From Gemmatimonadota bacterium (GTDB lineage Bacteria > Gemmatimonadota > Gemmatimonadetes > Gemmatimonadales > Gemmatimonadaceae), in assembly GCA_023249375.1 (NCBI GenBank), contig JAHFCT010000014.1, forward strand, positions 1 through 64,000: a stretch of DNA of 64,000 bases. Reading direction: 5' to 3'. Positions 1 to 64,000 of this stretch are shown here, piece after piece. The notes under the pieces are model-generated. The model did not search any database. It had not been told where the DNA came from and saw only the letters and a program-made list of their open reading frames with translations. Positions within the stretch are counted from its first letter, which is position 1; every line of letters starts with the position of its first letter. The translations under genes and the position numbers were made by a program.

Positions 1-1
1 A

Positions 2-997
2 CCGCTCGCCAACGGCGCCACCTGCGTGATGTATGAAGGCGCCCCCGACTGGCCCGAACGCAACCGGTTCTGGGAGATCTGCGAGAAGTACGGTGTGTCG
101 GTGTTCTACACGGCGCCGACGGCGATCCGCGCCTTCATGAAATGGGGTGAGCAGCATCCGGCGCGCCACGACCTGTCACGCCTGCGCCTGCTCGGTACGG
201 TTGGCGAGCCGATCAACCCCGAGGCCTGGATGTGGTATCACAGGGTCATCGGCGGCCAGCGCTGCCCCATTGTCGACACGTGGTGGCAGACCGAGACGGG
301 CGCCATCGTGATTTCGCCGCTGCCGGGGCTCACCTCCACAAAACCGGGCTCCGCCACGCGGCCCCTGCCGGGATATTTCGCTGCACTGCTCGATTCCAAG
401 TCCAACGAGATTCAGGTGGGCGGCGGCCTGCTGGCGCTCACACGGCCGTGGCCATCGATGCTGCGCACCATCTGGGGCGACGACGAGCGCTACGTGCAGA
501 CGTACTTCAGCAAGTGGCCGGGGCGTCCCGACCTGTATTTCCCGGGCGACGGCGTCAAGCGCGACGACGACGGTTTCTACTGGATCATGGGGCGCGTGGA
601 CGACGTGCTGAACGTCGCCGGCCACCGCATTGGTACCATGGAAGTGGAGAGTGCGCTCGTCGAGCATCCGGCGGTCGCGGAGGCGGCGGTGGTGGGTAAG
701 ACGCACGAAATGAAGGGGCAGTCGATCGCGGCATTCGTGACGCTGCGCGACGGGTTCCATCAGAGCCCAGCGCTGCGCGACGAACTACGCGAGTTCGTCG
801 CCGAGAAGATCGGGGCCATCGCGCGCCCCGACGACATCCTGTTCAGCGCCGACTTGCCGAAGACGCGATCGGGGAAGATCATGCGACGGCTGCTGCGCGA
901 CATCGCCGAGGGGCGGACGCTGGGGGATACGACGACGCTGGCGGACCCATCGGTGGTGGCGTCGCTCAAGGACCAGTACGAGGCGGAGGAGTCGTAG
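2..997 (+). CDS. acs: Acetyl-CoA synthetase, 3' part (5' end outside window)
   Basis: This is the C-terminal 331 residues of an AMP-forming acetate-CoA ligase, which activates acetate through acetyl-AMP to acetyl-CoA in the cytoplasm. The reading frame is open to the first base, so the real start lies upstream; the GTG at 26 is internal. Family motifs visible are the adenylation motif [10 protein letters not shown], the hinge region with [16 protein letters not shown] followed by [16 protein letters not shown], and the C-terminal [11 protein letters not shown] motif, whose SGK lysine is the regulatory acetylation site in the family. Any residue after that motif up to the TAG at 995 fits normal Acs length. 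A copy of an intergenic inverted repeat follows the stop by a few bases. Confidence 0.95.
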
Positions 998-1005
998 GAG
1001 ATTGA

Positions 1006-1095
1006 GGACAGGGATCACGGATTGGGATTCGTGATTTCGATTCCGGAATTAGATCGCGATGTCGATTCCGACGCGGGGATCGCCGTGGGCTCACT
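1006..1095. repeat. Intergenic repeat, copy A (degenerate right arm)
   Basis: The left arm ggacagggatcacgg (1006-1020) matches the arms of the copies at 26251, 55317 and 56216. The interior has the same GATTTCGATTCC and AGATCGCGAT words as the copy at 55317. The right arm is not clearly preserved here; the sequence runs into cgcggggatcgccgtggg. It sits just behind the acs stop. Confidence 0.7.
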
Positions 1096-1112
1096 CGGAC
1101 GACGAGGCATGC

Positions 1113-2093
1113 ATGGCGGTTGACTTGCGCGCGGCACTGCAGGAGGCGCTCGCGTCGGACTATGTCCTCGAGGACGAGCTGCCGCGCGGCGGCATGTCGC
1201 GCGTCTTTCTCGCCCTCGAGCGCTCGCTCAACCGCAAGGTCGTGCTCAAGGTGCTCGACCCTGAGCTGGCGGCGACGCTGAGCGCCGAGCGGTTCAAGCG
1301 CGAGATTGCGCTCGCGGCGCGGCTGCAGCATCCGCACATCGTGCCGTTGCTGCACGCCGGCGCGCTGAATGGCATGCTCTTCTATTCGATGCCGTTCGTC
1401 GAGGGCGAGTCTCTGCGCGAACTGATGGCGCGCGAGCGGCCGATGAGCATCGACCGCATCACGCAGATTCTGCTCGAAGTCGCCGGCGCGCTGGACTTCG
1501 CGCACGCCGAAGGCGTGGTGCACCGCGACATCAAGCCGGAAAACGTGATGCTCTTCCACGGGCAGGCCGTGGTGCTCGACTTCGGCATCGCCAAGGCCGT
1601 GAGCAACGCCACGGCGCCGATGAGCAACACCACCGCGCCGCGCCTGACGCTGCAGGGCACCAGCCTCGGCACGCCGACGTACATCGCGCCGGAACAAGCC
1701 GCTGGCGATCCGTCGCTCGATCATCGCGCCGACATCTACAGCGTGGGATGCGTGGCCTACGAAATGCTCTCCGGGCATCCGCCGTTCCGCGGCAAGACGC
1801 CGCAGGCGGTGATGATTGCGCACGCCAAGGAAGCGCCCGAGCCGATCGCGAAGCGCCGCCCCGATGTGCCGGCGCCGCTCGCCAAGCTGGTGATGGCGTG
1901 CCTCGAAAAGGAGCCGCACAAGCGCCCGCAGCGCGCCGAGCAGATTGTGCGGGCGCTGCGTCCGGCGCGGGAATCGGGGGCGACCAGCGGCGTGAAGGGC
2001 ACGCTGGAGCGGCTGCCCTGGTGGCTGCCGTGGCTGCTGGCGGCGGCGTCCACCGCGGCGGCCGTCGGGCTGGCCCTCACGCGTCGCGCGTAA
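1113..2093 (+). CDS. Membrane-tethered PknB-type Ser/Thr protein kinase
   Basis: Predicted Hanks-type Ser/Thr kinase of 326 residues. Visible motifs are the glycine-rich loop PRGGMSRVF, the lysine in VVLKVL (about K46), the catalytic loop VHRDIKPENV, DFGIAK, and TYIAPEQ. A single hydrophobic segment (WWLPWLLAAASTAAAVGLAL) ends the protein, so the kinase domain is predicted to face the cytoplasm, anchored by its C-terminus. ATG 1113 is preferred because it begins directly before the conserved N-lobe; the longer frame from ATG 1059 would add 18 residues encoded by the repeat element upstream. Unlike the two larger kinases at 26-31 kb it has no zinc ribbon and no sensor domain. Substrates are unknown. 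Confidence 0.9.
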   Translation: MAVDLRAALQEALASDYVLEDELPRGGMSRVFLALERSLNRKVVLKVLDPELAATLSAERFKREIALAARLQHPHIVPLLHAGALNGMLFYSMPFVEGESLRELMARERPMSIDRITQILLEVAGALDFAHAEGVVHRDIKPENVMLFHGQAVVLDFGIAKAVSNATAPMSNTTAPRLTLQGTSLGTPTYIAPEQAAGDPSLDHRADIYSVGCVAYEMLSGHPPFRGKTPQAVMIAHAKEAPEPIAKRRPDVPAPLAKLVMACLEKEPHKRPQRAEQIVRALRPARESGATSGVKGTLERLPWWLPWLLAAASTAAAVGLALTRRA

Positions 2094-2124
2094 CCAATGG
2101 CCCTCTCCGGTCGTAATTGAATGC

Positions 2125-2487
2125 ATGCTTGAGAACTTCCTTCCCGAATCGCTCTTTCCGCGCAAACTGCCGGCGGCTGCCGAACGCCGCATGCGGCTGG
2201 CGCAGGCGCGCGCCGAAGAGGCGCTGGTGCGCACGCACGTGGAGAACGCGCTGACGTTCGTCGACGCGCTCGCCGAGGAGCTGCCGTTCGACCGCGCCAT
2301 CGACACGTATATCCGCGAGATGTCGGTGGCGGAACCGCTCGCCTCGGTGGTCGTGACCCGCGTGCTCGTCGTGCTCGGCCGTGAGCTGCTGCCGGCGCGC
2401 CGCGAGGAGAAGAGCGACGACCTGCGGCCGCGGTTGCGGCTCGCCGAGGCGTCCGATGGAAAGAAGGGGACGATCCGGAGGGCGTAA
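2125..2487 (+). CDS. Hypothetical protein, 120 aa
   Basis: No recognised domain. The protein is largely charged and helical, with an Ala/Arg/Glu-rich central part (AAAERRMRLAQARAEEAL) and a hydrophobic stretch MSVAEPLASVVVTRVLVVLG too short and amphipathic to call a membrane segment. It begins 31 nt after the kinase gene and ends before a strong hairpin terminator, so the two are probably co-transcribed. A second ATG four bases upstream (2121) is in another frame. Codon use matches the neighbours, supporting a real gene, but the function cannot be told. Confidence 0.65.
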   Translation: MLENFLPESLFPRKLPAAAERRMRLAQARAEEALVRTHVENALTFVDALAEELPFDRAIDTYIREMSVAEPLASVVVTRVLVVLGRELLPARREEKSDDLRPRLRLAEASDGKKGTIRRA

Positions 2488-2532
2488 GGCAGCGGCGCTT
2501 GTCGCTCGGGATCACCGGAAGCGTGATGCAGA

Positions 2533-2566
2533 CAGGGGCCCGACTCAATGTCGGGCCCCTGCTTTC
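2533..2566. terminator. Hairpin terminator between convergent genes
   Basis: A perfect 11-bp stem (CAGGGGCCCGA, 2533-2543, pairing with 2551-2561) encloses a 7-nt loop and is followed by CTTT. It lies between the + strand gene ending at 2487 and the - strand VKOR gene ending at 2588, and could serve both. Confidence 0.8.
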
Positions 2567-2587
2567 CATGCATCCGAGGGGAGCTGC

Positions 2588-3025
2588 TTACGGCGCGACG
2601 GGCTCCGGCGCCGCGGCACGAAGCTCCATCACGCTCAGCGCGAACATCACGACGACGATGATGGCGCTGATGACGCAGTACATGCACACCGCGTGAATCA
2701 CGGCGAGCTCGAGATACGTGAGCCAGCCGCTGAACAGCAGCCCTCCGCCGGCGAGCGTGACCAGGGACAGGGTGAAGCGACGGTCGGCGGCGAAGCGCTC
2801 CGTGGTGCTGAGCATCGCGGTGGCGAACATCATCACGTAGTAGCACACGCCCCAGAACGCGACGGGCTGGCCGAAGAGCACGGCCCACGGGCTGGTGTTC
2901 ACCTTTTCACAGCTCCCGATCTTGCAGCTCAGCGTGCCGACGACGCCGAGCTTGTAGAGCCACAGGTACATCGCCACGAACAGCCCGATGAGGGCCAGCG
3001 TGGCGATGATCATGCGTCTGGTCAC
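2588..3025 (-). CDS. Vitamin K epoxide reductase (VKOR) family membrane protein
   Basis: Small integral membrane quinone-linked oxidoreductase of 145 residues that reoxidises periplasmic thiol oxidases, the role DsbB plays elsewhere. It has about four hydrophobic segments. The loop cysteines C34 and C39, the active-site pair C114-MY-C117 and the conserved SPWAVLFGQPVAFWG stretch are all present. Its start overlaps the stop of the upstream DsbA-like gene by 4 nt (3022-3025), so the pair is translationally coupled. The pairing of a VKOR with a DsbA-like thioredoxin is an established bacterial disulfide-forming system and supports the call. Confidence 0.92.
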   Translation of the reverse strand: MTRRMIIATLALIGLFVAMYLWLYKLGVVGTLSCKIGSCEKVNTSPWAVLFGQPVAFWGVCYYVMMFATAMLSTTERFAADRRFTLSLVTLAGGGLLFSGWLTYLELAVIHAVCMYCVISAIIVVVMFALSVMELRAAAPEPVAP

Positions 3026-3738
3026 TTGGCGCCTTTCTTGGTGGTGTCGGCCTTGGGCGCCTTGGCGAGTTCTTCGTCGACGATCTTCTTGATCTGATCG
3101 AACGGCAGGCTCCCCTCGTACTTCTTGCCGGCGATGATGAACGACGGCGTCTGGCCGATGCCCTTCTGCTCGGCTTCGGCGCCGCTGGCCTTGATGTTGG
3201 GATAGTTCCGCTTGCTGTCGTAGCAGTCGGCGAACTTCCCGGCGTCGAGGCCGATGTCAGCGGCGTAGCCCTTCATCTTTTTGTCGGGACTCGACGTCGC
3301 CTCGCTGTTCCAGAGATCCTGCGTGTAGAAGAGGCGGTCGTGCATCTCCCAGAACTTCCCCTGTTCGTTGGCACAATACGCCGCGTTGGACGCCGACCAG
3401 GTGTTCTTGTGCATCGGGAGCGGAAAGACGAAGAACTGCACCGAGGCCTGCCCCGACTTCACGAGCCGCTCGCGCACGTCGGGTTCGGAGAGCGTCGCAA
3501 ACTGACCGCAGGCCGGGCACTCGAAGTCGGCGAACTCGATGATCTTGACCGGCGCATCAGGTGATCCCATCAGGAATCCCTGCGCGGTGCCAAGCGGCAT
3601 GTTGGGGTCGATGGCCTCACCGCTGCTGCCCTTGGAACGAGTGGCAACCCAGCCCAGCGCACCGGCGCCGAGGATCGCAACGGCGGCGATGACAAACGTG
3701 AACTGCTTCTGCGACGCTTTCTTGTTGGCGCTAGCCAC
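3022..3738 (-). CDS. DsbA/BdbD-like membrane-anchored thiol oxidase
   Basis: Predicted periplasmic thioredoxin-fold protein of 238 residues. An N-terminal signal anchor (FTFVIAAVAILGAGALGWVA, about residues 13-32) is followed by a thioredoxin domain with the redox motif C74-PA-C77 after FADFE, and the cis-proline loop GQTPSF. The inserted helical region carries two further cysteines (in AAYCANEQG and FADCYDSK). It is the first gene of a two-gene operon with the VKOR protein, which would reoxidise it. The Lys-rich C-terminal tail is typical of the anchored DsbA-like family. Start chosen at ATG 3738, directly before the signal anchor. Confidence 0.93.
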   Translation of the reverse strand: MASANKKASQKQFTFVIAAVAILGAGALGWVATRSKGSSGEAIDPNMPLGTAQGFLMGSPDAPVKIIEFADFECPACGQFATLSEPDVRERLVKSGQASVQFFVFPLPMHKNTWSASNAAYCANEQGKFWEMHDRLFYTQDLWNSEATSSPDKKMKGYAADIGLDAGKFADCYDSKRNYPNIKASGAEAEQKGIGQTPSFIIAGKKYEGSLPFDQIKKIVDEELAKAPKADTTKKGAK

Positions 3739-4050
3739 GGGAGACCGTCAGGTGAGAGGATGGACGAAAGCTACTGGACGCGGGGGGAAGGGCTCAAGGA
3801 GGCAGACGGCAGAGGGTTAACTGCGACACGTGGCGAGGGGAAAGACCAAAGGCTGCTGCAGGCGGCGCGTCGTACGCCGGGGGATACTGCGCTCGTACCC
3901 CGCCGCGGGTAGCTTTGAGCCGCGACCACGTCCGTTCTTGTCGGCTTCCGACTTCCATCGATTCCTCTGTCCCGCATCGACCACTCCCGCATTCCGGTCG
4001 GCCCAGGTGAACTGCACGCCGAGCGTTATGGCTTTGGCGATCATCCGCTG

Positions 4051-4845
4051 GTGCTGCTCCACGGCTTTGGCACGTCCACATTCCTGTGGCGGCGCGTCGC
4101 GCCGGCGCTGCCGCTCGGCCGGGTGACGGCGTGGGCTATCGATCTCTTGGGGCACGGCGAGTCGGACCGGCCCGAGGAAGGGGCGTTTGGCATCGCGGCG
4201 CAGGCACAGTGGGTGGAGCAGGCGATGACGGCGCTGCGCATCGGCCGCGCGACGGTGGTGGGCGTCGACCTTGGCGCCGCCGTGGCACTGCGCCTCGCGG
4301 CCACGCGCCCGGCGCGCGTGCATGGCATCGTGCTGATCAGTCCGCCGCGGCCGGGCCGGGCTCGCGGCGACGATCTGGCCGAACTCGGCCGGCTGACGGC
4401 GACGCACCTCTTTGAAGCATCGAGCGGAATGCTTGGCGCGGCGGCCTGGCTTGGGCCGCTGCTAACGCGCAGCGTCGCTGCGCCCGAGGCGATGCCGGCC
4501 ATGCTCGTGGCGCGCTACGCGGCGCCGTTCGTCGGGGCGGAGGGCGTACAGCACCTTCAACTGCTCGCCAATGCGGTGACGGATGCCGACTTCGAGGAAG
4601 TCGACCTCGGCCGCATCACGGCGCGCACGCTCGTGCTCCGCGGCGAGCACGATGCGTGGTGCACGAGCGCCGATGCGACGCAGCTCGCGACGGCCATTCC
4701 GGCAGCAGAGGTACGGATGGTGCCCACGGCGGGGCGGCTGATTCCGGAGGATGCGCCCGACGCGCTGGCCGCGCTGCTTGCCGACTGGGCGCCGCCGCTG
4801 CACGCCGGTGATGCGCCGCGTGAACTGCCTCGGCGCGACCCGTAA
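4051..4845 (+). CDS. Alpha/beta hydrolase with substituted triad, start uncertain
   Basis: Alpha/beta-hydrolase fold protein; the oxyanion motif HGFG opens the listed frame and DLLGHGESDRP follows. The coding frame clearly continues upstream (IPVGPGELHAERYGFGDHPLVL from about 3991), open back to a stop at 3916, but holds no in-frame ATG, GTG or TTG before GTG 4051. An unusual start (ATT, ATC or CTG near 3961-3976) is possible. The nucleophile elbow reads GVDLGA, so Asp replaces the usual Ser, and the place of the catalytic His (normally GH before an ExP) reads AGRLIPEDAP, so Arg replaces His. The acid Asp (GEHDAW) remains. It may be an inactive homologue or a decaying gene. No neighbour suggests a pathway. 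Confidence 0.7.
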   Translation: MLLHGFGTSTFLWRRVAPALPLGRVTAWAIDLLGHGESDRPEEGAFGIAAQAQWVEQAMTALRIGRATVVGVDLGAAVALRLAATRPARVHGIVLISPPRPGRARGDDLAELGRLTATHLFEASSGMLGAAAWLGPLLTRSVAAPEAMPAMLVARYAAPFVGAEGVQHLQLLANAVTDADFEEVDLGRITARTLVLRGEHDAWCTSADATQLATAIPAAEVRMVPTAGRLIPEDAPDALAALLADWAPPLHAGDAPRELPRRDP

Positions 4846-4874
4846 ACGAATCTCCGGATCAGTGCGTAGAGACC

Positions 4875-4903
4875 TTGGAAACAGGGTACGGCCCGTTTAG
4901 TTT
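4875..4903 (+). promoter_or_regulatory. Sigma-70-like promoter
   Basis: TTGGAA (4875-4880), a 17-bp spacer, then TAGTTT (4898-4903). It points at the small gene starting at 4938, giving a leader of about 30 nt that contains GGACG before the ATG. Confidence 0.6.
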
Positions 4904-4937
4904 TCTAGGTGCAACTCTCACCAAATTTCCGGACGAG

Positions 4938-5225
4938 ATGAACAAGGGTCGAAACAGAACTCGCAGGCCAAGCAACGAACCGTCGCCGAAGGATCAGGCG
5001 CGCGATGAGTTGTTTCAGCATATCATCAGCTGCGGCGTGGTTGGCTGCGCCCCGGAGCACCAGCGGGAGTGGTTTGACGAAACGATGCAGTACTTTGCCC
5101 AGCGGTATCACGAGCTGTCCGCGGTAGAAGTCGCGGAGCTCCGTACCCTTGGCGAGCGTTTCGCTCAGCCGCCCCGGTCGGCCGCTTCAGTAGCGGTAGG
5201 CAACGACGCCGTCGCCACCGCGTAG
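4938..5225 (+). CDS. Hypothetical protein, 95 aa
   Basis: Unrecognised soluble protein, 95 residues from ATG 4938. The N-terminus is basic (MNKGRNRTRRPSNEPSPK), the middle has ELFQHIISCGVVGCAPEHQ with two cysteines, and the C-terminal half is helical (FDETMQYFAQRYHELSAVEVAELRTLGERFA). The frame extends to TTG 4875, but that triplet lies in the -35 box of a good promoter, so ATG 4938, preceded by GGACG, is preferred. The gene stands alone between its own promoter and a strong terminator, so it is an independent transcript. GC content and codon use here are a little lower at the 5' end than in neighbours. Confidence 0.65.
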   Translation: MNKGRNRTRRPSNEPSPKDQARDELFQHIISCGVVGCAPEHQREWFDETMQYFAQRYHELSAVEVAELRTLGERFAQPPRSAASVAVGNDAVATA

Positions 5226-5253
5226 GTCGCACCCGCACACCCCGAGAAGGCCG

Positions 5254-5288
5254 ACGCCCCGCTGCCATGCAGCGGGGCGTTCTTTCTT
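5254..5288 (+). terminator. Rho-independent terminator
   Basis: A 12-bp stem ACGCCCCGCTGC (5254-5265) pairs with GCAGCGGGGCGT (5269-5280) around a CAT loop, followed by TCTTTCTT. It ends the small gene at 5225 and faces the 3' end of the minus-strand gene at 5302. Confidence 0.88.
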
Positions 5289-5301
5289 CGCGGAGCTGAC
5301 G

Positions 5302-5829
5302 CTAGCGGCCGTTCCGGCGCGTTTTGCGCAGGACCACCGCGAGGCGCGCGCCTTCGCCGAGGCCGGCTTCAACGGATGGCGTCCACGAGCGGCCGCGGCG
5401 GCCTTCGACGCCGAGCACGAAGAGCACGCCGGCGGCCGCGCGATCGGAGCCGTCGCGCCGCACGGTCAGGCCGCCGCCGGCGTACGGACCCCAGGTGTTC
5501 TCGAAGAACGGATCGAGCAGGAAGCGGACGGTGAGGTCGGCGCGCGTGGCGAGGCGTGCGCCGTCCGGCATCCACGCGGTGCCTGCGCCGAGTGAAGCGC
5601 CGGCGCGGACGTAGAAACCGAGCGGGATGTTCGCGCCGGCCATGGCGAGCGCGGCCGTGTGGCGTGCGGCGACGCCTTCGACGCGCAGTTCCGGCTGCGT
5701 GCGCGGCACGAAGGTGATGAGTTGGGCGCCAAGCGGGCGGGAGACCGCGAGCGACAGCGCAAGCCAGAGCGCGGGGTTGGCCGCCAGACAACGCGTGCGC
5801 CTGATCGTGACACCGAGCGCGCTTCGCAT
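5302..5829 (-). CDS. Exported protein, probable outer-membrane beta-barrel
   Basis: A 175-residue protein with a signal-like N-terminus (about residues 1-35, ALWLALSLAVSRPLGAQ). The mature part alternates polar and hydrophobic residues and is rich in Gly and aromatic residues (GFYVRAGASLGAG, WGPYAGGGLTVRR, AGVLFVLGVEGRRG), with an Arg-rich end, as in small outer-membrane barrels. No family is recognised. ATG 5829 is chosen because it gives the signal peptide; the frame remains open further upstream but overlaps the phosphatidyltransferase gene. It starts 10 nt after that gene ends, so the two form an operon. Confidence 0.6.
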   Translation of the reverse strand: MRSALGVTIRRTRCLAANPALWLALSLAVSRPLGAQLITFVPRTQPELRVEGVAARHTAALAMAGANIPLGFYVRAGASLGAGTAWMPDGARLATRADLTVRFLLDPFFENTWGPYAGGGLTVRRDGSDRAAAGVLFVLGVEGRRGRSWTPSVEAGLGEGARLAVVLRKTRRNGR

Positions 5830-5839
5830 GGCGCGCACC

Positions 5840-6367
5840 CTAAGCGCGCTCGCGGGCGCGGGCGAGGGCGATGGTGTAGTCGATGACCGAGTAGAGCGAG
5901 ACGGCGCCGACGATGCCCACCGACCAGGCCGTGGCGCGCGCGTCGATGACAATGGCGGGGAGGGCGAAGAGCTGCAGCACGGTGGCCAGCTTGCCCGAGA
6001 ATCGCGCCTTGAACGTGGCGGCGCGGAGCGACGCCATCGACTTGGCGAGGACGAACGCGGCGGCCGTGGCGATGTCGCGCATGATGAAGATGAAGTACTG
6101 CGCGGTGCTGACGCGCCCTTCGAGCAGCAGGGTGCAGATGGCGACAAAGACGAAGATGCGGTCGGCAAAGGGATCGATAAGCGCGCCGACGCGGCTGAAC
6201 TGGTGGCGGCGGCGGGCGAGCCAGCCGTCGAGAAAATCGGTGAGGCCGGCGGCCGCGAGGATCAGCAGGCGGAAGTCGTGATCGTGGACGACGGGAAAGA
6301 GCGCCGCCAGAAACAGGCGGGACATCGAGATGGCGTTGGGCAGCGTCGCCAGGGTGTCGCGCTCCAT
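5840..6367 (-). CDS. CDP-alcohol phosphatidyltransferase
   Basis: Integral membrane enzyme of phospholipid synthesis, 175 residues, which transfers a phosphatidyl group from CDP-diacylglycerol to an alcohol. The family signature D-x2-DG-x2-AR-x8-G-x3-D-x3-D is complete: D44, D47-G48, A51-R52, G61, D65 and D69. Several hydrophobic segments surround it (LLILAAAGL, IFVFVAICTLLL, WSVGIVGAVSLYSVI). The alcohol cannot be told from sequence; phosphatidylglycerophosphate synthase or a cardiolipin-type enzyme are the likely choices. ATG 6367 is used because upstream sequence in this frame lacks membrane character and overlaps the divergent gene. An exported barrel-like protein is encoded directly downstream. 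Confidence 0.88.
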   Translation of the reverse strand: MERDTLATLPNAISMSRLFLAALFPVVHDHDFRLLILAAAGLTDFLDGWLARRRHQFSRVGALIDPFADRIFVFVAICTLLLEGRVSTAQYFIFIMRDIATAAAFVLAKSMASLRAATFKARFSGKLATVLQLFALPAIVIDARATAWSVGIVGAVSLYSVIDYTIALARARERA

Positions 6368-6461
6368 GTCGGGCAAGGTATCCACCCCCGCGGATGCTTG
6401 CCAGCACCAGATGTGCGGGGTAGCTTGGCCTTTGACCCCCACGGCACCCGCAGAGGACGCG

Positions 6462-6926
6462 ATGGCTGAGATCACCGAACTGCTGAAGGGCGTCGCCATC
6501 TTCCAGGACCTCGATGAGGGGGAGCTCGCGCGCGTCTCGGAAGTCTGTCGCACGCAGGACTTCGTGTCGGGCGAGTACGTGTTCAAGGAAGGCGAGCCCG
6601 GCAACCGGCTGTACCTCGTGATCGACGGCGAGGTGCGCATCAGCCGGATGATTCCGGGGAGCGGCGAAGAGGCGCTGGCCGTGCTCAAGAAGGGTTCGCT
6701 GTTCGGGGAAATGGCCGTGTTTGACCGCAGCGAGCGGTCCACGGACGCCATCTCGAATGGCGGGTGCAAGCTGCTGTCGATTTCGCGCAGCGACTTCGAA
6801 CTGCTGCTCGATTTCAACCGCGAGCTGGCGTACAAGGTGCTGTGGTCGTGCACGAGGCTGCTATCATCTCGGCTGCGCTCGACCAACGACAGCCTGCGCA
6901 GCTTCCTCGCGATGTCGATGTTCTAG
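6462..6926 (+). CDS. Stand-alone cyclic-nucleotide-binding domain protein
   Basis: A 154-residue protein made almost entirely of one CRP-like cyclic-nucleotide-binding domain. The beta-roll shows GEYVFKEGEPGNRLYLVIDGEVRIS, and the phosphate-binding cassette reads FGEMAVFDRSERST with the conserved Glu and Arg. A helix follows (FNRELAYKVLWSCTRLLSSRL), but there is no helix-turn-helix, kinase or channel domain, so it probably acts by protein contact. ATG 6462 follows AGAGGA at good distance, and TAGCTT at 6421-6426 could be its -10 box. A terminator follows at 6967. It is divergent from the phosphatidyltransferase operon. Confidence 0.85.
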   Translation: MAEITELLKGVAIFQDLDEGELARVSEVCRTQDFVSGEYVFKEGEPGNRLYLVIDGEVRISRMIPGSGEEALAVLKKGSLFGEMAVFDRSERSTDAISNGGCKLLSISRSDFELLLDFNRELAYKVLWSCTRLLSSRLRSTNDSLRSFLAMSMF

Positions 6927-6966
6927 CGGCGGCGCGGGACGTCTGGGTTCAAGCACGAGAACACGA

Positions 6967-6997
6967 GGGCGGGCCATCGCGGCCCGCCCGTCTGTTT
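6967..6997 (+). terminator. Rho-independent terminator
   Basis: GGGCGGGCC (6967-6975) pairs with GGCCCGCCC (6981-6989) around a 5-nt loop, followed by GTCTGTTTC. It ends the cyclic-nucleotide-binding protein gene. Confidence 0.8.
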
Positions 6998-7039
6998 CTC
7001 CCGGCGTGCGCCGCCGTTGTCCTGATCCTCTCGGTGTGG

Positions 7040-7045
7040 TACTCT
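7040..7045 (+). promoter_or_regulatory. Putative -10 box for the M28 peptidase
   Basis: TACTCT lies 9 nt before ATG 7055, leaving room for only a very short leader. It is one of a set of TANNNT boxes directly ahead of start codons in this window. Confidence 0.4.
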
Positions 7046-7054
7046 CTCTTGACT

Positions 7055-8425
7055 ATGCGCACACTGCTGCTGGTCCCCGCCCTGCTCTTCGCCACCACCG
7101 GCCTCGCTCAGCGGCCGAAGGCCGTGGCACGCCCGGCCGCCGGCCCCGATGTCTCGATGGGTCTTGGCCGCGACGCGCTCATTGCCGCGGCACTTGCCGA
7201 CATCTCGCCGGCCCGCATTCGCGCCACCGACAGCACGCTGGTGGCGTTTGGCACTCGGCACACGATGAGCGACACCGTGTCGGCAACGCGCGGCATTGGC
7301 GCAGCACGGCGCTTCCTCTACGGAGAACTGCGCGCCTACAGCCGCGACTGCGGCGGCTGCCTGCGGGTGGAGTATGACCCGTACGACGTGCAGATCACGC
7401 GCTTCCGCGACCGGCCGACCGCACGCGTCGTGAACGTGCTCGCGTGGCTGCCGGGACGGGATACGACGCGCGTGGTGGTGATCAGCGGACACTACGACTC
7501 GTGCATCTGCTCCACCGATCAGGCCGACGCGACGAGCGACGCACCGGGGGCGGATGACGATGGGTCGGGCACGTCGGCGGTGGTAGAGCTGGCGCGCGTG
7601 ATGTCGAAGCGGTTCCCGAAGGGCCTCGACGCGACGATTGTCTTTGCGGTGGTGGCGGCTGAGGAACAAGGGCTGCTGGGCGCCACGGGGTTTGCGCGCC
7701 GCTTGCACGACGAAAAGAAGACCGTTGTGGCGGCGTTCACCGACGACATCATCGGCAACGTCGTGGCCGATGACGGACGCGTGGATTCGACGAGCATGCG
7801 CACGTACGCCGTGGACTCGGTGCCGTCACGCAGCGGCGAGCTGGCGCGCTATGTGTGGGGCGTGGGTGCGGTGTACAACCCGGCCTTCGAGGTGCGTCCG
7901 ACGTTTCGGCTCGACCGCATTGGCCGCGGCGGCGACCACTCGCCGTTCCACCGGCTGGGCGACGCCGCGCTGCGCTTCACCGAACGGCTCGAGGACACCA
8001 AGCGCCAGCATCTGGGGACGGACGATCTCTCGGGCGTGAACTTCGCCTACGTCGCCAACGTCGCGAAGCTCAATCTCGCGACGGTCGCCTCGCTCGCGTC
8101 GGCGCCGGCGCCGGTGGACAGCGTGCAAGCGCGGCGTGATCGCGCATCGGGCGGACAGAAGTGGAACGTGACATGGAAGCCGACGCCGGGCGCGGCGCGG
8201 TATGAAGTGCTGTTCCGCGCGACGTCATCGGCGACGTGGACCAGGGTCTACGACGCGGGGACCGCGACGAGCTACCTGCTGGATGAGCAGCTCGACGACG
8301 GATGGGCCGCGGTGCGCGCGGTGAGCGACAACGGACACCGGTCGCTGACGACGGTGGCGTCGACGAGTGCGCCGCCGCGTGCCGCGCCGGCGGCCGCGAC
8401 CCCCGCTCCACCGCCGGAACGGTAG
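7055..8425 (+). CDS. Secreted M28-family zinc aminopeptidase
   Basis: Predicted exported metallopeptidase of 456 residues with a signal peptide (MRTLLLVPALLFATTGLAQ). The M28 zinc ligands are all visible: H in ISGHYDSC, D in GADDDGSG, E in VVAAEEQGLLG, D in FTDDIIGN and H in GGDHSPFH. The remaining C-terminal 100 residues (WNVTWKPTPGAARYEVLFR onwards, ending with a Pro/Ala tail) look like a fibronectin type III-like module. The frame is open further upstream, but ATG 7055 gives the signal peptide and lies behind a -10-like box. The next gene starts 2 nt after the stop, so it is co-transcribed. Confidence 0.92.
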   Translation: MRTLLLVPALLFATTGLAQRPKAVARPAAGPDVSMGLGRDALIAAALADISPARIRATDSTLVAFGTRHTMSDTVSATRGIGAARRFLYGELRAYSRDCGGCLRVEYDPYDVQITRFRDRPTARVVNVLAWLPGRDTTRVVVISGHYDSCICSTDQADATSDAPGADDDGSGTSAVVELARVMSKRFPKGLDATIVFAVVAAEEQGLLGATGFARRLHDEKKTVVAAFTDDIIGNVVADDGRVDSTSMRTYAVDSVPSRSGELARYVWGVGAVYNPAFEVRPTFRLDRIGRGGDHSPFHRLGDAALRFTERLEDTKRQHLGTDDLSGVNFAYVANVAKLNLATVASLASAPAPVDSVQARRDRASGGQKWNVTWKPTPGAARYEVLFRATSSATWTRVYDAGTATSYLLDEQLDDGWAAVRAVSDNGHRSLTTVASTSAPPRAAPAAATPAPPPER

Positions 8426-8427
8426 CC

Positions 8428-8781
8428 ATGCGTGACCAGGTCCCGCCGCTGATGACGCACGATGCCGCTGACTTCCGCGGCATTCCGGCATCCTTGCTGC
8501 GGGACCAGGCGTCGCTCTCCGGCTTGCTGATTGCGGCCGCGGGCGCGGCGGGGCTGACGACGGTTGATCCGCCGATCATGCGGCTGCTCCCGCGCGGCGG
8601 GCTGGTGATCCTCCTGCTGCTCGACCTGGGGCACGTCGCGCTGCATACGATGCCCGACGAAGGCGTGCTGGCGCTCGACCTGCTGGTGAGCGCCAAGAAG
8701 GATGCGCGCAAGGCGATTGACGTAGTGACGCGGCGCCTGAACGTGCGCCCGGCGCGCGCAACGCACAGCGACCGCGGCTGA
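8428..8781 (+). CDS. SpeD-like protein lacking the pyruvoyl serine
   Basis: A 117-residue protein resembling the small bacterial S-adenosylmethionine decarboxylase proenzyme (SpeD), which makes decarboxylated SAM for spermidine. The core LGHVALHTMPDEGVLALDLLV aligns with the family ESHxxIHTWPExG block. However the serine that self-cleaves to form the pyruvoyl group is Gly68, and the family catalytic cysteine position is Ser88; only the histidine (H73) is kept. It therefore should not process or decarboxylate in the known way. The length fits the family. It begins 2 nt after the M28 peptidase stop and precedes a membrane protein gene. Homology is judged by eye from one conserved block, so moderate certainty. 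Confidence 0.7.
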   Translation: MRDQVPPLMTHDAADFRGIPASLLRDQASLSGLLIAAAGAAGLTTVDPPIMRLLPRGGLVILLLLDLGHVALHTMPDEGVLALDLLVSAKKDARKAIDVVTRRLNVRPARATHSDRG

Positions 8782-8803
8782 CGCGCGCGACGCGACGCTG
8801 GGC

Positions 8804-10441
8804 GTGACGATTCCAGGCTCGGTGGTTCCCGTGGTGTTCGTCGCGCTCGCCGCGGCGATGATCGCGTGGAACTTCTCGCTCGGCGTTCGATTGTCGACGA
8901 TGGCGGGGGCGAGCCGCGTGTTCCGCGTGGTTTCCGGACTGTGCGCGTTTCTCTTTCTGCCGGCGTTGGTGATCAGTCTGCTCGCGACGAGTCCGGCGGG
9001 GGCGCGGGTGCTCGGACCGCTCGTCTGGCTGTGGCCGCTGGTTGCGTGCGGCGTGCTGTTGCAGAGCGTGTGGGCGCTGCTGCGCGGCCGGAGCCGTGTG
9101 CTGGTGGCACTGCCACTAGCGGTGTTCAACCTGATGGTCGCGTGGATTGCGATGGCGCATTGGCTCGATGCGTCGGGCCGTGCGATGCCACCGTGGGCCT
9201 TCACGCCCAGTGTGGCGATCTCTTCGCTGGCCGCCGCCGCGCTCGGCACGACGGCGTTTTCGTGGGCGGCGGGAGCGCTGGTGCCGGTGCTCGCGCCAGC
9301 CGCGCCAGCGCGCTGGCGTCTGACGCGGGCGTCGCGGACGCTGCTCGCCGCGGGCTGCGCGACGTTCTGCGTGCTCACCGGCATCGAGTCATCACGGGCG
9401 TACGGACGAATCACCAGCGTTCCATCGGGCGATGTGCAACCGAACTCGGCGCGTACCCGCGGTGATCTGGCAGTCGGCGTGCGCGTGTTCGGCACACTCG
9501 CCGGCACGCCGTCGGCTGCACTCGCGCGGCACGACGCCGCGCTGGCCGATTCGATGGGGGTAACGGCGCTGCACATCGAGTTCACCGCCGACGGCGCCAG
9601 CGCCACGGCGCTGGATTCGGCGGCACGCAGCATCGAGTCGCGACGCGATTCGCTGGTGCTCGTCGTGACGCTCGACTTGGGCGCCGGTGGATCACGGGCC
9701 CGCGACGATGAAGCAATGCGCGTGCGCCTCGCGGCCATCACGCAGATCGTGCGGCACCTGCGCCCGGACATTCTCCTGCCCGCCGAGCGAATCGCCGCCG
9801 GCGACGGCGCGAATGATGTGGCAGGATGGCAGCGGTACTACGAACGCGCCGCCGCCGCGGCGCGCGGTGTGGATCGCAACGTGACCATCGCGCTCGCCAC
9901 CGATGCGTCCGCGGCAATCGACAGCGCGCTGACGGACTGGGTGATGGCGGGCTCCTCGCCCGTTGACGCGGTGGCGCTCAGCGTGCGCGATGACGGGGCG
10001 CGTCCAGCACGCTTCACGCGAGCCCTCGACGCGATGGCGCGATGGGCCTCATTGGCCAGCGTCGCACCCACGGTGTGGATTGTCGGCGTGCCGACGGCGC
10101 CCGCGATCACGGGTGAACTGATTCAACAGCGGCTTGTGCGGTACGCGCTGAACTGGGGTGCGGCGCACTCGTGGGTGCGCGGCATCATCGCCGGCGACGC
10201 GTCTGACGGCCTGACTGCCACGGGCCTGCGCTCGTCATCGGGTCAATCGCGCCGTGCGCTCGCCGACGTGGGCGCCGCGCTCCGTGCGCAGCGCGACCTG
10301 CCCGCGGCGCTGCCGGCCGCCGATACGACCAGAGGCGCCGACACGCTCAGAGCCACCGAGGCGCTCAAGACGGCCGACCCCTCTCCCCGCGGCGCGACAA
10401 AGCGCCGCATCTCCGACACCCTCACACCGCCCCCACAATGA
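8804..10441 (+). CDS. Polytopic membrane protein with large extracytoplasmic domain
   Basis: A 545-residue protein of unknown function. The first 130 residues hold about four hydrophobic segments (VVPVVFVALAAAMIAW, GLCAFLFLPALVISLLA, LVWLWPLVACGVLLQSVWALL, VLVALPLAVFNLMVAWIAM), with two more at about 135-200. The remaining 340 residues are soluble and alternate strand and helix (ALHIEFTADG, SLVLVVTLDLG, LRPDILLPAERI, NVTIALATD, VDAVALSV, PTVWIVGVPT), which suggests a TIM-barrel-like, possibly sugar-related fold; this is inference. Start GTG 8804 follows CTGGG. The stop overlaps the ATG of the DUF2461 gene by 4 nt (10438-10441). Confidence 0.75.
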   Translation: MTIPGSVVPVVFVALAAAMIAWNFSLGVRLSTMAGASRVFRVVSGLCAFLFLPALVISLLATSPAGARVLGPLVWLWPLVACGVLLQSVWALLRGRSRVLVALPLAVFNLMVAWIAMAHWLDASGRAMPPWAFTPSVAISSLAAAALGTTAFSWAAGALVPVLAPAAPARWRLTRASRTLLAAGCATFCVLTGIESSRAYGRITSVPSGDVQPNSARTRGDLAVGVRVFGTLAGTPSAALARHDAALADSMGVTALHIEFTADGASATALDSAARSIESRRDSLVLVVTLDLGAGGSRARDDEAMRVRLAAITQIVRHLRPDILLPAERIAAGDGANDVAGWQRYYERAAAAARGVDRNVTIALATDASAAIDSALTDWVMAGSSPVDAVALSVRDDGARPARFTRALDAMARWASLASVAPTVWIVGVPTAPAITGELIQQRLVRYALNWGAAHSWVRGIIAGDASDGLTATGLRSSSGQSRRALADVGAALRAQRDLPAALPAADTTRGADTLRATEALKTADPSPRGATKRRISDTLTPPPQ

Positions 10442-11169
10442 CCGCGCTGCGATTTGCCGGCATGCGCCCGGCCGCGCTCACCTTTCTGCGCGTCATCAAG
10501 AAGAACAATCGCCGCGAATGGTTCGAGGCGAACCGCGACACGTACGAACGCGAGATCAAGTTGCCGCTCAAGGCGATGGTGGAGGAGCTCGACGTGCGTT
10601 TCGCCGAACTCGCACCGGAGTTCGTCGGCGATCCCAAGACGTCGCTCTTCCGCATCTACCGCGACATCCGTTTTTCGAAGGACAAGTCGCCATACAAGTC
10701 GCACGCGGCGTTCTGGATATTCCACCGCGCGCCGGGGCGCGGCGTCGGCCAGACGGTGGACGGCGGCGCGGGCTTCTACTTCCACCTCGAACCCGGCGCT
10801 TCGCTCGTGGCCGGCGGGCTCTGGATGCCGCCGCGCCCCAAGCTGCAGCGCATCCGCGACGCGATTGCAGACGATCCCAAGTCATTTGAAAAGCTGGTGC
10901 TCTCCAAGCCATTTCTGCGGCGCTTTGACGGATTGACCGAGGACGATCCCGGAGTGCTGCTGAAGCGACTGCCCCGTGGCTATGAAGCCGGCCATCCTGC
11001 CGAACGCTGGCTGCGGTTCAATTCATTCACGGTGTCACGCGCGCTCGCCGACAAGGACGTGCTTTCGCCGAAGGTGGTCGACCTCGTGATGAAGGACTAC
11101 GCCGCGATGGTCCCCTTCGTGCGCTGGCTGAACCGGGCGCTGGGCTTTGCGCCGCTCGCGCACCGATAG
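10438..11169 (+). CDS. DUF2461 family protein
   Basis: A 243-residue protein of the DUF2461 (TIGR02453) family, whose role is not established. Family features are the N-terminal LTFLRVIKKNNRREWFEANRDTYE block, the FRIYRDIRFSKDKSPYKSH segment, GAGFYFHLEPG, and WMPPRPKLQRIRDAI. It is coupled to the upstream membrane protein by an ATGA overlap and is the last gene of the run that starts at the M28 peptidase. It ends only 9 nt before the 3' end of the convergent M16 gene. Confidence 0.9.
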   Translation: MTALRFAGMRPAALTFLRVIKKNNRREWFEANRDTYEREIKLPLKAMVEELDVRFAELAPEFVGDPKTSLFRIYRDIRFSKDKSPYKSHAAFWIFHRAPGRGVGQTVDGGAGFYFHLEPGASLVAGGLWMPPRPKLQRIRDAIADDPKSFEKLVLSKPFLRRFDGLTEDDPGVLLKRLPRGYEAGHPAERWLRFNSFTVSRALADKDVLSPKVVDLVMKDYAAMVPFVRWLNRALGFAPLAHR

Positions 11170-11178
11170 CGGCCGTCG

Positions 11179-13770
11179 CTACACGCTTCGACCCGCGACG
11201 CCAAGCACCGCGCCTTCGACGCGGCGCGCGGGATCGAGAAAATCCACGGCGATGGCCTGCAGGTCGGCGACCGTGACGGCGCGCATGTGCTGCTCGTAAT
11301 CCACGAGTTCGTCGAGCGTGCCGAAGAGCCAGGCATCGGCAATGTCGATCATTACCGCGCCGCCGCTCTCCTGCCGAATGGCCCACGAACCCAGCGCGTA
11401 CGTGCGCGCCCGGTGCAGTTCCTCGTCGCTCACCGGTGACTCGCGCAGCTTCGCGATCTCCGCCAGCAGTCCGCGGCGCGCGTCCGCTTCCTTTTCTGGC
11501 GACGTTGCGATGTAGGCGGAGAACAGGCCGGCCAGCGGCCGAACGATGGGAGACGCGAGCACGGTGTACGCGAGCGACTGTTTGTCGCGCAGCCCTTCGA
11601 AGAACCGTCCGCCGAGTCCGCTGGCGACGCCGCCGAGCATTCCGGCCGCGAACCGCCGAGGGTCGTTGCGGGCCGGCCCGGCGTAGAGCAGCGCGAGCGC
11701 CGTCTGCGCCTTGTCGCGCCGCTCACTCTCATTGCGCTCGACCGCCGAGAAGACGGGCGGCGCAATGCGTGGGCGCTCCGCGGGGACGAGCGATCCAAAC
11801 GCGCCCGCCGCCATCGCGGCGAGTGCGTCGGGTTCGGCGTCACCGACGATGACGACGACGTGCTCGCCGGCCAGCACCACGTCGCGATGCCAGCGCCGCA
11901 GATCCTCGCTGGTGAGCGCGCCGAGCGTCGGTTCGGTGCCGAGTGTGCTGCGCGCGTAGGGATGCGCTCCCCACGCCGCGCGCGCGGCGAGGTGCAGCGG
12001 ATAGCGGTACATGTCGTCGCGCAGCTGTGCGAGCTGTGACAGCGCCACGGCGCGTTCGCTCTCCAGCGCATCGTCGGGCATCGTCGGCTCCTGCGCGACG
12101 TCGGCGAGGAGGGCGAGCGCCCCTTCGATCTGCGTGACGGGCACCGACACGGACCAGTGCATGGTCTCGGCGCCGGCACCGGCCCCGAGGGCGGCGCCGA
12201 GCCGTTCGCTCTCGTCGGCGATGCGCCCGGCCGTGCGCAACCGCGTGCCCTTGAGCGACGTCCGCGTCATCAGCGTGGAGGCTCCCTGCCACGCGTCCGG
12301 CTCTGCGGTCGCACCGGCGCGAACAAAGAGGCCGGCGTAGGCGATGGGCGTGCGCGGCGTGCGCCGCACGAGAACGGGAACGCCCGCCGCGGTGCGGTAC
12401 ACGCGAACGCCAGCCGTCTCGCAATCCGCCTGCACGCGGCGTGATGTGATGCGGGCCGCGCTCGTGGCCTCGCCGGCGCTCAGCGCGTCCGGCGACGCGC
12501 CATCAAGCGCCGCGCACAGCGTTGCCGCGTCCTTCGCCACCGCCACGGATCCGTGCGGTCGATAGATGACGATGGATGCCGCCTCGGGGTCGAGCAACCG
12601 GCGTGCGGCATCGGTCAGCTCATCGACCGTGGTGCGTTGCAACGCGTCGAAGTACGCGCCGCCCATTTGCCAGTCGCCGAGCGCTTCCCACGACGCCAGA
12701 TGATTGGCGCGCCCCTCGACGGTCTCGAGTCGCCGCAGCCAGCTGGCTTCGCGCATCCGCTGCACGCGTGAGAGTTCGACGCCGGACACGTCGCCGGCGC
12801 GGACGCGCGCGAGCTGGTCCCACACCGCGGCGGCGCAGTCGAGCGCGCGCTCGGGGCGCGTGGTCGCGTGCACGGCGAAGACGCCGAGCTCGACGGGAAG
12901 GTACTGGTACGCGCTGATGGACGACGCGAGCTGGCGGTCACGCACCGCCCGATAGAGTCGCGAGGAGCGGCCGGCGGAGAGGACGCTGGCAACGACATCA
13001 AGCCGCGGGGCATCGGGACTGGTGAGGGGCGGCGTGCGCCAGCCGATGGCGACTTCGGCCTGCGTGATGTCGCCGGTCCATTCGCGCACGCGAAAATCGC
13101 GGCGCGCCTCCTCCTGCGGTCCGCGGTCGCGGGCAACCGGCCCGTCGGGGAGTCCGCCATACAGCCGCTCGGCGAGCGCAATCGCCTCGTCGGCGGTAAC
13201 GTCGCCCGCAATCGCGAGCACGGTGTTGGCCGGGCGGTAGTAGCGGCGATAGAACCCGTGGACGAGATCGCGCGTGAGGGCGCGCAGCCCCGGTTCGCGC
13301 CCGATGCGCCAGCGGCGCATCCGATGCTGGTCGTGCAGCAGTTCGTACAGCGTTTCGGTGGCGACGGCGTGCGCGTTGTCCGCCTTGCGCTTGGCCTCCT
13401 CGACAATCACCTCGATCTCGCGCGCGAGTTCGCCGGCGTCGATGAGTGAGTTGGCGTACGCGTCGGCCTGGATGGCGAGGCCGGCGGCAAAGCCGGAGGC
13501 AGGCAGCACCGTGTAATACGACGTGTGGTCGTAGATGGTGCCGGCGTTGAGGTAGCCGCCCTGCGACTTCGTCTGCCGCGCGATTTCTCCGACGCCGCGC
13601 GTCGGCGTCCCCTTGAAGTACATGTGCTCGAGGACGTGCGAGATGCCGACGATGTCATCGGGTTCGTCGAAGTAGCCGGCCGAGACCCACGTGACGATCG
13701 CGACCACGGGGACGCGGTCGTCGGGCGCCACCAGCACGGTGAGACCGTTGCTGAGCCGATGGCGGCGCAC
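11179..13770 (-). CDS. M16-family zinc metallopeptidase, two-repeat form
   Basis: Predicted insulinase-type peptidase of 863 residues, with the N-terminal catalytic half and an inactive C-terminal half, as in two-domain M16 proteins. The inverted zinc motif HxxEH is H45-VLE-H49 and the distal glutamate lies at E124/E125 (VIVEEAKRKAD). No signal peptide is seen at the chosen GTG 13770. The frame continues upstream (NAALQLDAALAPERV) with no ATG, so a CTG at 13809 directly overlapping the TPR gene stop is an alternative start. It lies 41 nt downstream of the TPR gene on the same strand and is probably co-transcribed with it. Confidence 0.9.
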   Translation of the reverse strand: MRRHRLSNGLTVLVAPDDRVPVVAIVTWVSAGYFDEPDDIVGISHVLEHMYFKGTPTRGVGEIARQTKSQGGYLNAGTIYDHTSYYTVLPASGFAAGLAIQADAYANSLIDAGELAREIEVIVEEAKRKADNAHAVATETLYELLHDQHRMRRWRIGREPGLRALTRDLVHGFYRRYYRPANTVLAIAGDVTADEAIALAERLYGGLPDGPVARDRGPQEEARRDFRVREWTGDITQAEVAIGWRTPPLTSPDAPRLDVVASVLSAGRSSRLYRAVRDRQLASSISAYQYLPVELGVFAVHATTRPERALDCAAAVWDQLARVRAGDVSGVELSRVQRMREASWLRRLETVEGRANHLASWEALGDWQMGGAYFDALQRTTVDELTDAARRLLDPEAASIVIYRPHGSVAVAKDAATLCAALDGASPDALSAGEATSAARITSRRVQADCETAGVRVYRTAAGVPVLVRRTPRTPIAYAGLFVRAGATAEPDAWQGASTLMTRTSLKGTRLRTAGRIADESERLGAALGAGAGAETMHWSVSVPVTQIEGALALLADVAQEPTMPDDALESERAVALSQLAQLRDDMYRYPLHLAARAAWGAHPYARSTLGTEPTLGALTSEDLRRWHRDVVLAGEHVVVIVGDAEPDALAAMAAGAFGSLVPAERPRIAPPVFSAVERNESERRDKAQTALALLYAGPARNDPRRFAAGMLGGVASGLGGRFFEGLRDKQSLAYTVLASPIVRPLAGLFSAYIATSPEKEADARRGLLAEIAKLRESPVSDEELHRARTYALGSWAIRQESGGAVMIDIADAWLFGTLDELVDYEQHMRAVTVADLQAIAVDFLDPARRVEGAVLGVAGRSV

Positions 13771-13811
13771 CCGCTCCGGAGCGAGCGCGGCGTCGAGCTG
13801 GAGCGCGGCGT

Positions 13812-14924
13812 TCAGTGGACGATGCGCAGAAGGCCGGCGTCGGCGCTGGCGCGCAGGAAGCTCTCGGCGTCGCCGGCCGGAATCAGCCGGCCCGTGAGCG
13901 AGAAACCGCGGCGCGCTTCGCTCTGCATGAACTCGTGCACGGTGCGCTGCGCGGCGGTGGCGCTGCTATCGCGCATCTGCTGCACGATCTCGTCCCACGT
14001 CCCGTCGTATCCGCGCCCGTCGCTGCCCACCACGCGGTGCGTGGCCTCGGCGGTCTGCTCGGCCGTGAGCTGGTTGAGCAGCGTGCCGAACAATTCGAGC
14101 TGCTCCTTGGCCTGGCGCGCGTCCTGGTCATTGAAGCGCGTCTCGAGGTCGTTGAGCATTTCGTCCATCGGATCAATGGCGGGCGCCAGTTCCGCGAGCC
14201 GCGATTCCCACGGCTCGAAGGACGGGTCGCCGTCGGCAAGGCGCAGGTGCGACTTGCGGAGCTCGATCAGCCGCCAGATGCCGAGTTCGTCCCAGTGATC
14301 GTCGGGCTGCGTCTGATCGAGCTGGTAGAGCGCGGCTTCGTAGTCGCCGCGGTCGTACAGCAGGTTGCCAAGGTAGATACGCGCCTCGGCGAAGTGCTCG
14401 TCGACTTTGAGCGCGCGGCGCAGCGTCTCGGCGGCGGCCTCGTCGCGGCCCAGGCGGTGCTGGGTGTATCCGACGAGGGCGACGCCCTCGGCGCTGTCGG
14501 GCGCCTGGCGCACGGCGACCTCGAAGTACTCGAGTGCGTCGTCGAACTCGTCATCGCGAAAGAGCGCGCGGCCGATCTGCTGCATGAGCTCGATGTCGTC
14601 ATCGTAGCCGAGCGCGCGCACGCGGGCGAACAGTCGTTTGGCAAGCTCCGGCTGGCCGAAGCGAAGCATCGTCTCGCCGAGGCCGGCGAGGCCGTCTTCG
14701 TGCTCCGGATCGAGGACCAGCGCCTCCTCGAAACTGCGCCGGGCCCACGCGAACTCGTCGCGCGCGAGGCGGGCATAGCCCACACCGACGTGGAGTTCGA
14801 CCGCATTGGGATAGAGCGCCAGACCCTCGCGCAACGTGGCGAGGGCGCCATCGTAGTTGCCCTCGTTGTACAGCTGGTGCGCTCGTTCGTCGTACTCTTC
14901 GGAACTCAGGAACGAAGACGACAT
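13812..14924 (-). CDS. Tetratricopeptide-repeat protein
   Basis: A 370-residue cytoplasmic protein with about six TPR units in the first 230 residues (for example AHQLYNEGNYDGALATLREG, GVGYARLARDEFAWARRSFE, GYTQHRLGRDEAAAETLRRA, LGNLLYDRGDYEAALYQLD). The rest is a helical, charged domain with no recognised family. A scaffold role is likely. ATG 14924 is preceded by AGGAGGT at a 10-nt spacing and by TAGCTT as a possible -10 box. The M16 peptidase gene follows closely downstream. Confidence 0.88.
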   Translation of the reverse strand: MSSSFLSSEEYDERAHQLYNEGNYDGALATLREGLALYPNAVELHVGVGYARLARDEFAWARRSFEEALVLDPEHEDGLAGLGETMLRFGQPELAKRLFARVRALGYDDDIELMQQIGRALFRDDEFDDALEYFEVAVRQAPDSAEGVALVGYTQHRLGRDEAAAETLRRALKVDEHFAEARIYLGNLLYDRGDYEAALYQLDQTQPDDHWDELGIWRLIELRKSHLRLADGDPSFEPWESRLAELAPAIDPMDEMLNDLETRFNDQDARQAKEQLELFGTLLNQLTAEQTAEATHRVVGSDGRGYDGTWDEIVQQMRDSSATAAQRTVHEFMQSEARRGFSLTGRLIPAGDAESFLRASADAGLLRIVH

Positions 14925-15013
14925 CGTTCGACTGACCTCCTGCGACGGGTGAGGGATGACCGCAAGCTAAACTGGCGTACGCGGCGCATTCAACGGGGGT
15001 GCGGCACTCTTTG

Positions 15014-15925
15014 TTACCCCGCCTCGCGCAGTGCGACGGCGATGCGGGCGGCGAGATTGGCGTTGGCTTCGAGCAGGGCGAGATTGGCCGGCAGCGACGC
15101 GCCGCCGGTCTCGCGTTCCACGGCGGAGAGCAGGAACGGCGTGACAGCGGAGCCAGACACACCGGCCGTGCGCGCGGCGGCCAGGGCGCGCTGCACCGCG
15201 CCTTCCACGAGTGCGGCGTCGAGCGCGTGGGCGGCGGGCGGCGGCTGCACGACGAGCAGGGCGCCCGGCTGACCGAGGGCGCGGTGTGCCACGAAGGCGC
15301 GCACGATATCCGCGGGCTCGCTGGTGGAATGCGCCAGCGGCAACCCGGTGTGACGCGTGAAGAAACCCGGAAACTCGTCGGTGCCGAATCCGATCACCGC
15401 CACGCCGCAGCTCTCGAGCCGCTCGAGCGTGGCCGGCAGATCAAGAACGGACTTTGCCCCCGCGCAGACCGTGATGACGCTGGAGCGCGAGAGTGCGATG
15501 AGGTCGGCCGATTCATCGAACGGCTCGCGATGCACGCCGCCAATGCCGCCGGTCGCGAACACATCGATGCCCGCAGCGCTGCAAAGCGCGAGCGACGCCG
15601 CCACCGTCGTGGCGCCATCGAGGCCGCGCGCCACGGCCCAGCCGAGGTCACGCGCCGACACCTTTTCCACACCGTCGCGGCGCAGGAAGCGCTCAAGGTC
15701 GTCGCCCTCGAGGCCAACCATGGGCACGCCGCGGACGACGGCGAGCACGGCGGGCATGGCTCCCGCGGCGATGACTGCCTCGCGCATGCGGCGTTCCGCC
15801 TCGCGATTGGCCGGAATGGGCAGGCCTTGGGCCAGCACCGAACTTTCGAGGGCGACGACGGCGCGGTCGCGGCGATCTGCCGCGATGCCAGGGGACCAAC
15901 GGACCGCGTTGGCGAGGTCGTGCAC
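15014..15925 (-). CDS. psuG: Pseudouridine-5'-phosphate glycosidase
   Basis: Enzyme of nucleoside salvage that splits pseudouridine 5'-phosphate into uracil and ribose 5-phosphate. The 303 residues match PsuG over their length. The Schiff-base lysine is K158 in CAGAKSVLDLPATLE, with E27 in ALESSVLAQGLP and D141 in DESADLIALS; the constant offset of 8 from E. coli numbering (K166, D149) supports the alignment. GATTVAASL, VFATGGIGGVHR and GFGTDEFPGF are also family blocks. No psuK kinase is adjacent. GTG 15925 lies 6 nt behind a -10 box, suggesting a leaderless message. Confidence 0.93.
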   Translation of the reverse strand: MHDLANAVRWSPGIAADRRDRAVVALESSVLAQGLPIPANREAERRMREAVIAAGAMPAVLAVVRGVPMVGLEGDDLERFLRRDGVEKVSARDLGWAVARGLDGATTVAASLALCSAAGIDVFATGGIGGVHREPFDESADLIALSRSSVITVCAGAKSVLDLPATLERLESCGVAVIGFGTDEFPGFFTRHTGLPLAHSTSEPADIVRAFVAHRALGQPGALLVVQPPPAAHALDAALVEGAVQRALAAARTAGVSGSAVTPFLLSAVERETGGASLPANLALLEANANLAARIAVALREAG

Positions 15926-15931
15926 GACGCA

Positions 15932-15960
15932 AGCATACAACGCCGCATGCCGTGAGACAA
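15932..15960 (-). promoter_or_regulatory. Leaderless-type promoter of psuG
   Basis: Reading the minus strand: TTGTCT (15960-15955), a 17-bp spacer, TATGCT (15937-15932), then 6 nt to GTG 15925. The geometry puts the transcription start at or next to the start codon. Confidence 0.6.
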
Positions 15961-15998
15961 TTGCGATGGCGCGTCGTGCGTTCGGCTGGCGACCTCCG

Positions 15999-16004
15999 TA
16001 TCTT
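15999..16004 (+). promoter_or_regulatory. Putative -10 box for the hybrid histidine kinase
   Basis: TATCTT lies 9 nt before ATG 16014. No clear -35 box is seen at the right distance. Confidence 0.4.
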
Positions 16005-16013
16005 TGCCTTCGT

Positions 16014-17939
16014 ATGGACACTTCGCTGCCGAACCCGACGCCGGGCTTCGACGACCACTTCTTCCGGACCCTGGTCGAGTCGTCGCAAGACTTCATCGTG
16101 GTCATCGACCACGAAGGGCGCATCACGTACGTCTCGCCGTCGCTGCAGCGCGGGCTGGGCTTTACGGCGCCGCAGCAGATCGGCCACTCCGCGTTCGAGT
16201 TTGTCCATCCCGAGGATCACGAGACCGCCCGGCGCGCGCTGACCGACCAGCTCGCCGGCACGCAGGCCGTGTGGTACATCGACGTGCGGCTGCTCACCGC
16301 TGGCGGCGACTGGATTCCCGTCGAGGTGCAGGGCTGGCTGGACCACTCCACCACGCCGCCGCGGGTCATCATCCATGCGCGCGACATGCGCTGGCGGCAG
16401 CGCATGGAGAAACTGCTCGGCGAGCAGGACGCCTGGATGCGCGCGTTGGTGGCCGCGTCGCCGCTGGCGATCATCACCGTGGACACGGGGCTCGTGGTGC
16501 GCAGCTGGAATGCGGCCGCCGAGCGCATCTTCGACTGGAAGGCCGAGGAAGTGCTGGGGCTCCAGATCCCGATTCTCCCCGAGGGGTTTCCCGAGGAGCG
16601 GGAGCTGTTGTGGAACGCCATCAACGGCGGCAAACGTTTCGACGCGTACCCCACGCGCCGGGCGCGTCGTGACGGACGGCTGATCGACGTGAACGTCTCG
16701 GTGGCGCCGATTCATGACGCCGCGGGGCACATCACGGGCGCCATCAAGCTGGTGGCGGACACCAGCCTGCAGCGCGCGCTCGACCGGCAGTTCCAGCAGT
16801 CGCAAACCATCGACACCGCGTGGCGGCTGGCTGGCGGCATCGCGCATGACTTCAACAACCTGCTGGCGACCATCCTGACGTCCGCCGAGTTTCTGCTGGA
16901 CGAGGCGAAGGAGGGGACACAGACGCGCGCCGATGTCGACGCGATCATCGGTGCGACTTCGAAGGCGCGCGATCTCACGCACCAGCTGCTCGGGCTGGGG
17001 CGGCGCCCGCAGCGCCGCGTGCGACGCGTGGAGGTGGGCGCGGCGCTGCAGGGGCATATTCCCGAGATCCGCGACCGCGTCAGCGGGGACGTCTTCGTGG
17101 AGAGCGCCATCAGCGGCGAGGATTCGTTTGTCAGCATCGATCCCGAGCAGCTGCGCCAGCTCGTGGATCATCTCGTGCAGAATGCGTGCGATGCCATGCC
17201 GCGCGGAGGGACGCTGACCATCGAGTCCACGCCGGTGGTGCTCGATCGCGACACCGCGGTGGGCGACGCACGCATTCGGCCGGGCGAATATGTGCTGCTG
17301 GCCATTTCGGATACGGGCGACGGGATGACGGCGGAGACGTCGATGCGCGCGTTCGAACCGTTCTTCACGACGCACGAGGATGGCCACCATCAGGGGCTCG
17401 GGCTCGCCACCGCGTACGCGATGACGCGCCAGGCGGGCGGCGGTATCGCGATTGCCAGCGTCGCCGGCGTGGGGACGACGGTTCGCGTGTATCTGCCGCG
17501 CCTCAACACCGGAGCGGGGCGCAAGACGCCGGGCGAGATGCAGGCCATCACCGGTGATCTGCCCGAGGGTCAGCCGACGATCCTGCTCGTGGAGGATGAC
17601 GGCACCTTGCGCGCGACGATCCGGCGTGCACTGCTGCAGGCGGGCTTTGATGTGCTTGATGCGGCCGGCGGCGCCGAGGCGCTGGTCGTGAATGAAACGC
17701 ATCACGCTCCGATTCACCTGCTCGTCACGGACGTCGTGATGCCCGACGTGTCGGGCCGCGAACTCGCGAGTCGCCTGCGTGCGCTGCGTGCCGGCCTCAA
17801 GGTGCTCTACATGTCGGGGCACAGCGCCGACACGTTCCGCAGCGGCGGCGGGCTGGGCGCCGCCGAGGCGTATCTGCAGAAACCGTTCACGTCGAGCGCG
17901 CTGGTGGGCGCGGTGCGGGGACTGCTCGAGTTCCTGTAG
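16014..17939 (+). CDS. PAS-PAS hybrid histidine kinase with receiver domain
   Basis: Predicted soluble sensor kinase of 641 residues. Two PAS domains come first (about residues 10-125, DFIVVIDHEGRITYVSPS; and 140-260, AIITVDTGLVVRSWNAAAERIF). The phosphoacceptor box GGIAHDFNNLLATI places His278, followed by a HATPase domain with NACDAMPRGG, SDTGDGM and GLGLATAYA. A C-terminal receiver domain (from about residue 520, ILLVEDDG) carries the phosphoacceptor D573 in LLVTDVVMPD and the lysine in LQKPF. There is no membrane segment. No response-regulator gene lies nearby, so the output partner is unknown. The frame extends upstream over psuG, but ATG 16014 starts right before the PAS domain. Confidence 0.93.
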   Translation: MDTSLPNPTPGFDDHFFRTLVESSQDFIVVIDHEGRITYVSPSLQRGLGFTAPQQIGHSAFEFVHPEDHETARRALTDQLAGTQAVWYIDVRLLTAGGDWIPVEVQGWLDHSTTPPRVIIHARDMRWRQRMEKLLGEQDAWMRALVAASPLAIITVDTGLVVRSWNAAAERIFDWKAEEVLGLQIPILPEGFPEERELLWNAINGGKRFDAYPTRRARRDGRLIDVNVSVAPIHDAAGHITGAIKLVADTSLQRALDRQFQQSQTIDTAWRLAGGIAHDFNNLLATILTSAEFLLDEAKEGTQTRADVDAIIGATSKARDLTHQLLGLGRRPQRRVRRVEVGAALQGHIPEIRDRVSGDVFVESAISGEDSFVSIDPEQLRQLVDHLVQNACDAMPRGGTLTIESTPVVLDRDTAVGDARIRPGEYVLLAISDTGDGMTAETSMRAFEPFFTTHEDGHHQGLGLATAYAMTRQAGGGIAIASVAGVGTTVRVYLPRLNTGAGRKTPGEMQAITGDLPEGQPTILLVEDDGTLRATIRRALLQAGFDVLDAAGGAEALVVNETHHAPIHLLVTDVVMPDVSGRELASRLRALRAGLKVLYMSGHSADTFRSGGGLGAAEAYLQKPFTSSALVGAVRGLLEFL

Positions 17940-17948
17940 CGCATCGCG

Positions 17949-17966
17949 GCGCGGCGGCCGCCGCGC
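17949..17966. terminator. GC-rich perfect palindrome between convergent genes
   Basis: GCGCGGCGG meets CCGCCGCGC with no spacer, between the 3' ends of the hybrid kinase and the beta-lactamase-like gene. There is no T-tract, so a termination role is only suggested by position. Confidence 0.35.
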
Positions 17967-17981
17967 GTGGTCAGCGGCGAG

Positions 17982-18971
17982 CTATCGGCTCGTCCACGCC
18001 TTCACCACCGCTTCGCCGATCCGCCCGATCACCGCGTTGCCTTCGCTGTCGGTCCAATAGCGCCGGTCGGCGTTCTCCTTGGTGAGCACGCAGGTGACCA
18101 CGCGCGCCGGCAGGTAGAAGATGCCGCAGTCCGTGCGCGATTGGTCCACGTCGCCCGTCTTGTGGGAGAGGCGCACGTTGTAGTTGAACCGCGCCAGCTT
18201 GGTGTCGTCCGCATTGTGGCGCAGGATCCACAGCATCGTGGAGTCGGCGACCGGATTCACCGCCTTGCCCTGCGCCATCAGCGTGAACAGTTGCGCCATT
18301 TCATTGGGCGTCGTCACGCCGAGGCCGTACTTGGCGGAACTATCCGGGGCGACGGACCCGAGTCGTGTCATCGAGCCCGAGTGCACCTTGGTGTGCGGCA
18401 GGCCCAGCGCTTCCATCTTGGTCCAGACGCGGCGGATCTTGATGCGATCGAGCACGAGATTCGTGGCGGTGTTGTCGCTGAGCGTGCTCATGAGCCACGC
18501 GATGTCCCACAGTGGCATCGTCAGCGGCGTGCGCAGGAACTGCAGCGCGCCGGACCCGCCCACCTTGTCGAGCTCGGTGAGCACCACCGGATCATCGAGC
18601 GTGAGCTGCTTCTTGTCGGCCAGGTCGAACAGGGTGACGAGAATCGGCACCTTGATGAGCGAGGCGGTGGAGAACGTCTCGTCGCCGCGTCGCTCAAGGT
18701 GTTCGTTTGTCTCGAGGTTGGTGATGCTGTACCCGACGATCCCGTGATGCGCGTCGGCGATGGAATCGAGCCGATGGCGCAGGGCGGCGGTGTCGGCGCG
18801 CGTGTCGAGAGGTACGGCGGGCGTCGGCGCGCGCGTCGCGCCGCGGGCGGGCGCCGCGGCTGCGGTGGGAACTGGCGTTGTAGTCGCCGGCGCTGGCGTG
18901 GTTTGCGCGCGAACGCCGGCACAGGCTGCGCTCAGCGACGCAAGGACCACGACGACCGGGCCGGCGCGCAT
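17982..18971 (-). CDS. Class A beta-lactamase-like serine hydrolase
   Basis: Exported 329-residue protein of the serine beta-lactamase/penicillin-binding fold. After an N-terminal signal and a Pro/Ala/Thr-rich linker (residues 1-55), the three class A motifs appear: S104-LI-K107 in FSTASLIKVPIL, S165-D166-N167, and K271-T272-G273. The omega-loop ExxxN motif with the deacylating Glu166 of true class A enzymes is not visible between SDN and KTG, so it may be a related serine hydrolase or a slow enzyme and not a resistance gene. The N-terminus may be a signal peptidase I site (AGVRA-Q) or, less likely, a lipobox at C17. It is the last gene of a minus-strand run. Confidence 0.85.
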   Translation of the reverse strand: MRAGPVVVVLASLSAACAGVRAQTTPAPATTTPVPTAAAAPARGATRAPTPAVPLDTRADTAALRHRLDSIADAHHGIVGYSITNLETNEHLERRGDETFSTASLIKVPILVTLFDLADKKQLTLDDPVVLTELDKVGGSGALQFLRTPLTMPLWDIAWLMSTLSDNTATNLVLDRIKIRRVWTKMEALGLPHTKVHSGSMTRLGSVAPDSSAKYGLGVTTPNEMAQLFTLMAQGKAVNPVADSTMLWILRHNADDTKLARFNYNVRLSHKTGDVDQSRTDCGIFYLPARVVTCVLTKENADRRYWTDSEGNAVIGRIGEAVVKAWTSR

Positions 18972-18978
18972 GGCGGCC

Positions 18979-19206
18979 CTAGGCGTCGTTGAATTCGTCG
19001 GCCTTCATGGCGCCGACGAGGTTCCGCTCGCGCTCCTCGGGATCGATGATGGCCAGCAGCTTGATGGTCTCGCCGGCCCAGCAATCGAAGGTTTTTCCCG
19101 TGCCTTTCATGATCCGAATCTCATGCCCGTCCTCGAACTTGAGCACGAGCTTGGGATACTCGGAGTTCACGTACTGCTTGCGGAGTTTCTTGGGGGGAGT
19201 TGGCAT
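18979..19206 (-). CDS. Small hypothetical protein, 75 aa
   Basis: No family recognised. The protein is basic at the N-terminus (MPTPPKKLRKQYVNSEYP), then strand-rich (KLVLKFEDGHEIRIMKG) and ends acidic. It lies 50 nt downstream of the kynureninase-like gene and 7 nt upstream of the beta-lactamase-like gene on the same strand, so it is likely translated from the same message. The tight spacing and normal codon use support a real gene. Confidence 0.65.
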   Translation of the reverse strand: MPTPPKKLRKQYVNSEYPKLVLKFEDGHEIRIMKGTGKTFDCWAGETIKLLAIIDPEERERNLVGAMKADEFNDA

Positions 19207-19256
19207 GCGGCGAAGCTACGAATGCCGAGTGGCGCGCGCAACCGCGGCGGTGTCCG

Positions 19257-20444
19257 CTACGTCACCGTCGACGTCACGCCCTCGAACGCGCGCCACGCCC
19301 CGGTGCGCAGAATGTCATCGATCTCTCCAACCACGCGCTCCACCTCGACGTCGCTCGTGTAGAAGTGCGGCGCCACGCGAATGCCGGCGCCCGGGCGGAA
19401 GTCGATCACCACGTCGCGCGCGAGCAGCGCCCGCGCCACCTCGGCGGCGTGCGGCACGTCGAATGCCACCGTGCCGCCGCGCGCGTCAGCGTCGCGCGGC
19501 GCGGACACGACGTAGCCGCGCGCATCGGCCAGCGCGATGAGCCGAGCCGTCTGACGCTTCGACTTGGCGCGCACGGCATCGATGCCGGCACGGCGCAGCA
19601 GGCGCGGCCCCTCGATGTTGGCGTAGAGCGCCGGCACCGACGGCGTGCCGCCCAGCCAGCGCCACGCGCCAGACGCGTAGTCCATGCGATCGGCAAACGA
19701 GAAGGGATGTGCGTGCGCCTGCCAGCCGGTAATCGCCGGCGTCATCGCGGTGGTCGCCTGCGGATCGGACCACAGAAATGCGCCGCCCGGCCCTCCGCAC
19801 AGCCACTTGAGCACGCCGCCGCTGTAGAAATCGCAGCCGATGGCGCGCACATCCACCGGCATGACGCCCGCCGCATGGTAGCCATCGAGCGAGACGAGCG
19901 CGCCGACGCCGTGCGCATGGACGCACACGCGCCGCACGTCGACAATCGACGCCGAACGAAAGAGCACGTGCGAGATGGCCACCAGCCGCGTGCGCTCGGT
20001 GATGGCGGCGCACAGACGCTCCACGTCAATGGTGATGCCATCGTCGCTCGGCACCACCGTCACGTGCGCGCCGAACCGCGGCGCGAGCTGTTCGATGGCG
20101 TAGCGCACCGAGGGAAAATCGAGCGCCGACATCACGATTTCACCGCGCGACGCGGGATAGTCGAGCGCCGACACCACCGCCGACTGCGCCAGCGTCACGG
20201 TGGGCACCATCGCCACTTCGCCAGCGCCCGCGCCAATGAGGGGTGCGACTTCGTTGCCCACCGTCAGCGGCATCTCCCACCATCCCTCGGCCCAGGCGCG
20301 CACGCCGCGTTCGCTCCACTGGTCCACGTACTCGGCCAGCCGATCGGCGACGGCGCGCGGCATCGCACCGAGGGAGTTGCTCACGAGGTAGCAACAGCGC
20401 TCGAGTATCGGGAACTCGGCGCGGAACGCGAGCAGCGGATCCAC
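19257..20444 (-). CDS. Kynureninase-like PLP enzyme (aminotransferase class V fold)
   Basis: PLP-dependent enzyme of 395 residues. The N-terminal YLVSNSLGAMP matches the kynureninase-type GNSLG block; the PLP aspartate is D187 (SLDGYHAAG) and the Schiff-base lysine is K213 (YSGGVLKWLCGGPGG). The C-terminal domain ends with GIRVAPHFYTSDVEVE, also family-like. Kynureninase cleaves kynurenine to anthranilate and alanine, but the substrate here is not proven; cysteine desulfurase-like or other class V activities remain possible. Its gene begins 4 nt after an APC amino-acid permease gene, so the permease may import its substrate. Confidence 0.82.
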   Translation of the reverse strand: MDPLLAFRAEFPILERCCYLVSNSLGAMPRAVADRLAEYVDQWSERGVRAWAEGWWEMPLTVGNEVAPLIGAGAGEVAMVPTVTLAQSAVVSALDYPASRGEIVMSALDFPSVRYAIEQLAPRFGAHVTVVPSDDGITIDVERLCAAITERTRLVAISHVLFRSASIVDVRRVCVHAHGVGALVSLDGYHAAGVMPVDVRAIGCDFYSGGVLKWLCGGPGGAFLWSDPQATTAMTPAITGWQAHAHPFSFADRMDYASGAWRWLGGTPSVPALYANIEGPRLLRRAGIDAVRAKSKRQTARLIALADARGYVVSAPRDADARGGTVAFDVPHAAEVARALLARDVVIDFRPGAGIRVAPHFYTSDVEVERVVGEIDDILRTGAWRAFEGVTSTVT

Positions 20445-20448
20445 GCGC

Positions 20449-21765
20449 CTACTTGCGACGGAAGAAGAAGAGCACGGTGGCGACCACCAGCACGTAAGCC
20501 ACCGATCGCCACTCGGCGGCGGTGATGCTCGTCAGCAGCCAGATGATGACTGCGCACGTCAGCACGTGAACCGTCGGGCCAAGCGGCAGGTTGAACGGCG
20601 TGGTCCCCGCGTTCTGCACGCCGCGCCGGCGCAACTCCCACGCCGCCACCGCGCAGACGAAGTAGAGCAGGAGCGCCGAGAGATTGGCGAGGACGGCGAG
20701 CGCTTCGAACTCATTCACCACGGCCAGCGCGCAGACGACGGCCGATTGCAGAATGATCGCGAGCCACGGCGTATGGAACGCCGGGTGGATGGCGGCCATC
20801 TGCTTGGGAAGGAAGCCGTCGCGGGCAAAGGCGAAGAGCGCGCGCGGCACGGCGAGCGTCATCCCCGACATGTAGCCGAAGGTCGAGATGGCCGCGCCGA
20901 TGAGCAGGAGCAGGCGTCCCGGCGAACCCATCAGCCGTTCGGCGACGGCGGCCAGCGGTGCGGCCTTGGCGGCGGCGAGCGCATCGGCGCCGAGGACGCC
21001 CTGGGCGACGAGTTGAATGGAGATGTAGAGGACCGTGACGCCAATCATCGCGATGGCGAGCGCGCGCGGCACCGTGCGCGACGGGTTCTGCATTTCGCCG
21101 GAGGGGACGAGCGCGCTCTCGACGCCGGTGAAGGCGAAGATGAGCACGATGGCCGTGCGCGCAAACGAACTCGCCGCCGGCATGCTCGCGACGACGAGGT
21201 TGGCCGGCGCGATGGCGACGGCGCCGACGGCGACGAGCGTGAGCAGCGGCAGCAGCTTGGCGACACTCACCACGGCGATGAGCCGCGTACCCTGCTTGAC
21301 ACCGCGCACGTTGACGCCGGCGAGGAAGGCAAAGGTCGCGGCGAGCACGAGGGCGCGCGGGAAGGGCGTGCCGAGTGCGGGAATGAGCGTTCCGATGAAA
21401 CCAGCGTACGCGCTCGACACCGATGCCATGGCGGTCGTGCCAAGCAGCCAGAGGAGGACGCCGCTCATGAAGCCCGCGTACGGGCCGAAGACCAGTTCGA
21501 CGTAGGCGTACGGGCCGCCGGTCATCGACACCCGGCTGCCAGCCTCGGCGAAGCAGAGCACGATGAGTCCCATGGCGAGCGCGCAGATGACGTAGACCAA
21601 CGGCGCGGAAGGGCCGATGAGCCCCGTGACAGAGCCCGGAAGCCGGAAGATCCCGCCGCCCACCGTGGTATTGAACACGGCGGCGGCGAGACCCCAGACG
21701 CCGATGGCGCGCGTCAGGCCGCGTTCGGCGTCGAGGTTTGGCGAAGCGTGGGAGGCAGCGCTCAT
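20449..21765 (-). CDS. APC-family amino-acid permease
   Basis: Inner-membrane transporter of 438 residues with about twelve hydrophobic segments. The first segment carries the APC block AVFNTTVGGGIFRLPG, and EAGSRVSMTGGPYAYVELVFG and IFAFTGVESALVPSGEMQNPSRTVPRA are further family blocks. Most members are proton-coupled amino-acid importers; the specificity is unknown. The frame extends well upstream, but ATG 21765 starts directly before the family N-terminus. The kynureninase-like gene follows by 4 nt in the same operon. Confidence 0.92.
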   Translation of the reverse strand: MSAASHASPNLDAERGLTRAIGVWGLAAAVFNTTVGGGIFRLPGSVTGLIGPSAPLVYVICALAMGLIVLCFAEAGSRVSMTGGPYAYVELVFGPYAGFMSGVLLWLLGTTAMASVSSAYAGFIGTLIPALGTPFPRALVLAATFAFLAGVNVRGVKQGTRLIAVVSVAKLLPLLTLVAVGAVAIAPANLVVASMPAASSFARTAIVLIFAFTGVESALVPSGEMQNPSRTVPRALAIAMIGVTVLYISIQLVAQGVLGADALAAAKAAPLAAVAERLMGSPGRLLLLIGAAISTFGYMSGMTLAVPRALFAFARDGFLPKQMAAIHPAFHTPWLAIILQSAVVCALAVVNEFEALAVLANLSALLLYFVCAVAAWELRRRGVQNAGTTPFNLPLGPTVHVLTCAVIIWLLTSITAAEWRSVAYVLVVATVLFFFRRK

Positions 21766-21864
21766 CGGCGTCTCGGTGGGGTGACGGAAGGAACGGACTT
21801 GGTGTATCGTCGGTAAAGGTACCGACCGGCAGATATCATAGCATCCCGCACCGAGGAGTCCATC

Positions 21865-22191
21865 GTGAGCATTCTCCGCCTCGTCCTCGTCGCCGCCGTG
21901 AGCGCGGCGTCGCTCTCGTCTCCGGCGTCTGCCCAGAGTGCCGCCAGCACCCGCGTGTCCGGCGCTCCGGTGGCAGCGCAAGCCACGGTCGGCGTACGCA
22001 AGGCGCTGTACAAGCCGGCGCCGGCCGGTCAACCCGCGCCCCGCGCCGACACGCGGCAGAACCGCGCGCTGATGCTCGTCGGCGGCGCCGCCCTGCTCAC
22101 GGGCGCCGTGGTCGGCGGCAGCGCCGGCGGACTGATCAGCGTGGGCGGCGCGGTCGTCTTTCTGTGGGGACTCTACCAGTACCTGCAGTAG
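21865..22191 (+). CDS. Small exported membrane-associated protein, 108 aa
   Basis: Unrecognised protein with a signal peptide (LVLVAAVSAASLSSPASAQ) and two Gly/Ala-rich hydrophobic stretches at the C-terminus (ALMLVGGAALLTGAVVGGSAGG and LISVGGAVVFLWGLYQYL). This looks like a glycine-zipper type hairpin. Start GTG 21865 is preceded by GAGGAG; TATCAT at 21834-21839 is a possible -10 box. The gene is divergent from the APC permease and lies 37 nt before the patatin-ferredoxin gene, with which it may be co-transcribed. Confidence 0.7.
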   Translation: MSILRLVLVAAVSAASLSSPASAQSAASTRVSGAPVAAQATVGVRKALYKPAPAGQPAPRADTRQNRALMLVGGAALLTGAVVGGSAGGLISVGGAVVFLWGLYQYLQ

Positions 22192-22228
22192 TGCCGCGCG
22201 CGGGGACACGAACGGCGGGCACGACGCG

Positions 22229-23341
22229 ATGATCGGCGAGCGCCGCAGCGGCATCCCGCCGCGCGTTGCTCTCGTCCTCGGCGGCGGCGGGCTGAAAGGG
22301 TTCGCGCACATCGGTGTGTTGCGCGCGCTCGAGGAGCGCGGCATTCGTCCCGCGGTAATCGCCGGCACGAGCATCGGCGCGCTCATTGGCGCCGCGTATG
22401 TGCGCGGCCTCAGCATCGAGCAGATGGAGTTGCGCGCCCTCTCGCTGCGCAAACCCGACCTGTTCCGCGTCGATCACATGGGGATGATGATGCGGCGCAT
22501 GCTGGCGCGAGCGCTCTACCTCGAGCAGCCACTGCAGGACATCGTCGACAGCCTGGCGCCGGAGGGGACCTTTCGCGATCTGCCCATCCGGCTCTTGGTG
22601 AACACGGTGGATCTCGAGCGCGGCAACCAGGTGACGTGGGGGCTGCCCGGACTGCAGGACGTGCGCGTGACCGACGCCGTCTACGCGTCGTGCGCGCTGC
22701 CGGGCTTTTTCCCGCCACGCACAATCGCGGGCCGCACGTGCGTGGATGGCGGCGTGATGGAGAACACGCCGGCGATGGTGGCATCGCGCGACGTGGACGC
22801 GGTGATTGCGGTGGACGTCGGCAGCACCAGCCTGACGGCGGCGCGACGCATTCGCGACAAGGGCTTCGCGGCCATCTTCATGCGCTCGGCACAGGTGATG
22901 ATGCGGTCGCTGCAGCAGATGCAGCTCGCGTCGTGGAGCGGGCCGCCGCTGCTGCTCGTGCGGCCGCCCGTCTGGAAGTACAGCTGGTTCAGCTTCGCCC
23001 ACACGCGCACGATGATCGACGCCGGCTACACGGCGGCGTGCGAGGTGCTCGACAACGTGGGCGACACCCTGTACGCAACGGGCGGCGTGTACCCGCGGCG
23101 GCATGTGGTGGTGGCGGTGGACCGCGCGCGCTGCACCGGCTGCGGGGTGTGCGCCACGCTCGCCCCCGATGTGATGCGCATGGACGGCGGCAAAGCGACG
23201 CCGATGGACGGTCCGCTCGAGTGGTCGCGGGCCGACGGCGCGTTTGTCACGGAATGCCCGGTGCAAGCCATCACCGTCGAGACGATTGAAGCGGACGGGC
23301 AAAAGCATCGCACGATGGAGTACCGCGTCGTCGGTGACTGA
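22229..23341 (+). CDS. Patatin-like phospholipase fused to a [4Fe-4S] ferredoxin domain
   Basis: A 370-residue two-domain protein. Residues 1 to about 280 are a patatin-like lipid hydrolase with the oxyanion loop GGGGLKG, nucleophile motif GTSIG and the catalytic-dyad aspartate in VDGG. Residues from about 295 form a single-cluster ferredoxin: C302, C305, C308 in RCTGCGVCATLAPDVM and C343 in ECPVQAI, the normal four-cysteine pattern. The fusion is continuous with no frameshift or internal stop. The lipase is predicted to be cytoplasmic, with no signal peptide. How an electron carrier relates to lipid hydrolysis is not known. It precedes the aconitase gene by 186 nt. Confidence 0.9.
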   Translation: MIGERRSGIPPRVALVLGGGGLKGFAHIGVLRALEERGIRPAVIAGTSIGALIGAAYVRGLSIEQMELRALSLRKPDLFRVDHMGMMMRRMLARALYLEQPLQDIVDSLAPEGTFRDLPIRLLVNTVDLERGNQVTWGLPGLQDVRVTDAVYASCALPGFFPPRTIAGRTCVDGGVMENTPAMVASRDVDAVIAVDVGSTSLTAARRIRDKGFAAIFMRSAQVMMRSLQQMQLASWSGPPLLLVRPPVWKYSWFSFAHTRTMIDAGYTAACEVLDNVGDTLYATGGVYPRRHVVVAVDRARCTGCGVCATLAPDVMRMDGGKATPMDGPLEWSRADGAFVTECPVQAITVETIEADGQKHRTMEYRVVGD

Positions 23342-23424
23342 GTTGCGCGGCGCCTGAGGTGCGGGCCGCGCGTCGGCCAGCCGGATGACGCGGCCTTCCC
23401 CTCGCCCCTGCCGGAGCTTCTGTC

Positions 23425-23430
23425 TATACT
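23425..23430 (+). promoter_or_regulatory. Putative -10 box upstream of aconitase
   Basis: TATACT lies about 98 nt before the aconitase ATG, in the 186-nt gap after the patatin gene. No convincing -35 box is seen. It would give a leader of about 90 nt. Confidence 0.35.
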
Positions 23431-23527
23431 TCGGTTAGCCTGGGCACCGCGTCCATTCCGGTGTCCAGTGGCTCCGGCCATCACCCCGCCCCACACCTGC
23501 TTCAGCGGGCGACCAGACCAAACGGCC

Positions 23528-26239
23528 ATGGCAACTTCAAACAGCTTCGGAAGCCGTGCGACGATTACCGTCGACGGAACGTCGTACACCTACTACCGGC
23601 TCGACGCCGTCGCCGGCCTTGCCGGCAGCACGGCACGCACGCTGCCCTTCTCGCTCAAGGTTCTCCTCGAGAACCTGCTGCGCAACGAGGACGGCGCCTT
23701 CGTCAAGAAGGCGGACGTGGAGGCGCTGGCAACGTGGAACGTGAAAGCGCCGCGCGACCAGGAGATCGCCTTCCGCACCAGCCGCGTGCTGCTGCAGGAC
23801 TTCACCGGCGTCCCGTGCGTCGTGGACCTCGCCGCGATGCGCGATGCGCTCGCCCAGCTCGGCGGCGACGCGAAGAAGATCAATCCGCTGCAGCCAGTGG
23901 ACCTGGTGATCGACCACTCGGTGCAGATCGACGAGTACGGCACCGATGCGGCGTTCATGATCAACGTGAACCTCGAGTACGAGCGCAACCGCGAGCGCTA
24001 TCAGTTCCTGCGCTGGGGCGGCACCGCGCTGAAGAACTTCCGCGCCGTCCCGCCGGGCACGGGCATCTGCCACCAGGTGAACCTGGAGTATCTCGGACAG
24101 GTCGTCTTCGTGAACAAGGAATCGGGCGAGGCGTACTGCGACTCGCTCGTCGGCACCGATTCGCACACGACGATGATCAACGGACTCGGCGTGCTGGGAT
24201 GGGGCGTCGGCGGCATCGAAGCCGAAGCGGCGATGCTCGGTCAGCCCGTGTCGATGCTCATTCCCGAAGTGATCGGCTTCAAGCTGACGGGCACGCTGCC
24301 CGCCGGCGCGACGGCGACGGATCTCGTGCTCACGTGCACCGAGATGCTTCGCAAGAAGAAGGTCGTCGGCAAGTTCGTCGAGTATTTCGGCGACGGCCTC
24401 GCGGGGCTTTCGCTCGCCGACCGCGCGACGATTGCCAACATGGCGCCCGAGTACGGCGCCACCATGGGCTTCTTCCCCGTGGACGATGAGACGCTCAAGT
24501 ACCTGCGCCTGTCGGGTCGCGACGAGCATCACGTGAAGCTCGTGGAAGCCTACTGCAAGGCGCAGGGGCTGTTCCGCGAAGCGGGCGCGCCCGATCCCGT
24601 GTACACGGACACGCTGCAGCTCGACCTGTCGACGGTGGTGCCGTCGCTCGCCGGCCCCAAGCGTCCGCAGGATCGCATCGCGCTGACGCAGATGAAGGCC
24701 AATTACGGCGCATCGCTCGAGGCGCATCTCAAGCAGCAGGCCGACGCCGCGGCCAAGAAGAACCAGCCGGCGCCGGTTGCCACCGCACAGCACCTCGCGC
24801 ACCGCGGCAAGGAGTTCGACCTCGTGGACGGCGCGGTGGTGATTGCGGCCATCACGAGCTGCACCAATACCTCGAACCCGAGCGTGATGCTCGCGGCGGG
24901 ACTCGTGGCGCAGAAGGCCGTCGCCAAGGGACTCACGAGCAAGCCGTGGGTGAAGACGTCGCTCGCGCCGGGCTCGAAGGTCGCCAAGGACTACTTCGAC
25001 AAGGCCGGCGTGCAGCCCGCACTCGACGCCCTCGGCTTCCAGATTGCCGGCTACGGCTGCACCACGTGCATAGGCAACTCCGGACCGCTGCCCGAGGTGA
25101 TCAGCAAGGGCATCGATGATGGCAAGCTGACGGTGGCCGCGGTGCTCAGCGGCAACCGCAACTTCGAAGGGCGCGTGAATCCGCAGACGCGCTTCAATTA
25201 CCTCGCGTCGCCGCCGCTGGTCGTCGCGTACGCGCTCGCCGGCCGCGTGGACATCGACTTCGACGCCGAGCCGATTGGGAGCGGCAAGGACGGCAAGCCG
25301 GTCTTCCTGAAGGACATCTGGCCGACGCCCAAGGAAGTTGAGGACGTGGTCCTCTCGAGCGTGAAGCGCGAGTACTTCGTCAAGCAATACGCCGACGTGT
25401 TCGGCGGCGACGAGCAGTGGAGAGCCATCCCGGTTCCGTTGGGCGACCGCTACGCGTGGGACGACAAGTCCACGTACGTGAAGCACCCGCCGTATTTCGA
25501 AGGGATGACGATGACGCCGCCGGGCGTGCAGCCGATCAGCGGCGCGCGCGTGCTTGGCATGTTCGCCGACTCGATCACCACGGACCACATTTCGCCCGCG
25601 GGTTCGATCGCCGAAAAGTCGCCGGCCGGTGTCTGGCTCAAGTCGCTGGGCGTCGACAAGAAGGACTTCAACTCGTACGGCGCGCGGCGCGGCAATCACG
25701 AAGTCATGATGCGCGGCACGTTCGCGAACATCCGCCTCAAGAACGAACTGACGCCTGGGCTCGAAGGATGGTGGACGCGCACCACGCCCGACGCCGAGCC
25801 GACGAGCTTCTTCGACGCCAGCGAGACGTACAAGAAGTCGGGCACGCCGCTCGTCATCATCGCGGGCAAGGAATACGGCACCGGCTCGTCACGCGACTGG
25901 GCGGCGAAGGGGACGATGCTGCTCGGCGTTCGTGCGGTGATCGCCGAGAGTTTCGAGCGCATTCATCGCTCGAATCTCGTGGGGATGGGCGTGATTCCGT
26001 GCGAGTTCACGAACGGGGACACTCGCCAATCGCTGGGGCTCACCGGTTTCGAGACGATGAGCATCGAAGGGATGAGCGACAGCATGTCGCCGCGCGCGAT
26101 GCTGACGGTCAAGGCTGCCGGCACCGACGGATCGGTGAAGTCGTTCCAGGTGCGCAGCCGCATCGACACACCGGAAGAGATGCATTACTACCGGCATGGG
26201 GGAATCCTGCCCTACGTGCTGCGCAATCTCGCTCGCTAA
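23528..26239 (+). CDS. acnA: Aconitate hydratase A
   Basis: TCA-cycle enzyme of 903 residues that converts citrate to isocitrate via cis-aconitate with a [4Fe-4S] cluster. The three cluster cysteines are in ITSCTNTSNPSV and in GYGCTTCIGNSG. GTDSHTTMINGLGVLGWGVGGIEAE, FADSITTDHISPAGSI and GKEYGTGSSRDWAAKG are typical AcnA blocks. Length and domain order match bacterial AcnA/IRP1-type enzymes. ATG 23528 (MATSNSFGSRATI) is used; the frame extends 60 nt upstream without conserved sequence. The gene ends just before a copy of the intergenic inverted repeat, which may act as its terminator. Confidence 0.97.
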   Translation: MATSNSFGSRATITVDGTSYTYYRLDAVAGLAGSTARTLPFSLKVLLENLLRNEDGAFVKKADVEALATWNVKAPRDQEIAFRTSRVLLQDFTGVPCVVDLAAMRDALAQLGGDAKKINPLQPVDLVIDHSVQIDEYGTDAAFMINVNLEYERNRERYQFLRWGGTALKNFRAVPPGTGICHQVNLEYLGQVVFVNKESGEAYCDSLVGTDSHTTMINGLGVLGWGVGGIEAEAAMLGQPVSMLIPEVIGFKLTGTLPAGATATDLVLTCTEMLRKKKVVGKFVEYFGDGLAGLSLADRATIANMAPEYGATMGFFPVDDETLKYLRLSGRDEHHVKLVEAYCKAQGLFREAGAPDPVYTDTLQLDLSTVVPSLAGPKRPQDRIALTQMKANYGASLEAHLKQQADAAAKKNQPAPVATAQHLAHRGKEFDLVDGAVVIAAITSCTNTSNPSVMLAAGLVAQKAVAKGLTSKPWVKTSLAPGSKVAKDYFDKAGVQPALDALGFQIAGYGCTTCIGNSGPLPEVISKGIDDGKLTVAAVLSGNRNFEGRVNPQTRFNYLASPPLVVAYALAGRVDIDFDAEPIGSGKDGKPVFLKDIWPTPKEVEDVVLSSVKREYFVKQYADVFGGDEQWRAIPVPLGDRYAWDDKSTYVKHPPYFEGMTMTPPGVQPISGARVLGMFADSITTDHISPAGSIAEKSPAGVWLKSLGVDKKDFNSYGARRGNHEVMMRGTFANIRLKNELTPGLEGWWTRTTPDAEPTSFFDASETYKKSGTPLVIIAGKEYGTGSSRDWAAKGTMLLGVRAVIAESFERIHRSNLVGMGVIPCEFTNGDTRQSLGLTGFETMSIEGMSDSMSPRAMLTVKAAGTDGSVKSFQVRSRIDTPEEMHYYRHGGILPYVLRNLAR

Positions 26240-26250
26240 CGCGAGATTCC

Positions 26251-26333
26251 GGACAGGGATCACGGATCAGATCAGTGATATCGAGTTCGGATTCCGATAT
26301 CGATATCCTGAATCCGATCCGTGATCTTTGTCC
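26251..26333. repeat. Intergenic inverted repeat, copy B
   Basis: Left arm ggacagggatcacggat (26251-26267); right arm atccgtgatctttgtcc (26317-26333), complementary with two changes. It fills the gap between the convergent acnA and kinase genes and is followed by CTTAATAA, so it could also stop transcription. Confidence 0.85.
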
Positions 26334-26345
26334 TTAATAACGCTT

Positions 26346-28286
26346 TCAGCGCGACTTCACGCTGAAGGCGCTCGGCACCCAGACTCCCGCGGCCTTTACG
26401 GCGCGCAGCCTGACCTCAAAGAGCGCGTTCATGTCACGGCCGCCGCTGCGCCACGCGCCATCGACGACAAACTCGGTGATGAACGCGGCGCCGTCGGCTT
26501 CAGGCTCCGTCGCCATCGCCTCGAAGCCCGCCGCGAAGTCCGAGGCCTCTCGCACCAGGCGCTCAAGCGTGCGGCGCGCCGTGGCATCGCCGCCTCCCAA
26601 GTCAGCCAGCCGCTCGATGTCACGCGCACGATGCTGATTCATCAGCGTCACCAGTGCACGCGACGCGGCGCGCGCGTCGGCCAGCGTCGCGGCAGGCTCG
26701 TTCGTCGCAGCACGGGGCGCTTCCGCGTTCGAAGGCGCTGACGCAGACGACGGCGCCGAGGGCGATGGCGCGACGTCCTGCGGACGCGAGAGCGTCGCCG
26801 CAGGGAGCGGAACGCCAGCGGGTGCGACGTTGCTCGTCGCGCCAGACGCTGTCAATGCGCTACCACTGACTTCCCCGCGCGCCGGCGCGGACGGTGCACC
26901 GGCGCGCGGGGCGTTTGCTCCCGATCCAGCCAATGCCGGCGCCGCACCTGGGATGACTGGCGCGCCATCGGCCGGCGGCGCGCCACTCGCGGCCCCAGTC
27001 GGCGACGCCACGCGCTGCGCCGGCGTACCGGCCGTCATCTTCGACTTGAGCACCACCGCGCCGCCGAGGATCAGCACGGCAACGCCAACCGCGGCGTAGA
27101 TCATCCAGCGCGAGTCGCGGCGCGCCACCGCCGGCTCCGCGGCGCCCATCGTGACCGTTGGCGCGGCCTGCGACACTGCGGCGGCCGGAGCCACGCGCAC
27201 CGACGGCGCCTGCTCCGTCGTCGCGCCCACCACCGGCGGCGCCGTGACCTGAACCTTCATCGGCGCCGTGGGCGCCTTGCGCACGGCCGAGATGACGCGC
27301 GAGGCGGTGGGCGCGGCCAGAACACCCGAGAGCTGCGCGATCTCGGCGGAGACGGAGCGCGCATCGGTCACCAGCCGCTCGAAGATCCGCTTGGGATCGC
27401 GCAGATCGGGGAATCGCTCGGCCGGCGTCTTCTTGAGCATCCGGTCGATCGCTATCGCCACCGCGTCCGGCACGTCGGGCCGGAACTCGCGCACCGAAGG
27501 CGGCGCCTGCCGCAAATGCGCGACATGCATCTCGGCGGGAAGGCCGAGGAACGGATTGCGCCCGGTGAGCATCTCGAACGCGGAGACGCCAAGCGCGTAC
27601 TGGTCCGTCGAGCCGGTGAGCTCCTCGCCGTAGCGCTGCTCGGGGCTCATGTACGCGAGCGAGCCGAGCAGCATCCCTTCACCCGTCAGCCCGGGCACGT
27701 CCTGCCGCCGCGCAATGCCGAAGTCCGACACCAGCGCACCGCCATTGGATGCGAGGAGCACGTTGCCTGGCTTCACATCGCGGTGGATCACCTTGTGGTC
27801 GTGCGCGTACTGCAGCGCCGACGCGACGTCGGCGGCCAGCCGGCCGACGACATGCAACGGAAGCTTGCCTTGCTCCTGCAGCACGGCGTCGAGCGAGCGC
27901 CCTTCGACGAACGCCATCAGCATCACCAGCAAGTCGCCGCGTGCCCGTGCGCCGAAGACGCTGACGATGTTCGGGTGCTGCAGCTGCGCCGCGGTGCGCG
28001 CTTCGCGCACGAAGCGCTCGGCCATCTCGGTGTCGGCGGCAAACTCCGGGAGCATGGCCTTCACGGCCACGCGGCGCTCGAGCAGCGGGTCGCGCGCCGC
28101 GTAGACGACGGCCATTCCGCCGCGTCCCACCACGTCCAGCAGTTCCAGTTCGGTGCCCAGCAATTCTTGCAGGCGGTCGCGCAGCTGGTCACGCCGCACC
28201 GCCGTGGCCCCGCACTTGGTGCAGAACTGCTGTCCGTCCTCCAGCGGCGCCCCGCAGGTGGCGCACGCCGCGTCGCGCTTCGTCAT
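26346..28286 (-). CDS. Zinc-ribbon PknB-type Ser/Thr protein kinase, membrane-anchored
   Basis: A 646-residue kinase. It starts with a zinc ribbon (C8-AT-C11, C22-TK-C25), then a Hanks-type kinase domain: VGRGGMAVVY loop, VAVKAM lysine, IHRDVKPGNVLL, SDFGIAR and YMSPEQRYGEE. A transmembrane helix (WMIYAAVGVAVLILGGAVVL) follows a Pro/Ala-rich linker. The exterior part has a long Ala/Pro/Ser-rich stretch and a C-terminal globular domain (LADARAASRALVTLMNQHR to VPSAFSVKSR) with no recognised family. ATG 28286 is directly before the zinc ribbon and behind GGAGG. It is divergent from the lipid kinase gene at 28404 and resembles the kinase at 29291-31264 in design. Confidence 0.92.
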   Translation of the reverse strand: MTKRDAACATCGAPLEDGQQFCTKCGATAVRRDQLRDRLQELLGTELELLDVVGRGGMAVVYAARDPLLERRVAVKAMLPEFAADTEMAERFVREARTAAQLQHPNIVSVFGARARGDLLVMLMAFVEGRSLDAVLQEQGKLPLHVVGRLAADVASALQYAHDHKVIHRDVKPGNVLLASNGGALVSDFGIARRQDVPGLTGEGMLLGSLAYMSPEQRYGEELTGSTDQYALGVSAFEMLTGRNPFLGLPAEMHVAHLRQAPPSVREFRPDVPDAVAIAIDRMLKKTPAERFPDLRDPKRIFERLVTDARSVSAEIAQLSGVLAAPTASRVISAVRKAPTAPMKVQVTAPPVVGATTEQAPSVRVAPAAAVSQAAPTVTMGAAEPAVARRDSRWMIYAAVGVAVLILGGAVVLKSKMTAGTPAQRVASPTGAASGAPPADGAPVIPGAAPALAGSGANAPRAGAPSAPARGEVSGSALTASGATSNVAPAGVPLPAATLSRPQDVAPSPSAPSSASAPSNAEAPRAATNEPAATLADARAASRALVTLMNQHRARDIERLADLGGGDATARRTLERLVREASDFAAGFEAMATEPEADGAAFITEFVVDGAWRSGGRDMNALFEVRLRAVKAAGVWVPSAFSVKSR

Positions 28287-28367
28287 GCCGCCAGCCCCTC
28301 CGTTGCGGTCCGAAGGGAAAGTGCGTGCTCGCGCGCCGGACGGCCACCTGCCGAACATGCGCCCCCG

Positions 28368-28396
28368 TTACCTCGCGCGGCACCGCTCCGTATCTT
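28368..28396 (+). promoter_or_regulatory. Leaderless-type promoter of the lipid kinase gene
   Basis: TTACCT (28368-28373), a 17-bp spacer and TATCTT (28391-28396), then 7 nt to GTG 28404. Confidence 0.55.
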
Positions 28397-28403
28397 CGGC
28401 GCC

Positions 28404-29294
28404 GTGAATCGCACGGTCGTCATCGTCAACCCGGCTTCGGGCCGCGGCTCCGGGGCGCGACTCCTGCCGCGCCTCACGGCGCTGTTCGCGGGCCACGGCA
28501 TCACCGACATTCGCACGACCGCCGCCCCGGGCGACGAGGCGCGCGTCGTCGCCGAGGCCGTGCGTGACGGCGCCGAGACGATTGCGGTGGCCGGCGGCGA
28601 CGGCACGTGGGGCAAGAGCGCCGTGGCACTCGCGCGGCTGGGGTCGCCGGCGCGCATGGCCTTCATTGCGAACGGCACGGGCAACGATTTCGCCAAGAAC
28701 TTTCCGACATCCGCCAAGGACCACCAGGCGATGGCCGCGCTCATTGCGCACGGCGGGCACGAACAGCGCGTGGACCTCGGCAGCGTCGACGGGCAGTGGT
28801 TTCTCAACGTCGCTGGCTTCGGCTTCGATGTCGAGGTCAGTCTGCACGCGTTGCGCTCCACGACGTGGCTGCGCGGCAACGCCGTGTACATCAGCGCCGC
28901 GCTCAAGCAGCTGCTGAGTTATCGCGGGTTCCGGGCCACCGCGGATGTCTTCGGCGAGACCGCGCCGCGGCTGCGCATGATGTGCCTGGTCTCCAACGGC
29001 AAGAACTTTGGCGGCGCGTTCCTGATTGCGCCGACGGCCCGCGTGGACGACGGACTGCTGGATTTCATCAGTATTGGCGACGTGCGGAGTCTCGCGCGCA
29101 TCCCGCTCTTTGTGCGGGCGATGCGCGGCGCCCACGTGGGACTGCCGTCGGTGGACATGGTGCGCGCCGCGTCGGCGACGATCACGTTCGACGCGCCACC
29201 GACCTTTGAACTCGACGGCGATCTGCACGACGCCGCCAACACGACCGTGCGCATCGCGGTGGTTCCCCGCGCGCTCCGAGTGCTGGTCGGCTAG
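28404..29294 (+). CDS. Diacylglycerol kinase-like lipid kinase (YegS/DagK family)
   Basis: Soluble lipid kinase of 296 residues. Family motifs are VIVNPASGRG at the N-terminus, the nucleotide-binding VAGGDGTWGKSA, NGTGNDFAKN, and a C-terminal ELDGDLHD block that in the family contributes to metal binding and catalysis. It likely phosphorylates diacylglycerol or a related lipid at the inner membrane surface. Start GTG 28404 is set by the promoter 7 nt upstream and by VVIVNP being the family N-terminus. The stop codon overlaps that of the convergent kinase gene in a shared CTAG (29291-29294). Confidence 0.9.
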   Translation: MNRTVVIVNPASGRGSGARLLPRLTALFAGHGITDIRTTAAPGDEARVVAEAVRDGAETIAVAGGDGTWGKSAVALARLGSPARMAFIANGTGNDFAKNFPTSAKDHQAMAALIAHGGHEQRVDLGSVDGQWFLNVAGFGFDVEVSLHALRSTTWLRGNAVYISAALKQLLSYRGFRATADVFGETAPRLRMMCLVSNGKNFGGAFLIAPTARVDDGLLDFISIGDVRSLARIPLFVRAMRGAHVGLPSVDMVRAASATITFDAPPTFELDGDLHDAANTTVRIAVVPRALRVLVG

Positions 29295-31264
29295 GGCTGC
29301 GGCGGTTGCGGCGGCTGCGGTTGCGGCCGCGCTTTTGGGCGCCGCGGGAGCGGGGCGCCCGTCGAATCTCTCAGCTGGATGTTCTTGAGCGCCTGCTGCT
29401 GCTGCTCGGCGGACAGCCGCATCCATCGCGCGCGCAGCATCTCCTGCTCCTGCGCCGACATGTTCTTCCAGATGACCTGCGGCATATGGAACGGATTCGC
29501 CGGGTTGGGCGGCGGCGCGACCCATGCGGTGACCGGCGGCTCGGTCGGACCGCCGACCAGCGTCCGTGTGCTGTCGCCGGGCCGGCGGGCGTAGCGCGGC
29601 ACTTGGCCCGGCGTGAAGGACTGCGACTGACCCTGCGCGAAGGACTGCGGCTGCTGTCGGAGTTGCTCGAGCTGCTTCTGGAACTGCGCGAAGTCACGGT
29701 TGCCCGCACGCTGGTCCGTGAAGACGAGCCGGTTGGTGTCGCCCGCGTTCACATCGATGACGTATTGCTGCGGCAGGTACTCGCGGCCCTGCTGCTCCAC
29801 GCGGATCACGTGCCGGCCCGTCGGCACATCGAGAAACGCCGGCGTCGACGCCGCGCCTTCCTTGCCGTCAATCACGAGCTTGGGCGCGCCGCCTCGCACC
29901 GCGACGGAGAGGTGCCCGTACGCCGGCACCACCGGCGACTTCGCTTCGCGCTGCATCGCCTCGGCGCGCTCCGCGCGGCGCTGCGCGTCGAGGGCGATTT
30001 TGCGCGTCTCCTCCAGCTCGCGCGCGAGGCGCGCCGCGAGGGTATCGGGCACGGGGGCCGCCGGTGCCGCCACGGGCGCAGCTGCCGGAGCAGGCGCGGC
30101 CGGCGCGTTCGCCTTGCGCCACGCGTTCCACCCCACCGCAGCCGCCGTGAGCACCATCACCGCGGCGAGTGCGTTCCCAAGCCATTGCCTGCCGCGCTGA
30201 GCACTCGCGGATCCGGAGGCGTCGCGCGCGGCGGGCCTTGCCGCGGGCACCTTTCCCATCGCGGTCTCGCCGGCCAGCGCGGCGACGAACGCGGACGCCG
30301 ACGCGAAGCGATCGGACGGCTCCTTGGCCATCGCGCGGCGGATGGCCTGTCCCACGCGCGGCGGCAAACCCGGACGTACGCTGTCGATCGTCGGCGCCGC
30401 CTCGCCGAGATGCAGGCGCAGCAGTTCTTGCATCGACGCGTCGCGGAATGGGCGCACGCCCGACAGCAGCTCGAACGCGAGTACTCCCATCGCGTACTGA
30501 TCGGCGCGGCCGTCGGGGCGTTCGCCGCGCCACTGTTCTGGCGCCATGTACGCCGGTGAACCGACCACGCCCGTGTGCGAGGCGGAACTGGTCGTCACGC
30601 TGTCGCCGGTGAAGGCGCGCGCAATGCCGAAGTCGGCCACCATCGCGTGACCGCTCTCCGAGAGCAGAATGTTGGCCGGCTTGATGTCGCGGTGCACGAT
30701 GCCCAGTGCGTGGGCGAAATCGAGCGCCGACGCCACCTCGCGCAGCAGGCGCACTGCATCGTCGACCGGCACCGCGCCTTTTTCGGTGATCAGCGTCTCG
30801 AGGCTGCCGCCGCGGACGAAGCGCATCGTGTAATACGCCGCGCCGTCGCCCTGCCCCACCGCGAAGATGGGAACGATGTTCGGGTGATCAAGCCGCGCTG
30901 CCAGCCGCGCTTCGCGCTCGAATCGCGTGAATGCCTCGGGATTCAGCAGCGCGTCAAAGGCGAGCACCTTGAGCGCGACTTCGCGATCCAGCGACACTTC
31001 GCGCGCACGGAAGACAATCCCCATGCCGCCGCGCCCGATGAGCGGCCCCAGTTCGTACGCCGCGCCAACCTGCGCCTGCAGCCGCTGCCGCAGCCGCTCG
31101 GCGCGATCGCCATCCTGCCCGCCGCCGGTGATGACCGCACCGCAGCGCGCGCACGCCGTGGTGAGCGCGTCGAGCGACACGCCGCACTGCGGACACGTCG
31201 TCGTCATGCCCGCCGGCGTCGTGACGGCGTCAAAGGGCCCGCTGGAGCCGGGCTGGTCAGTCAT
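29291..31264 (-). CDS. Zinc-ribbon PknB-type Ser/Thr protein kinase with PEGA-like exterior
   Basis: A 657-residue membrane kinase. A zinc ribbon (C24-PQ-C27, C38-AR-C41) precedes the kinase domain: IGRGGMGIVF, VALKVL, VHRDIKPANILL, ADFGIAR and YMAPEQWRGE. A hydrophobic helix (LGNALAAVMVLTAAAVGW) leads to an Ala/Pro linker, a coiled-coil-like stretch (LARELEETRKIALDAQRRAERAEAM), and a PEGA-like module (GHLSVAVRGGAPKLVIDGK, FLDVPTGRHVIRVEQQG). The tail is Gln- and Pro-rich with a repeated PQPPQP end. ATG 31207, nearer the zinc ribbon, is an alternative start. Its stop shares a CTAG with the convergent lipid-kinase gene. Confidence 0.92.
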   Translation of the reverse strand: MTDQPGSSGPFDAVTTPAGMTTTCPQCGVSLDALTTACARCGAVITGGGQDGDRAERLRQRLQAQVGAAYELGPLIGRGGMGIVFRAREVSLDREVALKVLAFDALLNPEAFTRFEREARLAARLDHPNIVPIFAVGQGDGAAYYTMRFVRGGSLETLITEKGAVPVDDAVRLLREVASALDFAHALGIVHRDIKPANILLSESGHAMVADFGIARAFTGDSVTTSSASHTGVVGSPAYMAPEQWRGERPDGRADQYAMGVLAFELLSGVRPFRDASMQELLRLHLGEAAPTIDSVRPGLPPRVGQAIRRAMAKEPSDRFASASAFVAALAGETAMGKVPAARPAARDASGSASAQRGRQWLGNALAAVMVLTAAAVGWNAWRKANAPAAPAPAAAPVAAPAAPVPDTLAARLARELEETRKIALDAQRRAERAEAMQREAKSPVVPAYGHLSVAVRGGAPKLVIDGKEGAASTPAFLDVPTGRHVIRVEQQGREYLPQQYVIDVNAGDTNRLVFTDQRAGNRDFAQFQKQLEQLRQQPQSFAQGQSQSFTPGQVPRYARRPGDSTRTLVGGPTEPPVTAWVAPPPNPANPFHMPQVIWKNMSAQEQEMLRARWMRLSAEQQQQALKNIQLRDSTGAPLPRRPKARPQPQPPQPPQP

Positions 31265-31311
31265 TCGGGGATGATGGCATCAAGGATTTGACACAGACGG
31301 CGAGGGAATCG

Positions 31312-31728
31312 TTAGCTCGGCGTGATCTTCTTCAGCGCGGCGCGCGCCCGTTCCCGCTCGCCCCACGCCGGCACCATGTCACGGCCGCCGGCGACGCACT
31401 TGGAATCTGGCGCGGCGCTCGAGGGCGAACCCATCGGGAGCCACGCCATCACGCATTTCATTACCGCCTCACCGTCCTCCCGGGTCCATCCCACCGACGC
31501 GCCGGCAACCGACGGCGCCGAGAACTGCGCGGAGACGCGCGGCGCTGGCGCTGGCGGGGCGGCCGATCCGGCCGCCTGCGCTCTCAGCGCTTCGACGGCC
31601 TCGCGCACGAAGGAGCTGGTGCGGACTTTCGCGGTCGCTTGGCGCATGTCGCCCCGGTACAGGGCGTGCACGGCCGCTTCCACGTTCTTGGCGAGCTTGT
31701 CGAGCACGTCTTCAATCGCGTCGGACAT
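31312..31728 (-). CDS. Hypothetical protein, 138 aa
   Basis: No recognised family. The N-terminal 55 residues are helical (MSDAIEDVLDKLAKNVEAAVHALYRGDMRQATAKVRTS begins the protein in this order), a Pro/Ala linker follows, and the C-terminal part contains two cysteines (VMKCVMAW and DSKCVAGG) and several Trp. It lies 47 nt upstream of the zinc-ribbon kinase on the same strand and could be co-transcribed with it, which makes a regulator or substrate of the kinase a possibility only. No membrane segment or signal peptide. Confidence 0.6.
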   Translation of the reverse strand: MSDAIEDVLDKLAKNVEAAVHALYRGDMRQATAKVRTSSFVREAVEALRAQAAGSAAPPAPAPRVSAQFSAPSVAGASVGWTREDGEAVMKCVMAWLPMGSPSSAAPDSKCVAGGRDMVPAWGERERARAALKKITPS

Positions 31729-31838
31729 CTATCCTCCCACCACCGGCCCACGGGAACACAAGTTGCCGAATCGGGTGTTCATCCAGTAGATAAGAAGGTC
31801 ATCCGGAACACGGTCCTTCACCAGAGGAGTCCCCCCAG

Positions 31839-32420
31839 ATGTTGTCACGTGTCGTCGTGCTCACCGTGCTGGCCGCCGCCGCTGTCGGGTTGGCGTCGCG
31901 GCGTGCGTGGGCGCAGGGCGACGGCCCCCAGGTCGGCGACATGGCGCCCGACTTCTCCCTCCCCGGCGCATCCAAGGCCGGTGTGATGGAGAAGCAGCTG
32001 CGCCTCTCCGACTTCCGCGGGCAGGCCGTCGTCATCTCGTTCTTCCCCAAGGCGCGGACCAAGGGCTGAACCGTCCAACATGAGGCGTACCGGGATCAGT
32101 ACGCCACGATCTTCAACGGCGGCAAGGGTGTGGTCGCCATCTCCATCAGCTCCGATGGCGTTGGCGAACTCGCGTCGTGGGCCAAGGACGCCAACTTCCC
32201 CGTCTTGTTCGCCAGCGACACGTCTGGGGAAATCGCGGAGAAGTACGCGACCACCGGCACCGGCATCGGTCCGTTGAAGAAGTTCTTCAAGCGTGTGGTG
32301 TTCGTGGTGGGGCCGGACGGGCGGGTCGCGCAGGTCATGCGCCCCTTCTCGGCGCTGTCGCAGGATTCCTACGCGCAGCTCGATTCGGCGGTCGATCGCG
32401 TGGTGAAGACCGGAAAGTAG
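31839..32420 (+). CDS. Probable selenoprotein peroxiredoxin (in-frame TGA at 32067)
   Basis: Exported peroxiredoxin of 193 residues if the TGA at 32067-32069 is read as selenocysteine. The signal peptide is LTVLAAAAVGLASRRAWAQ. The frame is identical before and after TGA: before it come GDMAPDFSLPG and VVISFFPKARTKG, after it TVQHEAYRDQY, VVAISISSDGVGELASWAKD and FKRVVFVVGPDGRV, together one complete AhpC/Bcp-type domain. The TGA falls exactly at the peroxidatic cysteine of the family PxxxTxxC motif (P, then T, then codon 77). The protein has no cysteine. A hairpin starts 14 nt after TGA. ATG 31839 follows AGAGGAG. A gene finder would split it into 31839-32069 and 32130-32420. The alternative, a nonsense mutation, would be a coincidence at this codon. 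Confidence 0.88.
32084..32105 (+). promoter_or_regulatory. SECIS-like hairpin downstream of the in-frame TGA
   Basis: GGCGTAC (32084-32090) pairs perfectly with GTACGCC (32099-32105) around the 8-nt loop CGGGATCA. The stem starts 14 nt after the TGA and the loop guanines lie about 23 nt after it. Bacterial SECIS elements sit just downstream of UGA inside the coding region, with a guanine early in the apical loop, so position and shape fit. Confidence 0.7.
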
Positions 32421-32481
32421 AGCATTTTCTTCGGCCTTCGGTGGCTGGCTGGGACCACCGGTCGTCAAACGTACGTCAGGC

Positions 32482-32522
32482 GAGGGGACGGTGGGCGCGA
32501 ACGGCGCTCGCCGTCCCCTTGT
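32482..32522 (+). terminator. Long hairpin terminator after the peroxiredoxin
   Basis: AGGGGACGG (32483-32491) pairs with CCGTCCCCT (32511-32519) and the stem continues inward to 32498/32504 with two G-T pairs, about 16 bp in all with a 5-nt loop, followed by TTGTC. It separates the peroxiredoxin from the glycerate kinase gene. Confidence 0.75.
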
Positions 32523-32640
32523 CAGTGCGCAGTGACACCCTTCTGACGCCAGCCCGTCACGTTGCTGGTGCTCAATGGGCCACCGGATACCGATGCAGGC
32601 CATCCGACCTCGGTCCGGAGAACCACGCCAAGGAACCGGC

Positions 32641-33981
32641 ATGCACGCTGCAGTCTCCCGCTCGTCCATTCCGTCGATTCGGTCCGGCGCCGTCACCGTC
32701 CGCGATCTGTTCGCCGCCTCGCTGATTGCCGCCGACCCTACTGCATTCACCGCGCGCGCCGTCCGGCTTCGCCTGCCCGCGGACCGCAACCAGGCGCGGC
32801 CCACGTGGATCATCGCCATCGGCAAGGCCGCGATGACGATGGCGCGCGCCGCGATCCACGAACTCCAACAGCGAAATCTCACGATTGCCGGCGGCCTGAT
32901 CGTCGGACCCAGCGCGGGCGACTCGCCGCATCCGGCGCTTTCGGTGGTCGTGGGCGACCATCCGCTCCCCGGGGACCATTCGTTCGCGGCAGCGCACGCG
33001 CTCGACGAACTGTGCAGCCGCGTGCCAGGTGACGACCGTGTCTTCGTGCTGCTGTCCGGGGGCGCCTCGAGCCTGATGGCCGCCGCCGCGGACGGCGTCG
33101 ACGCGGAGGATCTCATCGAGCTGAGCGACCTTCTGGTGCGATCCGGGCTCGACATTGGACGCATCAATGCGGTGCGCAAGCGCTTCCTGCGATGGGGCGC
33201 TGGGCGGCTGTCGGCTGCGCTCGCGCCGGCGCGGGTTGAGTTGATCGTGCTGTCGGACGTGGTCGGCGACAATCTCGCGCACATCGGCTCGGGGCCGTGC
33301 GTGCCGGATGCGACGACGGCGTTCGATGTGCGACGTCTCATCGACGAAACCCACCTCGCCGACAAGGTGCCGCACGCGCTGCTCCACCATCTGGACGAGG
33401 TGATGAGCGGCACTCGCCCCGAGACGCCCAAGTCCGACTCGCCAGTCTTCCTGTATGCAGGTGTTCCGGCGCTGCAGGGCAATAGCGGCGTGCTCGATGC
33501 CGGCGCGCTCCGAGCCCGCGTGCTCGGCTTTGATCCCGTCGTCATCGTGGGCGAACCGTTGCAGGGCGAGGCCGCTCACGCCGGTTCGCGCATTGCCACG
33601 GCATCAATGGCGCTGCCGCGCGGCGGTGTCGCGCTCTGGGGCGGCGAGACGACGGTCACGATGGGTGCGAGCATCGGCGCCGGCGGCCGCTGCCAGGAGA
33701 TGATGCTGGCCGCCGCCATCGCGCTGTCCGACGCCGGGCACGGCGCGAGCGGCATTACGCTCCTCGCCGCCGGCACCGACGGACGCGACGGCCCTACCGA
33801 TGCCGCCGGCGCGATTGTCGATGCCAGTTCAGCGGCGCGGATGATGGAAGCCGGCGTCGATCCACGCACCGCGCTGCTGCGTCATGACAGCTACGAAGCG
33901 CTCCATCTGTCGGGGGCACTGCTGAAGACGGGACTGACGGGGACGAATGTGGGGGATGTGGTCATCGCCGTTCGCCTGTGA
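32641..33981 (+). CDS. Glycerate 2-kinase (DUF4147/MOFRL type)
   Basis: Cytoplasmic kinase of 446 residues that phosphorylates D-glycerate to 2-phosphoglycerate. The N-terminal DUF4147 half shows IIAIGKAAMTMARAA, VVGDHPLPGDHSFAAA and LLSGGASSLMAAAADG; the C-terminal MOFRL half shows ALWGGETTVTM and LLAAGTDGRDGPTDAAGA. ATG 32641 is preceded by AAGGAA; the frame is open 66 nt further upstream with two more ATGs but no conserved sequence. The gene lies behind a terminator and in front of repeat copy C, so it is probably a single-gene unit. The name glycerate 2-kinase follows from the family, not from context. Confidence 0.92.
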   Translation: MHAAVSRSSIPSIRSGAVTVRDLFAASLIAADPTAFTARAVRLRLPADRNQARPTWIIAIGKAAMTMARAAIHELQQRNLTIAGGLIVGPSAGDSPHPALSVVVGDHPLPGDHSFAAAHALDELCSRVPGDDRVFVLLSGGASSLMAAAADGVDAEDLIELSDLLVRSGLDIGRINAVRKRFLRWGAGRLSAALAPARVELIVLSDVVGDNLAHIGSGPCVPDATTAFDVRRLIDETHLADKVPHALLHHLDEVMSGTRPETPKSDSPVFLYAGVPALQGNSGVLDAGALRARVLGFDPVVIVGEPLQGEAAHAGSRIATASMALPRGGVALWGGETTVTMGASIGAGGRCQEMMLAAAIALSDAGHGASGITLLAAGTDGRDGPTDAAGAIVDASSAARMMEAGVDPRTALLRHDSYEALHLSGALLKTGLTGTNVGDVVIAVRL

Positions 33982-33990
33982 CTGATCGCG

Positions 33991-34108
33991 GATGGGGATC
34001 GCGGATGACGATGTAGGAGCGGGGTGGCGGATTTGGACGCGCGATGGACTCGATCGCTCGTCGGAATCCGCCATCGCTCTCCCGCCTCGCACTCCGTGAT
34101 CCCTGTCC
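33991..34108. repeat. Intergenic inverted repeat, copy C
   Basis: Left arm is degenerate (gatggggatcgcggat, 33991-34006); the right arm ctccgtgatccctgtcc (34092-34108) is close to the family arm and is followed by GAAATCCG as in copy E. It fills the gap between the glycerate kinase and aguB genes. Confidence 0.75.
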
Positions 34109-34138
34109 GAAATCCGCGCGACGCGCGAAATTGGCGCC

Positions 34139-35083
34139 ATGACCAGTCCGCCATTCACCGTCGCCCTCATCCAGGACGGCGTCGCCCGTACGAAGGCGGA
34201 AACGCTCGAGCGCACCATCAGCAGCATTCGCGAAGCGCACGCGCGCGGGGCGCAGGTGATCTGCCTGAAGGAACTCTTCGACGCGCCGTACTTTTGCAAG
34301 AAGCTCGAACCCGAGCGCTTCGACCTCGCCGAACCCGTGCCGGGCCCCACGGTTGATCGCCTGAGCGCGCTCGCCAGCGAACTCGAAATCGTGCTGGTTG
34401 TCCCGCTCTACGAACGGCAAGCGGCGGGCGTGTATCGCAACTCCGCCGTCGTCATTGACGCGAACGGCACGCTGCAGGGCGTCTACCGCAAGATGCACAT
34501 CCCGCACGACCCGCTCTTCGAGGAGAAGTACTACTTCGCGCCGGGCGAGTCGCAGGACCCCGCGCAGCCGGCGCGCGCGCCCGGCCCGGTGGGGGAGGCG
34601 GGGGGCTTCATGGTCTGGAAGACGCGCTATGCCACCATCGGCGTGTTGATCTGCTGGGACCAATGGTATCCCGAAGCAGCGCGCATCACCGCGCTGCTCG
34701 GCGCCGACATTCTCCTCTATCCGACGGCCATCGGCTGGCACCCGGCCGAAAAGGCGGAGTGGGGGCAGGCGCAGGTTGCCGCGTGGCGCACCACACAGTG
34801 CGCGCATGCCATCGCCAACGGCGTTTTCGTGGCGGCGGTGAATCGCACAGGTTTGGAGGCCGAAGCCGGCACGAACGGCATCGAGTTCTTCGGGCACTCG
34901 TTTGTCTGCGATCCGTTTGGCCGCGTCATCGCCGAGGCGGGAACGGATGAGACGATTCTCACCGCCACATGCGACCCGCGCCGCATCGAGGAGACGCGCC
35001 GCAACTGGCCATTTCTCCGCGACCGTCGCGTCGATGCCTACGGACCGATCCTCAATCGTTGGATCGGCCCTCGAGACGCATAG
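34139..35083 (+). CDS. aguB: N-carbamoylputrescine amidase
   Basis: Nitrilase-superfamily enzyme of 314 residues that hydrolyses N-carbamoylputrescine to putrescine, CO2 and ammonia. The catalytic triad is visible: Glu in CLKELFDAPYF, Lys in YRKMHIPHDP and Cys in LICWDQWYPEAAR. The blocks FFGHSFVCDPFGRVIAEAG and RRNWPFLRDRRVDAY are typical of AguB. It starts with ATG 34139, 30 nt after repeat copy C, and ends 13 nt before aguA, so the two enzymes of agmatine catabolism form an operon. The order product-enzyme first, deiminase second, is normal for this pair. Confidence 0.96.
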   Translation: MTSPPFTVALIQDGVARTKAETLERTISSIREAHARGAQVICLKELFDAPYFCKKLEPERFDLAEPVPGPTVDRLSALASELEIVLVVPLYERQAAGVYRNSAVVIDANGTLQGVYRKMHIPHDPLFEEKYYFAPGESQDPAQPARAPGPVGEAGGFMVWKTRYATIGVLICWDQWYPEAARITALLGADILLYPTAIGWHPAEKAEWGQAQVAAWRTTQCAHAIANGVFVAAVNRTGLEAEAGTNGIEFFGHSFVCDPFGRVIAEAGTDETILTATCDPRRIEETRRNWPFLRDRRVDAYGPILNRWIGPRDA

Positions 35084-35096
35084 GGAACGGTCGCCA

Positions 35097-36143
35097 GTGC
35101 CCGTCACCTTCCCCGCCGAATGGGAACCCCACGCCGCCACCTGGATGGCGTGGCCCCACCACGAGCCTGACTGGCCCGGCAAGTTCGAGCCGATCCCGTG
35201 GGTCTACGCCGAGATCGCGCGCGTGCTCGCGCACTCGGAGCAGGTGGAGATTCTCTGTCACGACGAGTCCGTGCGCGATGACGCCGAGGCCTGCCTCGCC
35301 GCGCATCATGTAGGCGAACGCGTGCGGCTGCACGTCAAACCCACCGACCGTGCCTGGCTGCGCGATAGCGCGCCGACCGGCGTGCGTCAGGCGGACGGCG
35401 CGCTCGCCTGGTGCAACTGGGGATTCAACGCCTGGGCCAAGTACGACAACTACGCGCTCGACGCCAGCATCGGCGAGTTCGTCGCGACGGCCACGCGGAG
35501 CGCGCGCCGCGCCCCGCTGCGCCCCGACGGCAAGGGACCCGTGGTCCTCGAGGGCGGCGGCCTCGAAACCGATGGACGCGGCACCGTCATGGTGACAGAG
35601 GAATGGCTGCTCTCAGGCGTCCAAGATCGGAATCCCGGTCTTACGCGCGGCGATTACGAGCGAATCTTCGCCGACGAACTCGGCTGCACGGCCACGATTT
35701 GGCTCGGCGAAGGGTGCGTGGGCGATGACACGCACGGCCACGTGGACGACATTGCGCGCTGGGTGGCCCCCGGCGTCGTGGTGCTCGCGCACGAGGAAGA
35801 TCCTTCGGACGAGAACCATCGCCGGTCGCTCGACAACCTGCGCCGCCTCAGCGCGGCGCGCGACGCCAGGGGCGAGCCACTGCGTGTGGTCACGATTCCC
35901 TTCCCGCGCGCCGTGATGATGGACGGCCAGCGGCTGCCGGCAAGCTACGCGAACTTCTACGTCGCCAACGGCGCCGTGCTCGTGCCGACCTTCAACGACG
36001 TCAACGATCGCGTAGCGCTCAACACCATCGCCGGGCTCATTCCCGATCGGCCCGTGGTCGGCATCCACGCCGTGGACCTCGTGTGGGGACTTGGCACGCT
36101 GCACTGCCTCACGCAGCAGCAGCCCGCGCCGATCCTTCCATAG
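35097..36143 (+). CDS. aguA: Agmatine deiminase
   Basis: Enzyme of the guanidino-group-modifying superfamily, 348 residues, which converts agmatine to N-carbamoylputrescine and ammonia. The nucleophilic cysteine is in GLGTLHCLTQQQPA near the C-terminus; the histidine and acidic residue are in DDTHGHVDDIARW. The N-terminal PAEWEPHAATWMAWPH and the central WNWGFNAW-like CNWGFNAWAKYDNY are family blocks. GTG 35097 follows TAGGGAACGG and lies 13 nt after aguB; the frame continues upstream over aguB without conservation. With AguB it gives a complete route from agmatine to putrescine. No arginine decarboxylase gene is seen in this window. Confidence 0.96.
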   Translation: MPVTFPAEWEPHAATWMAWPHHEPDWPGKFEPIPWVYAEIARVLAHSEQVEILCHDESVRDDAEACLAAHHVGERVRLHVKPTDRAWLRDSAPTGVRQADGALAWCNWGFNAWAKYDNYALDASIGEFVATATRSARRAPLRPDGKGPVVLEGGGLETDGRGTVMVTEEWLLSGVQDRNPGLTRGDYERIFADELGCTATIWLGEGCVGDDTHGHVDDIARWVAPGVVVLAHEEDPSDENHRRSLDNLRRLSAARDARGEPLRVVTIPFPRAVMMDGQRLPASYANFYVANGAVLVPTFNDVNDRVALNTIAGLIPDRPVVGIHAVDLVWGLGTLHCLTQQQPAPILP

Positions 36144-36264
36144 GCAGCACCGCCTTTGGCACGCACGTTCCGGGGTGGTACCGCCCTGACGACGCGGACG
36201 TCACATTATCATTCGCATTGGCCGCCGACGGCCCATCGCCCTTAGCCCGCCCCGGGAGAACGAC

Positions 36265-37350
36265 GTGCGGTTCCTGCTAGCGCTCACTTGCCTCGCCGTC
36301 CTCGGCTGCTCCGCTGGTGGCACGGACAGCGCGCTCGTGCTCGGCGCCGCGGGACCCTGGACGGAAGGGTACGGCCAGATGTGCCGCAAGGGCATTGAAC
36401 TCGCGCGCGACGAAATCAACGCCGGCGGCGGCATTCGCCGCACGAGGCTCGAGATTCGCTTCGAAGACGACAGCGCCAGCGGCGTGGTGGCGACGCGGGT
36501 GGCCAAGGCGTTCGTGGACGATGCCGCGGTCCTCGGCGTCGTCGGACACATGAGTTCGGGAGCGATGCTCGCTGCCGCGCACGTCTACAACGGACATCTC
36601 GCCGCGGTGGCAACGACCGTGACGGCGCCCGAGCTGTCGGGAATCTCACCGTGGATCGTCCGCGTCATCTCGAGTGACTCGGCCAACGGTGTGCAACTCG
36701 CGGAAGCGGCGATGCGGCTTGGACTCAAGCGCGCGTCCATTTTGTACGAGAACGACGGGTATGGCCGCGGCCTCTCGGCCAGCTTCCGCGCCGCGTTCAA
36801 AGGACGTGTCATCTCCAACGATCCCATCTCTGGCGACATCACGAGCGCCGAGCCGTACGTGGCGTGGTTCAAGCGCGAACGCCCTGACGTCGTGCTCGTC
36901 GCTGGTAACGATGCGTCGGCGTTGGTGGTTTTGCGCGAAGCGCGGCGCCAGCAGCTCGCCACGCAGTTCATCGGCGGCGACGGCTGGACGCCCATCGTGC
37001 AGGACACGGCCGCCTCCGACGGCGCGCTGATCGGCGCCCCGTTCACGCCCGAAGATCCGCGCCCCGATGCGCGCAAGTTCGTCGCGGCGTTCCGCGCCAA
37101 GTTCCACATGGACCCCGACGGCAACGCGGCGCTGGGCTACGACGCGACGCGCACGCTGGCGCGCGCGATTGACTCCGAAGGTCCTGACCGAAGCGCCATT
37201 CGCGACTGGCTGCATGGCCTCACGGCGCAGACCGCCGTGGCCGGCGCGACCGGTCCCATTCGGTTCTTGCCGAGCGGTGACCGCGTGGGCAATGGCATCG
37301 TGTTGACGCGCGCGCGGAAGGGGCGGCTGGTGCTGGAGGGTGCGCGATGA
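36265..37350 (+). CDS. Leu/Ile/Val-type periplasmic substrate-binding lipoprotein
   Basis: Type I periplasmic binding protein of 361 residues with a lipobox (CLAVLGC, cysteine 15), so it is probably anchored to a membrane. The ABC-type branched-chain amino-acid binding fold is shown by [45 protein letters not shown] and [11 protein letters not shown], and the second lobe by [11 protein letters not shown] and FIGGDGWTP. The ligand is unknown. GTG 36265 follows CGGGAG. The stop overlaps the ATG of a chemoreceptor gene by 4 nt (37347-37350), and no ABC permease or ATPase gene is present, so its main role may be sensing. Confidence 0.9.
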
Positions 37351-39065
37351 GCCGCGACGACTCGGGATTCCAGTTCGGCACCATTCGCGCCCGCCTGCTC
37401 TTCGGCTTCGGCTTCATGGTCGTGCTGCTCGCCGTCGCCGGTGGCGTGGGGCGCTATGCGCTCAATGCCATCGGCGACAAGGTCAACACGCAGCTGTTGG
37501 CGCACCAGCGCGAAGCCGAGCACACGGCAACGCTGACGAGCAGCATTGCGGACGAATTGGGGAACGGGCGCCGCTACGCCGAGGAAGGCGACACGGCGGC
37601 GACCCGGGCATTCGCCGCGCTGGGCGTCGCCGCGCACGAAGCACAGCACCGCCTCAACGCAAGCGAAGGGCTGAGCGCGGAGGAACTCGCGCTGCTCTCT
37701 TCCATTGATACGCGACTCTCGAAAATCGAAGTGGAGCTCTCGCTCGCCGCACGCCAGCGTGAACTGGGACGCACCGCCGAATCGACGCGCACCTCCGAGG
37801 GCACGCACGCCATCGAATCGGCGCTGCTCGGCGACATTCGCGAACTCAGTCACATGCGGGCCACGCAGATCGAGCAGTCGGCGGCGGCCCTGCATGATGA
37901 AGGCACGCGCCGCGGCAACATCCTGCTCGCGGTCATCCTCGGCGCGATCGCCATCGGCATTGTCGTCGTCGTGAGCACGGTGCGCAGCATCACGTCGCCG
38001 CTGCAGTACCTCGTGTCACATGCGCAGGCGCTGAGTCGCGGTCGCCTCGACGTGCGCACCGACGCCGATCTGCCGGGCGAGTTCCGTGACCTGGCCGACG
38101 CCATGAACGTCACCGCCGGATCGCTCTCGCGCCTCGCCACCGGGGCATACGCCACCGCCGAGGAAGTCTCCACGTCGGCGCACCAACTCGCGTCCGCCGC
38201 CGAGCAGGTGTCGCTGGCCGCCACGCAGACGGCGACGGCGATGGGTGAAGTCACCGAGGGCGCCGAACTGCAGGTGTCGGATCTGCGGCGCGTCGACGAG
38301 GAACTCAGCCACATTCGCGAGCGTGCCAGCGCCGTGCGCGAAGGCGCCAGTGACGTGAAGTCGCTCGCCGGCGAGATTGACCAGGCGGCGCGTGAGAAGC
38401 GCGCCGAGGTCGAGCGCTCGGTCGGGATCCTGCTCCAGGTGCGCCAGTCCGTGGAGCGCGCCGCCCGCGAGGTGGTGGAGCTCAATACCACGGCCGAGAC
38501 GATCAATCGTTTTGTGAGCGTCGTGAGCCGCATCGCCGAGCAGACGAACCTGCTCGCGCTCAACGCGGCCATCGAAGCGGCGCGTGCCGGCAGCGCCGGC
38601 CGCGGCTTTGCCGTCGTCGCCGATGAAGTGCGCAAACTCGCCGAGCAGGCGCAGCAGGCCGCGGACGACATTGTCCAGCTTACGGCATCTGTCTCGGCGC
38701 GCGTGGGGGCCACGACCAAGGCGATGCAGGCAGGCGCGCAGCAAGTAGGCGAGATCGAAGGGCTGTCCCGCGACCTCGACGACTCGCTGGCCACGATCCT
38801 CTTTGCCGCCGAGCGCGCGCATCAGGCGGCCATCGAAGTGACAGCCGCCGCTGAAGACAACCTCAGCGCTGTTGAGGCGGCGGCGGCGGGCATCACGCAG
38901 GCGGCGCGCACCGCCGAGGGGCACGCGGCGGCGGCCGAGCAGGTGAGCGCGTCGACGCAGGAGCAGAGCGCCTCGTCCGAGGAGATGCAGTCGGCCGCGT
39001 CGACGCTGCTCGACAGTTCGCTGCGCCTCAAGGAGATCGTCGCCGGCCTGCGGACGCGCGACTAG
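37347..39065 (+). CDS. Methyl-accepting chemotaxis protein
   Basis: Transmembrane chemoreceptor of 572 residues. Membrane segment 1 ([19 protein letters not shown], about 18-36) is followed by a helical periplasmic four-helix-bundle-like domain, membrane segment 2 ([21 protein letters not shown], about 192-212), a HAMP domain ([23 protein letters not shown]), and the signalling coiled coil with the conserved hairpin tip [20 protein letters not shown] followed by [17 protein letters not shown]. There is no C-terminal CheR/CheB tether. The ATGA overlap with the upstream substrate-binding lipoprotein suggests that the lipoprotein presents a ligand to this receptor. No other che genes are in the window. 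Confidence 0.95.
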
Positions 39066-39121
39066 CCGGTGCGATGACGCGATGCGTGGCGTCCGGCGTT
39101 TCGGGCGCGGCGCGGCTGGCT

Positions 39122-39127
39122 TAGGTT
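39122..39127 (+). promoter_or_regulatory. Putative -10 box of the queC operon
   Basis: TAGGTT lies 7 nt before GTG 39135, indicating a leaderless or nearly leaderless message. The -35 region (TTTCGG, 17 bp upstream) is weak. Confidence 0.45.
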
Positions 39128-39134
39128 CCACCAC

Positions 39135-39860
39135 GTGACGCTCCCCCTGCTCGCTCCCGTGCCGGCCGGCACGCCGGCCGTGCTGCTGCTCAGCGGCGGT
39201 CTCGATTCGGCCACCGTGCTGGCCTGTGCCACGCGCGCCGGCTACGCAGTGCACGCGCTGTCGTTCCGGTATGGCCAGCGGCACGCACTGGAGCTCGACA
39301 GGGCGCGCGCGCTTGCCGCGCGGTGGAAGACCGTCAAGCACGTGGTCTGCGACATCGACCTTCGCCAATTCGGCGGCTCCGCGCTGACCAGCGATGTCGC
39401 CGTGCCCAAGGACCGCGATGAGCGGCAGATGTCAGCGGGGATCCCCGTGACCTATGTGCCGGCGCGCAACACGATCTTTCTCTCGTTTGCGATGGCGTGG
39501 GCCGAGGTGCTGCAAGCGCAGGATGTGTTCATCGGCGTCAATGCGCTCGACTACAGCGGCTATCCCGACTGCCGTCCCGAGTTCGTGGAGGCGTTCGCGC
39601 AGATGGCGAACCTGGCGACGCGCGCCGGCGTGGAAGGCACGACGCGGTTCAAGATTCACGCGCCGCTGATGCGGCTCACCAAGCGCGAGATCATTCAGCT
39701 GGGCATCTCGCTGGACGTGGATTACGCGATGACCACGAGTTGCTACGATCCGGCAGGCGATGGTACCGCATGTGGTCACTGTGATGCGTGCCAGCTGCGG
39801 CGGCGCGGGTTCGAGCAGGCCGGGTTGAGCGATCCGCTGTCGTACGTGACGACGCCGTAG
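39135..39860 (+). CDS. queC: 7-cyano-7-deazaguanine synthase
   Basis: Cytoplasmic ATP-dependent enzyme of 241 residues that converts 7-carboxy-7-deazaguanine and ammonia to preQ0, the precursor of queuosine in tRNA. The PP-loop is S20-GGLDS-25, followed by [28 protein letters not shown] and [12 protein letters not shown] are QueC blocks. The zinc site cysteines are in TTSCYDPAG and [18 protein letters not shown] 39135 lies 7 nt behind a TAGGTT box. It is the first of three queuosine-pathway genes. Confidence 0.96.
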
Positions 39861-39919
39861 TTCGTCTTCGCGGATTCCGGCGAGCGTCGCGCGCCGACCG
39901 GCCGGTCGAATGCGTTCGC

Positions 39920-39925
39920 TAGTTT
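39920..39925 (+). promoter_or_regulatory. Putative -10 box upstream of queE
   Basis: TAGTTT lies 6 nt before GTG 39932. It could give a second, leaderless message starting inside the que cluster. Confidence 0.4.
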
Positions 39926-39931
39926 CCGTCA

Positions 39932-40606
39932 GTGCCCTTCCCTCTTTCGTCTTCCACCTTCCGTCTGTTGCCCTACACCGTCAAAGAGATCTTCTTCACA
40001 CTGCAAGGCGAAGGCGTGCACAGCGGCCGGCCGGCCGTCTTCTGCCGCTTTGCCGGGTGCAACCTCTGGACGGGGCGCGAGGCCGACCGCGCGAGCGCCG
40101 TGTGCACCTTCTGCGACACCGACTTCGTGGGCGTGGGCGACGACGGTGGTCGCTTTGCGTCGCCGGATGCGCTCGCCGATGCTGTCGTCGCGGCGTGGCC
40201 GACGGGCGATGACGACGCGCGCACACGCTACATCGTGTGCACCGGCGGCGAGCCGCTGCTGCAGCTCGACGAGCCGGCGATTGACGCGCTGCACCGGCGC
40301 GGCTTCACGGTGGCCGTGGAGACCAATGGCACGCTGCCGCTGCCACGCGGACTCGACTGGGTGTGCGTTAGCCCCAAAGCCGGCGCGCCGCTCGCCGTGC
40401 GCGGCGGCGATGAACTCAAGCTGGTCTTCCCGCAGCCGCTCGCCCAGCCGGAGCTGTTCCGACATCTCGAGTTCCGCGCGTTCCTGCTTCAGCCGATGGA
40501 CGGGCCGGATCGCGTGGCCAACACGAAGGCGGCTGTCGAGTACTGCCTCGCCCATCCGCAATGGCACCTGAGTCTCCAGACGCACAAATCCCTCGGTCTT
40601 CGCTAG
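39932..40606 (+). CDS. queE: 7-carboxy-7-deazaguanine synthase (radical SAM)
   Basis: Radical SAM enzyme of 224 residues that converts 6-carboxy-5,6,7,8-tetrahydropterin to 7-carboxy-7-deazaguanine. The cluster motif is the QueE variant CX14CX2C, starting at the cysteine of GCNLWTG and ending in VCTFCDTDFVG, and not the usual CX3CX2C. VKEIFFTLQGEGVHSGRPAVFCRFAG and the SAM-binding IVCTGGEPLLQ are family blocks, and WHLSLQTHKSLGLR is a normal QueE end. Start GTG 39932 gives nine extra residues before the family N-terminus. It lies between queC and queD. Confidence 0.95.
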   Translation: MPFPLSSSTFRLLPYTVKEIFFTLQGEGVHSGRPAVFCRFAGCNLWTGREADRASAVCTFCDTDFVGVGDDGGRFASPDALADAVVAAWPTGDDDARTRYIVCTGGEPLLQLDEPAIDALHRRGFTVAVETNGTLPLPRGLDWVCVSPKAGAPLAVRGGDELKLVFPQPLAQPELFRHLEFRAFLLQPMDGPDRVANTKAAVEYCLAHPQWHLSLQTHKSLGLR

Positions 40607-40657
40607 TCCCTGACTCCGGCACCCCGCCGGACCCTTCCCCCTCACCCCGCCGTTTGA

Positions 40658-41011
40658 ATGGACGCGTACTGCGAATTTTCCATTGCCGCCGGACGGCAGC
40701 TCACCGGCGTGCCCGCCGAGCACCCGTGCGCGCGTGTGCACGGCCACACCTTTCGCGTGCGGCTGACCGTGTCGGGGCCCGTGCACCCGGTGACCGGCTT
40801 CGTGATTGACTTTGCCGACGTGCAGCGTGCGTTTGCACCGGTGCACGACGCACTCGACCATCGGTTCCTGAATGAAGTGCCCGGCCTTGGGAATCCCACC
40901 AGTGAACACCTCGCCGTTTGGATTTGGCGTCAGCTATCGCCGTCGCTTGCAGGACTGAGCGCGGTCGAGATCACCGAAACGGGATCCTCGGGCGTCGTGT
41001 ATCGGGGCTGA
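40658..41011 (+). CDS. queD: 6-carboxytetrahydropterin synthase, altered zinc site
   Basis: Member of the QueD/PTPS family, 117 residues, which turns dihydroneopterin triphosphate into 6-carboxytetrahydropterin. The catalytic cysteine lies in HPCARVHGHTF, which also holds two zinc histidines (HGH). TGFVIDFADVQRAF, LDHRFLNEVPGL, NPTSEHLAVWIW and the ITETGSSGVVYRG end match QueD closely. The first zinc histidine, in the family AAHR block, is glycine here (SIAAGRQL, codon GGA), so one of three metal ligands is missing. Another residue may replace it. It is the third gene of the queC-queE-queD cluster, 51 nt after queE. Confidence 0.93.
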   Translation: MDAYCEFSIAAGRQLTGVPAEHPCARVHGHTFRVRLTVSGPVHPVTGFVIDFADVQRAFAPVHDALDHRFLNEVPGLGNPTSEHLAVWIWRQLSPSLAGLSAVEITETGSSGVVYRG

Positions 41012-41047
41012 GGCACGCGCAGACGAACATGCGCACACGCGCGGAGG

Positions 41048-41076
41048 TTCCTTCGGGGGGCGCCGCCCGCTAGATT
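41048..41076 (+). promoter_or_regulatory. Promoter of the NlpC/P60 gene
   Basis: TTCCTT (41048-41053), a 17-bp spacer and TAGATT (41071-41076), then 10 nt to ATG 41087. Confidence 0.45.
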
Positions 41077-41086
41077 TAGGCCTCCC

Positions 41087-41644
41087 ATGCTTCGTGCATC
41101 CCGCCTCCTCTGCGCTCTCGCGCTGCTCGCTGTCGCCGTGCCGGCCTCGGCCCAGCAGGGCGCCGGTCCGCTCGCGGATTTGCTGGCGCGTGGGGCCAAT
41201 CCGGATGGACCGTTTGCCAAGAAGAGCATGGCGGCCACCGACTCGCTGGTGCTGCGCGCCCGCGAACAGCTCGGCCGGCGCTACAAGTTCGCCGCCGCCA
41301 CGCCGGAGCGAGGTTTTGACTGCAGCGGCTTGGTGAAGTACGTCCTCGACGCATTCGGCGTGGACCTGCCGCACAACGCGGCGCGCATTGCCAAGGTCGG
41401 CGAGCCGGTGGCGTCCGATTCCGCGGCGCTCAAGCCCGGCGATCTGCTGATGTTCGGCCGCGGCCGCAGCACGCATATCTCGCACGTCGGGATCTACATC
41501 GGCGACGGCAAGATGATTCACGCAAGCACGAGCCAGCATCGCGTCGTCGAGACGAAAGTGCCGTCGTCAGGCTCGATGCTCAAGCTTCGCACGGTGCGTC
41601 GTGTGCTCAGGGATTCCACCACAGGTCGCACGCGCTCCGAGTAG
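41087..41644 (+). CDS. Secreted NlpC/P60-family peptidoglycan hydrolase
   Basis: Exported cysteine peptidase of 185 residues that likely cuts cell-wall peptides. Signal peptide LLCALALLAVAVPASAQ; catalytic Cys in FDCSGLVKYVL, first His in ISHVGIYIGDGKMIH and the third polar residue His in MIHAST. The domain covers residues 45-165 and there is no separate wall-binding module. It stands alone between a promoter at 41048 and a strong terminator at 41666. Confidence 0.93.
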   Translation: MLRASRLLCALALLAVAVPASAQQGAGPLADLLARGANPDGPFAKKSMAATDSLVLRAREQLGRRYKFAAATPERGFDCSGLVKYVLDAFGVDLPHNAARIAKVGEPVASDSAALKPGDLLMFGRGRSTHISHVGIYIGDGKMIHASTSQHRVVETKVPSSGSMLKLRTVRRVLRDSTTGRTRSE

Positions 41645-41665
41645 CCCGCGCGCCACTTCGACAAC

Positions 41666-41700
41666 CGCGTTCGGCTTTCGCCGAGCGCGTTTTCTTTTTC
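41666..41700 (+). terminator. Rho-independent terminator
   Basis: CGCGTTCGGC (41666-41675) pairs with GCCGAGCGCG (41680-41689) with one G-T pair around TTTC, followed by TTTTCTTTTTC. It separates the NlpC/P60 gene from the TonB-dependent receptor gene. Confidence 0.9.
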
Positions 41701-41861
41701 CTCGCGCCGCTTACGCCCCGAGAATCTCCGTCGCTACCTTATTGACCTTTGGGGCCGCAGGGCCAAAGTTTTATCGGACTTTGCTGTACAGCTTTCCCTC
41801 CGGTGGTCTCGGCGGGGCCAGGCCAAGCGCAGTGGCAACATTATCCTCACGAGGTGCCATT

Positions 41862-44669
41862 ATGGTTGTTCGATTCGTCGGCAGGCTGCTTGCCGCAATC
41901 GGGTTCGTCGCCGCGGCTGGAACCGCGGCCGCACAGTCGGGACGCATTGTCGGCAAGGTGACTGACGAAGGCGGCAAGCCCATTGCGTCCGCAACGGTGC
42001 AGGCCATTGACGGTCTCCGCACAATCGCTGTCGCGACCACCGGTGACGACGGCACGTATCGGCTGGCCAATCTTCCAGCCACCGACTACGCGGTCAAGGC
42101 GACGCGCATCGGATACAAGCCGGCCCGTAAGGACTACATCGTGGTTGGCGCCACGCCGGTGACGATCAACTTCACGCTCGGCGAGGCGCCCACGCAGCTC
42201 AACACGGTGGCCGTCACCGGCATCGCGACCGAGGAGAAGATCAGCAAGGCGCCGGCGAGCATCAGCGTCATCAACCAGGCGACGATCGCCGAGCAGGTGA
42301 CGACGACGGCGACCGATCAGCTGCGCTCCGTGCCGGGCATCGACATCACCTCGGGCGGCGTGGTGCAGAACAACGTGGTGGCCCGCGGCTTCAACAACAT
42401 CTTCTCGGGCGCGCTCCTGACGCTGACGGACAATCGCTACAACTACGTGCCGTCGCTGCACGTGAACATCGGGTACATGACGCCGACCTCCAACGAAGAC
42501 ATCGATCACATCGAAGTCATCCTTGGGCCGGCGTCTTCGCTGTACGGCCCGAACGCGGCGGACGGCGTGATGCACGTCATCACCAAGTCGCCGTTCAACT
42601 CGAAGGGTGGCACGGCGACGGTGGACGTCGGCGAGCAGAACCTGCTCCGCGTGGCCGGTCGCTATGCCGGCACGGTGGGCACCAAGTTCGGCTACAAGCT
42701 GTCCGCTGAGCGCCTCACGGCAACTGATTTCTCGAGCGTCGACAGTGCAGAACTCGCCGTGGGCAGCCATCGCGACTTCCACATCGAACGCACGGCGATC
42801 GATTTCCGCGCCGACTACCGTCCGGACAGCAAGACCGAGATCATCGGCAAGTTCGGCCGCGCCATGATTGGCAACGCGATCGAGCCGACAGGGCTCGGCG
42901 CCGGCCAGGCGAAGGACTGGGTGTTCAACGCGTACCAGCTCAGCGCCAAGCGCGGCAAGCTGTTCGCGCAGGTCTTCATGAACGCGAGTGACGCCGGCAA
43001 CACGTTCCTGCTCCGCACGAAGGCGCCGATTGTCGACAAGTCCACGCAGACGGTGGCGCAGGTGCGGCACAGCTTCTCGTTCCTCAACGACAAGGAAACG
43101 CTGGTCTACGGTGCCGACTACCTGATGACCAACCCGAAGACGGGCGGGACGATCAACGGGCGCAACGAGAACAGCGACAACTACCACGAGGTCGGCGCGT
43201 ATGTGCACTCCATCACGCACCTGAACCCGTGGTGGGACGCGGTAGCGGCGGTGCGCTACGACAAGCACAGCAAGGTGGACAAGGCCAACCTGTCGCCGCG
43301 CTTCGGGCTCGTCTTCAACCCGAGCGAGCGTCAGGGTTTCCGCGTCACGTACAACCAGGCATTCTCGGATCCGTCGTCGAACAATCTGTTCCTCGACCTG
43401 CCGGCCGGATACATCCCGAGCGGAACCAACGCCACCAACTCGCTCTACACGGTGCGGGCGCTGGGCACGCCGACGAGCGGCTTCCAGTTCCGCCGCGATT
43501 GCACGGGCGGCGTGGGCGGTCTTTGCATGAAGTCGCCGTTCAACGCCGACCGCAGTCAGATGGTGCCGGCGGCCGCCGCGGCGTACTACCCGGCGGCGAT
43601 CGCCGCCGCGGGCAGCGCGCTGAGTGCTGGCGTATCGGCCGGCACGGCGCAGTTCCTCGCCGCCGCCGGCCTGCCGGGTGCGCTTGCACCGGCCGTGTCG
43701 AACGCGATCATGCAGACACTCGGTGCGCTGCGCCCGACGTCGGCGCAGGTGAACAGCGTGCTGCGCGTGCTCAACCCGACGACCGCGCGGTTCGAAGACG
43801 TGCAGGCCGGCGACGTGCGCGACATCGATCCGATTCGGCCGACGCTCACCACGACCTACGAAGCCGGTTGGAAGGGACAGATCGGCAGCAAGTTCTACGG
43901 CACCGTCGATTACTGGTTCTCGGAGCGCAAGGACTTCGTGGGACCGCTGATCGTCGAGACGCCGAATGTGTTCATGGATGCCGCGTCGCTGGGCGGTTAC
44001 CTCGGCAGCAACCTCGCCTCGCCGGTGGCCGCGGTGCTCGCGGGCGCCGGCGTACCGGCGCCGGTGGCGGCTGGTGCGGCCGCGCAGTTCATGGCGTCGC
44101 TGGCTCCGGGACTCGCCGCGCAGCTCGGCGGCGTCAGCAAGTCGTCGTACACGGGCGTGCCGCTCGGCGTCGTCAACCCGAACAACCCGCTCTCCAACAG
44201 CACGGACATCGTCCTCGCCTATCGCAACTTCGGCAAGACGCGCTTGAGCGGCCTCGATTTCAGCGGCAATTACATTCTTGGCGATCTGCTCTCGCTGTAC
44301 GGCACGTATAGCTGGGTGAGCAAGGACTTCTTCCCGCGCAGTGAAGTGGGCGGCGTCTCTGACATCGCGCTCAACGCGCCGCGCAACAAAGGCACGGCGG
44401 CGCTCCGCTATCGCGACGACGTGAAGGGCATGAACGGCGAGCTTCGCTTCCGCCGCACCGCGTCCTTCCCGGGCAACTCGGGTGTGTATGTTGGACAGGT
44501 GAAGGGCTACAACCTGCTCGACGCGTCGTACACGCTGCGCCCGAACTTCCTCGGCGGCGCGATGCTCTCGGTCATGGCGCAGAACCTGCTTAACTATCAC
44601 CACTCGGAGTTCATCGGCGGCGCGTCACTGGGCCGCCTGATCATGACCCGCGTGCAGTACGCGTTCTAA
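41862..44669 (+). CDS. TonB-dependent receptor with carboxypeptidase-regulatory-like N-terminus
   Basis: Outer-membrane transporter of 935 residues. Signal peptide (LLAAIGFVAAAGTAAAQ), then a carboxypeptidase-regulatory-like domain (GRIVGKVTDEGGKPIASATVQA), a plug domain (APASISVINQATIAEQ, then IEVILGPASSLYGPNAADGVMHVITK) and a beta-barrel ending in an aromatic residue (MTRVQYAF). The ligand is unknown. Two Ala/Pro-rich insertions (about residues 567-647 and 697-764, for example YYPAAIAAAGSALSAGVSAG) interrupt the barrel region and probably form long external loops. ATG 41862 follows GAGGT. The gene has its own terminators on both sides. Confidence 0.94.
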   Translation: MVVRFVGRLLAAIGFVAAAGTAAAQSGRIVGKVTDEGGKPIASATVQAIDGLRTIAVATTGDDGTYRLANLPATDYAVKATRIGYKPARKDYIVVGATPVTINFTLGEAPTQLNTVAVTGIATEEKISKAPASISVINQATIAEQVTTTATDQLRSVPGIDITSGGVVQNNVVARGFNNIFSGALLTLTDNRYNYVPSLHVNIGYMTPTSNEDIDHIEVILGPASSLYGPNAADGVMHVITKSPFNSKGGTATVDVGEQNLLRVAGRYAGTVGTKFGYKLSAERLTATDFSSVDSAELAVGSHRDFHIERTAIDFRADYRPDSKTEIIGKFGRAMIGNAIEPTGLGAGQAKDWVFNAYQLSAKRGKLFAQVFMNASDAGNTFLLRTKAPIVDKSTQTVAQVRHSFSFLNDKETLVYGADYLMTNPKTGGTINGRNENSDNYHEVGAYVHSITHLNPWWDAVAAVRYDKHSKVDKANLSPRFGLVFNPSERQGFRVTYNQAFSDPSSNNLFLDLPAGYIPSGTNATNSLYTVRALGTPTSGFQFRRDCTGGVGGLCMKSPFNADRSQMVPAAAAAYYPAAIAAAGSALSAGVSAGTAQFLAAAGLPGALAPAVSNAIMQTLGALRPTSAQVNSVLRVLNPTTARFEDVQAGDVRDIDPIRPTLTTTYEAGWKGQIGSKFYGTVDYWFSERKDFVGPLIVETPNVFMDAASLGGYLGSNLASPVAAVLAGAGVPAPVAAGAAAQFMASLAPGLAAQLGGVSKSSYTGVPLGVVNPNNPLSNSTDIVLAYRNFGKTRLSGLDFSGNYILGDLLSLYGTYSWVSKDFFPRSEVGGVSDIALNAPRNKGTAALRYRDDVKGMNGELRFRRTASFPGNSGVYVGQVKGYNLLDASYTLRPNFLGGAMLSVMAQNLLNYHHSEFIGGASLGRLIMTRVQYAF

Positions 44670-44694
44670 CGAACCACACGAAGCAGCAGGACGG

Positions 44695-44731
44695 AACGGC
44701 GGGGCGAGAGTCGCCCCGCCGTTCTTCTTTT
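44695..44731 (+). terminator. Rho-independent terminator of the TonB-dependent receptor gene
   Basis: AACGGCGGGGCGA (44695-44707) pairs perfectly with TCGCCCCGCCGTT (44711-44723) around GAG, followed by CTTCTTTT. Confidence 0.92.
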
Positions 44732-44749
44732 CCCGGTACCCTGCACTTC

Positions 44750-44797
44750 ACGGTGCCTCTCTCCATGCACCCCACCGTGCCTCTTCCCCTGCACCCG
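44750..44797. repeat. 24-nt tandem repeat, two units
   Basis: Two adjacent 24-nt units (44750-44773 and 44774-44797) with the shared words GTGCCTCT and TGCACCC, and part of a third unit before them. They end 6 nt before the GDPD -10 box. The same unit is found at 51161-51254 (opposite orientation) and 51326-51390. Confidence 0.75.
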
Positions 44798-44803
44798 TAC
44801 CGC

Positions 44804-44809
44804 TACATT
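44804..44809 (+). promoter_or_regulatory. Putative -10 box of the GDPD gene
   Basis: TACATT lies 6 nt before ATG 44816. The -35 region would fall inside the 24-nt repeat. Confidence 0.45.
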
Positions 44810-44815
44810 TAGCGG

Positions 44816-45622
44816 ATGCTGAACCTGCTCGACCCCACCGCACGTCTCGTCATCGCGCATCGCGGCAACTCCATGCACGCGCCCGAGGACACGATGGAGT
44901 CGTTCCGGCAGGGGCTCGCGCTTGGCGCCGACGGGCTCGAGTTCGACGTGCGGCTGAGCAAGGACGGCGTGGCCGTCCTCATCCATGACCCAACGCTCGA
45001 CCGCACAACGAACGGCAGCGGTGCTGTGGCCGAGCACTCGCTCGACGAGCTGCGCGCGCTCGACGCCGGGTATCGTTTCACGAGCGACGGCGGCCGCACC
45101 TTTCCCTATCGCGGCAAGGGGATTCGCATGCCCACGCTCGATGAAGCGCTTTCCGCGTTTCCCGACACACCCTGCATCATCGAGTTGAAGACGCCGACGG
45201 CCACCGAGGAATTCGCGCGCCGCGTCGCGGCACACGGCGCCAAGGAACGCCTCGTCGTTGGCAGCTTTCATGACGAGGCGCTGGCCCCGCTGCGCGGCCG
45301 CGGCTTCCATCTCACGGCATCGAGCGCCGAGGTGAAGCGGCTGTACGCGCGCGCCCTGGTGCTTCTTGGCGCGGGCGCGCCGGTCTTTCACGCCTGCAGC
45401 GTTCCGCCGAGCTTCCACGGCCTGCCGGTGCCCGTGCTGCGCTTCTCGCGGATGCTGAGGAAACTGGGGATCCCCACGCACGTATGGACGGTCAACGACC
45501 CGCGACTCGCCCGGCGGCTTTGGGATGGCGGGGTCAACGCGATACTTTCCGATGATCCGGGACCGATGCTGGCGCTGCTCGGGCGCGCGTCCCGTCCGAT
45601 TTCTCCTCTGGAGTCTCGATGA
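44816..45622 (+). CDS. Glycerophosphodiester phosphodiesterase
   Basis: GDPD-family hydrolase of 268 residues that releases glycerol 3-phosphate from glycerophosphodiesters. The catalytic block is H15-R16 in VIAHRGNSMHAPEDT, followed by the metal ligands in DGLEFDVRLSKDG and the second histidine in VLIHDPTLDRTTNG. GIRMPTLDEALSAFP, CIIELKT and VWTVNDPRLARRLWDGGVNAILSDDP complete the barrel. There is no signal peptide, so it is cytoplasmic. Its stop overlaps the ATG of an ABC exporter gene by 4 nt (45619-45622), which suggests a joint role in lipid turnover and transport. Confidence 0.95.
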   Translation: MLNLLDPTARLVIAHRGNSMHAPEDTMESFRQGLALGADGLEFDVRLSKDGVAVLIHDPTLDRTTNGSGAVAEHSLDELRALDAGYRFTSDGGRTFPYRGKGIRMPTLDEALSAFPDTPCIIELKTPTATEEFARRVAAHGAKERLVVGSFHDEALAPLRGRGFHLTASSAEVKRLYARALVLLGAGAPVFHACSVPPSFHGLPVPVLRFSRMLRKLGIPTHVWTVNDPRLARRLWDGGVNAILSDDPGPMLALLGRASRPISPLESR

Positions 45623-47433
45623 CGGCCCCAACGCCGCCTGCCAAGAAGAAGAAGACGAACTACAAGCTGGCGTGGGGCGAAGCCAAGGCCCTGATGTGGA
45701 CGCATCGGCGCACGCTGGCCATCGGCTTCGTCCTGATGCTGTTTAGCCGTGCAGCGGGCTTTGTGCCGCCGGCCAGCACCAAGTGGCTGATGGACGAAGT
45801 GGTGGGGAAGAAACGCTTCGAGCTGCTCTGGCCGCTCGCGCTGGCGGTGGGGCTGGCGTCGTTGGTGCAGGCCGCCACGTCATTCGCGCTCTCGCAGGTG
45901 ATCAGCGTCGCGGGGCAGCGCGCCATTACCGAACTGCGCCGCAAGGTTCACGCGCGCCTGATGCGCCTGCCTGTGTCGTTCTTCGACAACACGCAGAGCG
46001 GCGTGTTGATCTCGCGCGTCATGAACGACGCCGAGGGCGTGCGCAATCTCGTCGGCACCGGCATCGTGCAGATGGTCGGCGGCCTGCTCACCGCGATCGT
46101 CGCCCTCGTCTGGCTGTTCTATCTCAACTGGGTCATGACGCTGGCGACCCTCGTCCTGCTCGCGATCTTCGGCGCCGGCATGGCGTACGCGTTCAAGACA
46201 CTGCGGCCGATCTTCCGTGAGCGGGGCGCCATCACCGCCGAGGTGAGTGGGCGGCTCGGGCAGGCGCTCGGCGGCGCGCGCGTCGTGAAGATTTACACCG
46301 CCGAGAAGCGTGAGGAAAAAGTCTTCACGGTGGGCGCCAACCGGCTCTTCCGCAACATCGCCAGCACCATTACCGGCACGTCGGCCATTGGCGCGCTCAG
46401 CACGGTGATCATCGGCGGCATCTTCGTGGTGCTCATCGTCTTCGGCGGCCGCGCCATCATCAGCGGCCAGATGACCGTCGGCGATTTGTTCATGTACGTC
46501 TTCATGGTCACGCTGGTCGCGTTTCCCGTGGTGCAGATGGCCAGCATCGGCACGCAGTTCACCGAGGCATTCGCCGGGCTCGATCGCATCCGCGAGATCA
46601 TGCAGACGGAGACCGAGGACGAGCACGACGTGGAGCACGAGCCCATCAAGACGCTGCGCGGCGAGATCGCGTTTGACGACATCACGTTCGAGTATCGCGA
46701 GAATATTCCCGTGCTCAAGAACGTTTCGTTCAACGCGCCGGCGGGGACGACCACCGCGCTCGTCGGATCGAGCGGCTCGGGCAAGAGCACGCTGATTTCA
46801 CTCATCATGGCGTTTGCGCGACCGAAGAGCGGACGCATTCTCGTGGACGGCAAGGACCTCGCCGGGCTGCGGCTGCGCGATTACCGCTCGCATCTCGGCG
46901 TCGTGCTGCAGGACAATTTCCTGTTTGACGGCACGATTCTCGACAACATCGCCTTCTCCAAACCGGGCGCCACCCATGCGCAGGTGCTTGCCGCCGCCAA
47001 GGTGGCGTACTGCGACGAGTTCGTGCAACAGTTCCCCGACGGCTACAACACCGTGGTCGGCGAGCGCGGCGTGAAGCTGTCAGGCGGCCAGCGCCAGCGT
47101 GTCGCGATCGCCCGCGCGATCTTGAGCGATCCGCGCGTGCTCATCCTCGACGAGGCGACGTCCAGCCTCGACAGCGAAAGCGAGCAGCAGATCAAGCAGG
47201 GCCTCCGCACGCTGCGCAGCGGGCGCACGACGTTCGTGATCGCCCACCGCCTGAGCACCATCCAGAGCGCCGACCAGATCATCGTGCTCGAGCACGGTGA
47301 AATTGTCGAACGCGGCACGCATGGCGAACTCCTGCGTCTCGATGGCCGCTACAAGCAGCTCTACGACACCCAGTATCGCGCCGAGATGGATCAGTTCATC
47401 AACCCCGGCGAAGAGATCCTTCGTCAGGAGTAG
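45619..47433 (+). CDS. MsbA-like ABC exporter (fused membrane and ATPase domains)
   Basis: Half-transporter of 604 residues that works as a dimer. The first 330 residues form the six-helix exporter domain (LALAVGLASLVQAATSFALSQV, RLPVSFFDNTQSGVLISRVMNDAEGVRN). The ATPase has Walker A GSSGSGKST, a Q-loop at VLQDNFLFDGTI, signature LSGGQRQRVAIARA, Walker B VLILDEATSSLD, and the H-loop VIAHRLST. MsbA-type proteins flip lipid A or other lipids; multidrug export is possible too. It is coupled to the GDPD gene and ends before a 24-bp palindrome facing a convergent gene. Confidence 0.95.
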   Translation: MTAPTPPAKKKKTNYKLAWGEAKALMWTHRRTLAIGFVLMLFSRAAGFVPPASTKWLMDEVVGKKRFELLWPLALAVGLASLVQAATSFALSQVISVAGQRAITELRRKVHARLMRLPVSFFDNTQSGVLISRVMNDAEGVRNLVGTGIVQMVGGLLTAIVALVWLFYLNWVMTLATLVLLAIFGAGMAYAFKTLRPIFRERGAITAEVSGRLGQALGGARVVKIYTAEKREEKVFTVGANRLFRNIASTITGTSAIGALSTVIIGGIFVVLIVFGGRAIISGQMTVGDLFMYVFMVTLVAFPVVQMASIGTQFTEAFAGLDRIREIMQTETEDEHDVEHEPIKTLRGEIAFDDITFEYRENIPVLKNVSFNAPAGTTTALVGSSGSGKSTLISLIMAFARPKSGRILVDGKDLAGLRLRDYRSHLGVVLQDNFLFDGTILDNIAFSKPGATHAQVLAAAKVAYCDEFVQQFPDGYNTVVGERGVKLSGGQRQRVAIARAILSDPRVLILDEATSSLDSESEQQIKQGLRTLRSGRTTFVIAHRLSTIQSADQIIVLEHGEIVERGTHGELLRLDGRYKQLYDTQYRAEMDQFINPGEEILRQE

Positions 47434-47437
47434 GGCC

Positions 47438-47461
47438 GCGCGCCGTCGTACGACGGCGCGC
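47438..47461. terminator. Perfect 24-bp palindrome between convergent genes
   Basis: GCGCGCCGTCGT (47438-47449) followed at once by its complement (47450-47461), within the 35-nt gap between the ABC exporter and the exported protein gene. It can fold as a hairpin on both strands; no T-tract is present. Confidence 0.5.
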
Positions 47462-47468
47462 CTTGGAG

Positions 47469-47861
47469 CTACGGGTTCTTGCGGCCCGTCATCTTGCCGC
47501 CGTCGCCTTGCATGGCCCATGACCCGTCGAGCGTGCCGTCTTCGGCGATGGTCACCTCGGCGGTCGCTTCGACGCCCTGCGGCGTCGAGAGCACGATCTT
47601 CACCGTGCGCCCTTCGATTTTGAGCGCAATGATGACCGACGTGCCGAAGTTGGGATTGGAGAGCGTGCCGCCGTAACTGCCGTCGTCCTTCTTCTGCACC
47701 ACCATCTCGAAGTCAGCGGGCGAGCCCTGCACCACCGCCTGCACCGTGTACTTGCCGACCGGATCAACGGCGGGCGCCGCGGGCTTGGCGGCGTCCTGCG
47801 CACGGACGGCGGCGGGCAGCACGACGGCGAGCGCGAGCGCGGCGAGGAGGCGGATTCTCAT
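47469..47861 (-). CDS. Exported hypothetical protein, 130 aa
   Basis: Secreted protein of unknown function. Signal peptide LLAALALAVVLPAAVRAQ, then a short Ala/Pro stretch and an all-beta domain (GKYTVQAVVQGSPADFEMVVQKK, GGTLSNPNFGTS, GRTVKIVLSTPQG, ATAEVTIAEDGTLDGSWAMQG). The pattern of strands with a repeated Gly-Thr-Leu turn resembles small extracellular lipocalin-like or barrel proteins, but no family is claimed. ATG 47861 gives the signal peptide; the frame continues upstream over the permease promoter. Confidence 0.7.
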   Translation of the reverse strand: MRIRLLAALALAVVLPAAVRAQDAAKPAAPAVDPVGKYTVQAVVQGSPADFEMVVQKKDDGSYGGTLSNPNFGTSVIIALKIEGRTVKIVLSTPQGVEATAEVTIAEDGTLDGSWAMQGDGGKMTGRKNP

Positions 47862-48035
47862 GCGGGTCAGATCCTGTTGAGGTGAGCCGGACACGACGCC
47901 ATAGAATACCCCCCGTCGGCGGTTGGTGCCACGGTGCGCACCGTGCACGCCGAATGGATCGTCGGCATCCCGGTGCGATGTTGCACGCGCCGCGGATCGT
48001 CTGCATCCTTTGGCCTTCCCTCGCCCACCCGTCCC

Positions 48036-49661
48036 GTGCCCTGGCCGCAACCATATAACCCGCTCGGCAGCGCGCTGCTCTCCACGCTGGTGGCGGCGCT
48101 CCCGGTGGTCCTGCTCCTCGGCGCCCTCGCGTCGCATCGCGTGCAGGCGCACTGGGCGGCGCTGCTGGGCCTTGGGTCAGCAGTTGTCATTGCCATCACG
48201 ATGTCGGGCATGCCCGCCGTCGCCGCGTTCGCCGCGGCCGTGCTCGGTGCGGCGTACGGGTTGTTTCCGATCGGGTGGATTCTCATCAATGTCCTCTTCC
48301 TCTACCGGCTCGCCGTGGACCACGGCGCGTTTTCCGCACTGCGCGAGCACATCGCCGACATTACCGCCGACCGGCGTTTGCAGTTGGTGCTCGTCGCGTT
48401 CTCGCTCGGCGCGTTCTTCGAGGGGGCGGCGGGCTTCGGCACGCCGGTTGCCATCACGTCAGCGCTGCTCGTGGGGCTTGGCTTCGGTGCGCTCGAGAGC
48501 GCGGTGCTATCGCTGCTCGCCAACACCGCGCCGGTGGCGTTTGGCGCACTCGGCACGCCCATCATCGCGCTGGGCAGCGTCACTGGGCTTGACGTGCACG
48601 CACTCTCGGCGACGGTCGGGCAGCTGCTGCCGCCGTTCAGCCTGATCGTCCCGTTTTGGCTTGTCGCGGCGTATTGCGGGGTGCGCCGTATGCTGGCGGT
48701 CTGGCCGGCGCTGCTCGTGGCCGGCGTCGCGTTCGCGGTACCGCAGTATCTCGTCTCCACGTATCACGGCCCGTGGCTCGTGGACATCGTGGCTGCCATT
48801 TGTTCCATGGGCGCGCTGGCCGCGTTCCTGAAAATGTGGACGCCGAGTGATACCGCGGAGGAAGCGGCGATCAGGCACGAGGCGGCCGTTGCCGCGGGAA
48901 CGCCGCATCATGCGCCGGCGTCGCCAGCCATCGATATCGTGAAGGCGTGGATGCCGTGGCTAGTGCTCGCCATCTTTGTTTTCGCGTGGGGCGTGCCCGC
49001 GGTGAAGAACACGCTGAACGCGGTGTCGGCGCCGGTGTTTCAGATGCCGGCCCTGCACAATGCCGTGGAACGCACGCCGCCCGTGGTGGCCGCGGTGAAG
49101 CCCGAAGCGGCGATCTTCACGCTCAACTGGCTGTCGGCCACGGGAACAGCGATTCTGCTCGCGGGATTGGCTGCGGGCCTCGCGATGGGTGCCGGGCGGC
49201 GCGGCATTGCCAGTGCGTACGCCGACGCCCTGCGACGCGCGCGCATTCCCTTGCTCACCATCGCCGCGATGTTCGGCGTCGGGTACGTGATGCGCTACGC
49301 AGGACTGGATGCGATTCTCGGTCTCGCCTTTGCGCGCACCGGGCGTGCGTATCCGTACTTCGGCACCATGCTCGGCTGGCTTGGTGTGGCGCTCACGGGC
49401 AGCGACACATCGAGCAACGTGCTGTTCGGATCGCTGCAGGTGCTCACCGCCACACAGGTGGGCGTGAGCACGCTGCTGATGGCGGCGGCCAACAGCGCCG
49501 GCGGCGTCATGGGCAAGATGATCGATGCACAAAGCATCGTCGTCGCCGGCGCCGCGACCGGGTTCGTCGGGCACGAAGGACTGATCCTGCGCCGCATCTT
49601 CTGGCACTCGCTGGCGCTGGCGAGCCTGGTGGGGCTGTGGGTGCTGATACTCGCGAACTAG
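48036..49661 (+). CDS. L-lactate permease (LldP/LctP family)
   Basis: Inner-membrane lactate/glycolate:proton symporter of 541 residues with about 13 hydrophobic segments. The N-terminal WPQPYNPLGSALLSTLVAALPV matches the LldP start WxQxYNPLG, which is why GTG 48036 is chosen over GTG 47934. Family blocks are LGAFFEGAAGFGTPVAITSALLVGLGF, NTAPVAFGALGTPI, LGWLGVALTGSDTSSNVLFGSLQ and the C-terminal SAGGVMGKMIDAQSIVVA. Length is normal. The stop shares a CTAG with the convergent AAA+ gene (49658-49661). Confidence 0.95.
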   Translation: MPWPQPYNPLGSALLSTLVAALPVVLLLGALASHRVQAHWAALLGLGSAVVIAITMSGMPAVAAFAAAVLGAAYGLFPIGWILINVLFLYRLAVDHGAFSALREHIADITADRRLQLVLVAFSLGAFFEGAAGFGTPVAITSALLVGLGFGALESAVLSLLANTAPVAFGALGTPIIALGSVTGLDVHALSATVGQLLPPFSLIVPFWLVAAYCGVRRMLAVWPALLVAGVAFAVPQYLVSTYHGPWLVDIVAAICSMGALAAFLKMWTPSDTAEEAAIRHEAAVAAGTPHHAPASPAIDIVKAWMPWLVLAIFVFAWGVPAVKNTLNAVSAPVFQMPALHNAVERTPPVVAAVKPEAAIFTLNWLSATGTAILLAGLAAGLAMGAGRRGIASAYADALRRARIPLLTIAAMFGVGYVMRYAGLDAILGLAFARTGRAYPYFGTMLGWLGVALTGSDTSSNVLFGSLQVLTATQVGVSTLLMAAANSAGGVMGKMIDAQSIVVAGAATGFVGHEGLILRRIFWHSLALASLVGLWVLILAN

Positions 49662-51154
49662 TCCGCGCCAACCGTCCGCTGCGCCGCCCACTTTCGCAGC
49701 GCGTCCAGCCGTTCCGGCATCGTGCGTGACAACGGACGCGTCGCGCCGATTTCGGTAGTGAGCGCGTCGGTACTCAGCGCCGTGCCCGAGCTGAACGCCG
49801 CGTACATGCCGCTGACGATGCTCTCCTCGATCTCGGCGCCGCTGAACCCCTTGGTGGCCGCGACGAGGCGCGGCAGGTCGAGCGCCGCGGGGTCCTGCTT
49901 CCGCTTGCGCAGGTGAATGCGCAGGATCTCCGCGCGCGCCTCGTCGCCCGGCAGGTCCACGAAGAAGATCTCGTCGAACCGACCCTTGCGAATAAACTCG
50001 GGCGGGAGTTTGGCGACGTCGTTGGATGTCGCGACGACAAACACGTCGCCTTTGCGGTCCTGCAGCCAGCTCAGAAACGTGCCGAAGATGCGATGCGACA
50101 CGCCACCGTCCGCATCGGCGCTGGCAGACGCAAATGCCTTCTCGAGTTCGTCGATCCACAGCACGATCGGCGCGAGACGCTCTGCGGTGAGCATCGCGCG
50201 CTTGAAGTTGTGTTCGCTCTCACCGACGTATTTGTCGTAGAGATTCGACGGATCGAGCTTGAGCAGCGGCAGACCCCATTCATGCGCCACCGACTTGGCG
50301 CAGAGGCTCTTGCCGCAGCCCGGAACGCCGAGCAGCAGCACACCCTTGGGAAAGCCAAGCCCAAACTCCTCGGCGCGCCGCGGATCGCTCACGACGGCGC
50401 GGCGGCGCGTCAGCCAGCTCTTCAGTCCATCGAGACCAGCCACCTGGTCGAGCCCTTCGGTGTGCGGATAGAACTCGAGCAGGCCGTCCTGCTCGACAAT
50501 CTGCCGTTTGGCCTGGTTCACACGTTCGATGTCGCTCGCCCGCAGCGCGCCGTCATCGACGATCAGCCGCGTGATGATCTTCTCGGCTTCGGTGAGCGTC
50601 AGGCCGGTGAGATTGTTGACGAGTCGCAGGCGGTCTTCGCGCGTCAGGTCCACCTTCACCGGCATGCGCGCCGAGTATTCGCGAATCAGGCGCTCGAGCA
50701 ACTGGCGATAGTCGTCGAACGAAGCGCCCGCCAGGCGAATGACGGTGGCGTGCGGCCGCAGCGCATCGGGCAGGCGGATGTTGTGGCCCGTGAGCACGAG
50801 CGCACCGCGCCGAATGCTGAACTGTTGCACCAGGTCGAGCACGTGACTGACGACGACGGGATCATCGAGGTGCGCGCCAAGTCCGCGGAAGTGGAATAGC
50901 CCGGCGCCTTCTTCGACCGCGGCGGCGAGGGCGCGCCCCGGCTCTTCGGTGTCCTTCATCACCGGATCGGAGGCCAGCACGCCGCGCCGGAGTCCGCGCG
51001 ACCGGCTCCACGAGAAGTAGAGGAGGTTGAGGCGCGCCGACGACAGCGCCAGCCCCTGCTCGGCGCGCTCCACTTCGAGGGTGTCCACGACAATGAGCGC
51101 GTACTTGGCGCGGATGAGGAGTTCGAGTTCGTCGAAGGTCGAGTCTACAGGCAC
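49658..51154 (-). CDS. Ycf46-like AAA+ ATPase
   Basis: A 498-residue ATPase. Residues 1-240 form an N-terminal domain (LELLIRAKYALIVVDTLEVERAEQ, VLTGHNIRLPDAL, IRLAGASFDDYRQLLERLI) like that of the Ycf46 group. The single AAA+ module has Walker A GVPGCGKSLCAKS, Walker B IVLWIDELEKAF, sensor-like VVATSNDVAKLPPEF and the arginine finger region RKGRFDEIFFVDLP. Ycf46-type proteins are linked to photosynthetic or CO2 regulation in cyanobacteria, but the role in other bacteria is not settled. The gene is divergent from a type II secretion F-domain gene, with 24-nt tandem repeats between them. Confidence 0.9.
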   Translation of the reverse strand: MPVDSTFDELELLIRAKYALIVVDTLEVERAEQGLALSSARLNLLYFSWSRSRGLRRGVLASDPVMKDTEEPGRALAAAVEEGAGLFHFRGLGAHLDDPVVVSHVLDLVQQFSIRRGALVLTGHNIRLPDALRPHATVIRLAGASFDDYRQLLERLIREYSARMPVKVDLTREDRLRLVNNLTGLTLTEAEKIITRLIVDDGALRASDIERVNQAKRQIVEQDGLLEFYPHTEGLDQVAGLDGLKSWLTRRRAVVSDPRRAEEFGLGFPKGVLLLGVPGCGKSLCAKSVAHEWGLPLLKLDPSNLYDKYVGESEHNFKRAMLTAERLAPIVLWIDELEKAFASASADADGGVSHRIFGTFLSWLQDRKGDVFVVATSNDVAKLPPEFIRKGRFDEIFFVDLPGDEARAEILRIHLRKRKQDPAALDLPRLVAATKGFSGAEIEESIVSGMYAAFSSGTALSTDALTTEIGATRPLSRTMPERLDALRKWAAQRTVGAD

Positions 51155-51160
51155 AAGCAG

Positions 51161-51254
51161 TCGGGGTGCAGGGGAAGCGGCACAGGGGAGTGCCCGGGAA
51201 GGGACACAGCGGGGTGCACGGGAACGGGCACAGTGGAGTGCAGGGGCGGAGACA
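51161..51254. repeat. 24-nt tandem repeat, four units
   Basis: Four tandem units: 51161-51184, 51185-51208, 51209-51232 and 51233-51254 (the last 22 nt). Shared words are GGGTGCA, GGGAA and GGCACA. They start 7 nt upstream of the AAA+ gene ATG. The orientation is opposite to that of the units at 51326-51390, so the two arms could fold on each other. Confidence 0.85.
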
Positions 51255-51325
51255 GGGGAGAATGTATCAAATCAGGATCGTCCCGCATCGCCCCCACGCA
51301 CAACCCTTGGTCCATTTCCCTTCAC

Positions 51326-51390
51326 ACACCCTGCCCCTTCCCCTGCGCCACACCCCGCCCCTTCCCCTGCACCCTACTGCGCCCCTCCGC
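51326..51390. repeat. 24-nt tandem repeat, two full units and one partial
   Basis: Units at 51326-51349 and 51350-51373 differ at only two positions and share GCCCCTTCCCCTGC; a partial third runs to 51390. The block ends 1 nt before the -10 box of the gene at 51404. Confidence 0.85.
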
Positions 51391-51391
51391 G

Positions 51392-51397
51392 TATCTT
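51392..51397 (+). promoter_or_regulatory. Putative -10 box of the T2SSF-domain gene
   Basis: TATCTT lies 6 nt before GTG 51404; the -35 position falls in the tandem repeat and is weak (GCACCC). Confidence 0.4.
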
Positions 51398-51403
51398 CGT
51401 TGC

Positions 51404-52225
51404 GTGCCAAGCTTCCTCAGCGCCTACCGCGCCCTCGATGACGGCCGCCACCGCACCGAGTTCTACCGGATGTGGCGCACGGCGGTGCACGCCGGCTTCA
51501 CCAACGAGAAGGCGCTCAAGACCATCGGTCGTCGCCACGCGCCGCACGTCGAGGAAATGCGCGAGTGGCTGCTCGATGGCGCCCGCCGCGGCCAGCGCGT
51601 CACGTATCTCGTGCGCACCGGGGGCAAGCGCTTTGAACCGATGGAACGCGCCATCCTCGTGCTCGGCGAAGAGACCGGGACATTCGAGCAGTCGCTGCAG
51701 CTGCTCGCCGATTTCTATCAGGCCAAGCATCGGCTGATTCTGTACATCAAGAAACAGATGTCGTACCCGATGTTCTCGGCGCTGTGCATGGTCTTCATCG
51801 CGCCGTTTCCGCTGCTGTACTTCGGGCAGGCGGCGGCGTACATCGGGTTCGTCGCGACCGGCTGCATCGCGTGGGTCACCGCGGGCGGCTCGTTTCTGAT
51901 GATGATGGCCCGGCGATACGGCGCCACGCCGGCGATGGTCCGCTCGCGCTTTGCCCGCGCCTTGGCGACGGGCGTCGAAGCGGGACTCCCGCTCGCGCAT
52001 GCCATCCGCCTCGCGTCCGAAGCCGCCGCTGATCCCGCGCTCTCCGCGTTCGTTGATGGCATGGATGAACATCAGCTGGTGGCAGGCCAACTGCACGAGA
52101 CGTTTTCGAACGCGCCGCACATGACCGCCGACATGATCGGCGCGCTCGCGGTGGCCGACCGTACGGGCGACTTCAGCACCACGCTGCGCAAGCTCGCCGA
52201 ACTGTACGAAGACGGCTTTCGTTGA
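51404..52225 (+). CDS. Stand-alone type II secretion F-domain protein
   Basis: Inner-membrane protein of 273 residues with two T2SSF-like halves: EFYRMWRTAVHAGFTNEKALKTIGRR with LGEETGTFEQSLQLLADFY, and MVRSRFARALATGVEAGLPLAHAIRLAS with ALAVADRTGDFSTTLRKLAELY. Two membrane segments lie between them (MFSALCMVFIAPFPLLYFG, YIGFVATGCIAWVTAGGSFLMMM). GspF/PilC proteins form the platform of type II secretion or type IV pili, but no GspE, GspD or pilin gene is nearby, so the partner system is unknown. GTG 51404 is chosen by the -10 box and by SFLSAYRALDDG following. The MFS gene starts 4 nt after the stop. Confidence 0.85.
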   Translation: MPSFLSAYRALDDGRHRTEFYRMWRTAVHAGFTNEKALKTIGRRHAPHVEEMREWLLDGARRGQRVTYLVRTGGKRFEPMERAILVLGEETGTFEQSLQLLADFYQAKHRLILYIKKQMSYPMFSALCMVFIAPFPLLYFGQAAAYIGFVATGCIAWVTAGGSFLMMMARRYGATPAMVRSRFARALATGVEAGLPLAHAIRLASEAAADPALSAFVDGMDEHQLVAGQLHETFSNAPHMTADMIGALAVADRTGDFSTTLRKLAELYEDGFR

Positions 52226-52229
52226 CGCG

Positions 52230-53429
52230 ATGACGACCATGACTTCTCCCCGCGCCACGCGCCGCGCCATCGCGCTCGCCACGTTCCTCACGCTGGTCCC
52301 GCTGACGCTTGTGGTCGCGGGACTGAATGAACTCGTCATCGTCGCGGTGGGCGGCACGCGCGCCGATGCACACGCGTTCACCGCGACGAACATGGCCACC
52401 GGCATCATCAGTGTGCCGATCGTGCTGGCGCTCTTTCGGCGTCGTCCCAGCTTGCGTGCGTGGCTGGTGGGATCGCTGCTGCTCGACGCGGTCGCATTTC
52501 TCGGGATGAACACCGCGCACTCCGTTTCCACATTGCTCGCGTGGCGCGCGCTCGACGGCGTGGCGCATTTGCCCGCGGTGACGCTGCTGATGGTCGCCGC
52601 CAACCGGCTGGCGGGCGAGAAGCGCGGCGCCACGCTCGGGCTGGTCGCCACCTCCTTGATGACCGGCGTGGCGGTAGGATCGCCGCTCGGCGGCTGGCTG
52701 GTGATGCGCGGTGCGTCCGCGGTGTATCTCACCGGCGCCGCGCTGCTCGTCGTCGCGGCACTTGCCTCGCTCGCCATTCCGCCGCTCCCCGCCGATGCCA
52801 ACGTCGGCGGCGGCCACCGCTACGACTGGAAACGCGGCGCGCTGGCCACCTGGGTGCCGCTCGCGTTCGGCTTCATGGATCGCTTCACGATTGGCGTCTT
52901 CGTCTCGACCTTCACGCTCTACCTCGCCGAGGGACAGCGCATCTCGCCCGCCGAACGCGGCGTGCTCATGTCGCTCTTCATGGTGCCATTTGCGCTGCTC
53001 TGCTGGCCCGTCGGACGCCTCGCCGATCGCATCGGGTGGTACTGGCTGATCATCATCGGCACCGTCGCGTTTGGCGTGACCTTCGCGACGTACGGTCTCG
53101 TGCCCGAGGTGCTTCTGCCCGTCTCGATGATTGCGTCTGGCGTGACGAGCGCGCTGATGTTTGCGCCGAACTTGCTGCTCGTGTCGGAGTTCGCCCGCCG
53201 TGGCGCGGGCGAAGGACTGTTCGGCGCCTTCCAGGTGGCGGGAAGCTTCGGCTTTCTCGCCGGCCCGATGGCCGGCGGCATCGCGGTCGAACTGACGCGA
53301 CGCGCGTCCGGCGCGCCCGCCTACGGCGCCATCTTCATTGGGGTGGGCGCGCTGGTGATCGTGCTCGGCGTCGTCGCGGCCGTGGTGCTCGCACCCGTCT
53401 CGCGCGCGTGGCACCGCCAGCGCACGTAG
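52230..53429 (+). CDS. MFS transporter
   Basis: Major facilitator superfamily protein of 399 residues with about twelve hydrophobic segments. The motif A region of each half is visible, in weak form at FRRRPSLRAWL and clearly at GRLADRIGWYWLI. GVAVGSPLGGWLVMRGASAVYL and GLFGAFQVAGSFGFLAGPMAGG are typical of drug or metabolite exporters. The substrate is unknown. It lies 4 nt downstream of the T2SSF-domain gene, so it is translated from the same message. ATG 52230 is followed at once by the basic TSPRATRRAIA stretch and membrane helix 1. Confidence 0.88.
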   Translation: MTTMTSPRATRRAIALATFLTLVPLTLVVAGLNELVIVAVGGTRADAHAFTATNMATGIISVPIVLALFRRRPSLRAWLVGSLLLDAVAFLGMNTAHSVSTLLAWRALDGVAHLPAVTLLMVAANRLAGEKRGATLGLVATSLMTGVAVGSPLGGWLVMRGASAVYLTGAALLVVAALASLAIPPLPADANVGGGHRYDWKRGALATWVPLAFGFMDRFTIGVFVSTFTLYLAEGQRISPAERGVLMSLFMVPFALLCWPVGRLADRIGWYWLIIIGTVAFGVTFATYGLVPEVLLPVSMIASGVTSALMFAPNLLLVSEFARRGAGEGLFGAFQVAGSFGFLAGPMAGGIAVELTRRASGAPAYGAIFIGVGALVIVLGVVAAVVLAPVSRAWHRQRT

Positions 53430-53505
53430 CGGCACTCACCTCAGCTGAAGCGCGACGGCGAGGCGCCGCCGAGTCGAGCGACGGCGAGGCGTTGAGGCGC
53501 GGTCG

Positions 53506-54561
53506 CTACGGTGCGGGCCGAGGCGCCGGCGCCACCGGCTGGCCACCCGGCTTCCACTCCGGCTTTGGCCCGTTCGCAAGCACGCGCACCGCACGCGCCG
53601 CGGCATTGATCACGCCTGCCATGTGCTCGAGATCGACGTCCTTCACGTCGTCACTCGGCTGGTGATAGTCCGTGTGCAGGTTGAATGTCGACAGCGTGTG
53701 CGCCACGATGCCGCGTCGCGCGAAGGCGATGTTGTCGCTACGCTCGAAGAAGTGCTGGTCGGGCCGCTTGTCGGCGACAATGGGAATGCCGGCGGCGGCG
53801 AGTTGTTCGCCCATGTTCGACCGCTCGAAGCCCGTTAGCCACGCCTTGCCCGATCCGCCGGCCAGCGAGTCGGGCCGGCCGATCATCTCGATTTCCATAT
53901 TCGCGACGAACTGCGTGAGCGGAATTGGCGGGTGATCGATAAACCAGCGCGTGCCGAACAGTCCAACTTCCTCACCCGTGTTCGTGGCGAAGATCACCGT
54001 GCGCTTTGGCTTGGGGCCAGCGGCGAGCTGTCGGGCGATCTCGAGCACGGCGGTGGTACCGGACGCGTCATCGTCCGCGCCGTTGTAGATCGAATCGCCA
54101 TTGATGGCGCGCCCGACGCCGAGATGATCGAAATGGGCATCGACGAGTACCACTTCGTTCTTGAGCGCGGGGTCGCTGCCCTCGATCGCGCCCAGCACGT
54201 TGACCGAGGGCCGGCGGCGTTCGGCGGGGAACGTGTCGCGATCGGCAATCGACTTGAGGAGCGTCAGTCGTTCCGTGCGCCCGTTGCGCGACGGCTGCGC
54301 GAGCGGCACGGCCGCAACCGGAACCCGCTGATAGAAGCCGCTGTCACCCATCGGTTTGAGGCCGATGCGCTGCATCTCGGCCGCGATGAACCGTGCGGCC
54401 ATCGCTTCGCCGGGTGAGCCGGTCATGCGACCCGCCATCGAGTCGTCGGCCAGCGGATAGAGAATGCGCTTGACGTCGGCGGCGGTGGTCGGGCGCTGCG
54501 CGGCAAGCGCGAGCGGGGCGAGCAGGACGAGCGCGAACGCGCGGCGGAGGGAGAGGGGCAT
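53506..54561 (-). CDS. Secreted M28-family zinc peptidase
   Basis: Exported aminopeptidase-like enzyme of 351 residues with a signal peptide (FALVLLAPLALAAQR). Zinc ligands are visible: H in VDAHFDHLG, D in GADDDASGT, E in NTGEEVGLFG, the EIEMIG acid, and H in NLHTDYHQPSDD. RMTGSPGEAMAARFIAAEM is the usual N-terminal M28 block. It is shorter than the M28 peptidase at 7055 and lacks a fibronectin-like tail; a Pro/Ala-rich stretch ends it. It is a single-gene unit convergent with the MFS gene. Confidence 0.92.
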   Translation of the reverse strand: MPLSLRRAFALVLLAPLALAAQRPTTAADVKRILYPLADDSMAGRMTGSPGEAMAARFIAAEMQRIGLKPMGDSGFYQRVPVAAVPLAQPSRNGRTERLTLLKSIADRDTFPAERRRPSVNVLGAIEGSDPALKNEVVLVDAHFDHLGVGRAINGDSIYNGADDDASGTTAVLEIARQLAAGPKPKRTVIFATNTGEEVGLFGTRWFIDHPPIPLTQFVANMEIEMIGRPDSLAGGSGKAWLTGFERSNMGEQLAAAGIPIVADKRPDQHFFERSDNIAFARRGIVAHTLSTFNLHTDYHQPSDDVKDVDLEHMAGVINAAARAVRVLANGPKPEWKPGGQPVAPAPRPAP

Positions 54562-54666
54562 CGGGTGGTTGGAGGAGGATCGATAATACTAGCGTGGGTC
54601 ACGCGGCTCCAGCAGCATCTCGAAGTCGCCCGCTCAGGGGTGGGCCGCCATCTCAGCGTGTCCGCC

Positions 54667-54694
54667 TTGCCGTGCACCAATCCTCGGCTAGGTT
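54667..54694 (+). promoter_or_regulatory. Promoter of the acyltransferase gene
   Basis: TTGCCG (54667-54672), a 16-bp spacer and TAGGTT (54689-54694), then 9 nt to ATG 54704. Confidence 0.5.
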
Positions 54695-54703
54695 CCCCGC
54701 GTT

Positions 54704-55303
54704 ATGTCCGAACCGCTCACGCCCCCACTCGGCGACCTCGTCCATCGGCGCGGCAACGTCCTGACCACTGGCGTGGCGCGCCTGATGATGCGCGCCACCG
54801 GATGGCGGTTCGAAGGCGAGCTGCCCAACCTCCGCCAGTTTGTCATCATCGTCGCACCGCATACGTCCAACTGGGACTTCCCCATTGGCGTCATGGCGAT
54901 GTTCGCCATCGGCATCCGCGGGACATTTCTTGGCAAGGACTCGCTCTTCAAGGGGCCGTTTGGTTTCGCGTTCCGCTGGCTCGGCGGCATTCCCGTGGAC
55001 CGCTTCTCGAAGAACAACGTCGTCGATCAGACCCTCGCGTATTTTCGGACGCGCGAGCAGATGATCCTCGCCCTCTCCCCCGAAGGCACGCGCAAGCGCC
55101 TCGAGAAGTGGCGCACTGGTTTCTATTGGGTGGCCGTGGGCGCCAAGGTCCCCATCGTTCCCGTTGCGTTCGACTTCCCGCGCAAGCGCTGGGTGATCAA
55201 CGCACCGCAAGAGATGACGGGAGATCCAGCGCGTGACATTCCCCACCTGCGGAGCTTCTTCAAGGCCAGTCAGGCTTGCCGGCCGCAGCTCTACGTGGAG
55301 TAG
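54704..55303 (+). CDS. PlsC-like 1-acylglycerol-3-phosphate acyltransferase
   Basis: Phospholipid-type acyltransferase of 199 residues. The catalytic HX4D motif is HTSNWD in VAPHTSNWDFPIG, the acyl-acceptor motif is EGTRKR in LSPEGTRKRLEKW, and the GIPVDRFSK and VPIVPVAFDFPRK blocks are also family-typical. It probably acylates lysophosphatidic acid or a related lipid on the cytoplasmic face of the membrane. No transmembrane helix is obvious. The gene has its own promoter and ends 13 nt before the perfect inverted repeat D. Confidence 0.9.
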   Translation: MSEPLTPPLGDLVHRRGNVLTTGVARLMMRATGWRFEGELPNLRQFVIIVAPHTSNWDFPIGVMAMFAIGIRGTFLGKDSLFKGPFGFAFRWLGGIPVDRFSKNNVVDQTLAYFRTREQMILALSPEGTRKRLEKWRTGFYWVAVGAKVPIVPVAFDFPRKRWVINAPQEMTGDPARDIPHLRSFFKASQACRPQLYVE

Positions 55304-55316
55304 AGCTGGAGATTCA

Positions 55317-55433
55317 GGACAGGGATCACGGATTTCGATTCATGATCGTGAGTCAGGAATCAGATCGCGATTGGAACTATCGCCATCGAAATCCTGAATC
55401 GAAGTCTCGAATCGAAATCCGTGATCCCTGTCC
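55317..55433. repeat. Intergenic inverted repeat, copy D (perfect arms)
   Basis: A perfect 25-bp inverted repeat: left arm 55317-55341 beginning ggacagggatcacggat, right arm 55409-55433 ending atccgtgatccctgtcc, with a 67-nt centre. It sits 13 nt after the acyltransferase stop and is the best-preserved copy. Confidence 0.93.
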
Positions 55434-55508
55434 GCCATCCGGCCGCGGCCACCGCCGCGGCCGAAATTTGAGCCCTGCCGCCGCCGGCCGATACTTGGAG
55501 TACGACCT

Positions 55509-56207
55509 ATGCGTACTCCATACTCTCTCTCATCCATCCGGCGCACGCTGGCGGCTCTCGCGGCCGCTGGTCTCCTGACCGGCTGCCAGAAGACTGCCGC
55601 CACGGAGGCCGTGACGGCCGCCACGCTGACGGTTGTCCAAGGCAACAACCAGTCCATTCAGGCTGGAAAGGACCTGCCGAATCCGGTCATCCTGCGCGTC
55701 ACCGACAAAACGGGCGTCGCGATGAGCGGCATCCCGGTGACCCTCGTGGTCGCCGAGGGTGGCGGCACGGTCACACCGTCCTCCGGCGTGAGCGACGCGA
55801 AGGGCGAGTACTCCGCCAAGTGGACGCTCGGCCCGACCCTCGCCGACAACCAGGTGAAGGCGTCGGTGCCCGGACTCGATCCGGTGAAGATCACAGCCAC
55901 AGGCATCGTGCCGAGTGACATCATCGTCGCCCAGGGCAATGGCCAGGCCGCCAAGTTCGGTGCGTCGCTGCCGACAAGCATCGTCGTCCGCGTCGTTGGC
56001 GCGGGCAACGTGCCCATGTCCGGCATCACCGTGCTCTTCCAAGTGACCGGCGGCGGCGGCTCCGTCAGCCCGCAGTCCGCAGTGACGAGTTCGCTCGGCG
56101 AAGTCACGGCCAAGTGGACGCTTGGCAACGCCGTCGGCACGCAGACCGCGCTGATCTCGGCGTCGACGCTGTCGCCGGCAAGTCTCACGGCAACGGCGTT
56201 GCCGTAA
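55509..56207 (+). CDS. Lipoprotein with two bacterial Ig-like (Big-1-type) domains
   Basis: Predicted lipoprotein of 232 residues. The lipobox is AAGLLTGC with the lipidated cysteine at residue 26. Two tandem Ig-like repeats follow, each with the run VTLVVAEGGGTVTPSSGVSDAKGEYSAKW or its counterpart (ITVLFQVTGGGGSVSPQSAV then GEVTAKWTLG). Each repeat ends with TATGIVP or TATALP, showing an internal duplication. Big-1-type domains are usual in adhesins and surface proteins. The gene lies between inverted-repeat copies D and E, with TACTTG at 55492 as a poor promoter candidate. Confidence 0.88.
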   Translation: MRTPYSLSSIRRTLAALAAAGLLTGCQKTAATEAVTAATLTVVQGNNQSIQAGKDLPNPVILRVTDKTGVAMSGIPVTLVVAEGGGTVTPSSGVSDAKGEYSAKWTLGPTLADNQVKASVPGLDPVKITATGIVPSDIIVAQGNGQAAKFGASLPTSIVVRVVGAGNVPMSGITVLFQVTGGGGSVSPQSAVTSSLGEVTAKWTLGNAVGTQTALISASTLSPASLTATALP

Positions 56208-56215
56208 GAGATACA

Positions 56216-56334
56216 GGACAGGGATCACGGATTTCGATAGAGGATTTCGACTTCGGATGGGGATTGGCGATTCAGTGAATCGCTGATCCCCTTCCTTTTT
56301 CGTCATCCGAAATCGCCAGCCGTGATCTGTGTCC
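56216..56334. repeat. Intergenic inverted repeat, copy E
   Basis: Left arm ggacagggatcacggat (56216-56232) continuing with TTCGAT; right arm agccgtgatctgtgtcc (56318-56334), complementary with a few changes, followed by GAAATCCG. It begins 8 nt after the lipoprotein stop. Confidence 0.85.
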
Positions 56335-56455
56335 GAAATCCGGTGGTCGCGCTCCGCGCGACCGCCGTTACATTGACCGACCGTCGTCAGTCTGTCACAA
56401 TTGAAGCCACTGTGCAAACCATGTTCGCCGATGTCGGCCAACTGGCGCGCCATCT

Positions 56456-57355
56456 GTGCCGACGACCGGACTCATTGTGAGACAAAGCCGAATCAGCACC
56501 ACCGTGCCGCTCTTCTCGGCGGACGAGGACGACCTCGCGCGCAAGCTGCGTGAGGTCGATACGCTGCGAGTTGAATACCGACGGGTGCAGGGGCGCATCA
56601 ATTACCGCGTGCGCCGCGGCCGGATGTTCCTTGGCTTTCTTGTGCTCACCATCGCCGCCATCGTCGCCGTCGCCGTGTTCACGCTGCAGCCCGATCAGTG
56701 GGCGATGAGTCAGCAGTCGCGCTTCACGCAGATGACGACGCTGCTCCTGATGCTCGTCGGCGCCACGCCGCTCGCGGCCTACTTCACGCGACGATTCGAC
56801 CGGCAGCGCGAGCGCGTGCGCATTGCGAAGCAACGGCACCACGAGATTCTCAAGCGCCTGTCGCAGCTCGACGAAGCCACGGGCCGGCGCCGCCGCCGCC
56901 GCCGGAAGAAGCGCTCGTGGGTGTGGCGCATCGCCAACCCGAAGCCCTTCGCGCGCCCGCCCCTCGAGACAATGTCCAATGATACGCTCGAGGACGCGGC
57001 CGACGCGCTCAGCACGCAGCTGGTGGAGGAGCGCGGCATGCGCGCGCTCGCCTATTTGCACGCGGGCATCATCGGCGGCGCCACGATCATCGTCGCGTTC
57101 TACTTCACGGCCGCGGGGCCGGAGTACCTGAGGAACTTCCTCTTTGGCCCGCAATCGCACGGCGCGCTCGGTCCCGATCCGCTCGTCTTCTGGCTCACGC
57201 TCACGGTGATGCTCGTGATGATCGGCGGCCTCGGCTCGCACCGCGTCACCGTGCTGCTGCGCCACGCGCGCGGCTACCAGGACCGGCTGGCGTCGATCGA
57301 GCGCGCGCTCTGGGACGCGCGGGTGCTACTGCGAGAGCGTCGAGAGAAAGTCTGA
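56456..57355 (+). CDS. Polytopic membrane protein of unknown function, 299 aa
   Basis: Unrecognised protein with four hydrophobic segments in two pairs (FLGFLVLTIAAIVAVAVFTL and MTTLLLMLVGATPLAAYF; LHAGIIGGATIIVAFYFTAAG and VFWLTLTVMLVMIGGLG). The first pair is flanked by a coiled-coil-like N-terminus (LARKLREVDTLRVEYRRVQGRI), and a strongly basic stretch (GRRRRRRRKKRSW) lies between the pairs. Starts are uncertain: GTG 56456 or GTG 56477, the latter overlapping the stop of a 19-codon upstream frame. The last 30 nt overlap the end of the convergent hydrolase gene. Confidence 0.7.
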   Translation: MPTTGLIVRQSRISTTVPLFSADEDDLARKLREVDTLRVEYRRVQGRINYRVRRGRMFLGFLVLTIAAIVAVAVFTLQPDQWAMSQQSRFTQMTTLLLMLVGATPLAAYFTRRFDRQRERVRIAKQRHHEILKRLSQLDEATGRRRRRRRKKRSWVWRIANPKPFARPPLETMSNDTLEDAADALSTQLVEERGMRALAYLHAGIIGGATIIVAFYFTAAGPEYLRNFLFGPQSHGALGPDPLVFWLTLTVMLVMIGGLGSHRVTVLLRHARGYQDRLASIERALWDARVLLRERREKV

Positions 57356-58132
57356 CAGCACCCGCGTGACCTCGGCCGGTTGCTCGATGCTACTCGAGTG
57401 GCCGGCCGTGCCAATTCGCGCGAGCCGAGAGCCTGGGATGTGCTCGTGGATGCGGCGGGCCTTCGGCGGAGGCGTGGCCGTGTCCTCGTCGCCCACCGCG
57501 ACGAGCGTCGGCAGCCGGATGGAACCGATCTCGTCCATGACGCCGGCGCGCTCAATGACGCCGCGCACGGCGCGCACGATGGTGCGCGGCCGCGACGCAA
57601 TCTCGGCGCGCCACGACGCGCGCTCCTCGGCGCGCGCCGGATCACCCATGAAGGTGCGGCCAAAGAGAATCGGCATCACGCGATCCGCCACGAAGCGCGT
57701 GCCGAACAGGCCGGCGACGAAGGCGAGCATCTTGTAGCGCGGCACATTCTCGGCGGCCTCGGGCTCGGCCGACGTCTCGAGCAGCGAGAGCGAGTACAGC
57801 AGGTCGGGCCGTCGCGCGGCGAGCCGCATGCCCACGAAGCCGCCCATCGAAAGGCCCACGAAGTGGCACGGACGCGCATCGAGTCCTTCGATCACGGCCA
57901 CGGCGTCCCTGAAGCACGTGTCCATGTCGTGCGACCGGCCGCCGGGATCGCTGCTCTGCCCCTGCCCGCGATGGTCGTACGACACGCAGCGATAGCGTTC
58001 CTTGAACGCCATCATCTGCGCCGCGAACATGCGCGACGACATCAGCAGCCCGTGGCTGAAGACGAGGGCCGGCCCGGGACCGCCGGTGTCCTCGTAGTAG
58101 AAAGAAACGCCGTTTGTCGTCAGGTACGGCAT
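57326..58132 (-). CDS. Alpha/beta-fold hydrolase with complete triad
   Basis: Cytoplasmic hydrolase of 268 residues. The oxyanion motif is SHGLLMSS, the nucleophile Ser is in VGLSMGGFVGM, the acid is in VAVGDEDTATP and the histidine in TAGHSSSIEQP. This is the pattern of esterases and 3-oxoadipate enol-lactonase-like enzymes; the substrate cannot be told. ATG 58132 (MPYLTTNGVSFYYEDTGG) is used as the family N-terminus; ATG 58186 would add 18 residues with no conservation. It overlaps the convergent membrane protein gene by 30 nt at the 3' end, and its promoter region is shared with the divergent gene at 58239. Confidence 0.92.
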   Translation of the reverse strand: MPYLTTNGVSFYYEDTGGPGPALVFSHGLLMSSRMFAAQMMAFKERYRCVSYDHRGQGQSSDPGGRSHDMDTCFRDAVAVIEGLDARPCHFVGLSMGGFVGMRLAARRPDLLYSLSLLETSAEPEAAENVPRYKMLAFVAGLFGTRFVADRVMPILFGRTFMGDPARAEERASWRAEIASRPRTIVRAVRGVIERAGVMDEIGSIRLPTLVAVGDEDTATPPPKARRIHEHIPGSRLARIGTAGHSSSIEQPAEVTRVLSDFLSTLSQ

Positions 58133-58226
58133 GATCTCGTCGCGTTGCTGGTGATGCACGTCACACCGCGCGCGCGGGTCGAACATAATCGTTCGCGCGC
58201 TGGTAACAAACCCACTAGTTGACAGG

Positions 58227-58232
58227 TAAAGT
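58227..58232 (+). promoter_or_regulatory. Putative -10 box for the small membrane protein
   Basis: TAAAGT lies 6 nt before ATG 58239, in the usual leaderless-like position of this window. A TTGACA at 58219 is too close to serve as its -35 box. Confidence 0.35.
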
Positions 58233-58238
58233 AATCAG

Positions 58239-58706
58239 ATGCCCCCCTTCCGCCCCCGACCACACCGCCCCGTCGTCGGGTCGGTGCAACCGCAGGATGC
58301 GCCCCGGTTGCAGCGGTTGCGCGACCGACTCTCTCGGCGATGGCAGCGTCGGCGTCGGCGCGAGCTGATCTTCCTCGCGGTCGCGGTGGCCGCCCTCGGT
58401 CTCTCGGTGGCGCTCGTCGTTGGATTCGGTGTCTCGCCGCTGCGCGGGACCACTCTGCGCGCCATCGAGGTCGCCGCGATCGTCGTGCTCGTCGGCGGTG
58501 CGCTCGCTGGGGCCGTCTACGCGCTCTGGCGATATGATCGCACGCACCGGCGCGCGCGATCAGCGCACATTCGCCTGCACCACGTCGAGCGCCGGCTTGA
58601 GTCACTGCGCGGCGCAGCGGTGGACGGAGACGTTGGCGTCGTCGCAGAGCCGCCGGTAGGTTTGCAGAATGTCCGAACTTCTAGCCCGCTACGCCGCATT
58701 CGTTGA
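58239..58706 (+). CDS. Small membrane protein of unknown function, 155 aa
   Basis: Unrecognised protein with two hydrophobic segments (ELIFLAVAVAALGLSVALVVGFG and IEVAAIVVLVGGALAGAVYALW) set between Arg-rich flanks (RLSRRWQRRRRR and RYDRTHRRARSAHIR). The C-terminal 12 residues overlap the start of the acyl-CoA dehydrogenase gene by 38 nt. The TAAAGT box 6 nt before its ATG and the membrane-protein pattern favour a real gene, but the overlap and unusual composition leave doubt. Confidence 0.55.
   Translation: MPPFRPRPHRPVVGSVQPQDAPRLQRLRDRLSRRWQRRRRRELIFLAVAVAALGLSVALVVGFGVSPLRGTTLRAIEVAAIVVLVGGALAGAVYALWRYDRTHRRARSAHIRLHHVERRLESLRGAAVDGDVGVVAEPPVGLQNVRTSSPLRRIR
58633..58662 (+). promoter_or_regulatory. 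Leaderless-type promoter of the acyl-CoA dehydrogenase
   Basis: TTGGCG (58633-58638), an 18-bp spacer and TAGGTT (58657-58662), then 6 nt to ATG 58669. It lies inside the 3' end of the preceding gene. Confidence 0.5.
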
Positions 58707-59850
58707 CGAAGTCCTGCTGCCCATCGAGCCGCAGCTGCTCAGCAATCCCTGGCCCGACATTCAATCGCAGGTGGACGCCGCACGTCAGTCCGCACGTGAC
58801 CGTGGCCTCTGGGCCCCGCACCTCCCCGTCGCGTGGGGCGGCCTCGCGCTTCCGCTCGCCGAGTTTGCCGAGGTCAGCGCCGTTCTGGGGCGCACGCCGC
58901 TTGGCCATTACGCATGCAACGTGCAGGCGCCGGACGTTGGCAACATGGAGCTGCTGCTCACGCACGGCTCGCCCGCACAGCAAGACGCCTATCTGCGACC
59001 GCTCGCCGCCGGGCGCATTCGCTCGTGCTTTGGCATGACGGAGCCGGCGCGCGCCGGTTCAAATCCCGTCTGGCTCGACACCATCGCCGTGCGCGACGGC
59101 GACGCGTGGGTGATCAACGGCCGCAAGTGGTTTGCCACCTCCGCCGACGGCGCGTCGTTCTGCATCGTGCTTGCGGTCACCACGCCGGGGGCCGCCAAGC
59201 CGCATCACCGCGCGTCGATGTTCATCGTGCCCACGGACACGCGCGGCTATGCGCTCGAGCGCAACATTCCCGTGATGGGTCACGTCGGCGCCGGCTACGC
59301 GAGCCACGGCGAACTCACATTCACCGATTGCCGCGTGCCGGCGTCGGCGATGTTGGGTACCGAAGGCGCGGGCTTCATGCTGGCGCAAGAACGGCTCGGA
59401 CCTGGACGCGTGCATCATTGCATGCGCTGGATCGGCATCTGCGACCGCGCCATCGATCTGATGTGCCGGTACGCGCTGCGACGCCAGCTTGCGCCGGGAG
59501 CACCGCTCGCCGACAAGCAGGTGGTGCGGCACTGGATCGCCGAAAGCCGCGCCGAGACTGAGGCGGCGCGGTTGTTCGTGCGCGACACCGTGCAGAAGCT
59601 CGAGCGCGACGGGCAGCGTGCGTCGCGCGACGAGATCTCGATGATCAAGTACTTCGTGCCGCGGGTGATGCAGCAGGTGCTCGACCGCGCGCTGCAGGTG
59701 CATGGCGGATACGGCCTCACCGATGCCACGCCGCTCGCCAACTGGTGGGCGCACGAACGGGCGGCGCGCATCTACGACGGTCCCGATGAAGTGCACAAGG
59801 ACGCGGTGGCGCGGCACACGCTCGAGCGGTACCTGCCGCCGCGCACGTAA
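58669..59850 (+). CDS. Acyl-CoA dehydrogenase (ACAD10/11-like)
   Basis: Flavoenzyme of 393 residues that oxidises an acyl-CoA to the enoyl-CoA. The FAD/substrate motifs are CFGMTEPARAGSNP and WVINGRKWFATSADGA, and the C-terminal helix block is LQVHGGYGLTDATPLANWWAHERAARIYDGPDEVH, with the usual catalytic-base region before it. The last motif matches the long-chain/ACAD11-type branch. A phosphotransferase gene of the APH type follows 64 nt downstream; in animals these two domains are fused in ACAD10 and ACAD11, which suggests action on 4-hydroxy acids. Inference from that pairing only. Confidence 0.94.
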   Translation: MSELLARYAAFVDEVLLPIEPQLLSNPWPDIQSQVDAARQSARDRGLWAPHLPVAWGGLALPLAEFAEVSAVLGRTPLGHYACNVQAPDVGNMELLLTHGSPAQQDAYLRPLAAGRIRSCFGMTEPARAGSNPVWLDTIAVRDGDAWVINGRKWFATSADGASFCIVLAVTTPGAAKPHHRASMFIVPTDTRGYALERNIPVMGHVGAGYASHGELTFTDCRVPASAMLGTEGAGFMLAQERLGPGRVHHCMRWIGICDRAIDLMCRYALRRQLAPGAPLADKQVVRHWIAESRAETEAARLFVRDTVQKLERDGQRASRDEISMIKYFVPRVMQQVLDRALQVHGGYGLTDATPLANWWAHERAARIYDGPDEVHKDAVARHTLERYLPPRT

Positions 59851-59914
59851 CCGATCGCCGTTCGCTCGCCGTGCTCCGTCTTTCGATTTCCGTCCTCCGT
59901 GCTCGGTCCGCTCC

Positions 59915-60997
59915 ATGACCTACGACGCGCTCATCGATGCCGCCGCGCCGGTGCGCGATGGTGAGGCCATTCCGCTCGACGCGCTGCGCGCCTGGTGGAC
60001 GTCGGCGATCGGTCACGTGGGGCTCATCGACGTCGAGCAGTTTCCGCGCGGTTTTTCCAACCTCACGTATCTCGTGCGCGCCGGCGGCGACGAGTACGTG
60101 CTGCGCCGGCCGCCGTTTGGCGTGAAGCCCGGCATCGCACACGACGTGCTGCGCGAGGGTCGGCTGCTCACTGCGCTCCGTCCTTCGTACGCACGCGTGC
60201 CGCGGGTACTGGCGCTGTGCGAGGATGCGGGCGTCATTGGTGCGCCGTTTTTCGTGATGGAGCGCGTGCGCGGACTGATCGTGCGCGGCGAGCTGCCGCC
60301 GTCGCTCGCGTTTGGCGCGTCGCAGCTGCGGGCGCTCTCCAATGCCGCCGTCGACACGCTGGCCGGCTTGCACGCAGTGGACTGGCATGCGCCCGGCCTC
60401 GACGCACTCGGCAGGCCCGAGGGCTACGTGGAGCGGCAAGTCAGCGGCTGGGGCAAGCGCTGGGCCGCGGCGCGCACGAGCGACGTGCCGCACGTCGAGC
60501 GCGTGATCGCGTGGCTCACGGCGAACGCGCCCGCCACACGCGACGCGACGCTGGTGCACAACGATTTCAAGTTTGACAATCTGGTGCTCGACCCGGCCGA
60601 TCCGACGCGGGTGCGCGCCGTGCTCGACTGGGAGATGGCGACCATCGGCGATCCGCGGCTCGACGTCGCCACGACGCTGGGCTATTGGATCGAGGCGGCT
60701 GACCCGGCGCCGCTGCGCGCGCTGGGCATCGGCATCACCGCGCTTCCCGGAAATTGGACGCGCGAGCAACTGGTCGCCGCCTGGGAGTCGGCGACGCATC
60801 GCGATGCGGGTGATCCGGTCTGGCTCTTCGCCTTCGGCCTGTTCAAAGTGGCAGTAATTGCGCAGCAGATCTTTGCTCGCTTCGCCGCCGGCCATACGCG
60901 CGACCCGCGCTTCGCGCACCTCGACGCCGCGGTCGCCGCACTCGGCGCGCTGGCCGAGCGCGCCATTGAGGTCAGGCGCATTTCGGCGCTCTCATGA
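59915..60997 (+). CDS. APH-family phosphotransferase (ACAD10/11 kinase-like)
   Basis: Aminoglycoside phosphotransferase-fold kinase of 360 residues. The N-terminal FPRGFSNLTYLVRAGGDEYVLRRPP block, the Brenner motif LVHNDFKFDNLVLD with its catalytic Asp and Asn, and DWEMATIGDPRLDVATTLGYW are all visible. This subfamily is the kinase half of ACAD10/11-type systems, which phosphorylates 4-hydroxyacyl-CoAs before elimination. ATG 59915 is used; the frame runs on upstream into the dehydrogenase. The stop overlaps the ATG of the next hydrolase gene by 4 nt (60994-60997). Confidence 0.93.
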   Translation: MTYDALIDAAAPVRDGEAIPLDALRAWWTSAIGHVGLIDVEQFPRGFSNLTYLVRAGGDEYVLRRPPFGVKPGIAHDVLREGRLLTALRPSYARVPRVLALCEDAGVIGAPFFVMERVRGLIVRGELPPSLAFGASQLRALSNAAVDTLAGLHAVDWHAPGLDALGRPEGYVERQVSGWGKRWAAARTSDVPHVERVIAWLTANAPATRDATLVHNDFKFDNLVLDPADPTRVRAVLDWEMATIGDPRLDVATTLGYWIEAADPAPLRALGIGITALPGNWTREQLVAAWESATHRDAGDPVWLFAFGLFKVAVIAQQIFARFAAGHTRDPRFAHLDAAVAALGALAERAIEVRRISALS

Positions 60998-62070
60998 TCG
61001 CGCTGCTCGTGGGCGCCGCCCTGGCTCTGGCGCCGGTGCCCGCTGACACGGTGGTGGACACCGTGTTCGTGGCCTCCAATCGCCGGCGCACCGCGCGGGG
61101 TTTCTCGCGCGTCGTCAGTGACTCGCTGTGGTACGGCGTGTACGTCACCCGCACGAGTTCGTCGAGTGGCGCCGCGCGTGCGCTCTCGGCAATGCGCGTC
61201 ACGCGCATCGACTCCACGGCGCTCGATCCGGCGCAGTGGCGCGCGCGGCTGCGCACCGCGGCGCGCGACACGTCGGCTGGCGGAGCCGCGCTGGTCTTCG
61301 TGCACGGCTATTCGTCGAGTCCGGGCGAGGCCGTCGCGCAGGGGGTGCAGGTGAAGGAGCGCGGCGGGCATCGCGGACCGTTGATTCTGTTCCTGTGGCC
61401 GACGCACGAACTCTACGTCGCGCCGCCCACGCCGGCGCGCGCGTACAAGGACGACGCGCGCGCCGCCGCACAGAGCGGCGGCGCATTGGCTCGCGTCGTG
61501 CGGGCCGTGGACTCGCTGGCCGTCAGCACCGTGCTCGTCGCGCACTCGATGGGATCGCGCGTGGCGCTCGACGCCTCAATCACCGATGTCGCGACGTACA
61601 CACAGCTCGCCGCGCATCCGCTGCGCGCCTTTGGCATCTTCTCGCCCGATATCGGTGCCGAGCGATTCCGCGATGCGTTTGCACCGCGGCTTCCGACCGT
61701 CGCGCGCCGAATCGCGATCTACGGTTCGTCGAATGACTACCTGCTCGGCGCGGCGGTGATGATCAACGGCGAGCGCCGCGCCTCGGGCATCACGCGACGC
61801 GGCACGCCGCTGGCGGGCATCGAGTTGGTGGACGCCACGCGCGGTGCGCGCGCCGAACCCGTGCTGCTGGCGCTGTTGGGCCCGCGGCACGCGGTGCGCT
61901 GGGCCAGCGCGGCGCTGGCCGACTTCTTCCGCGTGGTCGTGGCGGGCGCTGACCCGTCGTGCCGAGTGTCAGTCGGCGCGGCAGACGCGGAGGGCGAGGG
62001 ACGGTGGCGGCTGCGGCGCGGATCGATCCCGAGCCAGGTTCCAGGCGCGGACTGCATTTCGCAGCCGTAG
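60994..62070 (+). CDS. DUF900-type alpha/beta hydrolase
   Basis: A 358-residue hydrolase of the DUF900 type. After a short hydrophobic N-terminus (ALLVGAALALAPVPADT, a possible signal peptide), the core shows LVFVHGYSSSPGEAVAQ (oxyanion), ILFLWPTHEL, and the nucleophile elbow VLVAHSMGSRVALD. A SPDIGAERF block, with a candidate acid Asp, and IAIYGSSNDYLLG follow. The family histidine is not certain. It is coupled by ATGA overlap to the APH kinase gene, so it belongs to the same operon and may act on the same lipid or hydroxy-acid pathway. Confidence 0.82.
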   Translation: MIALLVGAALALAPVPADTVVDTVFVASNRRRTARGFSRVVSDSLWYGVYVTRTSSSSGAARALSAMRVTRIDSTALDPAQWRARLRTAARDTSAGGAALVFVHGYSSSPGEAVAQGVQVKERGGHRGPLILFLWPTHELYVAPPTPARAYKDDARAAAQSGGALARVVRAVDSLAVSTVLVAHSMGSRVALDASITDVATYTQLAAHPLRAFGIFSPDIGAERFRDAFAPRLPTVARRIAIYGSSNDYLLGAAVMINGERRASGITRRGTPLAGIELVDATRGARAEPVLLALLGPRHAVRWASAALADFFRVVVAGADPSCRVSVGAADAEGEGRWRLRRGSIPSQVPGADCISQP

Positions 62071-62129
62071 AAAGCAACCTTACCGCAGCGACGCGAAGGC
62101 CACAGGGTGCGGACGGGGAACCGACGGGC

Positions 62130-64000
62130 TTACCGCGACGGTTCAATCAATAGCAGCACGCCCTCAAGCGCCGCGACCTCCGTGGTGAGCGTGCGCGCTC
62201 CCGCCGCCAGCTTGCCCAGCGGTTTCTTTCCCGATGCGTCCACGCGCCACAGCGTCGCGCCGCGCGTTGTTCCGTGCCGTACCGGATCGAGCGTGAGTGT
62301 CACGCGATGCGCCGCATCGTCGATGCTCGCCAGCGCAATGGCCACCACGCCGTCGGCGGCGCGCCACGCACCGGTCAGCACCGCGGGAGCGCGCAGCGGC
62401 ACTTCGGTGACCCCTCCGCGGCGCGCCGCGTAGATCGAAATGCGCGAACCCGTGAAGGTCAGCTCGGCCGCATCCGATGCCGGCGGAATGACGAACGCGC
62501 CATCCTGCAGCCATTCGCGATGCGCGTGCCGCAGACGCGCCAGCCGCGCGAGATAGTCGATCTCTCCTTTGCGCTGCGTGAATTGCTCGGGCAGCAGGTT
62601 CGCGATGGTCGGCTGCATGCCCCACACGAACATGCGCGCCTGCTCCATGAGGAACTGTCGCCTGTACTTCGCGTCGAGCAGTGTCAGCGCGTTCGCCGGA
62701 CGCGTGGAGTCGGGCCACATCTCATCGTAGGGCGGATACGTGAGCGATCCATACGTGCCGTAGGTGATCGCGTGGCGGTGATAGACCGCCTGAAAGAGCG
62801 GAATCGGCGCCCATCCGCTCGCTGGGTCGGCGTATCGCTCTTCGCTCACTTGCAGCGTGAGGAATGCGTCGAGATCCGGAAGCCAGCTCTCGCCGCCGCC
62901 TTCGCCGGCGAGTCCGAGCGATGCGCCGTTGCGGCGCCGCAAGTCACTGGCAAGCGCGCGAAAGCCGTCCATCCAGTAGTGACCGCCGCCGACGGGGTGT
63001 CCGTGATCGGGCGACCAGCAGACCAAACTGAGCACGGCCTGATCCATATACACGCCGTCGATGCCGTACTGCTGCACGACCGTGTCGGCGATGCCCGCAT
63101 ACTTGTTGCGCCAGAACGCGGTGGACACATCCATCGGCGCGCACGGCAGCGGATTGAAGACGTTGTATGTCTCCAGCCGCACCGTGCCGTCCCGCTCGCG
63201 CACGGCGTAGCGCTCCGCCCCTTCGCGCGACCAACTGGGCGTGTTGGTGCACCACAGCCGCTGATTCATGTAGACGATGGCGCGCACGTCGGCGGCGTGC
63301 GCCTTCTTGACCGCGGCGGTGAAGGCTGCAATGCCGTCGCGCGGCGGAAGGTAATCGGGGAACGACGTGTCGTATGGTCCCGCATGCCACCAATGCCAGA
63401 AGACACTCACCGGCAGACCGACCGTCTGGCGCAGTGTGATGGCCGGATCGAGCACTTGTGATGCCCGGCCGCGATTCCACACCCACACGCCCGTCTCGCG
63501 CATCCACTTGGAGGCGGTTCCCCGCGCCACGCGGCTCTCGCGCGCCCACTGCTGCCGCTCGCCCCATGCGCGATACCGTTCGGCGGCATTCATCCACGTG
63601 CCGTAGACGATGCCGAGCTTCACGGCATATGTCGGTGCGTATCGCACGGCCTTTGCCGGGTCAGCAAGCACGTGCGCCAGTTCCGCCCGCCCGTATCCCT
63701 CTTGATCACCGGAGAGAATGAACGACTTGCGATACGCGAGTGAATCGTCGGTCGCGAAATACAGCCCCGGCGACGCGCCGCGCGTGATCGAGATCATCTG
63801 CATCGACAACTGGCCTGGATATCCCCACTCAAAGCGCCGTCCCTTGCCATCGGGTCCGGAGAGCATGCTGCGCGGGTCCTTGGCGCGCTGTCCCATCCAG
63901 AGCGGCACCGCCAGCTCCGCCATCTCGGTGAGACCGATGCCGCCCAGCCGCGGGTAGAGGACGCGCTCGATGCCGAGGCCCGCGATGCCCTCCACGGTGA
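62130..64000 (-). CDS. Glycosidase-like protein (DUF6259-like), 5' end outside window
   Basis: The C-terminal 623 residues of a large protein; the frame is open to the last base, so its start is beyond the window. The central 300 residues look like a (beta/alpha)8 barrel: VSVFWHWWHAGPYDT, VRAIVYMNQRLWCT, GIDGVYMDQAVLSLVCW with candidate catalytic Asp, and LGLAGEGGGESWLPDLD with candidate Glu. It ends in an all-beta C-terminal domain (LTFTGSRISIYAARRG). This is the pattern of poorly described glycoside-hydrolase-like proteins such as DUF6259; activity is not proven. It is convergent with the DUF900-type hydrolase, 59 nt away. Confidence 0.75.
   Translation of the reverse strand, partial: TVEGIAGLGIERVLYPRLGGIGLTEMAELAVPLWMGQRAKDPRSMLSGPDGKGRRFEWGYPGQLSMQMISITRGASPGLYFATDDSLAYRKSFILSGDQEGYGRAELAHVLADPAKAVRYAPTYAVKLGIVYGTWMNAAERYRAWGERQQWARESRVARGTASKWMRETGVWVWNRGRASQVLDPAITLRQTVGLPVSVFWHWWHAGPYDTSFPDYLPPRDGIAAFTAAVKKAHAADVRAIVYMNQRLWCTNTPSWSREGAERYAVRERDGTVRLETYNVFNPLPCAPMDVSTAFWRNKYAGIADTVVQQYGIDGVYMDQAVLSLVCWSPDHGHPVGGGHYWMDGFRALASDLRRRNGASLGLAGEGGGESWLPDLDAFLTLQVSEERYADPASGWAPIPLFQAVYHRHAITYGTYGSLTYPPYDEMWPDSTRPANALTLLDAKYRRQFLMEQARMFVWGMQPTIANLLPEQFTQRKGEIDYLARLARLRHAHREWLQDGAFVIPPASDAAELTFTGSRISIYAARRGGVTEVPLRAPAVLTGAWRAADGVVAIALASIDDAAHRVTLTLDPVRHGTTRGATLWRVDASGKKPLGKLAAGARTLTTEVAALEGVLLLIEPSR

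Follow-up and report, generated by a model that had tools for sequence, protein, structure and literature searches.

A predicted exported selenocysteine peroxiredoxin without cysteine, encoded across a TGA codon in Gemmatimonadota

Introduction

The locus studied here raises the question of whether an in-frame TGA codon marks a broken gene, a sequencing error or a selenocysteine (Sec, U) at the active site of a peroxiredoxin. It lies in a stretch of 64,000 nucleotides (contig JAHFCT010000014.1, positions 1 to 64,000 of the forward strand; hereafter the window) from a Gemmatimonadota genome (GCA_023249375.1). Gemmatimonadota are known largely from metagenome-assembled genomes, and no report of selenoproteins in this phylum was found in the literature searched. 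Sec-peroxiredoxins with a TxxU motif are already known from other sources (PMC13188914, PMC9312934, PMC1794560, PMC1088965), and the bacterial ones (COG1225/PF00578, TxxU) carry Sec at the peroxidatic position and are decoded by means of SelB and a SECIS element (reviewed in PMC13188914, PMC9312934). An earlier note, made from the letters of the window, had proposed such a gene here, with its TGA read through by SelB.

Results

Sequence comparison confirms that positions 31839-32420 of the forward strand hold one Bcp/AhpC-type peroxiredoxin gene with a TGA at the position of the peroxidatic cysteine. The frame runs from ATG 31839 to the stop codon TAG 32418-32420 with TGA 32067-32069 as its sole interruption, and both the PF00578 profile and the structural model require the halves on either side of the TGA, so the earlier view of two same-frame segments as a single gene stands. 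The same holds for three further claims of that note. The TGA is codon 77 and falls exactly on the C of PxxxTxxC (P70-x3-T74-x2-U77 in the translation, with U for C); the translated product has no cysteine among its 193 residues and thus no resolving cysteine; and ORF calling breaks the gene at the TGA, only the 3' part being called, as a 96-aa ORF from GTG 32130. A scan of the window for genes in which a single TGA is flanked on either side by sequence of coding-like composition yielded four matches including this gene; two of the others are antisense to an aconitase gene and one is an apparent ordinary gene boundary just before it. The features of the locus are as follows.

31823..31829, forward strand: probable Shine-Dalgarno sequence AGAGGAG, 9 nt ahead of the ATG, read from the sequence
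31839..32420, forward strand: Sec-peroxiredoxin gene, from start ATG to stop TAG; translated with Sec at the TGA, it gives 193 aa with U at 77
31839..31913, forward strand: probable signal peptide spanning residues 1-25, cut between AWA and Q26 (hydrophobic N-terminus, conservation of A25/Q26)
32046..32069, forward strand: putative active-site signature PKARTKGU (PxxxTxxU), from translation and homologue comparison
32067..32069, forward strand: TGA codon 77, predicted Sec at the peroxidatic position (TGA in 51, TGC/TGT in 23 distinct homologous copies)
32084..32105, forward strand: predicted bacterial SECIS apical stem-loop, stem 32084-32090/32099-32105, loop 32091-32098 (CGGGAUCA), from covariation and bSECIS constraints
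32292..32294, forward strand: R152, invariant in 48 homologues (alignment)

The product matches PF00578 (AhpC/TSA) over residues 32-165 with an E-value of 7.6e-24 (84.5 bits; cut-off 26). Its score lies below every curated NCBIfam cut-off: the best-scoring model is PRK09437 (Bcp-type thiol peroxidase; 72.1 bits, cut-off 140), and with 39.6 bits against a curated cut-off of 270 it falls outside the PrxU equivalog NF040737. The AlphaFold model has a mean pLDDT of 90.2 (lower, 65-67, for residues 1-30), and its top matches in the PDB are Bcp-type peroxiredoxins (TM 0.77-0.88 by target length). R152 stands where the catalytic arginine of peroxiredoxins would be expected, and the homologues retain the Thr of TxxU, with Ser in rare copies. 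There is no cysteine in the product and no further cysteine in the mature part of any homologue (0/74), which places the protein outside the 2-Cys (Bcp-type) class. The low-confidence N-terminal end (residues 1-30) precedes the well-modelled fold, and A25 and Q26 are nearly invariant in 48 homologues; judging from this N-terminus, the protein is probably exported.

Nearly all of the closest homologues come from Gemmatimonadota assemblies. Codon 77 is TGA in 9/9 orthologues from separate assemblies (68-88% identity), and TGC stands at the position in a relative with 42% identity. Among 74 distinct copies, taken with an extraction pattern that left room for A, S, T, G or N as well at the peroxidatic position, TGA was found in 51 and TGC or TGT in 23, with no third residue. 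The dN/dS ratio after the TGA, between the window and close orthologues, is 0.08-0.21, indicating purifying selection. At least seven Sec/Cys switches are needed by the tree, and well-supported branches force three of these. Two side observations were made in these copies. Phe, Tyr, Ile or Ser stands in place of the Pro of PxxxTxxC/U in 20/51 TGA copies, which belong to sister lineages (L057, L081-L083, L085-L100), and in 0/23 Cys copies. Some genera of the family have tandem peroxiredoxin pairs (loci L061-L065, L067, L069, L071, L073, L080), which may be Sec/Cys, Sec/Sec (L080) or Cys/Cys (genome G087, which has no Sec machinery).

On a wider scale, a peroxiredoxin match was found in 248 of 298 Gemmatimonadota genomes. 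Among the matches listed (137 genomes), 126 genomes carry a one-TGA copy and the other 11 carry stop-free (cysteine) copies only; the position of the TGA was checked in the 51 distinct copies, and the figure for the remaining genomes is a count of one TGA only. All 126 have selA or tRNA-Sec. SelA was found in 123 of them, and the seeming exceptions (G182, G210, G114) all have tRNA-Sec. Both SelA and tRNA-Sec are missing from 9 of the 11 Cys-only genomes, the exceptions being G006 and G081, which have both. The association of a TGA copy with SelA among the matches listed gives a Fisher p of 3e-10, a value that ignores kinship: related genomes share ancestry, and the genome counts are therefore not independent draws. 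By these comparisons the Sec-peroxiredoxin appears to occur in most Gemmatimonadota, and members without the machinery mostly have Cys at that position.

The bSECIS model describes an upper stem of 4-16 bp, a loop of 3-9 nt with G in its first two positions (mostly followed by G or U), a UGA-to-loop distance of 16-37 nt and an MFE of <= -7.5 kcal/mol (PMC13188914). The hairpin at 32084-32105 agrees with all of these, having a stem of 7 bp, a loop of 8 nt whose second and third positions are both G, a spacing of 21 nt and an energy of -11.8 kcal/mol. The energy by itself is unremarkable (z -0.66 relative to dinucleotide shuffles, and 7.7% of synonymous shuffles give a fold at least as stable), and an Rfam scan of the locus gave chance miRNA/sRNA matches only and no SECIS family. 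It is the comparison across the 74 homologues, not the folding energy, that sets the hairpin above chance. The six inner pairs are kept in 50/51 TGA copies, compared to 19.3 expected under synonymous shuffling and to 2/23 Cys copies. The outer pair covaries (G-C, C-G, U-A, A-U), and one copy has a compensatory A-U in the pair next to it, with both amino acids changed. Codon +7 is TAC in 51/51 TGA copies versus 14/23 Cys copies, and the Asp codon +9 is GAT in 50/51 versus 8/23 (p 4e-9). The Arg codon +8 is CGT or CGG in 51/51 TGA copies versus 7/23 Cys copies, where CGC is found in 16/23 (p 4e-11); CGT or CGG gives the loop G followed by U or G, which is the G[G|U] pattern of the bSECIS model. 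Control codons outside the hairpin did not differ between TGA and Cys copies. Judged by these codon counts, the synonymous sites of the hairpin are frozen in TGA copies and drifting in Cys copies.

The source genome, a 3.8-Mb draft that is 95.9% complete, contains tRNA-Sec (73.3 bits, UCA anticodon), SelA (552.1 bits), SelB (325.7 bits) and SelD (372.6 bits). SelD is needed to make Sec, and selD has an in-frame TGA of its own. This gene (G000 C103:118298-119421, within L020; also L107) immediately precedes the tRNA-Sec gene and has the TGA in FARCAGU-ASK, at what we take to be the active-site Cys/Sec position of SelD. It terminates in a TGA stop, and UGA is thus not reassigned in general. Other selenoproteins in the genome were sampled through SelD, Fdh-alpha and PF00578. 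Formate dehydrogenase is the commonest bacterial selenoprotein, and the matched stretches of the best Fdh-alpha homologue of the source genome (G000 C45:18451-20685) are free of in-frame TGA. The Fdh-alpha homologues of G006 and G063 do carry an in-frame TGA.

Discussion

It is very likely that the locus encodes a Bcp/PrxQ-type peroxiredoxin that is exported and has a single Sec. SelB would decode UGA77 as directed by the SECIS element, and the enzyme would reduce peroxides at the expense of an external reductant, TlpA/CcdA being the best candidate. Comparison among genes and genomes establishes UGA read-through under selection, the SECIS element, the Sec machinery and the peroxiredoxin family and fold. 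The remaining parts of the earlier note have held up as well. The 7-bp hairpin that it saw 14 nt after the TGA (GGCGUAC/GUACGCC, loop CGGGAUCA) does have its early loop guanine, at position 2; the search for the Sec machinery that it called for found tRNA-Sec, selA, selB and selD; and the homologues have Cys codons in 23 copies beside TGA in 51. The sequencing error that it had named as a refutation was not borne out, as nine near orthologues from separate assemblies keep the TGA. Read-through by SelB is therefore supported, as far as genome data can tell, by the machinery, the TGA/Cys homologues and the conservation of the SECIS element.

A sequencing or assembly error, with a TGC or TGT cysteine codon misread as TGA, would agree with the TGC or TGT of the more distant homologues, but the same TGA in the nine near orthologues from separate assemblies excludes it, and the TGA recurs in 51 distinct copies across the phylum with SECIS codons frozen in TGA copies only. 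We regard such an error as having virtually no chance of being the explanation. That a plain gene caller yields only the 96-aa ORF from GTG 32130 could point to a pseudogene made by a nonsense mutation or to two separate small genes. Against this stand the purifying selection after the TGA, the TGA at one position throughout the phylum and the need of profile and model for both halves, and this alternative is extremely improbable. Error, pseudogene and two genes are all excluded in practice by the conservation of the TGA and by purifying selection.

UGA is reassigned in some bacteria, and the homologous residue is Cys, as would be expected if UGA were read as Trp or Cys through a general code change or a suppressor tRNA. 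However, selD in the source genome and many of the homologous peroxiredoxin genes terminate in TGA, on which grounds a general code change is rejected, and the genome has a full Sec system, with which TGA copies co-occur and which 9/11 Cys-only genomes lack among the matches listed; a reading of this kind is thus very improbable. It has also to be considered that a selenoprotein with a peroxiredoxin fold could act mainly as something other than a peroxidase, for example as a thiol oxidoreductase, a redox sensor or a handler of selenium or metalloids. The peroxidase function is predicted from sequence and model, and the loss of the Pro in 20/51 TGA copies of sister lineages would suit such a role, but the peroxidatic site retains its Thr/Ser and Arg, a UxxC motif is absent and the closest structures belong to Bcp/PrxQ peroxidases. 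We consider a mainly non-peroxidase role unlikely and infer that the Sec-peroxiredoxin has peroxidase activity.

Among known proteins, the predicted product resembles Sec-peroxiredoxins such as PrxU of Eubacterium acidaminophilum in having Sec at the peroxidatic position of PxxxTxxU, in belonging to the AhpC/TSA family and in its SelB/SECIS decoding, but it differs from PrxU in scoring below the PrxU cut-off, in its probable signal peptide and in having no cysteine. It shares its best NCBIfam model and nearest solved structures with the Bcp/PrxQ thioredoxin-dependent thiol peroxidases. Bcp uses Cys, often with a second, resolving Cys, whereas the protein of the window has Sec alone and is probably exported. 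Peroxiredoxin-like thiol:disulfide oxidoreductase selenoproteins (UxxC/UxxU) are likewise bacterial PF00578 selenoproteins; here, in contrast, the motif is TxxU and the third residue after U is not Cys, and the protein thus does not belong to that subfamily.

In the proposed mechanism, SelB with Sec-tRNA(Sec) would read UGA77 as Sec, directed by the stem-loop that begins 14 nt downstream, and the signal peptide would carry the protein out of the cytoplasm. There the selenol of U77, aided by T74 and R152, would reduce H2O2 or organic peroxides and become a selenenic acid. As the chain holds no second Cys or Sec, the oxidised selenium would have to be reduced by another molecule, for which a TlpA-like thioredoxin of the periplasm, which may receive electrons through the membrane via CcdA, is the best candidate. 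A convergent tlpA-ccdA pair, consisting of a TlpA-like CxxC thioredoxin and a DsbD_TM/CcdA protein, adjoins the Sec-peroxiredoxin gene in 15/26 loci from other lineages (L110-L112, L115-L124, L127, L130), and in three more of the 26 the pair, or part of it at a contig end, lies within about 4 kb. The link is a lead, since a convergent arrangement rules out co-transcription and ccdA also has other functions. No ccdA-tlpA pair adjoins the gene in the window's genus; the source genome has an intact pair elsewhere (contig C50). The CcdA-TlpA pair is thus a plausible electron source for the Sec-peroxiredoxin, and in the window's genus a guess, because ccdA-tlpA pairs also serve cytochrome c maturation and adjacency is missing there.

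As far as the searched literature shows, the spread through the phylum, the probable export without a resolving cysteine, the tandem Sec/Cys copies and, in other lineages, the neighbouring CcdA-TlpA pair are new; the unusual sister clade without Pro is a further notable feature. Since plain ORF calling breaks genes at TGA, such genes are probably mis-annotated widely.

The use of selenium must be explained by its benefit to the cell. A Sec-peroxiredoxin seems to be present in most Gemmatimonadota, and the formate dehydrogenase of the window's genus shows no in-frame TGA. It is possible, although we hold it only tentatively, that the Sec system of the phylum is kept largely for one exported, cysteine-free, one-Sec peroxiredoxin (plus SelD) to which a CcdA-TlpA thioredoxin relay of its own would pass electrons across the membrane, that the selenol lets the active-site Pro, conserved elsewhere, go in sister lineages, and that loss of the machinery has repeatedly forced the replacement of Sec by Cys. 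The repeated Sec/Cys switches, the tandem copies of three kinds (Sec/Sec, Sec/Cys and Cys/Cys) and the almost perfect co-occurrence with the machinery together amount to a natural experiment that bears on why cells retain Sec for defence against peroxides outside the cytoplasm.
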